IMG/VR virus record: IMGVR_UViG_3300032236_000773
Location: 1 to 43,828 of that record
Reading direction: 5' to 3' (one strand)
DNA from: a virus
DNA length: 43,828 bases
Below, one piece after another: positions 1-43,828 of the stretch. The notes under the pieces are model-generated. The model was given only the letters and a program-made list of their open reading frames with translations, did no database searches and was not told the origin of the DNA. A program made the translations under genes and the position numbers. The stretch's first letter is position 1. Each line of letters starts with the position of its first letter.

Positions 1-729
1 ACCACCATCAAATCTACTAACAAATGCTTTTCTTACACCGGTATCTTTTTTAAGTGCAGCATAGTTTACACCCCCATGTCGGTTCGATGGTCGGAGTGTA
101 GATGTCATTAGGTTATATTCAGTATAAACTATATTATCCTTCGTTAAATGAACTGGATTAAATGTTAAACTATATTCCTCATCTATTTTCAATCCTGCTT
201 CTTCAATATAAGAAAATGCTTCCGTTGCATCAATTATAAATTTATCGGAATTAGTTGTTGTAGATGATGAACATTTCATTACATATTGTTTTATTAATTC
301 CAATTGTTTAATTATTGGAATACTATCATTCAAATATGGTTCACCTTTAAACTTTGATTTGTAAAACTGATTTAAATTGTTATCTCCTAACTCTATATCA
401 TGATATCCATACCCAACAAATCTACCCAAATCCATATCAAATGCATTTGTAAAAGGTAATAAATGTTGAACTGCTTTAAGATTAAAAACTAATTGCCTAT
501 GTTTTGTATCTAATAATTGTTCTAATGCTTCTACTTTAATACCTAAACCATCACCATTGTTTACATTGATAACCCATTCATCTTTATTAGTAAAAATATA
601 AATAAATGATATACGATTGTTTGCAGCATGCTTTTCCTCATCCGATAAACGAACATATATTTTATTGCTACTCTTTCGGTATTCAGTTAAAAAATTTTGA
701 AATTCAAATTTATCTTCTACAAATATCAT
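1..729 (-). CDS. Family A DNA polymerase, N-terminal part (runs off the window)
   Basis: This is an open frame of 243 codons, read by hand, that starts at the ATG at 727-729 and leaves the window still open. It is probably the replicative DNA polymerase. Residues 208-236 follow the layout of the family A block T-x-TGRLSS...PNLQNIP...G..IR..F: here one sees TSTLRPSNRHGG, then VNYAALKK, then GVRKAF. The palm catalytic motifs would lie just outside the window. The N-terminal 200 residues sit where a 3'-5' exonuclease domain is expected, but I see no clean exonuclease motifs; NLKAVQHLL (83-91) may be a degenerate trace of one. A hairpin directly abuts the start codon and a terminator separates this gene from the upstream dioxygenase gene, so it appears to be a separate unit next to the virion cluster. 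Family assignment is moderate because the catalytic half is missing. Confidence 0.6.
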   Translation of the reverse strand, partial: MIFVEDKFEFQNFLTEYRKSSNKIYVRLSDEEKHAANNRISFIYIFTNKDEWVINVNNGDGLGIKVEALEQLLDTKHRQLVFNLKAVQHLLPFTNAFDMDLGRFVGYGYHDIELGDNNLNQFYKSKFKGEPYLNDSIPIIKQLELIKQYVMKCSSSTTTNSDKFIIDATEAFSYIEEAGLKIDEEYSLTFNPVHLTKDNIVYTEYNLMTSTLRPSNRHGGVNYAALKKDTGVRKAFVSRFDGG

Positions 730-756
730 GTAACAAAGATATTCTTTTTTTGTTAC
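730..756 (-). promoter_or_regulatory. Inverted repeat abutting the DNA polymerase start codon
   Basis: Positions 730-737 (GTAACAAA) and 749-756 (TTTGTTAC) form a perfect 8-bp stem with an 11-nt loop. On the coding strand the last stem base is immediately followed by the ATG at 729-727. In the mRNA this hairpin would cover the ribosome-binding region. T4 DNA polymerase gp43 is known to repress its own translation at a hairpin near its start; a similar role here is inference only. No SD-like sequence is seen. Confidence 0.5.
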
Positions 757-767
757 AATACAAAATA

Positions 768-795
768 AAAAGGAGAGTAATTAAACTCTCCTTTT
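768..795 (-). terminator. Rho-independent terminator after the PhyH-like gene
   Basis: An 11-bp perfect stem (768-778 with 785-795) has the loop AATTAA. On the minus strand it is followed by a T-rich tract (TTTTTATTTT). It lies 8 bases past the stop of the dioxygenase-like gene. The opposite strand also has a short T tract, so it may work both ways. Confidence 0.8.
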
Positions 796-803
796 GTTTG
801 TGA

Positions 804-1613
804 TTAGAAACCACCGTAATTTTTTTCATCAGATTCTGTCCAATGTTTAGCTTTTAAAGCGTGTAAATCAATTGGTTCTCGTTTCATATGCCCACCTTTA
901 TTAAAGTTTGCACCCTTTTTTAAGTAACCACCCAAAAAGTTTCTACGGAATCTATTTGAGTTATTTGGTTCTGAACCATGAATGTTATGTGAGTGTAATA
1001 ATACTACTTGGCCTTTTCTACAATGTCCTTCAATTTTTCTAAAGTCATGTCCTTCTGGCATTACACACGGTTTACCTCTTTCATTTCTCCAAAAGTTAGG
1101 ATTAGTTTTTGTTCTTTCCTCATCTACTTCAATTGGTAAAATTGGTAATCTATGTGAACCTTCGTAAATCCATACTGCTCCGTTTTCAGGATCGTGGTTA
1201 TCTAACGCCAAAGATGTATTGATAATTTCGTTGTGTTTACATCCTGTGTAAAATGCGTTCTGATGTTGATCTCTACCTAATTGTCCCGGTGGTTTAAAGT
1301 AACACCAACTTTGCATTCCTTCTGCCTCCCCTTCCATTAGATATTCTACTGCTTCCAATACCTTTGGATGACAAAATAACTTTTCTAATTTAGGTGATAA
1401 TTTGTGTGGATATGCAAAAGGATCCCACTCTCCCCATGGTTTACCATCTTCGGTAGTAGTACCAATTCTTTCTTGACGAAGTCTTTCTAACTCCGCATTA
1501 ATTTCATCACATTCTTCTTCTGTTAATAAATCTAATACTGTAAATCCGCGGTATCTCCAATCAAAAGTAATTTGTTGGACCTCTTCTTCACTAAGATGTT
1601 TTAATTTAGCCAT
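804..1613 (-). CDS. Phytanoyl-CoA dioxygenase (PhyH)-like protein with an altered iron-binding motif
   Basis: This 269-aa protein has the layout of the PhyH group of Fe(II)/2-oxoglutarate-dependent oxygenases, cupin-fold enzymes that hydroxylate small molecules or modified groups. The proximal motif region is GRDQHQNAFY (113-122), followed by LALDNHDPENGAVWIYEGSHR (in two parts, 136-155), and the distal region HNIHGSEPNNS (209-219) supplies H212, with R223/R224 placed to bind 2-oxoglutarate. The usual iron triad is HxD...H; here the Asp is N119 (H117-Q-N119). This may change or abolish oxygenation, or D115 may substitute. The gene has its own upstream motif (1634-1643) and its own terminator. 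It follows the baseplate operon, so it is probably an accessory gene. The substrate is unknown; a sugar, lipid or nucleotide modification is possible. The family call is firm and the activity uncertain. Confidence 0.85.
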   Translation of the reverse strand: MAKLKHLSEEEVQQITFDWRYRGFTVLDLLTEEECDEINAELERLRQERIGTTTEDGKPWGEWDPFAYPHKLSPKLEKLFCHPKVLEAVEYLMEGEAEGMQSWCYFKPPGQLGRDQHQNAFYTGCKHNEIINTSLALDNHDPENGAVWIYEGSHRLPILPIEVDEERTKTNPNFWRNERGKPCVMPEGHDFRKIEGHCRKGQVVLLHSHNIHGSEPNNSNRFRRNFLGGYLKKGANFNKGGHMKREPIDLHALKAKHWTESDEKNYGGF

Positions 1614-1633
1614 ATAACTTATTCTTTATTTAA

Positions 1634-1643
1634 TATAAATATA
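1634..1643 (-). promoter_or_regulatory. Putative promoter motif TATATTTATA before the PhyH-like gene
   Basis: The coding strand reads TATATTTATA, 20 bases before the ATG. It is one of at least thirteen copies in this window placed shortly before genes, and the core resembles the Bacteroidetes -7 element TAnnTTTG. Confidence 0.5.
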
Positions 1644-1684
1644 ATTCTTTATTTCTTATTTTCCAAATAATACTATGATTTTTA

Positions 1685-2041
1685 TCACCCTTTCCAAAAT
1701 TTAAGATAATTGTTAATATAGGTATTTAAATTAGAAATAGTTTTTTTTCCGTATTCAACTGATTTCATATTAGCTGTTTCAGTTTCAGTTTTATCACCAT
1801 ATATTTTCCATTTAATTTTTACGCCAAAATATAATGAATCAATATTAAATATATCATAAGTATCTTTACTTACCTCATATATTAAACCATTATTTTCATT
1901 TCTTTTTCTAACAAAATATCTAAAAATATATTGATTTTGGTAATCCTGTGAGTTTGGTGTTTGTTCAAACGTTTTTAATTCCAATTTGTTATATCCAACT
2001 CCCTTAAGATTTTCCGTATAATGTTTTGTAATACTATCCAT
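1685..2041 (-). CDS. Hypothetical protein at the end of the baseplate operon
   Basis: I do not recognise this 118-aa protein. It is rich in Lys, Asn and Tyr, has no signal peptide or membrane segment, and its alternating polar/hydrophobic pattern in the middle (FRYFVRKR, IYEVSKDTYDIF, FGVKIKWKIYGDK) suggests a beta-rich fold. It starts 2 bases after the stop of the 684-aa hub protein, so it is almost certainly translated with the baseplate genes. A small baseplate or hub accessory role is the natural guess from position. The C-terminus NTYINNYLKFWKG is helical-looking. There is no SD-like sequence. Confidence 0.7.
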   Translation of the reverse strand: MDSITKHYTENLKGVGYNKLELKTFEQTPNSQDYQNQYIFRYFVRKRNENNGLIYEVSKDTYDIFNIDSLYFGVKIKWKIYGDKTETETANMKSVEYGKKTISNLNTYINNYLKFWKG

Positions 2042-2043
2042 AA

Positions 2044-4098
2044 TTATAATCCCGTATTTTCTCTATTAGGGTCACCGTATCCAGATGTCCATTGACTTGT
2101 TTCATTTACCTTTGCATCTCTAGCTTTAATATTTTTACTAAAGTTATCCACACCGGCTCTTTTAACATTACCGGTTGCTCTAAATTTGCATTCTATTGTT
2201 GTTTTCCAAATAGAACTATCTACTGAATGTTCTACATTTGTAACTTGCCATACACCTGCATTTTTATTTACCCAAGGCATTGGTGATGGTTCAAAGTTTA
2301 ATGATGTTCCAACTGTTATTCCAGATATTCCCATAACTGTAAATGATATTGTAATCGGTACTAATGCGTTTCTTCTTTTATAATCCATAGAAAAATACAC
2401 ACTTTTTACTACACTCACATCTTTAAATACACCAAATATTGCTTTACTACTATCACCAATAGTATTACTTGGTGCAAACTTTATTCTATTTTCACCTGCT
2501 AAATTAAAGAAAGATGAAAATTTTGCCCACAATTGATTTGTAATAGCATCCCATGCACTTACTTCTACTTTTACTGTATCTGAGTTATGTTGTGTTTCCG
2601 GTTTTGCTACTTTTAAAACATTATCAGGGTACACATTTCCAAACATACTGATTGCAGAATTTGAATCCCAGTGTCTAGACCCAGGAGATACCATCAACAT
2701 ACTAATTAATTCTTTTGGTAAATCACAATTCATTCCTAATTCAATAACTCTACCATTAGAACCAAATACATTTAATGATGGTATTTTTGGTAAAGTAGTT
2801 TGTTCTAAATTTAAATCAACAATTGTATATACTAATTTTCCTTTAGAACTAGGTAATTCTCTGATTACTAAATCCATTAAACCCGCTGCAGAAATGTTTA
2901 TTTCATCAACAATTTTTTGTAAAAAATCATGTATACTTTCACATCCTTTTGCAATATCAATTAAAAATTCAGTTCTTAAATATACATTTTCTATATATCC
3001 AGCATAATAATCATCAAATTTTACTGCAGAAGGTCCTTGTGGAGTTATAACCGACATAAACATATTTGCTTCTGGAAATCTAATTGCTCCATTAAATGGT
3101 CCAAAATGTTGAGTATTCACAGTATCAGGTACTAATAATCTACTACCAGTATTATCAATTGTATCTGTAAATCCCATTGTTTTTTCATTTGGAAACAATA
3201 CATTTTCAGATACACTAATCATATTTGGATGTCCTGACGCAACTGAATTTCGTAAATCTATTGCTAATTCTAATGTTACATCATCATTTACTACTTTTAC
3301 AAATTTGTTACATATTTGCTCTATTGCAAATCCTAATCTAATATATGAATCACTAGATGTACCCCATTCTATATTTGCATTTCTTTGTTTGAAATAATTT
3401 ACAGAATTCATTTCAATTTCTTGAGTTGTAGTACCAGTAACCGTTCCATCTAAATTTAAAGCTCTACACATTTTAACCAATTCTTCACCAGGTGCGGCTG
3501 AATCTGTTGATGATGTTTTGTTTTTATTATGTAACGCCATGTATCCAGGAATTTCAGATGGTGAACCTAATTCAATTTCCACATCAACCGTCATATCTGA
3601 ATTCATTTGCATACTAAAATTAACCAAAAGACCAGCTAACATATCAACTTCATTACCTGTGTTTTTTATATGCTCCTGCCACTTTGAAATATTCATAACA
3701 ATTTCTTGTGCCGTTTTTAATGAATTTCCACCAAATTTTGCTGTTTTTGTCCATCCCCAACTTACCATTTGAACATTTCCAATCTTTAAAAAATTCTTAT
3801 ATGTTTCTATTTGTGAAGATGATGCAAATTTTATTTGTATTTTTGCTCTTCTAACCGTCCCCAATGATCCGGTTAATCCAACGGTCATTCCTGTTATTAT
3901 AGGTGGGAATCTTTCTTTATAATTTACGGTATTTGTTAATTTAAATTTCCTATATGAATTGGTTGAAATACTATTGTTTGTAATAAATTCTGTTAATTGA
4001 ATAAAAGGAGCATTACCACTAAATGATTCTTTAGGTGTATTTTCAATTTTATTTATAACATTTGAATTAAAAGATGTTATTGCTGGAAATGAAGCCAT
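2044..4098 (-). CDS. Baseplate hub protein (gp27/gp5-region-like)
   Basis: This 684-aa beta-rich protein probably builds the central hub of the contractile baseplate. Around residues 64-120 it has PPIITGMTVGLTG, then GTVRRAKIQIKF, then a strand ending MVSWGWTKT. This resembles the repeated hub layout in T4-like marine phages in which a layer of strands ends in an F/W-G-W motif. The C-terminal third contains VKVEVSAWDAIT and SWAKF/FFNLAGENR-like segments and ends in a polar tail. It follows the LysM protein gp53 by 4 bases and precedes a small gene by 2, within the operon running from the tape measure. I see no lysozyme active-site residues, so if the phage has a gp5-type lysozyme it is elsewhere. 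Exact T4 equivalence (gp27 or another hub protein) is inference. Confidence 0.6.
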   Translation of the reverse strand: MASFPAITSFNSNVINKIENTPKESFSGNAPFIQLTEFITNNSISTNSYRKFKLTNTVNYKERFPPIITGMTVGLTGSLGTVRRAKIQIKFASSSQIETYKNFLKIGNVQMVSWGWTKTAKFGGNSLKTAQEIVMNISKWQEHIKNTGNEVDMLAGLLVNFSMQMNSDMTVDVEIELGSPSEIPGYMALHNKNKTSSTDSAAPGEELVKMCRALNLDGTVTGTTTQEIEMNSVNYFKQRNANIEWGTSSDSYIRLGFAIEQICNKFVKVVNDDVTLELAIDLRNSVASGHPNMISVSENVLFPNEKTMGFTDTIDNTGSRLLVPDTVNTQHFGPFNGAIRFPEANMFMSVITPQGPSAVKFDDYYAGYIENVYLRTEFLIDIAKGCESIHDFLQKIVDEINISAAGLMDLVIRELPSSKGKLVYTIVDLNLEQTTLPKIPSLNVFGSNGRVIELGMNCDLPKELISMLMVSPGSRHWDSNSAISMFGNVYPDNVLKVAKPETQHNSDTVKVEVSAWDAITNQLWAKFSSFFNLAGENRIKFAPSNTIGDSSKAIFGVFKDVSVVKSVYFSMDYKRRNALVPITISFTVMGISGITVGTSLNFEPSPMPWVNKNAGVWQVTNVEHSVDSSIWKTTIECKFRATGNVKRAGVDNFSKNIKARDAKVNETSQWTSGYGDPNRENTGL

Positions 4099-4102
4099 AC
4101 CT

Positions 4103-4384
4103 TTATTTTATTAAATTTTGAATTACAGAAGGATTGGTTGGTATTCTTAATTGAGTACCTTCTTTTAATTTTAAATCAATATCTATTAAATTATTTGCCG
4201 CTGCTATTATCCACCACATAGATGGATCATCATAATAATGATTTGCCAATAAATCCAATCTATCTTCGGCCGTTGTCATTATTAATACATCATTATCATG
4301 TGGTTCAATATGTGGTAATACAACCGAATCGTATACCAATCCTTTATTATTTTTATTATATATGTTTATATTAGTGTATCTCAT
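4103..4384 (-). CDS. 53: Baseplate wedge protein gp53-like with LysM domain
   Basis: This 93-aa protein carries one LysM-like module: TTAEDRLDLLANHYYDD (37-53), then MWWIIAAANN (56-65), then KEGTQLRIP (74-82). That is the usual order of a LysM fold: a D-x-L-x-x-I/L-A-x-x-x-Y helix, a W-x-I-A-x-x-N helix and a G-x-x-L-x-I-P strand. T4 gp53 is a baseplate wedge protein with this module, where it serves protein contacts rather than cell-wall binding; the stand-alone short form is common in T4-like phages of other hosts. It is packed between two baseplate genes with 3-4 base gaps, which supports the assignment. It has no signal peptide, which argues against a lysis role. Confidence 0.8.
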   Translation of the reverse strand: MRYTNINIYNKNNKGLVYDSVVLPHIEPHDNDVLIMTTAEDRLDLLANHYYDDPSMWWIIAAANNLIDIDLKLKEGTQLRIPTNPSVIQNLIK

Positions 4385-4387
4385 ATT

Positions 4388-6685
4388 TTATTCACCACCT
4401 CCCGCTTTCCACGTTACATTATTTTTTTTTAAAATTGCTTTAAATTGATCTTCCGTAACTTCCACACCACCTACTTTATAAGTTTTTTGTCCAGGTATAC
4501 CATTACTTTCATTTACCTGCGTACCATTTATTATAGGTGTTGCCGATGGTGTTCCATCAATATTCGTTGATGGATTTTCCGGTAATTTTGGTCCAAATGT
4601 TTTTACCGGTGTTGTATCTAATGGTGGTAATGTCGGGTCAGAATCCGGTACATCATTTTGTATAAATGGTGGTGGCCCAATAACCACAGGTGTTGCAGTT
4701 TTTGGTTTTGTAGCAATTTCAAATGCTTTTTTACCTGATTGTTGTGATGGATAATGTGGGAAGAATCCATTATTTGTAACCATTTTATATGTTATATCCA
4801 TTTCATATATAAGTGGTTTTTGTAATCCTTCTGTTATTTCCCACGGTGATTCATCTACAACAGTCAAATTACAGGCTGTTAAAAATCCATGTGGTATGTT
4901 TATCATATCACCAATTTTTAAAGAAATCAATTGTCCAAATACACCCAAATTAGATTTTGCCGTTGGTTTAGTATACGATTTAATTTGATTTGCTTTATTA
5001 TAAATGTTTTCTAAATCCAATTGAGATTCAGCATACATTTGGAATTTAAAACTAATTTCTCTTTCCCAACTATCAAACAGATAAAATTTAAAACCACTAC
5101 CTACCGCTTTAACATCTGTCCAACTTGGTGTTGTATTATCATTTATACCAGTTAATGTTGCCATCAATATAACCTTACCAATTTTAAAATGAATTCTATC
5201 ATATTTATCTTTATTAAATGGATCTAAAACATCTCGTCTTTGTTGTAAATATGGATTTAATGTAGAACCACCTGCTTTGTTAACTTCATAATTTTGTGAT
5301 TGAAGTGATGATGATGCAAAATAATAATCCTGGTCTAATATTGTATTGTGGCCACCATTATATTCTTTACTATATGGTTTATTACTACCATTATATCTAA
5401 CAGGTTTAATCCAATACTTAGAATAATCAATACCATTTGCTGACCAATATGAAACCCAATTATCTAAAGATGCAGATGTTTCGTTTATCTGTCCACCTAA
5501 TTCTAAACTACTAACATTTTGTGTTCCAAATTTTAATAAACTTCCGGTTGGAATTAAATTAGTCCAATTAGGGTTATTATTTTCAAATTCTTTAATTGAA
5601 CCATATCTTTCCCAACTTGCTGGTGTTATTTGACCTGTTGCTGATGTATCTGAAGGTGTAAATATTCTTAATACATCTTTACTATATTTACCTATTCTTT
5701 TGTATTCATCTTCAAATCCACCATTTACCGTCAATGATGTGTAGTATGAATTAACATCATATGCTTCTAATGAATCGGTATCGTTATTTTTACGAACAAA
5801 CTTTTCAATTTGTCTAGAATAAATTTCATCTAATTTACCCCAATCATCTGTTCTATTTATATTTGATGCCGTACCTTTTATCTTTGAAACAGTTGTTATA
5901 TCAATTATAGTTCCTTGATTTGCTAATCTAGTCGGCCATGCCCCATCTCTCATTTGTTGTTCTTGATCAATTGCAACTATTTCATTATCATTTGGATTTG
6001 AATTCATTACAAATGTAGAAGGGAATAGGGGATATGGTGGTTTATTTTGATCTGGTTTTGCAGGATTTACAGTTTCTTTACCTTGTTTCTTTTTCTTTTT
6101 GCCAAATAATTTTTTACCTAAAGCAGTTGCTCCTGCAATAGCAGCTCCTACTATTAATGTTTTAGCTGCACCCAATGCAGCATCTTTCATTTGTCCTGGT
6201 GTTTTATTTGATTGAAGAAATTTTCCTATTACACTTTTACTATTTTTTACACCACCATTATAATATTTTCCATATGCATAATTACTTGCATATAAATCTT
6301 TATATCTATAAAATGATAAATTTTTGTCTTCTTCAGTACCTTCTAAAAAATCATCTGGAAATTTAGGATTAAAATCGGTTGCCAATGAAGTAACCCCAGC
6401 TGCTATATTTCCAAGTGTACCCGTTCCCAACAATTTACCCGCTACCGATTTACCAGCATTTCTAATAGCTTTTTTAGTTTCATGTGGATCGGTTTCTGAC
6501 GTTATTCTTACAACATCAGTACCATATATTTTTGGAATTGATTTAATATAATTTTTAACCTGTTTTAATTCAACTGCATTTTGATTTGTAGGGTCTGGTG
6601 TAATTGAGCCTGGGCCATCATTTCTAGGATTAAACCCAGTTTGAAATGGAAATGTTTCTAATAATTGTTTTAAAGTTTTTCCCAT
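4388..6685 (-). CDS. Baseplate / tail-tube initiator protein (gp48/gp54-like, tentative)
   Basis: This is a 765-aa protein. Residues about 168-190 form a hydrophobic Ala/Gly segment followed directly by a run of lysines (191-200), and there is a proline-rich linker near 660-730. The middle-to-C-terminal part has a tail-tube-like strand pattern: KIGKVILMATLTGIND, then TPSWTDVKAVGSGFKFYLF, then EREISFKFQMYAESQ, then LISLKIGDMINIPHGF and VDESPWEIT. These resemble baseplate proteins on which tube assembly starts in T4 (gp48, gp54). The gene lies 8 bases after the tape measure and 3 bases before gp53, a position that fits a tube-initiation complex. The lysine-rich hydrophobic segment is odd for such a protein and might contact DNA or membrane. 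The precise T4 counterpart is not certain. Confidence 0.5.
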   Translation of the reverse strand: MGKTLKQLLETFPFQTGFNPRNDGPGSITPDPTNQNAVELKQVKNYIKSIPKIYGTDVVRITSETDPHETKKAIRNAGKSVAGKLLGTGTLGNIAAGVTSLATDFNPKFPDDFLEGTEEDKNLSFYRYKDLYASNYAYGKYYNGGVKNSKSVIGKFLQSNKTPGQMKDAALGAAKTLIVGAAIAGATALGKKLFGKKKKKQGKETVNPAKPDQNKPPYPLFPSTFVMNSNPNDNEIVAIDQEQQMRDGAWPTRLANQGTIIDITTVSKIKGTASNINRTDDWGKLDEIYSRQIEKFVRKNNDTDSLEAYDVNSYYTSLTVNGGFEDEYKRIGKYSKDVLRIFTPSDTSATGQITPASWERYGSIKEFENNNPNWTNLIPTGSLLKFGTQNVSSLELGGQINETSASLDNWVSYWSANGIDYSKYWIKPVRYNGSNKPYSKEYNGGHNTILDQDYYFASSSLQSQNYEVNKAGGSTLNPYLQQRRDVLDPFNKDKYDRIHFKIGKVILMATLTGINDNTTPSWTDVKAVGSGFKFYLFDSWEREISFKFQMYAESQLDLENIYNKANQIKSYTKPTAKSNLGVFGQLISLKIGDMINIPHGFLTACNLTVVDESPWEITEGLQKPLIYEMDITYKMVTNNGFFPHYPSQQSGKKAFEIATKPKTATPVVIGPPPFIQNDVPDSDPTLPPLDTTPVKTFGPKLPENPSTNIDGTPSATPIINGTQVNESNGIPGQKTYKVGGVEVTEDQFKAILKKNNVTWKAGGGE

Positions 6686-6693
6686 AATTTTTA

Positions 6694-9414
6694 TTAGCTA
6701 CCCCTATGTAATATTTTTACTTTTTGTAATTGTGTATTTACTTTAACACCATCTAATAATACCGCTACTTTACCATTTGTTAAATCTTCTCTTAATCCAG
6801 TAATTTGTTCTAATAATTTATCTGATGAACTTTCTTTTCCACCACCAAAAATAGCATTTCCTGCACCTGCTGCAAATCCCATAACTGCTAACACAGGCAT
6901 CGCAAATGTGCTAGCTGCTCCTAATGCAATTAATGCAACTGATACAGCTGTTATTGCTGCTGCCAATCCAAACATAGGAGTTATCATATTTAATAATGGT
7001 GCCATATTTTTTGCTAATTGTGGTAATACACCAATCATTGATGAAATACCGGTTACAACATTTGTAAATGCTTCTGAAAATGCTTTTAATCCATACCCCG
7101 TAACTGCAATTGCTGTACCAAATAATAATAATATACCTGCTGCAGGAACTAATACTTCTGAAGCTGCTGTTAATGCTGAACTAATTGCAATTAACTGAGG
7201 TGTAAATAATTTTAATGCTAATCCTAATGTTCCTATTACTACTGCTGCTTTACCTAATGAACTCCATTCTACGGTATTAAATCCTTGAAATGCTTTTACT
7301 AAAATATATAATGCTACGGCAAACAAAACGATTGCAGCTGCTGCTATTAACATTGATTTTACATCAAATGCTTTTGTACCAGTCGATGCTTCTGTTGCAC
7401 CTTTAGATATACTACTTCCACCTAAATCTTTTGTTTTTTTAGTTGCTGCATCTAATGGTACTGTTCCACCTTTTGTTCTAATCATTTTACCTTGAGGTGA
7501 ATTTGCATCCCACATTTTTCCAGTTTTATCTGCTACCATGTTAGACCCACCCATACCAAATAAATTTGCAATCTTACTAACACCTAATTTAGCAGATTCT
7601 GCAACCCACATTCCCATTGCTTTTACACCATCCCACATTTTAACTACTAAACCACCTACACTATATTTGGTTCCCATCAATGCTAAATTCATTGCACCTG
7701 CACCTTGTATTACTAATCCAAATCCTTTAGCTAATTTACCCCCAATTGTATTACCCATATATTGTAAAAGTTCTGCTGTTCTACTATATATCTGATTTCC
7801 CACACCATTCATACCATTTAAGTCTTGTTGATGTGCCGCCATTTTTTGTAATTCATCTACTGAAACACCCAATGCTTTAGCCGTTGCTAACCTTTGGTAA
7901 TAATCCATTTTATTAAATTCTGCTATTCCACCTACTGCATTAAGTGCTTCTTTCATTGAACCTTCTATATCACCATTATATGCTAATTCTCTTGCTTTAT
8001 TTAAATTTATATTTTTACCCAAAAGAACAGATGCTTCCATTTCATCTTGTACTGATGTTTGGTAATCTAATAAATGGTCTGTTAGTTTAGCTGCTGTTGC
8101 TAAATTTATACCTAGCACTCCTGCTGCTACCGCTGCTTTTCCTATATTTTTTCCTGTACCATCCGTATATTTTGCAATAAACTCACTATTTTGAGCCATA
8201 TCTTGGAAAGCAGCTGCTGGCATTACACCATTTGCTATTGCTAATTGTTTTGCATATTCTCTAGTATTATTACCTACTTCTTGACTATTACCACTTAAAT
8301 ATCCAAATTCAGTTGCTAAATATCCAGCTTGCTCTGCACTTAAATCATAGTTTGCTGCTAACGTTCCCGCATCAATTGCACTTCCTAATGTAACTTTATT
8401 AACATTACCTAAATTTTTAGCCATTTCAAGAACGGCTTTACCTGCAGTTTCACCTAAAATTTTATCAATCAATAATGCTTCGGTTTTTATACCAACCATT
8501 GTAAATAAACCTACACCCATTGATTTACCTATCTTACCAAATCCATCTAAAATTTGCCCTACTATATATGCTATTACTCCAACTGCACCTTGCCAACTAC
8601 TAAGGAACATTTTTACACCATCTTTTACTTTTAAGATAGTTTTTTGCATTCCTTTTAAGTTTTCTCTAAGTTCTTCTTGTATTTCTTTTTGTAATTTAGA
8701 TTGAGATGATAGGTCGTCTGCTACTGCCAATTCATCCTTTTTACCTTTAATAATATTTTCTAGTATTTCTATTGATCTTTTATCTAATTTACCTTTTTGT
8801 TTTATTTTTTCAACTTGTTGTTCGTATAAACCAATTTCATCAGTAATTCTAGATTTTAAAATTGCTCTTTTTTCTACATCTTCTTCTGATAAACCTGCTA
8901 ATTCTGATGCTTTTAAACTTATAGATGCCATACCATCAGAAAAAGCTGATATTTGTTCTAATGCTTTTTTTCTTTGTAAGTTGGTATAATTTTCACTACT
9001 TGCAATTGATGCCGATACATCTTTTAATTTAAGACTATCCAATGCAATATTTTGTAATTCTGTTTTGCTACTTTTATATACTGAACTTAAACTACTCCAC
9101 GCATCAACCGATGTTTCTACATTCTTTTTAATATTAGCCTGTGTATCATCTAATTTTTTTGTAACGGCGTGTAATTTACTTGCTTCATTAGTTAATCTTT
9201 CGTATGCTGAATAGATTTTTTCTAATTGTGCTAACTCCGTTGTAGTTAATTTACCTTTTTTAGATAATAATTCGGTTTCTTTTTGATGTAATTTATTTCT
9301 TTTTTCCTGATTTTTAATATATGCTTCTATTAATTGGACATCTCTAGTTTCCAAACTAATATCAGTAGTGGATAATTGTGTTTTTGGAATTGTATTTCTT
9401 TTACTATTTGCCAT
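6694..9414 (-). CDS. Tail tape measure protein
   Basis: This is the longest protein of the baseplate operon (906 aa) and has tape-measure architecture. The N-terminal 30-260 is charged and coiled-coil-like with many Lys/Glu heptads. The centre is Ala/Gly-rich. Several long hydrophobic stretches follow at about 268-292, 688-709, 722-738, 752-775 and 815-848. The C-terminus is short and polar (SSDKLLEQITGLREDL onward). Tape measure proteins set tail length inside the tube and often form or enter a membrane pore during infection, which fits the hydrophobic segments. It follows the gp26/gp51-like pair and a 66-aa gene and precedes the tube initiator, as expected for a tail module. No peptidoglycan-hydrolase motif is apparent. 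The leader holds AAGG close to the ATG but no full SD. Confidence 0.85.
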   Translation of the reverse strand: MANSKRNTIPKTQLSTTDISLETRDVQLIEAYIKNQEKRNKLHQKETELLSKKGKLTTTELAQLEKIYSAYERLTNEASKLHAVTKKLDDTQANIKKNVETSVDAWSSLSSVYKSSKTELQNIALDSLKLKDVSASIASSENYTNLQRKKALEQISAFSDGMASISLKASELAGLSEEDVEKRAILKSRITDEIGLYEQQVEKIKQKGKLDKRSIEILENIIKGKKDELAVADDLSSQSKLQKEIQEELRENLKGMQKTILKVKDGVKMFLSSWQGAVGVIAYIVGQILDGFGKIGKSMGVGLFTMVGIKTEALLIDKILGETAGKAVLEMAKNLGNVNKVTLGSAIDAGTLAANYDLSAEQAGYLATEFGYLSGNSQEVGNNTREYAKQLAIANGVMPAAAFQDMAQNSEFIAKYTDGTGKNIGKAAVAAGVLGINLATAAKLTDHLLDYQTSVQDEMEASVLLGKNINLNKARELAYNGDIEGSMKEALNAVGGIAEFNKMDYYQRLATAKALGVSVDELQKMAAHQQDLNGMNGVGNQIYSRTAELLQYMGNTIGGKLAKGFGLVIQGAGAMNLALMGTKYSVGGLVVKMWDGVKAMGMWVAESAKLGVSKIANLFGMGGSNMVADKTGKMWDANSPQGKMIRTKGGTVPLDAATKKTKDLGGSSISKGATEASTGTKAFDVKSMLIAAAAIVLFAVALYILVKAFQGFNTVEWSSLGKAAVVIGTLGLALKLFTPQLIAISSALTAASEVLVPAAGILLLFGTAIAVTGYGLKAFSEAFTNVVTGISSMIGVLPQLAKNMAPLLNMITPMFGLAAAITAVSVALIALGAASTFAMPVLAVMGFAAGAGNAIFGGGKESSSDKLLEQITGLREDLTNGKVAVLLDGVKVNTQLQKVKILHRGS

Positions 9415-9428
9415 TAAAATGCCTTATA

Positions 9429-9629
9429 TTAATATCTACCAGATTCTAAATCTTTTCTAATTTTTTTTCCATCTTCTACATATTTGGCTAAACGATCTTT
9501 TAATCCTTTATCAATATTAGCTTTACGAATTTGTTTTAAAGCTTCATCTTCTTGTTTTTTATAAATTCTATTAAAAATATTATTTACCCAGTTATCTATT
9601 AAATCTTCTGTAAGTTTTATCATTCCCAT
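9429..9629 (-). CDS. Small charged protein before the tape measure
   Basis: I do not recognise this 66-aa protein. It is helical and strongly charged (EDLIDNWVNNIFNRIYKKQED, in two parts; KKIRKDLESGRY at the end), with no membrane segment. It begins 16 bases after a putative promoter motif and just after the hub/chaperone terminator, and ends 14 bases before the tape measure, so it is the first gene of the tape-measure-baseplate transcript. Two in-frame ATGs lie two codons apart (9629 and 9623); the first is taken. A tail assembly or tape-measure chaperone role would fit the position but is inference. Confidence 0.65.
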   Translation of the reverse strand: MGMIKLTEDLIDNWVNNIFNRIYKKQEDEALKQIRKANIDKGLKDRLAKYVEDGKKIRKDLESGRY

Positions 9630-9645
9630 TTCTATATAGTTTAAT

Positions 9646-9655
9646 TATAAATATC
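9646..9655 (-). promoter_or_regulatory. Putative promoter motif GATATTTATA before the tape-measure operon
   Basis: The coding strand reads GATATTTATA, 16 bases before the first ATG of the 66-aa gene and just after the terminator at 9667-9696. The terminator-then-motif order supports a new transcript start here. Confidence 0.55.
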
Positions 9656-9666
9656 ATATAAAACAA

Positions 9667-9696
9667 AAAGTTAGGAGTTTATCGTCTCCTAACTTT
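9667..9696 (-). terminator. Terminator overlapping the end of the gp51-like frame
   Basis: A perfect 11-bp stem (9667-9677 with 9686-9696) has an 8-nt loop and is followed on the minus strand by TTTTTGTTTT. The stop codon of the gp51-like frame lies in the loop (9679-9681), so coding sequence and terminator are overlaid. Confidence 0.8.
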
Positions 9697-9879
9697 ACTA
9701 TTTGCTTTTGATATTTCTTCGTTTTCTTTCTTTTTAATATCCAACAACATATTTGTATACATTCTTCTAATATGGAGTGGTAAATTATATACATCACTAA
9801 ATGTAAATCCACCATTACCTTGAAACACCAAAAAGAAAAGTTCTTCGTATAAATTTTTCTTATAATTAGGTGGTAGGGT
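9679..9879 (-). CDS. 51: gp51-like hub assembly protein in a frame without ATG (probable frameshift product)
   Basis: This frame is open for 66 codons after a T7 run and has no ATG at its 5' side; the frame is closed by a TAG at 9907-9909. Its protein starts TLPPNYKKNLYEELFFLVFQ, continues GNGGFTFSDVYNLPLHIRRMYTN and ends NSKVRRR. The pattern of a hydrophobic helix, GGF/W, DVYxxP and RRxY matches the small T4 gp51-type hub assembly proteins that follow gp26 in T4-like phages. It lies in the +1 (equivalently -2) frame relative to gp26, and the coding strand reads AAC TTT TTT TAC in gp26 frame at 9886-9880. Slippage there would give a gp26-gp51 fusion, as in the gpG-gpGT tail chaperones of other tailed phages. 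A homopolymer sequencing error or a non-ATG start are the alternatives. Confidence 0.65.
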   Translation of the reverse strand, partial: TLPPNYKKNLYEELFFLVFQGNGGFTFSDVYNLPLHIRRMYTNMLLDIKKKENEEISKANSKVRRR

Positions 9880-10690
9880 AAAAAAAGTTAATCCCGAATG
9901 GGATATCTAGTGCCTCCGCTTCACCGGTCACTTCTGATACAAATTCAAATTTTAAATTTAAATCAGGTGATATTGATTTAACATAGGTTCTAAATGCTTT
10001 AATATCTTTTGCTAAAAATTGATTTGTTACCCAGTTATTTACATAACCTCTATCTGAATTATCATTTACTGATATAATCATATATTTTAATCTTGTAGTA
10101 ACTTCACTTGTACTACCTTTACCTTTGGATAATCTAGCCAATGCTGCTAATTCATTTGTAATATCCTTTTCATCTTTGTGTGTTAATAATTTAAACACAA
10201 TTTTTGTTCCAGATGGTAATTCAAATGTGTATCTATTATCCGTAGTTAATAAAGAATAATCAATATCTTTAGTTTGTATTTCACTTAAATCAATTGTTAT
10301 TTTTTGTCTTTCTCCACTAAAAGGATCATTTATTTCTACATCATATTCATGTCCATATCCTAAAATTCTAGCTGCTAAATAAACCGCATTTTTATCACCG
10401 GTTACCATATCATCCGGATTAATATCTTTTTGAACTACAATCGATTCAAATAATTTATCTAATACAATACCTTTATTAATTAAATTTGTATCTGCTAAAA
10501 TATCTTCTTCTTTTGCTGTTAAATATTTTATTTCAACTGTTCCATTACTTAATGGATTTGATGCTGGATATACTTTACCTTCGGATGGTAATGAAATAAC
10601 TTGTGTTGGAAAATCAAATGTAGATTTTGTTTGTGTTTGATTTGTAACAATTGGACTTGATCCTCTTTGGATGTTTGTGTTTTCTTCCAT
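9866..10690 (-). CDS. 26: Baseplate hub subunit gp26-like (T4_baseplate family)
   Basis: This 274-aa protein has the hallmark N-terminal block of the T4 baseplate hub subunit family: VISLPSEGKVYP (31-42), NPLSNGTVEIKYLTAKEEDIL (two parts, 45-65), then NLINKGIVLDKLFESIVV (69-86). The middle has a beta layer (YDVEINDPFSGE, 116-127) and the end is IPFGINFFYPTT, close to the usual terminal FFWP. Its first 25 residues are Ser/Thr/Gln-rich and look disordered. It is 273-275 residues long, slightly more than T4 gp26. The last codons contain the T7 run at which translation may shift into the gp51-like frame, so two products are possible. The leader is ACAAACAAAAAGTTATT with no SD. Confidence 0.85.
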   Translation of the reverse strand: MEENTNIQRGSSPIVTNQTQTKSTFDFPTQVISLPSEGKVYPASNPLSNGTVEIKYLTAKEEDILADTNLINKGIVLDKLFESIVVQKDINPDDMVTGDKNAVYLAARILGYGHEYDVEINDPFSGERQKITIDLSEIQTKDIDYSLLTTDNRYTFELPSGTKIVFKLLTHKDEKDITNELAALARLSKGKGSTSEVTTRLKYMIISVNDNSDRGYVNNWVTNQFLAKDIKAFRTYVKSISPDLNLKFEFVSEVTGEAEALDIPFGINFFYPTT

Positions 10691-10727
10691 AATAACTTTT
10701 TGTTTGTTTTATATAACTATTTGTTTT

Positions 10728-11933
10728 TTAAATTTTTGTAAACCATCTTTCAATATCATCGTACCACATTTTCCAATTTTTTAATATTGATTTATTTTCT
10801 TTAGCAATTACTAAAGAATTTTCATACATTTGATTAAATTCAATTTCATCCATTCTATCTATTTCAACTAATCTTTTTGCAAAAAGTGACCACAATGGTA
10901 ATTTAGTTTCTGAAGTTTGTTTTATTATATCTTCTTCATTAATTTCTTTTTCAAATTCATTAATTAATTCTTCACCATATAAATCATAATCTATTTTAAA
11001 CCCCCAATTTTTTAATAATTTATAAGATATAATATCACTTAATAAAAATGGTTTTGCTGATAATATTGGTTTTAATGTTTTTTCTGTAAAATTTATTTGC
11101 CATTTTTCTATATCATCCCATATATTATACGTTTCCATAACAATATCAATTTTTGAATTAATACATAATTTATAAGTTTCTAACCAAAAATTACTTATTT
11201 CATTTAAAGTTCTACCTTTATCATTATATGTAATCCATTTTTTGTATTGTGCTTCTAAAAATTCAATATCATATTCATTAAAATAAGCTCTATCTATATT
11301 TTTAACAGTTATTAGTTCTTCATTATAAAATGATAAATTAGAATAATTTAAAAGTTCTTTTACTATTGATAATCTATCAATGTTTTCTCTATAAATACTA
11401 ATACCGAATCTACTATTTGCATTTAAAAAAAAATAATCATTATTATCAAACGTATCAACTAATGTAGGAATATCAACATAAAATGTTGAAATCCAAGTAG
11501 TAGGGTCAAATATTAAATTTTCATTATATTTAAAAAAACTAATGGGTGGTTTGAATAAATATTTAGTCATTTCTTTTTGAATTTCTAAATCTTTATATTC
11601 AACTTTATTTCTTTTTGCATCAATCCAATTTTGAAAAAGGTCTGAATTTGGACTAAATCCAAATACTATTATATCTACATTAAAATTATTATCATGTATT
11701 GATTTTAAAAAAGGTACTAAATTAGTATAATAATCTGGAACTATTACCCATTTTTTAAATTTTTTAACAAAAGCACTACATTCTTCTACGTTATTAAAAT
11801 TTGAAATAAGTGAATGACCTGGTGCTATAATTAATGGTAAATGTACTATTAAATTTTTTTTTGAATTTACTATTTGTTTTTCATATAAAGAACCTAAACT
11901 TCGTTGTCCGTATAAAACTAAAATTGAATCCAT
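10728..11933 (-). CDS. Glycosyltransferase-like protein, copy 2 of a tandem pair
   Basis: This 401-aa protein is a clear paralogue of the gene just upstream. Both start with a strand and Gly turn (ILVLYGQ) and share residue numbering through the conserved block KIDIVMETYNIW (261-272), FTEKTLKPILSAKPFLL (282-298) and LKNWGFKIDYDLYGEEL (307-323). The E-K-x-x-K-P...(A)K-P-F/C-L...L..W/GF pattern is found in GT-B-like glycosyltransferases and fucosyltransferase-like phage proteins, where it contributes to the donor-sugar site. The last 38 residues are nearly identical to the other copy (EFNQMYENS, then NWKMWYDDIERWF). The gene is visibly richer in A/T than the tail genes around it. The role is probably glycosylation of phage or host molecules, but donor and acceptor are unknown and the catalytic assignment is tentative. 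Confidence 0.6.
   Translation of the reverse strand: MDSILVLYGQRSLGSLYEKQIVNSKKNLIVHLPLIIAPGHSLISNFNNVEECSAFVKKFKKWVIVPDYYTNLVPFLKSIHDNNFNVDIIVFGFSPNSDLFQNWIDAKRNKVEYKDLEIQKEMTKYLFKPPISFFKYNENLIFDPTTWISTFYVDIPTLVDTFDNNDYFFLNANSRFGISIYRENIDRLSIVKELLNYSNLSFYNEELITVKNIDRAYFNEYDIEFLEAQYKKWITYNDKGRTLNEISNFWLETYKLCINSKIDIVMETYNIWDDIEKWQINFTEKTLKPILSAKPFLLSDIISYKLLKNWGFKIDYDLYGEELINEFEKEINEEDIIKQTSETKLPLWSLFAKRLVEIDRMDEIEFNQMYENSLVIAKENKSILKNWKMWYDDIERWFTKI
10739..10780. repeat. 42-bp direct repeat, copy A (3' end of the first glycosyltransferase-like paralogue)
   Basis: This 42-bp stretch is identical to 11959-12000, at the 3' ends of the two tandem paralogues. A second shared stretch (about 30 bp) lies about 30 bp further in. 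This is higher identity than in the rest of the pair and could be a site of homologous recombination or recent gene conversion. Confidence 0.85.
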
Positions 11934-11947
11934 TATATTATCTATCT

Positions 11948-13138
11948 TTAAATGTTAATAAACCATCTTTCAATATCATCGTACCACATTTTCCAATTTT
12001 GAAATATTTGTTTATTTTTATCTGCTATTTTTAAAGAATTTTCATACATTTGATTAAATTCATAATCTTCCATATTATCTAATTCATTTAATCTATTAGC
12101 AACTTTTGTAATATTAATATTAAATATATTTTCTAAATCATCTATATTTGCAGTATTAAAAAATTCAATTAAATCTTTACCATATAAATTTTCATCTATT
12201 TCAAACCCCCAATCAATAAATAATTTAAATGTTATAATATCCGTTATTAAACATGGTTTAGCTGCTAATAATGGTTTTAATAATTTTTCTGTAAAGTTTC
12301 TTTGCCATTTATTAATATCAAACCAAACATTAAAGGTTTCCATTACAATTTCTATTTTAGATTCAGAAAACATTCTGTACCCATCTAACCAAAATAATTT
12401 AAATTTATCAGGTACATGATGCCATTTATCATGTGTTACCCATTTATTATTTTCATCTGATATGTATTGTAATTTTTTATTATTAAATGGATTATTATTT
12501 GGTGCATTGACCGTTATAATAGCATTGTTTTTAAAATTACAATTATTAATATCTAATAATTTATCAATAATATTTAATCTATGTGAACAATGTCTATATA
12601 CATTAATACAAAATCTATTATTTGCATTTTTAAATAATTTGTCATCATTTTTAAATATTTCCTCAATCCAAGGTATTTCATTAATATAGGAAGATAACCA
12701 CAATGTTGGTTCAAAAATAGTTTCAGTATTATATAAAAAATAACTTATTGGTTTATTAATTAAATACGTTCTTATTTCATTTTGTATTTCTAAATCATCA
12801 TAATATCTTTGTTCAGTATTTGCTTTAATAAAATTTGTATAAATGTCACAGTTTACCGAAAAACAAAAATTAACTATTTTAAAATTAATTTTATTTTTAA
12901 TTAAGTTATTTATTAAATCTATTGGGTTAAAATAATTATCACCTATAATTACACATTTTGAAATGTCTTTTATAAAATCATAACATTCTTTTTTACTTTT
13001 AAAATCACAAATTAAATCACCACGTTTATCAAATATAATAGGTAAATGAAATACTATGTGATTATTGGAATTAGCTACACGTTTATCATACAAATTTTTT
13101 GCATTATTTTGTCCATATAAAACCAATATTTTTTCCAT
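11948..13138 (-). CDS. Glycosyltransferase-like protein, copy 1 of a tandem pair
   Basis: This 396-aa protein has the same layout as its neighbour: ILVLYGQ at the N-terminus, a Rossmann-like alternation of strands and helices in the first 100 residues (CVIIGDNYF, FKIVNFCFS), then KIEIVMETFNVW (261-272), FTEKLLKPLLAAKPCLI (282-298) and FIDWGFEIDENLYGKDL (307-323). There are no signal peptides or membrane segments, so both should act in the host cytoplasm. It ends 14 bases before the copy 2 ATG and starts 2 bases after the 190-aa gene, so all three are probably co-transcribed from the motif at 13731-13740. Asn/Ile/Lys-rich composition and extreme A/T content suggest a different history from the tail genes. 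Function is inferred from the EKxxKP motif only. Confidence 0.6.
   Translation of the reverse strand: MEKILVLYGQNNAKNLYDKRVANSNNHIVFHLPIIFDKRGDLICDFKSKKECYDFIKDISKCVIIGDNYFNPIDLINNLIKNKINFKIVNFCFSVNCDIYTNFIKANTEQRYYDDLEIQNEIRTYLINKPISYFLYNTETIFEPTLWLSSYINEIPWIEEIFKNDDKLFKNANNRFCINVYRHCSHRLNIIDKLLDINNCNFKNNAIITVNAPNNNPFNNKKLQYISDENNKWVTHDKWHHVPDKFKLFWLDGYRMFSESKIEIVMETFNVWFDINKWQRNFTEKLLKPLLAAKPCLITDIITFKLFIDWGFEIDENLYGKDLIEFFNTANIDDLENIFNINITKVANRLNELDNMEDYEFNQMYENSLKIADKNKQIFQNWKMWYDDIERWFINI
11959..12000. repeat. 42-bp direct repeat, copy B (3' end of the second glycosyltransferase-like paralogue)
   Basis: Identical to 10739-10780; see that entry. The copies are 1220 bp apart, so recombination between them would remove one complete paralogue and leave a functional hybrid. 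Confidence 0.85.
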
Positions 13139-13140
13139 AA

Positions 13141-13713
13141 TTATTCAGTACCACCTAAATCAATTTCATCTTCCCAATCTTTTACCGATTTTGCTTTTCT
13201 TTTTTTAAATTTTACTTCCGGATGGATTGCATGCTCTCTTTGATAATCCGATTGTGTTTTTGGTTTACGATGAAATGGTGATAAATCATCATTCCTTTGT
13301 GTTGTATATGGTTGGTATGTTGTATAAGTAACATTGCTACCTGATATTGGAAAATTTGCATTTGTTGTGGTTGTTAATGAACCAGTACCCCATGATACTA
13401 AACTAGGGTTATGAATTGTAATAGAACCATGTCCAGGTGTTGTTGTTAATGTGTATGGTGGATTCGTTGTTCCGGTAGTTCCCGTTCCATCACCACAATA
13501 TACTTTATACGGATTGTATGGGTCTAATGGTGTTGGTGTTATTGGTCCCATATTAGGTATTCCCCATCCACCTAATCCAATTGGAGTTCCAATATTATCA
13601 TTTACTTCTGCTAACTTTTCTTTTAATAAATCCCATTGTTTTGGAGTGGGAGAATACTCATGGCAACCTTCGGTAAACCCTTTTAGCCATATTGTAAATT
13701 CTTTTGATGTCAT
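13141..13713 (-). CDS. Unknown protein with an FTIWLKGF N-terminal module
   Basis: I cannot name this 190-aa protein. The first 40 residues (FTIWLKGFTEG, then PTPKQWDLLKEKLAEV) form a compact helical module seen at the N-terminus of small phage proteins of otherwise different sequence; its function is unknown to me. Residues 45-140 are Gly/Pro/Thr-rich, low in complexity and probably disordered or beta-repeat (GTGTTGTTNPPYT). The C-terminus is basic (KFKKRKAKSVKDWEDE). It lies between the tube terminator and the glycosyltransferase-like pair and has its own motif 17 bases upstream, so it heads the accessory transcript. It might be a structural or regulatory accessory protein. Confidence 0.6.
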   Translation of the reverse strand: MTSKEFTIWLKGFTEGCHEYSPTPKQWDLLKEKLAEVNDNIGTPIGLGGWGIPNMGPITPTPLDPYNPYKVYCGDGTGTTGTTNPPYTLTTTPGHGSITIHNPSLVSWGTGSLTTTTNANFPISGSNVTYTTYQPYTTQRNDDLSPFHRKPKTQSDYQREHAIHPEVKFKKRKAKSVKDWEDEIDLGGTE

Positions 13714-13730
13714 AACTATATATTTGTATA

Positions 13731-13740
13731 TATAAATATA
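13731..13740 (-). promoter_or_regulatory. Putative promoter motif TATATTTATA before the 190-aa gene
   Basis: The coding strand reads TATATTTATA, 17 bases before the ATG and right after the tube terminator at 13751-13779. The order terminator, motif, gene supports a transcript start. Confidence 0.55.
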
Positions 13741-13750
13741 ACGAAAATAA

Positions 13751-13779
13751 AAAAGGGAAACAAATATTGTCTCCCTTTT
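13751..13779 (-). terminator. Terminator after the tail tube gene
   Basis: The 8-bp outer stem AAAAGGGA/TCCCTTTT (13751-13758 with 13772-13779) continues into a 4-bp inner stem ACAA/TTGT after one mismatch. T-rich sequence follows on the minus strand. It lies about 20 bases past the tube stop codon and probably ends the sheath-tube message. Confidence 0.8.
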
Positions 13780-13800
13780 CTTTTTATATCTTTCTTTAGA

Positions 13801-14289
13801 TTAGAATTCTAAGATTGCGTAATCATAAGTAATAGTTAATGTAATCATAACTGGATCATTTGAACTCCAATCTACATCACCAAACTCAGCTGCTGAAATC
13901 CATGCTCCTACTAATTTCCATTGTTCTACTTTATCACCCACAGGTCCTAACATATAGAAATCGATATTCTTTTTGTAGAAATCTGCATAACCGTCTCTAC
14001 CAGTGATAGATTCGTGAGATGTTCTAATCCACTCCATTACCGATTGTGCACCACTTGGTACAATTGGATCGTATAATGTAATAGTAATATCAGTCCAATT
14101 TGATTTACCTTTAATTTTTCTCTTTAAGTTGATATGATCTAATTCTACAACTTCACTTTCTAACTTAGGTCTGTTTGCTGTTTTTATCATGTAAGATGGA
14201 ATACCATCGATTTCCATAATAAAACGGTTTGCTAACTTTGGTTCAAAGTTGGTATAAAATATCTTATCAAATGATAATACGTCAGCCAT
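13801..14289 (-). CDS. 19: Tail tube protein gp19
   Basis: This 162-aa protein polymerises into the rigid inner tail tube through which DNA passes. The sequence fits the T4 gp19 family: FEPKLANRFIMEIDGIPSYM (15-34), the charged loop KRKIKGKSNWTDITITLYDP (56-75, slightly longer in full), VMEWIRTSHES (84-94), DFYMLGPVGDKVEQWKLVG (110-128) and SAAEFGDVDWSSNDPVMITL (132-151). Length is right for gp19 (T4: 163 aa). It directly follows the sheath, the usual order. The leader has AAAGGAG followed by 8 bases before the ATG, one of the best SD-like sequences in the window, and a motif variant (14311-14320) further up. Very high expression is expected. Confidence 0.93.
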   Translation of the reverse strand: MADVLSFDKIFYTNFEPKLANRFIMEIDGIPSYMIKTANRPKLESEVVELDHINLKRKIKGKSNWTDITITLYDPIVPSGAQSVMEWIRTSHESITGRDGYADFYKKNIDFYMLGPVGDKVEQWKLVGAWISAAEFGDVDWSSNDPVMITLTITYDYAILEF

Positions 14290-14310
14290 TGTTTATTCTC
14301 CTTTACTTAT

Positions 14311-14320
14311 TATAAGTATA
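14311..14320 (-). promoter_or_regulatory. Putative promoter motif variant TATACTTATA before the tube gene
   Basis: The coding strand reads TATACTTATA, 21 bases before the ATG, with one base different from the common form. It would allow extra tube transcripts beyond sheath read-through. Confidence 0.4.
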
Positions 14321-14331
14321 TCTTTTTTTAA

Positions 14332-16575
14332 TTATGCGTTAAAAGTTGCCCCAGTTGGTAAAACATTGAAATCAATTTGAATGAATTCTGCAGTTTTAGT
14401 TGGTTGTAAGAATATTGCACCTTTTAAGATGTTTCTATCGATTACGTCTGGAGTGTTATTTGTTTCATCCATTACAACTTTGAATGCATATAAACCTTGT
14501 CTTTGTTGAATATTCTCTAAATAAGGGTTTACTGTATTTAAGAATTTAGTTCTTGTATCTGTTGTGTTTTGTTCAAATACTAAATATCTTGAAGTTGAAG
14601 CGATGTATTTCTTAACTGTGATTAACAATCTTCTAACATTGATTCTATCTAATGCTGAAGGTCTACTTTGTAAAGTTTTTTGTCCAAATGCTACGATACC
14701 TTGTCCAGGGAATTGAGCGATTGGATTTACTTTTCCTTCATATAATTTATCTCTATCAGAGTGTGTTAATCTATCAAATACTGCTACTGCACCAGTGATA
14801 CCACCTCTATTCAAACCTGCAGGTGCAAACCACTCAGCTGATGTAGCATCGTTTGCTGCATAAACTCTTGGTAATAAAACTGATGGTGGAACTGCGATTA
14901 ATTTGTTTGTGTTTGTATCAATTGTTTTAACCCAAGGATAGTAAACTGCTGTGTAGTTAGTATCTAATGATTCAGCTACTGCTACCGCATCTGCAATACC
15001 TTGTGTACTATTAGTTGCCAAAGCAGTTGCATCCATAATATAGAATGTATCAGCTCTGTTTTCAACCATATCCATTGCGTATTGTGTTACCGCAGGATGG
15101 TCCATATGGTTAACACCCGGAGTTACTAATAAATTAATATCCCACTCATCTACGTTTGATAATGCATCTAAACATTTTTTATATGCCAAAGTACCATTTG
15201 AGTTACTTGTAGAACAATCTAATCCTTGTGCGTTTGTTGCACTAATATCTGCACCTTTATAAGAAGGGATAGTTGGATTAATACTATCAAACCCACCTTG
15301 GAAAGCTACATTAAATATTCTTTTAGCAACATCTGTGGATAATGAACCAGTTAATGGTAAAGATGCTGTTGTATCTAAACCAAATGGAGTATTAGCACCT
15401 GTTGTTGCGTATCTTGGAATTGGTTTTAAATAAATTTCATTATCAGTATTACCTTCTAAATCAATACCAGCATAAAAATTAGTAGAACCAGTTGCATACG
15501 TTACTGCAGGTATTAAGTTATCATCACCATCAGTTGCAAATGGAACTGTATACGAATCGTGTCCATAAGGTACTGCTACCACAGGATACATATCTGAAGA
15601 TACTGCTTCTATTCTAATATATTTAGATTTGTTACTCCAGTCACCATGTGTTGTTACCTTACCATATTCATCAATTTCTTGATATACATCACCAATTACT
15701 CTACTAATATAATTTACCGAATTAGGTTCTAATGTTAAATTATTATATTGTTCTAAAACGGTTTGTCTTTTATCTGTATCATTGTATGCTCTTACATATA
15801 AAGAAAAAGTACCATAATCAGAACCATTAATTGAACCTGCAGGTTTTATATTACCAATAGTTACTTTAAATCTTTTATTTTCTACATTACCATCTGATAA
15901 GGTATTGATTGTAAATAATGGGAATCTATTACCACCAATTTCTTGAGATAAAATTGTTGGAGTTGATGCGTAAGTTGCCACCGCATTTGTACCATGTGTA
16001 TAATTTTGGCGTTGAGTATATGAACTAATTGTTACATGTCCATCAAATGTAATACCACTATTTTTAAAGAAAGCGTATGAATATCCACCCACACCACCCA
16101 ACGGAGATGTACCAAATACATTTTCAATATTTGCATTTGAAATTGGATTTACTGATGCTGTTACACCACTTACTACAAAACTACCACTTTGTAAATTGGT
16201 AAATACACCAGGACTACCCATACCAATTTTATCATTGTAGATTGCACCTACAATTTTTTGTGTACTACCCGAAGTTGCATATATAATAACTGTATCTGCA
16301 TCTTCGTATCCACCGATACCCGCTGTTCTACAAATAGTTACTAAACCAGTCTCTCTTAAATAGTTTTGAGCGGTTAATTCTGTGTAATATGTTCCATCAG
16401 CTGCACCAAAAATATCTTCTAATTCAGATGGTGATGTTACGATTGTTGGTTTAAACGCTGGTCCTTGTTTGAAAGGTCCTACGATTGCTCCACCAATAGC
16501 TCCAACACCTTGTGCTATGTATGATAAATCGTTTTCTCTTGTAAACACACCAGGTGATACTAATTTTTCAGCCAT
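14332..16575 (-). CDS. 18: Contractile tail sheath protein gp18
   Basis: This 747-aa protein forms the contractile sheath around the tube. The N-terminus SPGVFTRENDLSYIAQGVG, then GGAIVGPFKQGPA, then a Ser-Glu-Leu stretch FG is typical of phage sheaths. The C-terminal domain, which holds the conserved contact and contraction core, has NVRRLLITVKKYIASTSRYL, then FEQN, then QRQGLYAFKVVMDETNNTP and a final beta strand AEFIQIDFNVLP. The central part is variable and Thr/Gly-rich, as expected for the exposed domains; the length exceeds T4 gp18 (659 aa) mostly there. It is followed by the tube gene after 42 bases. An AAGGAG lies 10 bases before the ATG and a motif TATATTTATA at 16616-16625. Confidence 0.95.
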   Translation of the reverse strand: MAEKLVSPGVFTRENDLSYIAQGVGAIGGAIVGPFKQGPAFKPTIVTSPSELEDIFGAADGTYYTELTAQNYLRETGLVTICRTAGIGGYEDADTVIIYATSGSTQKIVGAIYNDKIGMGSPGVFTNLQSGSFVVSGVTASVNPISNANIENVFGTSPLGGVGGYSYAFFKNSGITFDGHVTISSYTQRQNYTHGTNAVATYASTPTILSQEIGGNRFPLFTINTLSDGNVENKRFKVTIGNIKPAGSINGSDYGTFSLYVRAYNDTDKRQTVLEQYNNLTLEPNSVNYISRVIGDVYQEIDEYGKVTTHGDWSNKSKYIRIEAVSSDMYPVVAVPYGHDSYTVPFATDGDDNLIPAVTYATGSTNFYAGIDLEGNTDNEIYLKPIPRYATTGANTPFGLDTTASLPLTGSLSTDVAKRIFNVAFQGGFDSINPTIPSYKGADISATNAQGLDCSTSNSNGTLAYKKCLDALSNVDEWDINLLVTPGVNHMDHPAVTQYAMDMVENRADTFYIMDATALATNSTQGIADAVAVAESLDTNYTAVYYPWVKTIDTNTNKLIAVPPSVLLPRVYAANDATSAEWFAPAGLNRGGITGAVAVFDRLTHSDRDKLYEGKVNPIAQFPGQGIVAFGQKTLQSRPSALDRINVRRLLITVKKYIASTSRYLVFEQNTTDTRTKFLNTVNPYLENIQQRQGLYAFKVVMDETNNTPDVIDRNILKGAIFLQPTKTAEFIQIDFNVLPTGATFNA

Positions 16576-16615
16576 TTTATTTGTTCTCCTTATAAATTAT
16601 GTTATAATATTCTAA

Positions 16616-16625
16616 TATAAATATA
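16616..16625 (-). promoter_or_regulatory. Putative promoter motif TATATTTATA before the sheath gene
   Basis: The coding strand reads TATATTTATA, 40 bases before the sheath ATG, with TTTG just before it. A second, weaker TTTATA lies immediately before the SD-like AAGGAG. Confidence 0.45.
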
Positions 16626-16647
16626 CAAACATTATTGTAAAAATATA

Positions 16648-16899
16648 TTATTTTGTATTTGTAGGTGTAAATTCTCCACTATTAGTATCTAAATTACCAT
16701 CACCATATTCATTTTGAATTTCACCTAAGAAGTTTTGTTCTTCTATACCTAATTTTTCAAATTCTTCAAACATTTCTTCTTCTTCTTGTTTCAATCTTTT
16801 TTGTTCAATTTGATTTCTACCAATTAAAAAAGTTAATTCGTTAAATTTACCTTTCAATTCTTGTACCTTTTGTAACTGCTCTGGTCTTATTTGTGCCAT
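16648..16899 (-). CDS. Small coiled-coil protein before the sheath
   Basis: This 83-aa protein is almost wholly a charged coiled coil in its first 62 residues (QLQKVQELKGKFNEL, then QKRLKQEEEEMFEEFEKL), followed by a short acidic, Asn/Thr-rich tail. I recognise no family. It stands between the Hint-domain gene and the sheath with its own motif 26 bases upstream and no SD. Small coiled-coil proteins in this position could serve as assembly chaperones or minor virion parts; that is inference. Confidence 0.7.
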   Translation of the reverse strand: MAQIRPEQLQKVQELKGKFNELTFLIGRNQIEQKRLKQEEEEMFEEFEKLGIEEQNFLGEIQNEYGDGNLDTNSGEFTPTNTK

Positions 16900-16925
16900 A
16901 GTTTTTTTATTATTTTAGTTCTATA

Positions 16926-16935
16926 TATAAATATA
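16926..16935 (-). promoter_or_regulatory. Putative promoter motif TATATTTATA before the coiled-coil gene
   Basis: The coding strand reads TATATTTATA, 26 bases before the ATG, set in a longer A/T run, so the exact register is uncertain. Confidence 0.4.
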
Positions 16936-16956
16936 TATTTTTTTATCCAAACACTA

Positions 16957-18606
16957 TTAAACGTATGAAGTTCTTGTGTGGAAGTTATTATATATGTTTA
17001 AAATTTCAGTTGAACTTAATGCTCTTTGATAGAATAAGAATCCACCTAAAGCACCAGTATTGTTTTGCATCAAATAAATATCTGCAGTACCTGTTGTAGC
17101 TGCTGAGGTTGTAGTTGATGTTGAAACTTGTGTACCATTATTATAGAATGTAGTTGTACCATTACCTGCTGTAACTGCTAACATATGCCAACCAGTTAAT
17201 GTAGTTGTTGTTGATGTTGCATTACCATTTGGTGTTGATGTTAAACTCATTGTAGTTCCACTCGCTGCAAATGTATAATCTGTACCTCTACTTAATATAT
17301 TACCAGCACTACCATTTACTAATGCAATAATAGTATATCCTGCTGTTGTTGTGTTAAAGTTAGCATTACCAGTACCACTACTATATGCCTGTTCTTTAAT
17401 ACCATATTTACCACTAGCAAATTGTAATGATTTTGGTGGTCCTGCATTTAATGTTGGTGCAGTAATTGCTGGATTTAAAGTACCTCCTGTTAAATTCCAA
17501 CCGGTAGAATAACCTGCTAAATCATTAAAGTTAGTATCACCATTATTTACATATGAAGCCGTAAAGTTAACATCACAATAACATACTAAGTTAGTCCAAG
17601 GTATTGGTGCTGTTGCACTACCTTTATTATGTGAAACAAATCCGTTAGATAAATAAGTATGTGCTACATCTACGGTAATTGTTGCAATTTCTAATGTTTT
17701 ATTAATGTATTCTATTTTTTCTACCAATACATCTTCAACCAATCCTGTTTCTGCATTATATTTTACAATCTTATCACCTTCTGTTAAATCACTTGCTCTT
17801 GTAAATTGATATGTTTCAGTTATGTTATCCCATGCAAAGAAAGGATGTGCCATTGTTGTTTTAATTTGACCATAATTAACCGATACATATTCATCAATAA
17901 ACGAAAAATATACATTAGATACATTTGCATCTACAATTTCACCATTAGAACCTGTTTCAGAATACCACCAATACCATTCACTTTGATCATTTTCAGGTAA
18001 CCAATTAGGCATTCCAGTAGGTACAAATGTTTTAATCACATCACCAACATACAAATCTGCTGCTTTTATTGTTGAACCATCTGCCATTAAAATGTCAGTA
18101 TCAGTTGCTACACATAATGCATCAGAGTTAATTCCGTTGTATGAATCTACTGAATAAATTGTTTTAGTAGATGTTGTATTATAGTTAGTTGCATTTACAT
18201 TGTATCCATCTGCATATGTTACGGATAGGGTTGTACTATTACTACCACTATAAGGTGTAGTTCCCAAATTTTTAGCAGTGATTGCAGTTGTTGAACTTTT
18301 TGTACCAATACTAAAATAAGTAGAATCACTAATTGTAATAGTATAATTTGCTGCTACGTTTTTTACTCTATTATCAAATGCCAATCCTTGTGTAGTAAAT
18401 GCAACAACAACGTTTTCAGCTGTGTTTTCTACTATATAAGTAAATGGTTGAGTAATTGCTAAACTATCAAATGCGAATGAACTCATTGATACTGCTGTTC
18501 CTGCTAAGTTATTTGCTGCATTTAAAGATGAAGATACTGCACCTGCTCTTGCTGTACCACTCCAAGCACCATATAATGCTCCTAAACTTAAATTTGTTTT
18601 TGCCAT
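16957..18606 (-). CDS. Virion-type protein with an internal Hint (intein-like) domain and a LamG-like C-terminus
   Basis: This 549-aa protein has three parts. Residues 1-164 are Ala/Ser/Thr-rich and beta-like, and resemble a virion surface domain. Residues 165-327 are a Hint domain: it opens with CVATDTDILMADGS (165-178), has the LYVGDVI strand (185-191), the block B signature TMAH followed by PFFAWD (251-260), DLTEGDKIV (273-281), and ends AHTYLSNGFVSHN (315-327). Residues 331-549 resemble a LamG/concanavalin-like sandwich (GWHMLAVTAGNG, TTFYNNGTQVS, GALGGFLFYQRAL), suggesting carbohydrate binding. The residue after H-N is Lys328, not Cys/Ser/Thr, so normal protein splicing is not expected; autocleavage as in bacterial intein-like domains is more likely. 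AAGGA is 7-8 bases before the ATG, a grouping shared with the core virion genes. Confidence 0.8.
   Translation of the reverse strand: MAKTNLSLGALYGAWSGTARAGAVSSSLNAANNLAGTAVSMSSFAFDSLAITQPFTYIVENTAENVVVAFTTQGLAFDNRVKNVAANYTITISDSTYFSIGTKSSTTAITAKNLGTTPYSGSNSTTLSVTYADGYNVNATNYNTTSTKTIYSVDSYNGINSDALCVATDTDILMADGSTIKAADLYVGDVIKTFVPTGMPNWLPENDQSEWYWWYSETGSNGEIVDANVSNVYFSFIDEYVSVNYGQIKTTMAHPFFAWDNITETYQFTRASDLTEGDKIVKYNAETGLVEDVLVEKIEYINKTLEIATITVDVAHTYLSNGFVSHNKGSATAPIPWTNLVCYCDVNFTASYVNNGDTNFNDLAGYSTGWNLTGGTLNPAITAPTLNAGPPKSLQFASGKYGIKEQAYSSGTGNANFNTTTAGYTIIALVNGSAGNILSRGTDYTFAASGTTMSLTSTPNGNATSTTTTLTGWHMLAVTAGNGTTTFYNNGTQVSTSTTTSAATTGTADIYLMQNNTGALGGFLFYQRALSSTEILNIYNNFHTRTSYV
17626..18114 (-). 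other. Hint / bacterial intein-like domain inside the 549-aa protein
   Basis: Codons for Cys165 to Asn327. Visible features are the N-terminal nucleophile Cys165, the T251-x-x-H254 motif that activates the first peptide bond, and the C-terminal His326-Asn327. The +1 residue is Lys328. There is no room for a homing endonuclease between the two halves (about 163 residues in all). Confidence 0.8.
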
Positions 18607-18617
18607 ATTATTTTCCT

Positions 18618-19622
18618 TTAACTATTATAAATATCTAATAAATTATTAACCCATTTGTTTCTGTCCGAATACTCCAACATATATTCTTTTAATTTGTTGA
18701 ACCAATGTTTTTTATATTCGTAATCACTATTCTTAATCCATTGTACCGTCTGTTCAAATTCTGTTTTAGTTTCTGCTCTAAACGGATATGTCCAATCTTT
18801 CATCCAATCTTTACTTAATATAGGTAGTTTTCCATAATCAACCGCTTGAAATATTGAATATCCAAATGGTTCATAATTAAAACAACTATGTGAAATTCCC
18901 CAATCTAATCGATAAAACCAATCTAACTTTTGATAGTCAAACATATATCGTTTAGCTCGTTTGAAATTCACCCCATATCCTTTCTCCCACACATTATTTA
19001 GAATTTTTAAAGTTGTAAATAAATAACAATCTATATTTTCTAAATACCAAACTCTTTTTCTAGTTTCCGTTCTCGCTGCAAATCCTACTTTTGTACTATC
19101 ACTCAATTCTAAATTATTTGTAAACTCATAATAATTAGGAATATCTATGAAATCGTACTCTGCATGCTTTGGAGTTTGAAATAATCCTATCCAAATTCTT
19201 TTCTTAGCTGATTCTATTATATCGGTTTCCCATTTTGAATCTGCTCCGTAGTGTTGTATACCAGGTGCTTCTGAAAATAGTCCAGCTTTAAGAGACATAT
19301 CAATTGAATTATGCATTACATAACTCTCTATCTTGTCTAAATTGTTTAGGATTGCTGAGTTAGGGTAGTAGTGTCCGTGTAGTATGTGTATTCGCCGAGC
19401 ACTATTTATAAGTTCATCGAACTTTTCTTTATCATCCACTTGCCAATAAATTTCGAGGGGGAACTTGTCCCCCTCGAAATCATCTGGTCTTTTTCTATGT
19501 ATAAGTAGGATAGGTTTTACTTTTAAGTGAGGAACAACGTATTCTACAAAGTTATTCACCCAAACATCACTACCAGCACCTACTTTATTTCCGAAACCTG
19601 TTGTATAATATACATCATACAT
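18618..19622 (-). CDS. GT-B glycosyltransferase (GT4-like)
   Basis: This 334-aa protein resembles family 4-type glycosyltransferases. The N-terminal half starts with a strand and a Gly-rich loop (GFGNKVGAGSDVWVNNF, 9-25), followed by HILHGHYYP (79-87). The C-terminal half contains HSCFNYEPFGYSIFQAVDYG (245-264), equivalent to the E-P-F/W-G...EA...G nucleotide-sugar motif, then KLPILS. The usual EX7E pair appears here as E251 and Q259, a conservative change that may affect the activity. No membrane segment is seen. The gene follows the 1245-aa S74 fibre by 2 bases and precedes the Hint protein by 11, so it is in a virion-protein block; it may modify fibre or host surface sugars. A 12-bp perfect hairpin lies inside its coding sequence at 19450-19480. 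Confidence 0.75.
   Translation of the reverse strand: MYDVYYTTGFGNKVGAGSDVWVNNFVEYVVPHLKVKPILLIHRKRPDDFEGDKFPLEIYWQVDDKEKFDELINSARRIHILHGHYYPNSAILNNLDKIESYVMHNSIDMSLKAGLFSEAPGIQHYGADSKWETDIIESAKKRIWIGLFQTPKHAEYDFIDIPNYYEFTNNLELSDSTKVGFAARTETRKRVWYLENIDCYLFTTLKILNNVWEKGYGVNFKRAKRYMFDYQKLDWFYRLDWGISHSCFNYEPFGYSIFQAVDYGKLPILSKDWMKDWTYPFRAETKTEFEQTVQWIKNSDYEYKKHWFNKLKEYMLEYSDRNKWVNNLLDIYNS
18626..18635 (-). promoter_or_regulatory. Putative promoter motif GATATTTATA before the Hint protein gene
   Basis: The coding strand reads GATATTTATA, 19 bases before the ATG. It overlaps the last codons of the glycosyltransferase gene (stop at 18618), so a new transcript would start inside that gene's end. 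Confidence 0.5.
19450..19480. repeat. Perfect 12-bp hairpin inside the glycosyltransferase gene
   Basis: ATTTCGAGGGGG (19450-19461) pairs without mismatch with CCCCCTCGAAAT (19469-19480) across a 7-nt loop. It encodes FEGDKFPLEI near residues 49-58 and uses G/C-rich codons (GGG, CCC) that are rare elsewhere in this A/T-rich window. On the coding strand TTTATT follows. It is terminator-like but lies inside an intact frame. Confidence 0.85.
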
Positions 19623-19624
19623 TC

Positions 19625-22600
19625 TTATAAGCTATTGTTCTTCTTTAATTTTTCTACTTCAATTGTTAAAGAAGCTATTTGTTGTTGTTGTTCTTTGATT
19701 GCTTCTACTAATAAACCTATTGTTTTAGAATAGTCTAATGCTAAGAAACCATCTCCTCTTTCTTTTACTACTTCTGGTAAAACTTCTTGAACTTCTTGTG
19801 CAATTAAACCAGTATTAGGTGTTTCCTTAGTTGCTGCATCTACATCATCATTCCATTCCCAAGTTACACCATTTAATTTAGTTACTTTTGATAAAGCATC
19901 TGAAATTAAAACAATGTTATTCTTATGTCTTCTATCTGATGTTGAGTATGCTACTACATCACCAGTTGCAGTGATAGAACCACTTACAATTTGGTTAGCT
20001 GTAAATGTATTTGCTACACTCAATTGTGCGTATTTGGTATAAGCACTTGAAGAGTATGCTGAAGCACTTGCAAAAGCACCAGCTGCACTTGCAGAAGCTG
20101 CGGTTATGTTTGTATCTTGTCCTGCATCTCTTGTAAATTGTGAAGCACTATATGCTGAAGCACTTGCATAAGCACCTGCTCCTGTATTTTGAGCAGTTGT
20201 TACATTTCCAATTACTGTATTAATAGTTGTGTAGAATGAACCACTATATGCTGAAGCACTTGCGTAAGCACCATTTGCAGAGTTTTGTGCGGTTGTTACC
20301 GTTCCAATAACTGTGTTTATAGTTGTGTAGAATGAACCACTATAAGCAGAAGCACTTGCAAACGCACCAGCTGCACTATTTGCATTTGTAATTGCTACGG
20401 TTGCTGCACTTGCAGAGTATGCTGAAGCACTTGCGAATGCACCATTTGCACTATTTTGAGCCGTTGTGATATTGGTTGTTTGAGTTGCATCAGTTGTATA
20501 AATAGAACCACTTAATGTTGAAATATCAGTTGCTCTTGCCGCTGCTAAACTTGCAGAAGTTGCAAATGTATCGGTAACTGCTTTAACTGAAGAACTTAAT
20601 GTTGAAATTGAAGTTGCTGTTGCACTAGCTATTGAAGCTGAAGTTGCATATGTTGTTTCAATTGTATTTAATCTACTTGCTACTGATGAACTATGTGTTG
20701 TTACGTTACCAAAACCGGTAATTGTTGAAGCACTAATATTACCAGTTACATCTAAACCACCTGCTACGGTTACTTTAGTTGCACTTGCAGAGATAATTGA
20801 ATCACCAATGTGGTCATCACCAACTGCTACTGGAACTTGTCCTTTTGTAATTCCTAATTCACTACCTAAAGAACCAGTGTTTTGAGGTCCACTAATTAAA
20901 CGAGCTGAAGCATATCCTTCTGCTGCTCCTGAAGGTTGTGCGTAAATCCACACATCGTTTTGTGAATCCCATAATAAAGAACCACTTGCACCTGCACCAC
21001 TACCACTATCTTGTACTGCTATACCACCGAATCTAACAGATGGAGTTGCTGTGTTTAAGATAACTGTGTTTGTTCCGATTGAGGCTGCACTTGCTGTAAT
21101 ATTTTGTACAGATGAAGAACCTTGTACTACTAAGTTTGCACTTACATAAAGTGAACCAGTAATAGTTTGTGTACCATTAAATACGTTACCACCACTTAAT
21201 TTTGCAAATGTTGAATATGCAGAAGCACTCGCATTTGAATCAGTTGTTGCAATTGAAGAACTTAATGTTGTCAAAGCACTTGCTGCACTTGCACTATAAG
21301 AAGTTGCAGTTGCTGAACTTGCACTAATTGCTCCGTTTAAACTTTGTGAATATGCAGAAGCACTTGCAAAAGCACCTGCTGCACTTGCAGAGTTTTGATT
21401 TACGTTACCAATAGTTGTATAAAGTGAACTACTAACTAAAGTTTGGTTAAAGTTACTTTGGCTAATTGCATTTGCAAAAGATGAACTTAACGAACCTGCA
21501 TTACTAAAAATAGTAGTATAGATACTTTGGCTAACAGAAGAACTATAAGCTGCACTTGCTGATGCAAATGATTGGCTAATAGAACTTACGTTACTATATA
21601 AATTATTATAAATACTTGTACTTACAGATGAACTTAATCCTGCAATTGAAGAACTTACTGAATCACTTAATGTACCAATTGAAGAACTTACTGAACCACT
21701 TAATGAGTTTGGTGATAAACCAAATACTGCAGTGTATAAACTTGCACTTAATACATTAACATTATATTGAGAACCACTTGCTAAACTTGCACTTAAACCA
21801 GTTGTTGGATAAAATAAAGTATCACTTATAGACTGAGATAAACCATTTATATTACTTGCTACTGAAGCACTTAATGAAGATACACTAGCTGCACTTGCAC
21901 TAAATGAAGTTGATACTGAAGAACTTAAACCACTTAAAGCAGTTGCTGAACTTCCACTAACACCTTCAACCGTTACTAATCTACTTGCTACCGATGTTGA
22001 GTAATCAGTTATATTTCCAATACCTGTTACTATCGATGCACTCAATCCTAATGGGAAATAAGTAAATCCTGATATAGCTGCTGATGCTGTACCAAAACGT
22101 CCTATTGTTAATCCAGAGTTATTATCATGAATATTAAAAGCACCACCATCACCCGCTGCAATATGATATGATGAACCTACACCTGTATTATCTAAAGTTA
22201 CTTGTGTATTACTAGCTGAAATTAAGTGAATTGATTTACCTGTGAAATCACCAGTTAAATTTATTGAACCTGTAAAAGTATGTGTATTTGATGTTGAATT
22301 ACCAAATATATTTGAACCACTACTATAAACAACCGATGATGTTTCATTAATTGTATACACATTAGTTGCAGTAATTGTTCCTACATTTATTGTAGAAGCA
22401 CTAATATTACCACTTGCACTAATGTTACCATTGATAGTTTGGTCTGCACTAAATGTATTTGCTACACTTAATTGAGAATATTTTGTTGCTGCACTTGCAG
22501 AGTATGCAGATGCAGAAGCAAAAGCACCAGCTGCACTTGCAGAAGCTGCTGTAATATTTGTTGTTTGAGTACTATTTGTACTTGCAATACTTGCAGATAA

Positions 22601-23362
22601 AGCTGTTTGAGAAGCTATACTTGCACTAAATGAAGTTGCTGCACTTGCAGAGTATGCAGATGCAGAAGCAAAAACTCTAACTGCACTTGCAGAAGCAGCT
22701 GAAGCACTTGCTAATGTATTTATTAATCTACTATCTACTGAAGTTGAATAATCCGTTACGTTTCCAATACCATTTATAGTTGATGCACTTACTGAACCAA
22801 TTACTACTACTGCACCACTAACTGCTAATGAACCAGTTACAGATGTTATTGCTGCAGATGATGTACCAAATGAACTATTACCATTTGCAGTTACACCCTG
22901 GTCTAATGAAAACCCATTTGAAGTATTTGATAATGTAGAAACTACTACACCATTAGATACCATTTTAATTGAACCTGTTGAAATATATAAATCTTTCCAA
23001 TAATGTGTTAATGAACCTAAACTATATTTGTTTGTCTCATTTGGAACGATATCAGAAGTTAAACTTGCACTAATAGCTACGGTATCAGTTGTTTGATTAC
23101 CGATTGTAAAATTACCATTAACATTTAAATCACCTTGAATATTTGCATCACCGGTAATTTCTAATGAAGATGCTGATACATATCCACTTGCAGATACATG
23201 TGCTCCAATGAATGCTGATGATGAACCTGCTGATGCTAATATTACATCTCCGGCAGGACTACCTACTACTAATGTGTTAAAGTCGGTGTTAAAGTATGGT
23301 TCACCGAATGCTAATGAACCTGATTGTTGTGCGGTATTACCACGTCTAAATTTTAATGCCAT
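19625..23362 (-). CDS. Large tail fibre with C-terminal S74 self-cleaving chaperone domain
   Basis: This 1245-aa fibre opens with the attachment motif FRRGNTAQQSGSLAFGEPYF (5-24) shared with the other fibres. Then comes a GDANIQGDLNVNGNFTIG layer and hundreds of residues of Ala/Ser-rich repeats (ASASAYSASAAT units) typical of a long trimeric shaft. Residues 1142-1245 form a Peptidase S74 chaperone: S1142-D-R-R-H-K1147 gives the Ser/Lys pair with the spacing known from endosialidase, followed by GLIAQEVQEVLPEVV and LDYSKTIGLLVEAIKEQ with a coiled-coil end. This domain assists trimer folding and then cuts itself off. The gene shares nearly identical modules with the 1044- and 1191-aa fibres. 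It contains internal direct repeats (for example 22485-22523 and 22635-22673). It probably contributes to host recognition. Confidence 0.9.
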   Translation of the reverse strand: MALKFRRGNTAQQSGSLAFGEPYFNTDFNTLVVGSPAGDVILASAGSSSAFIGAHVSASGYVSASSLEITGDANIQGDLNVNGNFTIGNQTTDTVAISASLTSDIVPNETNKYSLGSLTHYWKDLYISTGSIKMVSNGVVVSTLSNTSNGFSLDQGVTANGNSSFGTSSAAITSVTGSLAVSGAVVVIGSVSASTINGIGNVTDYSTSVDSRLINTLASASAASASAVRVFASASAYSASAATSFSASIASQTALSASIASTNSTQTTNITAASASAAGAFASASAYSASAATKYSQLSVANTFSADQTINGNISASGNISASTINVGTITATNVYTINETSSVVYSSGSNIFGNSTSNTHTFTGSINLTGDFTGKSIHLISASNTQVTLDNTGVGSSYHIAAGDGGAFNIHDNNSGLTIGRFGTASAAISGFTYFPLGLSASIVTGIGNITDYSTSVASRLVTVEGVSGSSATALSGLSSSVSTSFSASAASVSSLSASVASNINGLSQSISDTLFYPTTGLSASLASGSQYNVNVLSASLYTAVFGLSPNSLSGSVSSSIGTLSDSVSSSIAGLSSSVSTSIYNNLYSNVSSISQSFASASAAYSSSVSQSIYTTIFSNAGSLSSSFANAISQSNFNQTLVSSSLYTTIGNVNQNSASAAGAFASASAYSQSLNGAISASSATATSYSASAASALTTLSSSIATTDSNASASAYSTFAKLSGGNVFNGTQTITGSLYVSANLVVQGSSSVQNITASAASIGTNTVILNTATPSVRFGGIAVQDSGSGAGASGSLLWDSQNDVWIYAQPSGAAEGYASARLISGPQNTGSLGSELGITKGQVPVAVGDDHIGDSIISASATKVTVAGGLDVTGNISASTITGFGNVTTHSSSVASRLNTIETTYATSASIASATATSISTLSSSVKAVTDTFATSASLAAARATDISTLSGSIYTTDATQTTNITTAQNSANGAFASASAYSASAATVAITNANSAAGAFASASAYSGSFYTTINTVIGTVTTAQNSANGAYASASAYSGSFYTTINTVIGNVTTAQNTGAGAYASASAYSASQFTRDAGQDTNITAASASAAGAFASASAYSSSAYTKYAQLSVANTFTANQIVSGSITATGDVVAYSTSDRRHKNNIVLISDALSKVTKLNGVTWEWNDDVDAATKETPNTGLIAQEVQEVLPEVVKERGDGFLALDYSKTIGLLVEAIKEQQQQIASLTIEVEKLKKNNSL
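20877..20908. repeat. 32-bp identity with the 1191-aa fibre gene
   Basis: Identical to 33162-33193; it encodes the shared RLISGPQNTG segment. It marks a module (SLLWDSQNDVW to GDDHIGDS) exchanged or duplicated between the two fibre genes. Confidence 0.85.
21708..21753. repeat. 46-bp identity with the 1044-aa fibre gene
   Basis: Identical to 25211-25256; it encodes part of the LYTAVFGLSPNSLSG segment. The protein modules around it are also alike. Confidence 0.85.
22485..22523. repeat. 39-bp internal direct repeat of the 1245-aa fibre gene, copy 1
   Basis: Identical to 22635-22673, 150 bp away, so in the same frame; it encodes the FASASAYSASAAT unit of the shaft. Confidence 0.85.
22635..22673. 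repeat. 39-bp internal direct repeat of the 1245-aa fibre gene, copy 2
   Basis: Identical to 22485-22523. In-frame spacing (150 bp, 50 codons) would let recombination lengthen or shorten the shaft without a frameshift. Confidence 0.85.
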
Positions 23363-23442
23363 TTTGTTTTGTTTCTTTTGTATTTATCATGTGAGACATT
23401 GATGTAAACTTAATTTATATACCAATAAATATTGAATTCTTA

Positions 23443-26400
23443 TTAAGAACCGATTTTATTTTCTAATTCTTTTATTCTTTTTTCTTGTTCTTTTACTACT
23501 TCAATTAATAATCCAATCATTTTATCGTAATCTACTCCCATATACCCATCGTATCTTTGTGAAATCAATTCAGGGAATACTTTTTGTACATCTTGTGCAA
23601 TTACACCATAATCATGTTGTCCTTTTTTAATGGATGCTTTATCGTTCCAATCAAATTCAACACCTCTTAATTGTTGTACTTTTTCGATTGGATTAGATAT
23701 TAATTGAATGTTATCTTTTAATCTTTCATCGGAAGATGCATATGCTACTACATCACCAGTCACCGTTAATGAACCACTTATAATTTGATTTTGTGTAAAT
23801 GTATTTGCTACCGCTAATTTAGCATAAGTTATAGCTGCACTTGCACTATATCCAGTTGCAATTGCAGTTGATGCACTAATTGATGATGATAATGAACTAC
23901 TATAAGAACTTGCACTTGCAAAAGCTCCAGCTGCTGATGCTGATGTTGTTGTTAAACTACTACTAACTGTATTAATAGTTGTATAAAAACTACTACTATA
24001 TGTTGATGCACTTGCAAATGCTCCATTTGCACTTGCAGATACAGTTGTTAAACTACTACTAACTGTATTAATAGTTGTATAAAAACTTGAACTATAAGAA
24101 CTTGCACTTTGAAATGCTCCCCATGTTGATGCTGAAGCTTGTGTTATTAATGTATCTTGTCCAGCATCTCTTGTATAAATTGATGCAGAATATGAACTTG
24201 CACTTTGAAATGCTCCCCATGCACTTGCTGAAATAATTGTTATATTATTACTTTGAGTTGCATCTGTTTGATATATAGATGAACTTAAAGTTGTTACATT
24301 TGTTGTTCCTATTCTATTATTTAATGAAGCACTAAATGCGAATAAACTACCGCTTAATTCACTAAATGAAGTTGAACCTGTTTGATATAAAGAACCGGTT
24401 ATAGTTAATATATCATTTTGTGCATCACCAATATTAGTTGAACCACTACTATAAATTACAGAAGAACTTTCTATAATTGTGTGTAATTCATATGTATAAA
24501 TTGTTCCACTAACATATAAATTACCACTTGCTGTAATATCGTTTGCTATTACTTTTCCTACATTTATTGAACTACCACTAAATCCACTTGATGCTGTTAT
24601 TGAACCAGTCATTAATAAACCAGTTGCTTGTGATGAATTACCCGCGGTTTCAGTAATACCTGTAAATGTAATTGTATCAATAACATGAATACTTTTTGAA
24701 GTATCACCTTTAATTAAAATATTACCTAATGTACCTTGTGTTGTATATTGTAATACCGGTAAAGTTGCACCCACCAAAGTAGTTGCTACTAATGTATCAC
24801 AATAAACCGTACCACTTGCACTAACATAACTTGCAGTAATACTATTAAATTTAACCGATGAACCTGTTGCTAATCCACTTGCAATTGCACTAATTTGTGT
24901 TCCTACTTGTGTAAAATCTATACCAGTTTGTCCAGTTGTATCGTTAAATGTTAATGTACTTGCACTAATTCTACTATCAAATGATGCACTCAATCCGGTT
25001 GATGGAAAATATATTGATTGATATAAACTTTGACTAACAGAAGAACTATACGCTGTACTTGCGGATGCAAATGAATAACTTACTGAATTTACATTACCCC
25101 AAACATTATCATAAATACTTTGGCTAACTGATGAACTTAATTGTGAAATTGAAGAACTTATTGAACCACTTAATATTCCAATTGAAGTACTAATTGATCC
25201 ACTTAAAGAATTTGGTGATAAACCAAATACTGCAGTGTATAAACTTGCACTTAATATATTAACTTGATATTGTGAACCACTAGATAATGATGCACTTAAA
25301 CCAGTTGAAGGCCAATATAAAGTATCATATACACTCTTAGAATATGCAGATGCACTTTGGAATGCTCCCCATGCCGATGCTGATACAATTGATGCTGATA
25401 TACTTTGTGTTAAATCAGTTTGATATATTGATGAACTTAATGTTGTAATATCTTGAATATGTGCTAATTCTTGTTCAGAACCACTTTTACCTGCTTTCCA
25501 TACATCGTTAGTTACATCCCAAAATAATGAACCAGTTATTGTTAAACCACCTGCATTATTAACTTTATCAATTACATAAATACCACCATTAACACCACCA
25601 CCTGCATCTACTTCTATAAATGATGCGGATAAATTTACTGTCGTAGAGTTTACTGTCGTTGTTGTACCTCTTACAAATAAATCACCTTGAATTGTTACAT
25701 TAGAACCGGTTAATTCAATTGCCGATTTTAATGATGATGTGTAATTTTCTATTGATGTAATTCTACTATTAACTGAACTACTATCTGCAATATATTGAGA
25801 TGCACTAAATGTTTGCAATAATCCTACGGATGTTGAAACACTTGCACTAAATGCTTTTAATACACTTGCTGTACTTTCTAATAATGTTACTCTAGTACTA
25901 AAAGAACTACTATCATTTTTATACAAAGATGAACTAAATGTTAATAGAGAACTACTTATTGTATTTAATGATTGTGATGTTGCAATATAAGAACCACTTA
26001 CATTAAATAAAGATGAACTTACACTATTTAAAGATTGTGAAGTTGCGTTATATGATGAAGTTATAGATGCAGTAAATGAATTAACACTACCACTATGTTG
26101 TTCTAATGCATCTAATCTTAATTCATGTGATGCAGATGTGTTGTTTAAATTACCAATAGAATGTGAAACCGATGAACTAAATGGAGTTATATCTACACCG
26201 TTTACAGAACCACTTAGTGAACCTGTAATTGCACTAATATATGCGGTTTTCCAATAAGTATTAACATCACCTAAATCAAATGAATCATTAGAATCTGGAA
26301 TTAAAGAAGATGACAAAGATGCAACTACCGTTACTGTATCAATTGTACTATCACCAAATGTTAAGTTTCCTACAATATTAGTATTTCCACTTACAAATAA

Positions 26401-26577
26401 ATTTCCAGTAATACCAAAACTTCCAGTATTTAAATCGTTTAATTTTGCTAATGTAATAATAGTATTATTATTTGTACCTAATTGTAACGATTGCGTAGTT
26501 TGGTTATAGTATAATTCACCATTTGATAGTGAACTAGTATCTACCCCTCTTGCTATTTGAAATAATGCTCTTGCCAT
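23443..26577 (-). CDS. Large tail fibre with C-terminal S74 self-cleaving chaperone domain (paralogue)
   Basis: This 1044-aa fibre is a paralogue of the 1245-aa protein. N-terminal attachment motif: IARGVDTSSLSNGELYYNQ (8-26). A shared platform follows (NIVGNLTFGDSTIDTVT, then DSFDLGDVNTYWKTAYI), then the Ser-rich shaft with SGSY/SQSL repeats. Residues 949-1044 are the S74 domain: S949-D-E-R-L-K954 (Ser/Lys pair), GVIAQDVQKVFPELI, VDYDKMIGLLIEVVKEQE and a coiled-coil terminus. Cleavage next to S949 would release the chaperone after trimerisation. Two long fibres with the same base but different shafts suggest two receptor specificities or a long/short fibre pair. It is preceded by motif GATATTTATA 20 bases before the ATG, and no SD. 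Confidence 0.9.
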   Translation of the reverse strand: MARALFQIARGVDTSSLSNGELYYNQTTQSLQLGTNNNTIITLAKLNDLNTGSFGITGNLFVSGNTNIVGNLTFGDSTIDTVTVVASLSSSLIPDSNDSFDLGDVNTYWKTAYISAITGSLSGSVNGVDITPFSSSVSHSIGNLNNTSASHELRLDALEQHSGSVNSFTASITSSYNATSQSLNSVSSSLFNVSGSYIATSQSLNTISSSLLTFSSSLYKNDSSSFSTRVTLLESTASVLKAFSASVSTSVGLLQTFSASQYIADSSSVNSRITSIENYTSSLKSAIELTGSNVTIQGDLFVRGTTTTVNSTTVNLSASFIEVDAGGGVNGGIYVIDKVNNAGGLTITGSLFWDVTNDVWKAGKSGSEQELAHIQDITTLSSSIYQTDLTQSISASIVSASAWGAFQSASAYSKSVYDTLYWPSTGLSASLSSGSQYQVNILSASLYTAVFGLSPNSLSGSISTSIGILSGSISSSISQLSSSVSQSIYDNVWGNVNSVSYSFASASTAYSSSVSQSLYQSIYFPSTGLSASFDSRISASTLTFNDTTGQTGIDFTQVGTQISAIASGLATGSSVKFNSITASYVSASGTVYCDTLVATTLVGATLPVLQYTTQGTLGNILIKGDTSKSIHVIDTITFTGITETAGNSSQATGLLMTGSITASSGFSGSSINVGKVIANDITASGNLYVSGTIYTYELHTIIESSSVIYSSGSTNIGDAQNDILTITGSLYQTGSTSFSELSGSLFAFSASLNNRIGTTNVTTLSSSIYQTDATQSNNITIISASAWGAFQSASSYSASIYTRDAGQDTLITQASASTWGAFQSASSYSSSFYTTINTVSSSLTTVSASANGAFASASTYSSSFYTTINTVSSSLTTTSASAAGAFASASSYSSSLSSSISASTAIATGYSASAAITYAKLAVANTFTQNQIISGSLTVTGDVVAYASSDERLKDNIQLISNPIEKVQQLRGVEFDWNDKASIKKGQHDYGVIAQDVQKVFPELISQRYDGYMGVDYDKMIGLLIEVVKEQEKRIKELENKIGS
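25211..25256. repeat. 46-bp identity with the 1245-aa fibre gene
   Basis: Identical to 21708-21753; see that entry. Confidence 0.85.
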
Positions 26578-26597
26578 TTAATTCTTTTATTCTTTTT

Positions 26598-26607
26598 TAT
26601 AAATATC
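26598..26607 (-). promoter_or_regulatory. Putative promoter motif GATATTTATA before the 1044-aa fibre gene
   Basis: The coding strand reads GATATTTATA, 20 bases before the ATG, just past the 249-aa gene's stop (26609), so it begins in the short gap between the two fibre genes. Confidence 0.5.
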
Positions 26608-26608
26608 A

Positions 26609-27358
26609 TTAATTATTAAAATCCAAATCTACAATACCAACCGATGCACATGCTACATATAAATCAGCAAATGAACGTGGTGGAATGTTATTACCATCTA
26701 CTTCATTTAATTGTGCTGTTGATAAATCTACTACTATATTTGTTAATCCACTACCATCACCCACAAATGCTGATGCTGTTACTGGTCCATTTACTTGAAC
26801 TGAACCTGTAAAACTATGTATATCATCTGCTGTATCACCAAAATTAGTTGAACCACTTTGATAAATAGTAGATGATGAAATAATATTAATGTTAAATTGT
26901 CTTGCATTAATTTCACCAAATACAGTCAAATTTTCTGTTACATATTGAGAACCACTAATCACCGTATAACCATGATTAACAGTCAATGTATCATTTACTT
27001 GTAATGATTGAAATGAACCACTACCATTTACTCTTAAAGATGAACCTGTTATACTACCTATAACATCTAAATCACCATTACCTACTATATCACCTTTAAT
27101 ATAAGAACTACCACTTACATTTAAATCGTTTGTTATTACGATTTCTCCAAATGAACCTGTTTGTGAAATTGAGATTGAACCCGTTGTGATAGAATTCGTT
27201 GTTACTATTGTTTCTATTGACTCAACTGAACCTGATTTATTAAAATACAACTTACCATCGTAAGTATTAATTGCCAATTCTCCTAAATGAAGTGAACCCG
27301 TATCAGGAACTTTACCAGGAAGCGATGAACGCTTTAGTATAATATTTTGTTGAGCCAT
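26609..27358 (-). CDS. Short fibre / adhesin subunit with shared N-terminal attachment motif
   Basis: This 249-aa protein starts IILKRSSLPGKVPDTGSLHL, then GELAINTYDGKLYFNKSGS (residues 5-43). This is the clearest form of the N-terminal module found in all five fibre-like proteins here and in many phage receptor-binding proteins (Mtd-type N-terminal domain), where it anchors the protein to the baseplate or fibre network. It then has SGSFQSLQV and GSSYIKGDIVGNGDLDVIGS beta-layer repeats and ends ADLYVACASVGIVDLDFNN. It is much shorter than its neighbours, with no shaft and no S74 domain. It may be a connector or a short-fibre variant. It sits right after the 27399-27414 palindrome. Confidence 0.75.
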   Translation of the reverse strand: MAQQNIILKRSSLPGKVPDTGSLHLGELAINTYDGKLYFNKSGSVESIETIVTTNSITTGSISISQTGSFGEIVITNDLNVSGSSYIKGDIVGNGDLDVIGSITGSSLRVNGSGSFQSLQVNDTLTVNHGYTVISGSQYVTENLTVFGEINARQFNINIISSSTIYQSGSTNFGDTADDIHSFTGSVQVNGPVTASAFVGDGSGLTNIVVDLSTAQLNEVDGNNIPPRSFADLYVACASVGIVDLDFNN

Positions 27359-27398
27359 ATGTATGGAAACGTTTTAGTGTTATATAACAACGAAAAAA

Positions 27399-27414
27399 GG
27401 TACTATATAGTACC
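27399..27414 (-). terminator. Palindrome/terminator after the pirin-like gene
   Basis: The 16-bp perfect palindrome GGTACTATATAGTACC is followed on the minus strand by TTTTTT. It lies about 33 bases past the pirin stop and reads as a terminator. However, a copy of the TATATTTATA motif lies immediately upstream (27417-27426), so it could also be an operator or a 5' hairpin of the next message. Confidence 0.6.
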
Positions 27415-27416
27415 CT

Positions 27417-27426
27417 TATAAATATA
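27417..27426 (-). promoter_or_regulatory. Putative promoter motif TATATTTATA beside the palindrome
   Basis: The coding strand reads TATATTTATA, 58 bases before the 249-aa gene, an unusually long distance, and two bases before the palindrome. The region is A/T-rich enough for a chance match. Confidence 0.35.
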
Positions 27427-27446
27427 TAAAAATATATAAAAACGAA

Positions 27447-28118
27447 TTACACTAAATCAAATAAAATAATTTCCGTTTCGTTAGGATTTTGGATATTGAT
27501 TTCCGTTTCATTTGTAAATGCTAAACCATCACCTTCTATTAAATCTATTCCGTTTAAAGTTGAATTGCCTGAAACTACATACAGATAATATCTACGATTA
27601 GAATTTAATTGGAATGTAAAATCATTTGTAAATATTCCTGCTAATAATCTTGCATTCTGTTTTATTGGTAACTTTTCAGTTATATCACAAAACCTATTTA
27701 ACTTATCCTCTTTACTAAATTGATGCCAATCATGTGAAGGTTCAGTATTTAAAACATTAGGTCTTATCCATAATTGTAAATAACGATTTGGTTGGTCAGA
27801 TGCATTTCCTTCGGTGTGTTTAATACCTCTACCTGCACTCATTCTTTGTACCCCTCCGGCTGGTATATCGATACTCTTACCAAAACTATCGGTGTGTCTA
27901 CATTTTCCTTCAACTACATATCCAAATATTTCCATATTCCTATGTAAATGTTCCGGAACGTGGCCACCCGGTTGCGTTCTATCATCATTTATTGTTTCTA
28001 AATCACCAAAATTTGTATAGGTCTTATCCATATACGGAGGGAAATAGAATGTACGAAAAGAGGTAATCCAATTTGCGGTCGGATTACCTCTTGTATTTGC
28101 TTTTCTATGAAAAATCAT
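27447..28118 (-). CDS. Pirin-like bicupin (possible quercetin-dioxygenase-type enzyme)
   Basis: This 223-aa protein has the N-terminal pirin signature: GHVPEHLHRNMEIFGYVVEG (52-71), HTDSFG (75-80), IPAGGVQRMSAGRGIKHTE (85-103). The four expected metal ligands are present as H57, H59, H101 and E103, spaced as in the bacterial quercetinase YhhW. The C-terminal cupin half is short (NGIDLIEGDGLAF, 189-201). Family members bind Fe or another metal; some open flavonoid rings and others act as redox-sensing regulators. The presence of this gene in the middle of a fibre cluster of a phage is unusual. The flanking genes are virion-type, and the terminator directly follows. A metabolic or stress role in the host, or a structural use of the cupin fold, are all possible. 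Confidence 0.88.
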   Translation of the reverse strand: MIFHRKANTRGNPTANWITSFRTFYFPPYMDKTYTNFGDLETINDDRTQPGGHVPEHLHRNMEIFGYVVEGKCRHTDSFGKSIDIPAGGVQRMSAGRGIKHTEGNASDQPNRYLQLWIRPNVLNTEPSHDWHQFSKEDKLNRFCDITEKLPIKQNARLLAGIFTNDFTFQLNSNRRYYLYVVSGNSTLNGIDLIEGDGLAFTNETEINIQNPNETEIILFDLV

Positions 28119-28132
28119 AAAACTATTTTATC

Positions 28133-30103
28133 TTAACACCAACCACCTTTTGCATCAATTGGATATAATAAACTAAATTTGGCAGGGAAGTTAAATGTAC
28201 CCGTTAATGATGTACCGACATTTCCGTTATCATCATTATTTAAGAAAGTAGGGTCAGTAGGGTCAATTGATTGTACTAAAAATTGATGTGAAGTGAAATC
28301 ATAACCAACTTTAGCTAAACCACTACGGATTGAACTACCAGGTGCCCATATTACATTACATATATAACCGTTTGAATATGTTATACCTGCTTCAGTATAC
28401 ACCGTATCAATACCAGTATAGTTGTTTAATTGTCCGTTCACACCATTATAAATCCAATTTGTTGCAGTTGATACTGTAAATCCAGTTGTACCATTTGCTG
28501 AACCATATTGAGATGGACCCGTACTACCTAAACCATTTAAGTCTGCTGAATTAATTGTGAATGTTGCAGGAGTGTTTTCGTAAAATACAATTGAAGGATT
28601 TACATCATTAAATGTACATATTCTATCCACTACACATAACCAACCATTACCATTTTGATAAGGAGAAGGTGCACCACCACTAAACCAAACTGCATCATTT
28701 CTTAACGTACAAAGTGTTCCGTTATCATCATAGAATTTCCAACCAGCTTGTGGAGGATTTGAAAAACCTGAACCATCTGCTGGGAAACCTACTGAAAGAA
28801 ATGTATGTCCATTACCATCATCATTATAACTTGTCCATGCTATACCACCTTGAGGTAAATATACATGTGCTGTTGGTGATGCAGCTGCTTGAACTTGTAT
28901 TCTAACCGGACCATCTGTAAATGCCGTATTACTTGTTGATATTAATGTCATATTATTTGGAGAACCAGCAAAATATCTATCCCAAACATATGAATAAAAT
29001 CCACCACCACCATTATTAAATGTAAAGGTGTTTGATTGATATGCTAATGATATATGATTACTACCTTGTGTAAATGTTATAGTTCCACTATTACCAACTA
29101 AAGCTGATAATAATGTTGTTTGATCCGTACCGGTACTATCTTGTATATTAATATAAATAGTTCCACCATGTGTAGGATCGAATAATAAATTAGGGTCAGA
29201 TAAACCTTCACTTACACTATGGTCTGGCCATGTTAAATCACCCGGATTATATGCTGGTTGGTATCCTGCTCCACCTGTTATTAAATTCCAATATCCAACT
29301 CCACCACCACTATTAGGTACGATTGAAAATCCACCAGTGATAGTTATTGTTGGTAAACTTGGTGCCGGAGTTCCACCATTGTTGTTTGATGTAAATACTC
29401 CACTTGTTGTAAATGGTTGAGTTAAATTAACATCTTGCCAACTTACTACAATAATATTTGCATCATCAAAAGGATTATCAAAAGTTACATTTACATAATC
29501 TTCTACTCCAGTTCCTGCTGGATATACCGAAAACCATATTTCTGCACTTTGTCCAACACCACTTCTATAATCTATATATGATGCTCTTTTATACCAAGGA
29601 TATAACCCACCAGTAACACTTGTAACATTAAGAGGAGTACTATTATCTGTTTCCGAACTAATGTATGCTACAACTACTGTGCCGTTTGCATTGAATGTAC
29701 CAAACCCTACATTAATTGAATTGCCATTTGATGCTTGTTCACCAAAAGATGAAGGATAATTTGAATCTACCGATGGTGAAACACCACCTGCACCTACTAA
29801 TGCATCTGCTATTACGGTCAATCCTACACCACGACCACCAAGTCCAAGAATATCTAATAATTGGTCACCATTTACTGTCAAACCACTTTGAGGAGTTGAA
29901 AATTGTTTATATGATACTGCATCTAATTCATATAAGTGTGCACCGGTATTTGTAATATCAATAGCTTGATTCCAACCAGTTGCAAATCCAACACCACTAT
30001 TATTATAAAATGGTATAGATGCAAAAGCAACAGCTGTTGTATTGCTTTCCGCTATATTCATTGTAACTTGCCAACTACCTGTTCCGTATGTACCTAAACT
30101 CAT
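28133..30103 (-). CDS. Putative adhesin / virion surface protein
   Basis: This 656-aa protein is Gly/Asn/Thr-rich and beta-like throughout, with almost no Lys or Arg. It starts GTYGTGSWQVTMNIAES, has a Gly-rich stretch near 88-110 (ILGLGGRGVGLTVIADALVG), SETDNSTP/ISSE segments, and a series of sandwich-like strands (GGFYSYVWDRYF, NGNGWLCVVDRICTF). It ends AKGGWC. I recognise no family. The composition and its place between two proteins with fibre attachment motifs argue for a surface-exposed virion protein that might bind host polysaccharide. It lacks the shared N-terminal motif, so it may be attached through one of its neighbours. No SD and no motif within the 19-base gap. Confidence 0.65.
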   Translation of the reverse strand: MSLGTYGTGSWQVTMNIAESNTTAVAFASIPFYNNSGVGFATGWNQAIDITNTGAHLYELDAVSYKQFSTPQSGLTVNGDQLLDILGLGGRGVGLTVIADALVGAGGVSPSVDSNYPSSFGEQASNGNSINVGFGTFNANGTVVVAYISSETDNSTPLNVTSVTGGLYPWYKRASYIDYRSGVGQSAEIWFSVYPAGTGVEDYVNVTFDNPFDDANIIVVSWQDVNLTQPFTTSGVFTSNNNGGTPAPSLPTITITGGFSIVPNSGGGVGYWNLITGGAGYQPAYNPGDLTWPDHSVSEGLSDPNLLFDPTHGGTIYINIQDSTGTDQTTLLSALVGNSGTITFTQGSNHISLAYQSNTFTFNNGGGGFYSYVWDRYFAGSPNNMTLISTSNTAFTDGPVRIQVQAAASPTAHVYLPQGGIAWTSYNDDGNGHTFLSVGFPADGSGFSNPPQAGWKFYDDNGTLCTLRNDAVWFSGGAPSPYQNGNGWLCVVDRICTFNDVNPSIVFYENTPATFTINSADLNGLGSTGPSQYGSANGTTGFTVSTATNWIYNGVNGQLNNYTGIDTVYTEAGITYSNGYICNVIWAPGSSIRSGLAKVGYDFTSHQFLVQSIDPTDPTFLNNDDNGNVGTSLTGTFNFPAKFSLLYPIDAKGGWC

Positions 30104-30122
30104 AATCTTTTATTTTTTATTT

Positions 30123-30770
30123 TTAAAATTCACCGCCATCTGAACCATATTCAACTGCGGTTAATCTACTTGCCACACTACCACTAAATGCTAATACATC
30201 ACCAATACCATATAAAGAACCACTAAATCCTAAATTTTTTGTTATTTTAGCAAATTCAGTTCCTTGATATTTTATTGAAATTTCATCCGAATAAGGTGCA
30301 ATCATATAGTTTGAACCACTATCCTCTATAAATCCAATGATACCTACATTTGCAGGTTCATTAAAATCAAATTGATTAGCCGGAGAAACTACTACATTTG
30401 TTAATTGGCTACCATCACCTTTAAATGAACCGGTAAAAATTGATGCAGTTACACTACCTAATATATCTAAATCACCATTACCTACGATATCATGTTGAAT
30501 ATAAATACTACCACTTATATTAACATCATTTGCTACACTAACTTCGCCAAATGAACCAGTACCTAATATGTTAATATTACCTACCGTATTTGAGTTTGTA
30601 GAAACTAATTGTTCAATACTTTCACTAGACCCACTCTTGTATATAAACGCTGTGCCATCATATGTATTCAGTGCAATTTCACCAACTTTCATTGTTGATG
30701 TAGTAGGCATTGATCCGGATATGTTGGACCTTCTTTGTAGTATTATTGTTTTATCTGTATTCTGAGCCAT
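30123..30770 (-). CDS. Short fibre / adhesin subunit with shared N-terminal attachment motif
   Basis: This 215-aa protein starts KTIILQRRSNISGSMPTTS, then MKVGEIALNTYDGTAFIYKSG (residues 7-46), the same module as the 249-aa protein. It has matching layers (ISGSIYIQHDIVGNGDLDIL) and ends with SVASRLTAVEYGSDGGEF, a C-terminus echoed by the 1191-aa fibre (DGGSF). No shaft or S74 domain. It precedes the 656-aa adhesin by 19 bases, so a connector for that protein is plausible. Its leader is a run of AACAACAACAACAA with no SD. Confidence 0.75.
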   Translation of the reverse strand: MAQNTDKTIILQRRSNISGSMPTTSTMKVGEIALNTYDGTAFIYKSGSSESIEQLVSTNSNTVGNINILGTGSFGEVSVANDVNISGSIYIQHDIVGNGDLDILGSVTASIFTGSFKGDGSQLTNVVVSPANQFDFNEPANVGIIGFIEDSGSNYMIAPYSDEISIKYQGTEFAKITKNLGFSGSLYGIGDVLAFSGSVASRLTAVEYGSDGGEF

Positions 30771-30816
30771 TGTATTTGTTGTTGTTGTTTTATTTCATTT
30801 TAATTATTCTAAAAGT

Positions 30817-30840
30817 TCCTCCCCATATTTCAGAGGAGGA
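30817..30840 (-). terminator. Terminator after the 1191-aa fibre gene
   Basis: A 6-bp G/C-rich stem (TCCTCC 30817-30822 with GGAGGA 30835-30840) with a 12-nt loop is followed on the minus strand by ACTTTTAG. It lies 14 bases past the stop. The T tract is short, so it is a weaker candidate than the others. Confidence 0.55.
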
Positions 30841-30853
30841 GTTAATATTTTAA

Positions 30854-33800
30854 TTAGAATGAACCACCATCAATTGTATTGCTCATTACGAAATCAGTTC
30901 CGTCCCATTGTAATAAGTCACCAGCTACACTTGCAGTTGGTACTAAATCTAATGCTCCGTTTGTATTTCTAAATGCAATTCTTTTACTATTTCCTGCTGC
31001 ATTTCCTAAATTTACTGATGCGGTTACACTATTAAATGTTACATCATCAGTTGTACCTACACCTTGTATTGTACCAGTTCCTTCTAAAACTGTCAATCTA
31101 CCATCTTGTGTAGCTTGCGATGCAGAGAATGATGAACTTAATTGTGATGTTACAAAAGCACTTGCACTAAATGAAGTTGCTACTGAAGAACTAAAGTCAC
31201 CAGTTACACTTGCTACTGAAGCACTTAATTGTGAGATTGTATAATTACTTGCACTAAATGAAGTTGCTGCTGATTGAGATAAACTAGCTACTGATGTAGA
31301 TACATAGTTAATATCTGCTAACTGTACTTCACTTCCAATAGGGCCTGCAATCCACACATCATTTGTAGTATCCCAAAGTAATGAACCACTAACTTTTGAA
31401 GGGTTTGTTGGGTCAGCTACTTGAATACCACCATAAGCACCTTGTGTTCCGTTTAATGCTATAATATTATCACCAATAGCTACGGTTGTAGAATCTATTG
31501 TTGTTGTAGTACCTTGAACTTTTAAATTACCTAAGATTGTTGTTGTTGAAGCTGAACCACTACCAGTTACATTAATTGCGTTTTGTAATGAAGATGTATA
31601 TGATTCAATACTATCTAATCTAACATCTTGTGTATGTTGAGATGCAGAAAAATCTGTTACAATTGAATTACTTACTGCATTTACATTTGCTAAACTTGCA
31701 CTAAATGAAGTTGCTACTGAACTACTTAATGTTGTTTGAGATGCTAAACTTGCACTAAATGAAGTTGCTATTGAAGAACTTAATGAAGAACTTAATGATG
31801 CAATTGTTCCACTTACAGAAGAACTTAAACTTGCTACATTTGCTGCACTTGCACTATCAGTTGTTGCAATTGAAGCACTTAATGCTGTTACACTTGCTGC
31901 ACTTGCACTAAATGAAGTTGCTACTGAAGAACTAAAGTCTCCAGTTACACTTGCTACTGAAGCACTTAAACTTGTTACATTATATGCACTAGCACTAAAT
32001 TGAGATGCTATTGAAGCAGAGTCTGCTAAATCTGTCCAAGTTAAAGTACCACTACCATTATTTACTAATACTTGATTTGCATTACCACTTGTATTAGGTA
32101 TTGTATATGAACCTAAAACTACATTACCATTACTATCTACTGATACTGTGCTACCATCTACTTCTAAATGAACACCATTACTATCTACCCAAACATATGA
32201 ATAGTTGTCGTAGTTTAATTGTGCATAATCAGTTGAGTAAATATTAACATATCCACTATTATTACCATTAATGTTATTTACATATAAAGTACCATTAATT
32301 GTTTGATTATCTTGGAATGTATTTGAACCAGTTGTTGCGTAAGAACCTGTTAAAGCTTCTAAATTTGCAACTCTTTGTCCAATACCAGTTCCACCACCGC
32401 CAATTGATGCACTTAGATCATTTATTGTAAATAAACTTGAACTTAATCTACTATCTACCGATGTAGAGAATTCAGATACATTACCAATACCTGTAATAGA
32501 ACCACTAATTGTACCACTTGCATCAACATAAATACTTGCACCATTTGTTAAATTCAATGCTGAACTATTTCCTAAGTTCATATTTGAATCATTAACAGCT
32601 ACTGCGTTGTTGAAGTTTGTTGTACCATTTACATTAACATCATTACTAAATGTTTGTGTTTCAGTAAATGTATTACCACCTGCTAATTTAGCAAATGTGT
32701 TCCAAGCTGATGAAGATGCATTATTAAAATCAGTTGCTACTGAACTACTAAAGTCATTAGCTACCATTGCAGTTGATGCACTTAAAGCATTAATATCAAA
32801 TGAACTTGAATTAATTCTAGTATCAAATGATGAAGAATCACTATAATAAGATTGTGTGAATGCTAAATAAGAAGCTGAAATAGTTTCTAAATTTGCTACT
32901 CTTGTTCCTAACTCACCACCATTTCCTAAATTGTTATTAATTGCTGCTAATGAAGCACTAACTGAACTACTAAAATCAGTTACATTTCCAATACCATTAA
33001 TTGTAGATGAACTAATTTCACCATCTACAAATAAATTACCACCTGCAGTAATAGATACATCATTACCAACTACTGTGATGTTTGAATCACCAATATGATC
33101 ATCACCTACTGCTACTGGAACATAGGTTGTTGTTAAACCAGTTTCTTGTCCTAATGAACCTGTGTTTTGAGGTCCACTAATTAAACGAGCTGATGTATAT
33201 CCTGCACCATTTGGATTTTGATACAACCAAACAGAATTTTCAGAATCCCAGAATAATGAACCACTTAAACCTGCATTTGAACCAGAATCTACTACCGTAA
33301 TTCCACCAAATCTAACTCCTGGATTTGCAGTATTCAATATAACTGTGTTAGTACCAATTGATACTGCACTTGCTGTTACATTTACTAAAGATGAAGAACC
33401 ATAAATAGTTACATCACCAGTAATCCACATTGAACCACTTACTACTTGACTACCACTAAATGTATTTGAACCAGTTGTTGCATATGTAGTTTCAATTGTA
33501 TTTAATCTACTTGCTACACTACCACTATTTGTAAATGTGCTAGCACTTAGTGCACTTAATGAAGCTGCACTTGCTGAATCCGTTGTTGCAATTGAAGAAC
33601 TTAAATTAGAAATTGTAGTTGCTACTGCACCACTAAATTCATTTTGTGTTGCTTTACTAGCACTATCAGTTGTTGCAATTGAAGAACTTAAATTAGAAAT
33701 TGTAGTTGCTACCGAACTACTTAAATTATAATTATCAGATGCTGCTGTTGCTGCACTTGCACTAATTGTTGTTGCAACGGAAGCACTTAATGCCGTTCTT

Positions 33801-34429
33801 GCTGCATTTGATGCACTATCAGCTGTTGATAATGATGCACTTAAAATAGTGTTATCGTACTTTGATGCTGATGTAGATTGATTTATTGAATTTGCTACTG
33901 AAGCACTTAATCCACTAAATCCATAAATATCAGTATTGATAGAAGCACTTAATGCATTTAAATTATATGCACTTGCACTAAATGAAGTTGCTACCGAAGA
34001 ACTAAAGTCCCCAGTTACACTTGCTACACTTGCACTTAAAGTTTTTTGTGCTGCATTACTTGCACTAAAATCAGTTGCAATCGAACCACTTAATGTGATT
34101 ACGTTACCACTTAAATCTATTGCTTCATTGTTATCACTTCCTAGTAAATATAATGTATTACTTGCACTAGCATAGTAAGGTACACCATTCATTAATCCGT
34201 TATAAACAGATGCAGAGAAAATCGGTGGAACACCAGTTCCTCTAAAAACTCTATTTACAGGACTTACAGCACCACTTTCATATGCTGCGAATACTATTGA
34301 TTGACCATTTGTTACGCCACTTAATTGTGCCGAACCGGTTGCTATTACAATCTCACCCTTTTGAAGTGATCCTGTTATTTGTGATAATTTCTCTAAACTA
34401 CCACGTCTTTGTTTGATGATTTGTGCCAT
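30854..34429 (-). CDS. Very long Ser/Ala-repeat fibre without S74 domain
   Basis: This 1191-aa protein starts IIKQRRGSLEKLSQITGSLQ, then KGEIVIATGSAQL, a variant of the shared attachment motif. It is then dominated by shaft repeats of the type SASVASVTGDFSSSVATSFS (about a dozen related units), with two interspersed globular modules (GGITVVDSGSNAGLSGSLFWD; GGIQVADPTNPSKVSGSLLWD). The second of the modules near residues 395-450 is nearly the same as one in the 1245-aa fibre. It ends GDLLQWDGTDFVMSNTIDGGSF. Unlike its two long neighbours it has no self-cleaving chaperone, so it may use another protein for folding. AAAGGAG occurs upstream but 18 bases from the ATG, too far for a usual SD. Confidence 0.8.
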   Translation of the reverse strand: MAQIIKQRRGSLEKLSQITGSLQKGEIVIATGSAQLSGVTNGQSIVFAAYESGAVSPVNRVFRGTGVPPIFSASVYNGLMNGVPYYASASNTLYLLGSDNNEAIDLSGNVITLSGSIATDFSASNAAQKTLSASVASVTGDFSSSVATSFSASAYNLNALSASINTDIYGFSGLSASVANSINQSTSASKYDNTILSASLSTADSASNAARTALSASVATTISASAATAASDNYNLSSSVATTISNLSSSIATTDSASKATQNEFSGAVATTISNLSSSIATTDSASAASLSALSASTFTNSGSVASRLNTIETTYATTGSNTFSGSQVVSGSMWITGDVTIYGSSSLVNVTASAVSIGTNTVILNTANPGVRFGGITVVDSGSNAGLSGSLFWDSENSVWLYQNPNGAGYTSARLISGPQNTGSLGQETGLTTTYVPVAVGDDHIGDSNITVVGNDVSITAGGNLFVDGEISSSTINGIGNVTDFSSSVSASLAAINNNLGNGGELGTRVANLETISASYLAFTQSYYSDSSSFDTRINSSSFDINALSASTAMVANDFSSSVATDFNNASSSAWNTFAKLAGGNTFTETQTFSNDVNVNGTTNFNNAVAVNDSNMNLGNSSALNLTNGASIYVDASGTISGSITGIGNVSEFSTSVDSRLSSSLFTINDLSASIGGGGTGIGQRVANLEALTGSYATTGSNTFQDNQTINGTLYVNNINGNNSGYVNIYSTDYAQLNYDNYSYVWVDSNGVHLEVDGSTVSVDSNGNVVLGSYTIPNTSGNANQVLVNNGSGTLTWTDLADSASIASQFSASAYNVTSLSASVASVTGDFSSSVATSFSASAASVTALSASIATTDSASAANVASLSSSVSGTIASLSSSLSSSIATSFSASLASQTTLSSSVATSFSASLANVNAVSNSIVTDFSASQHTQDVRLDSIESYTSSLQNAINVTGSGSASTTTILGNLKVQGTTTTIDSTTVAIGDNIIALNGTQGAYGGIQVADPTNPSKVSGSLLWDTTNDVWIAGPIGSEVQLADINYVSTSVASLSQSAATSFSASNYTISQLSASVASVTGDFSSSVATSFSASAFVTSQLSSSFSASQATQDGRLTVLEGTGTIQGVGTTDDVTFNSVTASVNLGNAAGNSKRIAFRNTNGALDLVPTASVAGDLLQWDGTDFVMSNTIDGGSF
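33162..33193. repeat. 32-bp identity with the 1245-aa fibre gene
   Basis: Identical to 20877-20908; see that entry. The two copies are about 12 kb apart. Confidence 0.85.
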
Positions 34430-34473
34430 AATTTTATTGGGGTTACTCCTTTACTATTAATAAGTATAAAAAA

Positions 34474-34498
34474 AGTTGCATTCAATTATGATGCAACT
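34474..34498 (-). terminator. Terminator after the 131-aa gene
   Basis: A perfect 8-bp stem AGTTGCAT/ATGCAACT (34474-34481 with 34491-34498) has a 9-nt loop and a run of T (TTTTTTT) after it on the minus strand. It lies about 43 bases after the stop and ends the neck/completion transcript. Confidence 0.82.
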
Positions 34499-34540
34499 CA
34501 TTTTTATTTAATAAATTTCTTTTTTTTTTTAGATTTAATT

Positions 34541-34936
34541 CTACCACTCACCATTATCTAATATATTTGCATCTGGTTGTCCTGTTGGTGTGTATGGCTT
34601 TACCGGTGCATTTCCTGCTGAACCAGTCTCTCCGTTTATCCAAATTTCACCTGGAACATTATATACATTAGTATCAATTGTTATTTCAGTATCTACTACC
34701 GCTAATGCACCACTTACTATTAATGAGTATGCATCAGTATCCGTTCCTAATGTTAAGTTTTTAATAATTGTTCCATCTAATTGTGAAGAACCACTTACAA
34801 CACCTGCAGGCAATGCACTTTTAACACTTTGGCTTACTAAATTAATTACAGATTGAGAAAAGTTATTTCCCAAATTTGCTGATGTTTGTAGTAATGAACC
34901 ACTCTCTATTTGTTTTAATCTTATTAAACTTGCCAT
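34541..34936 (-). CDS. Small fibre-like / virion protein
   Basis: This 131-aa protein begins MASLIRLKQIESGSLLQTSA, then NLGNNFSQSVINLVSQSV and LPAGVVSGSSQLDG. It has a beta layer with YSLIVSGALAVVDTEI and ends ILDNGEW. The GVVSGSSQ element and terminal acidic aromatic tail recall small structural proteins beside fibre genes; I do not know a named family. It lies between the neck operon and the 1191-aa fibre and is followed by a strong terminator. The motif CATATTTATA ends only 5 bases before the ATG, too near for a normal promoter. No SD. Confidence 0.65.
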   Translation of the reverse strand: MASLIRLKQIESGSLLQTSANLGNNFSQSVINLVSQSVKSALPAGVVSGSSQLDGTIIKNLTLGTDTDAYSLIVSGALAVVDTEITIDTNVYNVPGEIWINGETGSAGNAPVKPYTPTGQPDANILDNGEW

Positions 34937-34941
34937 TATAG

Positions 34942-34951
34942 TATAAATATG
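34942..34951 (-). promoter_or_regulatory. Motif CATATTTATA close to the 131-aa gene
   Basis: The motif is only 5 bases from the ATG. If it is a -10-like element, the mRNA would be nearly leaderless. It may also be a chance match. Confidence 0.3.
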
Positions 34952-34955
34952 GTTC

Positions 34956-35441
34956 TTATTGTTTTATTATAAATTTACTTACAATTTCAAAATTATTGGT
35001 ATCAAAGTTATCATCTACCGCTTCACTTTTTTGAATAGTAATTACCACATTTTCACCAACCTTTACATCATATGTAGTAATATCTAACTTTAAGCCATCA
35101 CAATAAATATCAAAATCTTTTGCAGTTGGTGTTTCTACTCCTTGAATTATATTATAAGTTGTAATTGTTAAAACATAATAAGTAGAATATTCTATTAATA
35201 AATCAGGTTTAATTCCTTTTTCAGCAATAGCCATTTGCATCATATCAATTCTATGTTTATTAATATTATCTAAATTTCTTTTTTTAATATTAATAGTTGG
35301 TTTATATTTTGTTTTTCCTTTTGATGTAACTTGTGTAGATTGTAAAACATTAGGTTGAATATTTTCTGTTGCCAAATATGCCAAATATTCTAATTTTGTA
35401 TTAGATTTTTTTTGAATTGATATGTTAGGTCTTTCTTTCAT
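34956..35441 (-). CDS. Small beta protein of the neck operon (161 aa)
   Basis: I do not recognise a family for the N-terminal part, which is Lys/Asn-rich with helix (MKERPNISIQKKSNTKLEYL, then KHRIDMMQMAIAEKG). The C-terminal 80 residues (YYVLTITTYNIIQG, then FDIYCDGLKLDITTYDVKVG, then NFEIVSKFIIKQ) look like the beta module at the C-terminus of the gp15 and 107-aa proteins just upstream. The start codon overlaps the stop of the 107-aa gene (TAATG), so translation is coupled. It is likely to be part of the neck/tail-completion assembly or a decoration of it; inference. Confidence 0.65.
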   Translation of the reverse strand: MKERPNISIQKKSNTKLEYLAYLATENIQPNVLQSTQVTSKGKTKYKPTINIKKRNLDNINKHRIDMMQMAIAEKGIKPDLLIEYSTYYVLTITTYNIIQGVETPTAKDFDIYCDGLKLDITTYDVKVGENVVITIQKSEAVDDNFDTNNFEIVSKFIIKQ

Positions 35442-35764
35442 TATTTAGTAAAAGTTCCTGTTATTTGTAATATATCATCTGATGTTATTGTATATTCAAA
35501 ATTTGCTTTTGGTAATGTAAATCTAACATTCCCACCAAAGTTTGCTACACTATAATCATACATACCAATATTTTGTTGGTTTATATCTAATAGAATAATT
35601 GATGTTCTATTTTTTAATATTTTGCCACTATTTTTATCTATAATTGGTTTTGGTAAACTATATCCAATTAAATCAAATATATAGTCAGTTGAAGTAGTTT
35701 TTACATACTCCAATTTAGTATTTGTTAAAGATACATATGCTAATATATTATCTAATACACTCAT
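35441..35764 (-). CDS. Small beta protein of the neck operon (107 aa)
   Basis: This 107-aa protein resembles the C-terminal domain of the upstream gp15-like protein. It has a strand pair (SIILLDINQQNIGMYDYSV), then GGNVRFTLPKANFEYTITSD and the ending DILQITGTFTK, compared with DEIHIAGKFLLV at the end of gp15. The start overlaps the gp15 stop (TAATG) and its stop overlaps the next start, a typical coupled set. It could have arisen by duplication of the gp15 C-terminal domain. No enzymatic motif. No SD. Confidence 0.65.
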   Translation of the reverse strand: MSVLDNILAYVSLTNTKLEYVKTTSTDYIFDLIGYSLPKPIIDKNSGKILKNRTSIILLDINQQNIGMYDYSVANFGGNVRFTLPKANFEYTITSDDILQITGTFTK

Positions 35765-36849
35765 TATACTAATAAAAATTTACCTGCAATATGAATTTCA
35801 TCGGTTGTTTCAATTAGAAATCCTAATAAACCTTCATTAAAAGTAATCTTTATTGTATTTGGAGTTGATGTATAATCTAAAGTATAATAATTATTAGAAT
35901 ATTTTGCACCATTAATATATACTTTTATAGTATCTTCTACTACAATACCCAATTCAGTAGGTGGTTGTATTACTTGTACTCCATTAAATGTTACTATATT
36001 TTGGAATATAGCATTACTAACTTTTGTATGATTAATTTCTAAATAATCATATAATACTTTGTTTGAATTGTAATCATTAACTTGAATATCTGCACTTGCC
36101 TTTCCACTCATATCCGTTTCCATTGTTACAATAGTTGCTCTATTAGAAATTGTCTTTTTAGTAGTTGGTTCATTATCAAATCTTTCAGGAATTAAATATG
36201 CCTTTGCTACCATTGTAAATTCAGTTCTTACAATTCTTTCTTGATTATCTGTCATTTCCAAAGTTTTATCAAATGAATCGATTTCTACTTTGAATTTAAA
36301 TTTATCTTTATCACCCCAATATTCATCAGCTGCCCATTTGAATGCTTCTACAATCGTATTCATATGTTCAGTAAAGTTTGTCCATATCATTACATCATAA
36401 CTAATGTTTACATAATCTGGCATTGTTACATCATATACTTCTTGTCTTGGTTGAAAATTATTTAAGATAGAAAATTTATCATAAACATTTTTCTTTGAAT
36501 ATTTTTGGTATGATGGGTAATGTAAAAAACGATTTAACATTGGAATACTATCGTTTCTTTCTACTGTCGTTCTTTTAAACATAATAAGTGGTAACTGAAT
36601 TTTACCTCTTTTATCTCTATACACACCATCTATCTGTGCTGCTTTCCATCTTTCTGCATTACCATAAATAACCGGTACATTAATTTCTGCATTATCAACT
36701 TTCAAATTAGGAACAACAATATCATTCATATAATTGAAAATAGCACTGTCAACATCATACAAAGAAATACCTCTACGAGAGAACTTATCTTCGTTTGGTA
36801 ATTGATTTGCTCTGTTAAGTGGTTTTCTTAAAGGATTGTTTGTTGCCAT
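35764..36849 (-). CDS. 15: Tail sheath stabiliser / completion protein gp15-like
   Basis: This 361-aa protein resembles T4 gp15, which caps the tail tube and sheath and joins the tail to the neck. Signatures: VPVIYGNAERWKAAQIDGV (59-77), LPLIMFKRTTVERND (87-101), then DVTMPDYVNISYDVMIWTNF (139-158), IVEAFKWAADEYWGD (166-180) and VRTEFTMVAKAYLIPERF (205-222). T4 gp15 has 272 residues; this one is longer by a C-terminal beta module (about 255-361) that ends DEIHIAGKFLLV, seen again in the two small genes downstream. The ATG overlaps the stop of gp14 (TAATG), and AAGGA lies 7 bases before it, an SD-like sequence shared by the core virion genes. Confidence 0.82.
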   Translation of the reverse strand: MATNNPLRKPLNRANQLPNEDKFSRRGISLYDVDSAIFNYMNDIVVPNLKVDNAEINVPVIYGNAERWKAAQIDGVYRDKRGKIQLPLIMFKRTTVERNDSIPMLNRFLHYPSYQKYSKKNVYDKFSILNNFQPRQEVYDVTMPDYVNISYDVMIWTNFTEHMNTIVEAFKWAADEYWGDKDKFKFKVEIDSFDKTLEMTDNQERIVRTEFTMVAKAYLIPERFDNEPTTKKTISNRATIVTMETDMSGKASADIQVNDYNSNKVLYDYLEINHTKVSNAIFQNIVTFNGVQVIQPPTELGIVVEDTIKVYINGAKYSNNYYTLDYTSTPNTIKITFNEGLLGFLIETTDEIHIAGKFLLV

Positions 36850-37304
36850 TATTTGTTCCTTGGTTCTATGTTCAATTGAGAACGTCTAGTTAAGTAAGTT
36901 GTACATTCTATACCAAAATTATTAGCGGCTTGCATACCTACTAATTGTGTTTGGTTAGTATTTGTAATTTCATAATAACCTTCATTGAATAATATAATAT
37001 CACCCACTTCAGGATAAATATCTTTTACAATACAGGTATCTTGGTTTAATCTGAAAACTACTTCTTGTATTGTATCTTGTCCAAATCCATCATATTGTTG
37101 AGATTCATCACCGTATTGAACCATACTAAATACTGACACTCCTTCATAATAGGCTTTGTCTAAAGACTCACCATAAAGGTTTGTTTTACTTTCATATGTA
37201 ATAAGTTTAAATAAGAATATTTGAGTTTGCACTACTGCATCTACTAATTCTCTACTTATATTTTGAAAGAAATTATAATCTTTTGTTCCTATGAAACGCG
37301 GCAT
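36849..37304 (-). CDS. 14: Neck protein gp14-like
   Basis: This 151-aa protein has a pattern seen in T4-type neck protein gp14: NISRELVDAVVQTQIFLFKL, then TYESKTNLYGESLDKAYYEG, then the beta part FRLNQDTCIVKDIYPEVGDII, and YYEITNTNQTQLVG. T4 gp14 (256 aa) is part of the collar below the portal; the shorter form here is common in distant T4-like phages. It lies between the gp13-like and gp15-like genes exactly as in T4. AGGA is found 7 bases before the ATG, and the stop overlaps the gp15 ATG. Confidence 0.82.
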   Translation of the reverse strand: MPRFIGTKDYNFFQNISRELVDAVVQTQIFLFKLITYESKTNLYGESLDKAYYEGVSVFSMVQYGDESQQYDGFGQDTIQEVVFRLNQDTCIVKDIYPEVGDIILFNEGYYEITNTNQTQLVGMQAANNFGIECTTYLTRRSQLNIEPRNK

Positions 37305-37308
37305 CTAT

Positions 37309-38553
37309 TTATCCTATATAAAATGGTAATGGAATATTTTTTAACATCTCTTGAACTTGCTTAGCTTCTTGGGCTTTGTATTCCATTTGTTTTGGTCTAC
37401 TCAATTCCTCTAAATCTTGTCTAAGTTGTTCATATAATCTATCCTTATCATTTTGTGCTTCTGCTCTTAATGATGCACCATCCAATGATATTTCACCTTC
37501 TGGAATTGGAATACTTGCATATTTCTCTCTAATACCACCCAATAATTCTTTTGCTAATGCTAACGTATATTTCCATATCCATTGTTTACCAACTGAATTA
37601 ATAGAATTATAACTCATATTATCGTATCTAATATTTGCATAATTACTAATAACATTTGGTTTATGTATTACACTAGCTTCTGTTCTTTCATCAGTTAAGA
37701 CATATTCAAAATATAATCTTTGTGGATTATAAGTTGATGTTCCTGGAATTGGGAATATTTCTAATATGTTGTTTACTAAATTAAATGAATAACCACTTCT
37801 ACGAACCATATCATTAAATTCAATCGCTTGTATTCTAAGTAAATCTTCGTAAATTGGCATTAATACGAATTGTGCTGCCGGAGAGAATGAACTAAATCCA
37901 AACTCATCCATTAAATTTAATGTACCTTTAGCCGAAACAGCGTAAGGGTCAAAGAATCTACTAATTGCAGGTACACCTTCGTAAAATATTTTAGTAATAG
38001 TCATTGATTCACCATAATGTGAAGGATGTTCTAATGAACCCGATGGTACATCTGCAAAATATTGTCCACTACCACTTTCATATACACTACTTGTTGGACT
38101 AATATTTTTTAAATCATATCTTTGAATACCACCTTTTAATTCAATGTGTCCTTTGTAAATACTTGCACCACCACCCACATTTGCCTCTGCACCATATGCT
38201 GTTGAAATTGTAATAAGTTGTGCTGTATTTGCTCCTTCAATATATGTGTTAGTTAGATTATCTGTATTATCATGTCCTAACATATTGTATAAATTATTAC
38301 GAATATTGAAAGCATTTACTTGTGCTGAATATTCTGATGTTGCTTCTTCAAAACAAGCAAATATATTTTCTGGTAATAATTCTACGTTTTGAACCGGATA
38401 TCCTAATCTCTTAGCTACCCAATCACTTACTCTTGGTGCATCAATTGGAAATTTTGGGTCTGCATCGTACAATCCAAATGGTGTAGATGAACCCGATGTG
38501 AAAATATTTAAACTTCCAGTCCAATTAATTGATGTTACTAAATCTGATGCCAT
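37309..38553 (-). CDS. 13: Neck / head-completion protein (gp13-like)
   Basis: This 414-aa protein is the first gene of the neck operon. The N-terminal half has TPFGLYDADPKFPIDAPRVSDW in two parts, then AKRLGYPVQNVELLPENIFACF and EEATSEYSAQVNAFN. The C-terminal half has a helix-rich end (YTLALAKELLGGIREKYASI, then KDRLYEQLRQDLEELSRP). The Asp-Phe-x-Asp-Ala and RLGYPVxxVEL elements are common to virion proteins of T4-like phages of marine hosts. By order (before gp14 and gp15) it should be the gp13 equivalent, but the sequence similarity to T4 gp13 itself is not clear to me and it is longer. AAGGA is 5 bases before the ATG, and GATATTTATA lies 13 bases upstream. Confidence 0.65.
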   Translation of the reverse strand: MASDLVTSINWTGSLNIFTSGSSTPFGLYDADPKFPIDAPRVSDWVAKRLGYPVQNVELLPENIFACFEEATSEYSAQVNAFNIRNNLYNMLGHDNTDNLTNTYIEGANTAQLITISTAYGAEANVGGGASIYKGHIELKGGIQRYDLKNISPTSSVYESGSGQYFADVPSGSLEHPSHYGESMTITKIFYEGVPAISRFFDPYAVSAKGTLNLMDEFGFSSFSPAAQFVLMPIYEDLLRIQAIEFNDMVRRSGYSFNLVNNILEIFPIPGTSTYNPQRLYFEYVLTDERTEASVIHKPNVISNYANIRYDNMSYNSINSVGKQWIWKYTLALAKELLGGIREKYASIPIPEGEISLDGASLRAEAQNDKDRLYEQLRQDLEELSRPKQMEYKAQEAKQVQEMLKNIPLPFYIG

Positions 38554-38566
38554 TACTTTCCTTTTG

Positions 38567-38576
38567 TATAAATATC
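38567..38576 (-). promoter_or_regulatory. Putative promoter motif GATATTTATA before the neck operon
   Basis: The coding strand reads GATATTTATA, 13 bases before the ATG of the gp13-like gene, with AAGGA between the two. Confidence 0.5.
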
Positions 38577-38587
38577 GATTAATTTAC

Positions 38588-39622
38588 CTATTGAAAAAAT
38601 TTAATAAAATATTCACTTCTTTTTTTATCTTGATATAAGTTATTTTCAAAATTTGGTTTATTATTAATACTATCTATATAATGTAAACTACAAATTTCAA
38701 ATGTTTTTTCTAAATGAGTTTTGTATTTAGGATTATCATATAAACAATCATTTGATAAAATATTCCAATTTTCAAATAATTTTCTATAAAAATTTTTATA
38801 AAATAAATAATTACCCGTTGAGTTTAAATGTACATCCCATTCTGTCATATATACATATTGATTTTCATTTTTAAACTCTCTTACTATTTCCATCATTCCA
38901 CCGTATTTATCTGCTTCAATTTTCCAAACATCTTTATTTAATATTTTATTAAATTGTTTAGTTAACCAATTAAATCCATTAGTCGGTGTAGTCATTGCAG
39001 TATCATAATTTTCATTAAAATCAAAATTTATTAAATAGTCTTTATCAATATTTTCAAATTTTTCATATACATCATATTCTTTTAATTCTGTTTTTGTAAA
39101 ATTAGCCCACCCCCAAAATATTTTTGTTTTTATATTTTTTTCTTTAGAAAATGAAATAATATCATTTATATTATCAATATGTTTTTCCAATAAATTTTTG
39201 TAATTTGATTTTTCATTAAATAAATTAGATTCAAAATAATCATATATCCATTCATTATATTTTTTAAATCCGTCTGCACAATCCGTTGGTCTATATAATC
39301 CACTTAATTGTATTGTACCATATATTTGATCAGGATTAATATTATTATTTAATAATTCATTTATTTTTTCAAAATATAAATTTTTAATTATATGATTTCC
39401 AGCAGAACCCATCGCAACATTATAATGTTCAAATTCTATGTTTTTCTTATACAATTCATATGTTAAAAAATTTTGATAACGATAACTTTGGTTTGTAACC
39501 ACATCATGTTTTAACGGATGTTCAAAAAAAGAACGAAGTATTGTATTTTTTTTATTTGATGATTCTCTAATATGTGAATCCGTAAATGAACATCCTGATG
39601 TAACTATGTATATTTTTTCCAT
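38588..39622 (-). CDS. SGNH/GDSL hydrolase-like protein
   Basis: This 344-aa protein shows the blocks of SGNH hydrolases in order. Block I is VTSGCSFTDS (7-16) with S12 as the likely nucleophile. A Gly/Asn block is MGSAGNH (71-77). The last block is WDVHLNSTGNYLFYKN (262-277), with D263 and H265 as a possible Asp/His pair. SGNH enzymes hydrolyse esters and amides, often acetyl groups on sugars. The protein has no signal peptide and thus should act inside the host cell or in the virion. It is more A/T- and Asn/Lys-rich than the neighbouring capsid and neck genes, which separates it as an accessory insertion. It has its own motif (11 bases upstream) but no SD. Substrate unknown; a phage or host glycan is plausible. 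Confidence 0.75.
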   Translation of the reverse strand: MEKIYIVTSGCSFTDSHIRESSNKKNTILRSFFEHPLKHDVVTNQSYRYQNFLTYELYKKNIEFEHYNVAMGSAGNHIIKNLYFEKINELLNNNINPDQIYGTIQLSGLYRPTDCADGFKKYNEWIYDYFESNLFNEKSNYKNLLEKHIDNINDIISFSKEKNIKTKIFWGWANFTKTELKEYDVYEKFENIDKDYLINFDFNENYDTAMTTPTNGFNWLTKQFNKILNKDVWKIEADKYGGMMEIVREFKNENQYVYMTEWDVHLNSTGNYLFYKNFYRKLFENWNILSNDCLYDNPKYKTHLEKTFEICSLHYIDSINNKPNFENNLYQDKKRSEYFIKFFQ

Positions 39623-39633
39623 TGATACTTTTA

Positions 39634-39643
39634 CATAAATATA
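39634..39643 (-). promoter_or_regulatory. Putative promoter motif TATATTTATG before the SGNH gene
   Basis: The coding strand reads TATATTTATG, 11 bases before the ATG and just past the terminator at 39655-39678. Confidence 0.45.
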
Positions 39644-39654
39644 TATGACATAAA

Positions 39655-39678
39655 AAAGGGAGTAATTAAACTCCCTTT
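39655..39678 (-). terminator. Terminator after the 168-aa gene
   Basis: A perfect 9-bp stem AAAGGGAGT/ACTCCCTTT (39655-39663 with 39670-39678) with the loop AATTAA is followed on the minus strand by a T-rich run (TTTATG). It shares the GAGT-AATTAA-ACTC core with the terminator at 768-795. Confidence 0.82.
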
Positions 39679-39689
39679 AAATATTATTC

Positions 39690-40196
39690 TTAGTGAACTA
39701 TACCTAAATTATCACCATTTCTATAAATATCACCTGCTACTAAACCACCACTTAATGCTGCTGCATTTGATGCGTAGACTGGAATATTTGCAATGTTTAA
39801 ATGATTTACACCACTTGTTCCAATTACAGGTGTAGCTGAACCACTACCAAATTTAATATATCCTTTAGTTGCATCTTCAACACCACTAACTTGCATTGTA
39901 TTTACAATATTAACATCACCTATCCATGAATCATCACCAACTTTAAAGTTAGTTCCGTTTCCGTTGTTAGTTGCATAGTATTTATCTTGTGATGCATAAC
40001 TACCACTAACACCAATTTGATTTTGTAAAGCTGCAATATCTGCATCAGTTGCTAAACCATTACCATCAACAGTCGTTTGTAATGCCGATACTGCTGAAAA
40101 TCCCATTAATCCAGTTGTTGAATCTGTAACTAATATTTTTGTTGTTGATACCGGTGTTACATTTGGTAATTCCGGATAAATTCTACGAGTTCTCAT
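39690..40196 (-). CDS. Small virion protein next to the capsid gene
   Basis: This 168-aa protein begins RTRRIYPELPNVTPVSTTKI, has a central region of small residues and beta strands, and ends ALSGGLVAGDIYRNGDNLGIVH. The terminal element A-L-x-x-G-L-x-x-G-D-I/L-Y-R is frequent at the C-terminus of phage structural proteins and lets the module be recognised, but the function is unknown. It stands directly after the major capsid gene as its own transcription unit, with motif, AAGGAG 11 bases before the ATG and strong terminator. High expression and a capsid decoration, head fibre or vertex role are plausible; none is shown by the sequence. Confidence 0.7.
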   Translation of the reverse strand: MRTRRIYPELPNVTPVSTTKILVTDSTTGLMGFSAVSALQTTVDGNGLATDADIAALQNQIGVSGSYASQDKYYATNNGNGTNFKVGDDSWIGDVNIVNTMQVSGVEDATKGYIKFGSGSATPVIGTSGVNHLNIANIPVYASNAAALSGGLVAGDIYRNGDNLGIVH

Positions 40197-40222
40197 TTTG
40201 AATATTTCTCCTTATTGTTTTA

Positions 40223-40232
40223 TATAAATATA
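40223..40232 (-). promoter_or_regulatory. Putative promoter motif TATATTTATA before the 168-aa gene
   Basis: The coding strand reads TATATTTATA, 26 bases before the ATG, between the capsid terminator and an AAGGAG. Confidence 0.5.
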
Positions 40233-40247
40233 ATGTTTGGACATAAA

Positions 40248-40271
40248 AAAGGAGGTATTTCTACCCCCTTT
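40248..40271 (-). terminator. Terminator after the major capsid gene
   Basis: A 10-bp stem with a single mismatch (40248-40257 with 40262-40271) has a 4-nt loop and TTTTTT after it on the minus strand. It lies about 28 bases past the capsid stop. A G/C-rich core makes it one of the strongest in the window. Confidence 0.85.
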
Positions 40272-40298
40272 CCTATTTTTTTATTATTTTCCTAAAGA

Positions 40299-41918
40299 TT
40301 ATAATAAGTTTAAGTCACCGATAACTACTTTACCGAAGAATTCAGGTCTAACTAGTTTCTTAGCGTATCTAGTCATAACACCTCTTCTTGGTGTAAAGTT
40401 ATCTGGATCATAAACTAAAGGAGTTAAAATCAATGGAACATAAGGAGCGTAAACGGCACCAGTTTCCAAGAAGTTATTTCCTTTATAACCCATTAAGATT
40501 GTGTTTTCTGTCATGTAAGGGTTTTTGTAAACAGTATATCTGTTTGCAATTGAACCTACTTGAGTTACACCAGCTGCAAATTGCTTAGCATCTTTATCAG
40601 CAGATACAGTGAACGCTGGGATTGATTCTAAGATTGTACAAACGTCAGGAGAAGCTACCATAAAGTTAGCACCACCTCTCATTGTTAACTGATGGATTTT
40701 GTTAGATACTTTGTTTAATTTAGTACCTAAAGTTTGGAACCAAGTATTTCTTGTATAAGCAGAAGCTGCAGATACGTCAGGATCGATTTCGAAAGCACCA
40801 GTTGCAGTGTTGTATTCGTTACCGATTTTTAATGACCAATACTCAGTAGTTAACGCGTTAGCTTTTAACATATCTAAGATTTCTAAGTCGATTTCTAAAG
40901 AGATGTACTCAGATAACATTGAAGTTAATTCAGCTTCAGCATCAATTGAGTGATAAGCGTTTAAATCTTGCGCCAATTCAGGAGTCCACACTGCTTTCAA
41001 CTTACGAGTCTTAGCAACGATTGCCTCTGATTTCAATTCAAGATCAACTTGAGGAATGTTCAAGTTTGTACCACCGTTAGGGTTGTTGATTGGATCTCTA
41101 TCTTCAAAATCACCTCTGTTGTATGCAGTTGGTTGAGCTTCGTAAGTTAATACGATATCAGCTGAAGTTGCACTTGGAGCGATGAAATGTAAAGTTGTAC
41201 CATTTAATTTGGTAAACTCAGGATAGAAACCACCAGCTAAACCAGAACCAGAGATAAAGAATGCTTTAACAGCATTGTAATCTGCAGTTGCAGGAATAGT
41301 GAAAGATACATCTTTTAAACCAGATACACCAACATAATTAGCGTTCCAGTTAATTGAAGAAGATGCAGCTTGTGCGATAGTTACAGTACCACTAGTGATA
41401 GTTGCGAACTGATCGTTAACTGTGTAACTATATCTTCCGTTACCATATAAACCACCTGTTGGTGATTGAGTTGATCCTAATTTGTTTCCAGCAGGAGATA
41501 AAGAATCTTTACCAACTGTTCCAGAATTACCATATAATGAATCACCTTTAGAGAAAGCTGCTACATTTGAACCATATTTGAAGTCCATGTAGAAAATCAA
41601 ACCTGAAGGTAAGTTCATTGGTTGTACAGAAACGAATTCTTTTGCAGCGATTTCGCCGAAAATTCTTCTTACTAATGGTAAAGCTACACCAGACCATTCT
41701 TCTGAACCAGCTGAAGTACCTGTTGCAGTTGCTTCATCTAATAATTGTTTTGCTTGATTCTCTAACAATACAGCCATAGCGTGTTGTTGAGGTTTAGCTT
41801 CGATTCCTTCTAAAAGGCCAGTTTTTTCCCATTTGTTTTTTAAACCTCTAGTTTGCTCAAGCATAACTGAAGTTGGGTTTTTGCCTTCCATAAGTTTTGT
41901 TAAATCAAAATTTGCCAT
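40299..41918 (-). CDS. 23: Major capsid protein gp23
   Basis: This 539-aa protein builds the head shell. Matches to the gp23 family: the N-terminal pro-region with the helix HAMAVLLENQAKQLLDE (46-62), SGVALPLVRRIFGEIAAKEF (76-95), VSVQPMNLPSGLIFYMDFKY (96-115), then LKAVWTPELAQDL and YISLEIDLEILDML, and the C-terminal FTPRRGVMTRYAKKLVRPEF. T4 gp23 (521 aa) loses about 65 N-terminal residues to the prohead protease gp21, which cuts after L/I-x-E. Here L60-D61-E62 followed by Ala is a good candidate site. The gene follows gp22 by 25 bases and ends at a strong terminator. AAGGA lies 9 bases before the ATG. Codon use is less A/T-extreme than in the accessory genes, as expected for a very highly expressed gene. 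Confidence 0.95.
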   Translation of the reverse strand: MANFDLTKLMEGKNPTSVMLEQTRGLKNKWEKTGLLEGIEAKPQQHAMAVLLENQAKQLLDEATATGTSAGSEEWSGVALPLVRRIFGEIAAKEFVSVQPMNLPSGLIFYMDFKYGSNVAAFSKGDSLYGNSGTVGKDSLSPAGNKLGSTQSPTGGLYGNGRYSYTVNDQFATITSGTVTIAQAASSSINWNANYVGVSGLKDVSFTIPATADYNAVKAFFISGSGLAGGFYPEFTKLNGTTLHFIAPSATSADIVLTYEAQPTAYNRGDFEDRDPINNPNGGTNLNIPQVDLELKSEAIVAKTRKLKAVWTPELAQDLNAYHSIDAEAELTSMLSEYISLEIDLEILDMLKANALTTEYWSLKIGNEYNTATGAFEIDPDVSAASAYTRNTWFQTLGTKLNKVSNKIHQLTMRGGANFMVASPDVCTILESIPAFTVSADKDAKQFAAGVTQVGSIANRYTVYKNPYMTENTILMGYKGNNFLETGAVYAPYVPLILTPLVYDPDNFTPRRGVMTRYAKKLVRPEFFGKVVIGDLNLL

Positions 41919-41943
41919 TTTGTTTTTTCCTTATTTGTTTTTG

Positions 41944-43140
41944 TTATTTTAAAATTCCAGCTAACTCTTTAAATCTGTTTGCGTAAGTTGTACTTTCACT
42001 AACGATTTCTTTTTGAGTTGATGGTTTTGTACTAGCTTGTACTCTTGAAGCTCCTTCAGCCATTACTTTTGTTGTTTTAGTAGTAGATGTTGAATTTGCG
42101 AACTTCATTGATTCAGCTAATGTTGAGTAAACTAATTTTACTTCTCTTACAGTTGTTGTTCTATCTAAAGAATCAATAACCTTAGATTTTTGCTCATTTG
42201 TTAAGTTATAACTTCTGAACAATTTGTTAGAGAATAATAATTTAGCGTTTAAAAGATTTACTTCATTGATTGTAGATCTCAAAGTTTTAATTACAGAAAT
42301 AGCTTCTTTTAATTCAGCTTGTAATTTTTTTGTTTCTTCTACTTTCTCTTTTTCTTCTTCTTCAGCTTTTTCTTCTTCTTCTAACTCTTTGATGATTTCT
42401 TCAATGTTCATGTCATCATCTTCACCCTTTTCTTCACCTTCGTGTTTAGCGATGGTTGCGTTAGGGTCATCAGCGTGTTGAAATACATCTACTTCATCAG
42501 CTGATTCTTCTTGATGTTGGTCATGTCCCATTGCATCGTAATCATCTTGAGATTCCATATCATCAGAACCACCATGTAATTCGTCTTCCAACTCCTTAAT
42601 GATTGCTTCTAAATCTAAGTCATCTTCTGATTGTTGATCGTCACCAGCTTCATAATCATCGTGTTCAGGTTGAGCACCATGTTCTGAATCGTCACCATCA
42701 GCAAAATCTTCAGTAGCGAATTTAACGTCACCAGATGCTAAATCTTCATCTTCACCATTTGCTTCAGAGATAGACTTTTCAAATGTGTAGTCTTCTACTT
42801 CTGCTTCAGGTTTTTTAGATGTTGATGTTACATCAGCTGCACCTAATTCATCTTCTGCACCAGCGTTATGCTCGCTTGGTTTTTTGTTGTTTTGTCCCGA
42901 TGTTGTACCACCGTTACCCGCTCCAATGTTTGAAGATGAATAATCTTCTTCCATTTTTTCAGCGTCTTCTTCTTTGTCATCAGCCATATCTTCAGCTTCT
43001 GCACGTAATTTTTGAGATAACATTGATTTCAATCTTGGAGTAAATGCTTCCTCTAATTGAATCTTTGCATTTGCTAATGCAGTTTCTCTTACGGCTTTGG
43101 CGTCAGCGATAGCTTCTTTCAATAATTTTGAACTTGCCAT
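41944..43140 (-). CDS. 22: Prohead core scaffolding protein gp22
   Basis: This 398-aa protein is the likely internal scaffold on which the capsid assembles and which is later degraded. The N-terminal 45 residues are helical and basic/acidic mixed (LKEAIADAKAVRETALANAK). Residues about 50-270 are extremely acidic, with long Glu/Asp runs. Residues 296-345 hold the conserved part LLNAKLLFSNKLFRSYNL, EQKSKVIDSLDR and VREVKLVYSTLAES, typical of T4-like core proteins. The C-terminal 50 residues are Ser/Thr-rich. It precedes the capsid gene as in T4, but no protease gp21 gene is adjacent upstream; instead the bS21 gene is found. AAGGA is 9 bases before the ATG, at the end of a structured 177-base leader. 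Confidence 0.88.
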   Translation of the reverse strand: MASSKLLKEAIADAKAVRETALANAKIQLEEAFTPRLKSMLSQKLRAEAEDMADDKEEDAEKMEEDYSSSNIGAGNGGTTSGQNNKKPSEHNAGAEDELGAADVTSTSKKPEAEVEDYTFEKSISEANGEDEDLASGDVKFATEDFADGDDSEHGAQPEHDDYEAGDDQQSEDDLDLEAIIKELEDELHGGSDDMESQDDYDAMGHDQHQEESADEVDVFQHADDPNATIAKHEGEEKGEDDDMNIEEIIKELEEEEKAEEEEKEKVEETKKLQAELKEAISVIKTLRSTINEVNLLNAKLLFSNKLFRSYNLTNEQKSKVIDSLDRTTTVREVKLVYSTLAESMKFANSTSTTKTTKVMAEGASRVQASTKPSTQKEIVSESTTYANRFKELAGILK

Positions 43141-43163
43141 TTCGTTATGTCCTTTTTGATTTG

Positions 43164-43235
43164 TTAAGCCATTGTAGGATAGGCGGCTTAAATAGAATTT
43201 TGATATTCTTTCGGAACTCTATATAGAGATAGAGT
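43164..43235 (-). promoter_or_regulatory. Structured leader of the gp22-gp23 transcript
   Basis: The leader has two further perfect hairpins after the terminator-like one: a 7-bp stem 43216-43222 with 43229-43235 (ACTCTAT/ATAGAGT, 6-nt loop) and a 7-bp stem 43164-43170 with 43185-43191 (TTAAGCC/GGCTTAA, 14-nt loop), the latter ending just before the SD-like AAGGA. A TATATTTTTATA-like A/T run lies further up (about 43285-43310) and may be the promoter. Function unknown; RNA stabilisation or translational control fits the most abundant virion message. Confidence 0.5.
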
Positions 43236-43261
43236 ATTCATCGAGTATCTTAAATATTAAA

Positions 43262-43282
43262 ATTCACCCATTATGAGTGAAT
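43262..43282 (-). terminator. Weak terminator after the bS21 gene
   Basis: A 6-bp stem ATTCAC/GTGAAT (43262-43267 with 43277-43282) with a 9-nt loop is followed on the minus strand by TTTTAAT. It lies about 36 bases after the stop of the bS21 gene. The stem is A/T-rich, so termination may be partial. Confidence 0.5.
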
Positions 43283-43317
43283 ATATAATATACATATATA
43301 AAAATATACCGAAACGA

Positions 43318-43557
43318 TTAAAGTCCGATAAATTTTTTAGGAATTTTTTTCAAATTTAGAAATTCTAACTGAGCTTTTGCTGTTCTCAATTGCTTTCTAA
43401 CTGCTTTTTCCTTTTGTACTCTCTTCTTTGCTGATGGTTTTGTGAAGTATTTTCTATCTCTCAATTCCTCAACGGCTTTAGAATCTTGCCATTTTTTCTT
43501 TAACTTTTTTAGAGCTTGATTTAAGTTATCTTCTCTAATGTTGTCGATTATAATCAT
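43318..43557 (-). CDS. rpsU: Phage-encoded ribosomal protein bS21
   Basis: This 79-aa basic protein matches small-subunit ribosomal protein bS21: ALKKLKKKWQ (15-24), ELRDRKYFTKPSAKKR (31-46), QKEKAVRKQLR (48-58). Length of the core equals the bacterial protein; residues 60-79 are an extra tail (QLEFLNLKKIPKKFIGL). bS21 sits next to the 3' end of 16S rRNA on the 30S platform and helps mRNA start-site selection. Phage copies are known in several large or marine phages. In Flavobacterium a Tyr at position 54 (from memory) helps hide the anti-SD; an ungapped alignment puts Arg54 here. The leader is AAATAAAAACAAAAGTT with no SD. It immediately precedes the capsid unit, so may be made early or late; its timing is not evident. 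Confidence 0.92.
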   Translation of the reverse strand: MIIIDNIREDNLNQALKKLKKKWQDSKAVEELRDRKYFTKPSAKKRVQKEKAVRKQLRTAKAQLEFLNLKKIPKKFIGL

Positions 43558-43580
43558 AACTTTTGTTTTTATTTATTTTA

Positions 43581-43828
43581 TTACCAGGTACTATTTGATA
43601 ATTGTACTCTTTTCCAAATATTGTTAGTTCCACTTATATAATCTTCGAAACAATAATATATGTAATTACCATCCGATGAAATCATACCATTCAAATCTCC
43701 TGCTTGTCCTTTACTTGTTGTTGGGTAATTTGCACCCAACACAATACCATTTGCTTTAATTAAACCATTAAATTCTGCATTTAAATTACTTCTTAATGTA
43801 AGTGCATTATTAGTATGTACATCACCAT
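43581..43828 (-). CDS. C-terminal end of a fibre-like virion protein (5' end outside window)
   Basis: The last 81 codons of a frame read by hand, ending TGG TAA. Residue pattern: NNALTLRSNLNAEFNGLIKA, then GANYPTTSKGQAGDLNGMIS, then GNYIYYCFEDYISGTNNIWK and RVQLSNSTW. The ending Y-x-Y/C...GTxxIWKRVxL...W is common at the C-terminus of phage fibre and head-decoration proteins of marine phages, often as a small beta domain. It ends 23 bases before the bS21 ATG. The rest of the gene lies to the right of the window. Confidence 0.65.
   Translation of the reverse strand, partial: GDVHTNNALTLRSNLNAEFNGLIKANGIVLGANYPTTSKGQAGDLNGMISSDGNYIYYCFEDYISGTNNIWKRVQLSNSTW

Follow-up and report, generated by a model that had tools for sequence, protein, structure and literature searches.

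Why phages carry genes for ribosomal protein bS21, and what such a protein does to the ribosome it enters, is the question raised by one short gene in a 43.8-kb virus record (the window, meaning the whole stretch of DNA analysed here). The published bS21 proteins of Bacteroidetes phages are thought to mimic the block that the host places on the anti-Shine-Dalgarno (anti-SD) sequence of its own ribosomes. In Flavobacterium johnsoniae, Tyr54 of bS21 makes a stacking contact with A1534 and sends the 16S 3′ tail toward the platform (McNutt et al. 2023, PMC9976891); in the Y54A mutant, strong-SD reporters rose by 70% to 3-fold and a weak AGGA reporter gave little or no response (PMC9976891). Residue 54 was aromatic in every case in a survey of Bacteroidetes-phage bS21s, which were said to mimic the host block; for clades a-e, incorporation into host ribosomes during the late stage of infection was proposed (Chen et al. 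2022, PMC9723584). Since the published phage bS21s are all aromatic at this position, the arginine of the window protein departs from the published picture. It is a natural variant, and the genomes of its relatives carry the signature expected if the block were undone, with SD sequences concentrated in late genes.

The phage bS21 protein

The window belongs to a T4-like myovirus with a Gp23-family capsid, tail sheath, tube, baseplate hub and fibres, and nearly all of its genes lie on the minus strand. The open reading frame at 43318-43557 (-) is complete, with 79 amino acids from its ATG, and is a bS21 homologue as the preliminary description had recognised: it matches Pfam Ribosomal_S21 (PF01165) with E=2.5e-10 and 40.3 bits, against a cut-off of 27, and its PHROG match is ribosomal protein S21. 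The gene is co-directional with the structural operon and has a start without an SD (AAATAAAAACAAAAGTT-ATG). The two best solved homologues were 9i5v (2.7e-8) and the F. johnsoniae protein (7jil; 1.1e-6), the others starting from 4e-4, and a search of named phages with the window protein (tblastn) returned no match. An AF2 model was of moderate confidence, and Foldseek gave only weak bS21 matches with it.

Alignment with F. johnsoniae bS21 (7jil) runs without gaps through residue 54, where an AGA codon (43396..43398, -) places Arg opposite Tyr54; the gap-free stretch of 58 residues described earlier holds to this point, and HMMER alignments gap just after it. The described 20-residue C-terminal extension was also recovered, as residues 60-79 (43321..43380, -), ending in IPKKFIGL and conserved in the window clade. 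Both Arg54 and the tail, ending in IPKKF/YIGL, are kept in eight IMG/VR relatives with bS21 identities of 80-89%, and in the near clade position 54 is almost always Arg. The aromatic residue 54 that marks Bacteroidia-type bS21 is replaced by Arg in the window protein, which up to residue 51 scores 58.1 bits with the Bacteroidia profile versus 42.5 bits with that of the Arg54 class, a margin that is modest for the window protein but wide for some relatives, L028 among them. These profile scores suggest that a Bacteroidia-type protein changed at residue 54, and not that the protein came from the Arg54 class.

SD sequences in late and early genes

SD motifs were counted as GGAG, GAGG or AGGA at positions -20 to -3 and compared with shuffled upstream sequences. 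The SD rate was 0.38 in the window (0.09 expected) and about 0.6 in the relatives L009 and L014 (0.1 expected); T4, used as positive control, gave 0.60 against 0.15 expected. The same motif count detected no enrichment in Flavobacterium phage immuto or Maribacter phage Colly, and immuto, without any SD enrichment, rules out the notion that SD use is general in this phage lineage. The preliminary description had foreseen SD-bearing phage messages without searching for them.

Eleven of the 25 late virion genes of the window, assigned by homology class, carry an SD, where 1.8 would be expected, and these include genes for scaffold, capsid, tail tube and sheath, all on the minus strand. The acidic protein encoded directly upstream of the capsid gene (41944..43140), without a family match in Pfam or PHROG and regarded as a putative gp22-like scaffold from its position only, is preceded by AAAGGA (43150..43155), and the major capsid gene of the Gp23 family (40299..41918) by AAGGA (41928..41932). 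Further sites are AAGGAG (40208..40213) before a 168-aa late gene (39690-40196), AAAGGA (18614..18619) before the late gene 16957-18606, AAGGAG (16586..16591) before the tail sheath gene (14332-16575) and AAAGGAG (14298..14304) before the tail tube gene (13801-14289). Several of the window SDs are only moderate in strength.

Neither the window nor any of its closest relatives is a complete genome, and early genes were read from sister contigs without the bS21 region. Two of these (G326 and G327), with a polymerase 84-88% identical to that of the window, extend beyond the tail genes and enter the replication region, where 2 of 54 genes have an SD motif, no more than chance. The upstream sequences of these replication genes contain few G and are A-rich around -13/-12, like those of immuto and Bacteroidia-phage genes, and the tube, sheath and 16957-type genes of the same contigs keep their SDs. 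Concentration of SDs in late genes was also seen within single contigs of Arg54 phages (G011, p=7e-5; G318, p=0.01); G010, G016 and other Arg54 phages showed the same direction, with a weak and non-significant late enrichment, and L422 showed none despite its Arg54. The implied SD spacing in the window clade clusters around 5-7 nt, largely as in functional SDs; in immuto no motif was found at a spacing of 4-10 nt.

Across the 26 Arg54 phages examined, no bS21 gene is preceded by an SD, and in 22 of them an SD stands before the following conserved gene, which is assumed to encode the scaffold. Because bS21 must be made before any switch of the ribosome can take place, an SD-less bS21 gene is what a switch model needs. 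Late genes with SDs, early genes without them and a putative trigger gene independent of them were all found.

Sequences between the bS21 and scaffold genes and other features of the window

A terminator-like hairpin follows directly after bS21 (43262..43282, -), and by eye the relatives have a hairpin of other sequence at the same place. Between bS21 and the start of the scaffold gene lies a strongly conserved structured RNA leader (43157..43254, -) with three helices derived from 18 relatives, in which 14 of 20 pairs have changes on both sides. Pairing was preserved in 93% of cells; shuffles gave 79%, and sliding the alignment left no more than 47%. The leader occupies the same place in L033, L034, L036, L037, L042, L058, L006 and others, and a model of it matched upstream of the scaffold gene in left-out members, clearly in phage Mel-JY01 (E=1.8e-4) and L049 and weakly elsewhere; an Rfam search of the bS21-capsid region returned nothing credible. 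As the leader also occurs in phages without bS21 on the fragment, including L037, L055 and L056, a role as a bS21 operator would not be enough to explain it.

The sequence ATATTTATA occurs at 12 sites in the window, all on the coding strand, versus 5 expected on both strands (for example 13731-13739, 16616-16624, 34942-34950 and 38567-38575). Most of these sites are found at a short distance before late genes, and a late promoter is possible. A gene of the phytanoyl-CoA dioxygenase family (804-1613, -; PF05721, 4.4e-22) lies in the interval between the tail genes and the beginning of the replication region.

Residue 54 and SD use across phages

Phages were sampled by capsid and by Bacteroidia bS21, with residue 54 read from the alignment (L029 and L003 being one contig). 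In the 69 loci with a Bacteroidia-type bS21 and an aromatic residue 54, SDs preceded 40 of 924 genes, which is chance (42.5 expected), and only 4 of 154 structural orthologues. In the 25 loci with a Bacteroidia-type bS21 and a non-aromatic residue 54, they preceded 133 of 420 genes (35.4 expected), 3.8 times the expectation. A simple rank test of residue 54 versus SD use, which ignores kinship, gave 1.6e-11; on the capsid tree, with about six independent pairs and thus too few contrasts, a sign test ran in the right direction and was not significant. The preliminary description had proposed ribosomes that favour SD-bearing phage messages, and this proposal is partly supported: the SDs exist, cluster in late genes and follow the identity of residue 54 where the phage bS21 is of Bacteroidia type, and the published Y54A mutant gives a matching gain; it did not gain significance in the phylogenetically controlled test.

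Arg54 and late SDs might occur together without a causal link, if the phage bS21 served ribosome supply or assembly, residue 54 were relaxed, and the SDs acted otherwise, for example with the structured leader or as inherited strong starts. Such independence would account for L037, L055 and L056, which keep the scaffold SD and the RNA leader with no bS21 on the fragment, and for exceptions that run both ways on the capsid tree; the L067-L081 group has late SDs in general and no bS21 on its fragments, and the Tyr54 phage L049 has a weak SD enrichment. Against it stand a position 54 that is almost always Arg in the near clade rather than random, a motif spacing that is largely that of functional SDs, and the chance-level SD use of phages with aromatic Bacteroidia-type bS21s, structural orthologues included, and we judge it decidedly improbable. 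In a 252-kb relative (G011; L121), about 100 kb separate the Arg54 bS21 gene (211157-211315) from the capsid gene; a fragment on which no bS21 lies near the capsid is therefore no proof that the phage lacks it.

Residue 54 and SD use in bacteria

The bacterial rpsU loci (L139-L188 and L278-L337) contain two bS21 types split along Bacteroidota classes. In the class that includes the named Flavobacteriales MAG G001, residue 54 is Tyr nearly throughout, with one His, one Arg and three unclear rows that are Tyr by eye, whereas in the class of G188, of the same phylum, it is Arg or Lys in 30 of 30. Genomes with Arg54 tend to show SD enrichment and those with Tyr54 mostly do not, with G092 as an exception and with SD samples too small for significance in some Arg54 genomes. 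Residue 54 and SD use therefore go together in bacteria too. One Bacteroidia genome with Arg54 (L324, from G385) offers a natural test case.

Relatives and host

By capsid and terminase, the nearest named phages are Flavobacterium phage immuto (NC_055915; 53%), Mel-JY01 and an uncultured 484-kb phage, with Rhodothermus phage RM378 as a more distant named relative. Immuto, which has no bS21, is the nearest cultured relative with a secure host. Four of the 11 genome-collection contigs with relatives, originating in two MAGs, carry a Flavobacteriales label and others have unrelated labels; these are hints rather than proof. When 395 Bacteroidia genomes were searched for spacer-like matches to 20 kb of the window, no spacer match emerged, the hits being weak or of low complexity apart from related phage contigs in G001 and a Tyr54 rpsU of 75% DNA identity over 99 nt. 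Taken with the bS21 type and the composition of the early genes, the relatives point to a host that is probably of the Bacteroidia type.

Alternatively, the anti-SD of the host could already be accessible, for example in a member of the sister class with native Arg54 or outside the Bacteroidota, in which case the phage bS21 would simply match that of its host and the SDs would be an ordinary adaptation. Precedents exist, as the sister class with native Arg54 uses SDs, and so does Mel-JY01 (L006, recorded from Microcystis), a member of the wider clade with a Lys54 bS21 at 7152-7379 and, close by, the RNA leader. SDs are also used by phages that combine Tyr54 with other bS21 types (L090, L092 and L105); their proteins score poorly as Bacteroidia type, and the idea that any Tyr54 phage lacks SDs is false in the wide clade. 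However, Mel-JY01 also uses SDs in its replication-side genes, fitting a different kind of host, and the SD-less, G-poor early genes of the window clade are unlike those of Mel-JY01, T4 and Arg54 bacteria. Before residue 54 the window bS21 also resembles the Bacteroidia profile more than that of the Arg54 class, and immuto infects Flavobacterium. An already accessible anti-SD in the host is considered unlikely.

A putative ribosome switch

The explanation that we favour, with moderate confidence, is that the phage Arg54 bS21 retunes the host ribosome toward SD-bearing late messages. A T4-like myovirus infecting a host with a sequestered anti-SD, presumably of the Bacteroidia type, would make its own Bacteroidia-type bS21 with Arg in place of Tyr54. 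The SD-less bS21 message would be translatable by the unmodified, SD-blind host ribosomes, and the protein would then enter 30S subunits. By analogy with Y54A, Arg54 could not stack on A1534 as Tyr54 does, and the 16S 3′ tail would be freed from the platform to pair with SDs. Late virion messages with SDs, such as those for scaffold, capsid, tail tube and sheath, would gain from the altered ribosomes by selective translation, and early messages, needed before the switch, would remain SD-less and A-rich.

This switch model draws on the late SD enrichment, the SD-less early and bS21 genes, the association with residue 54 in phages and bacteria, the Bacteroidia type of the protein and the published Y54A mutant. 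Counted against it are the weak or absent late enrichment in G010, G016 and L422, the SDs in phages without bS21 on the fragment, the weak enrichment in the Tyr54 phage L049, the reading of early genes from sister contigs, the non-significant test of independent pairs and the published AGGA reporter. The fuller proposition, on which we are evenly divided, is that of a natural viral switch in which a bS21 without an aromatic residue 54 would turn SD-blind Bacteroidia ribosomes into SD-reading ones, with an SD-marked late gene set evolved to match and the SD-less bS21 gene as trigger. Residue 54 together with SD usage provides a simple genomic marker for further cases, and the idea that a phage bS21 re-specifies the ribosome becomes directly testable in F. 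johnsoniae, for which strains and reporters already exist.

Comparison with known systems

Immuto shares with the window the same capsid and terminase families (53%) and has a stated bacteroidete host, but differs from it in having neither bS21 nor late SD enrichment. The bS21 of Pelagibacter phage HTVC008M, a likeness in that it is a phage bS21, enters E. coli ribosomes according to the citation of Mizuno et al. (2019) in PMC9723584; its host is not one of the Bacteroidota, and there would be no known sequestered anti-SD to release. The Y54A and bS21-depleted ribosomes of F. johnsoniae (PMC9976891) resemble the window case in that the aromatic side chain at 54 is lost in a Bacteroidia-type bS21; Y54A is a laboratory Ala mutant with a measured strong-SD gain, whereas the window protein is a natural Arg variant with a conserved C-terminal extension, known from sequence. 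Clades a-e of Chen et al. (PMC9723584) are large myoviruses in which, as in the window and L003, the bS21 gene has terminase, portal, protease and capsid genes nearby. In those clades bS21 and the structural genes occupy opposite strands and residue 54 is aromatic, whereas in the window, L002, L003 and L014 they share a strand, and the window combines Arg54 with SD-bearing late genes.
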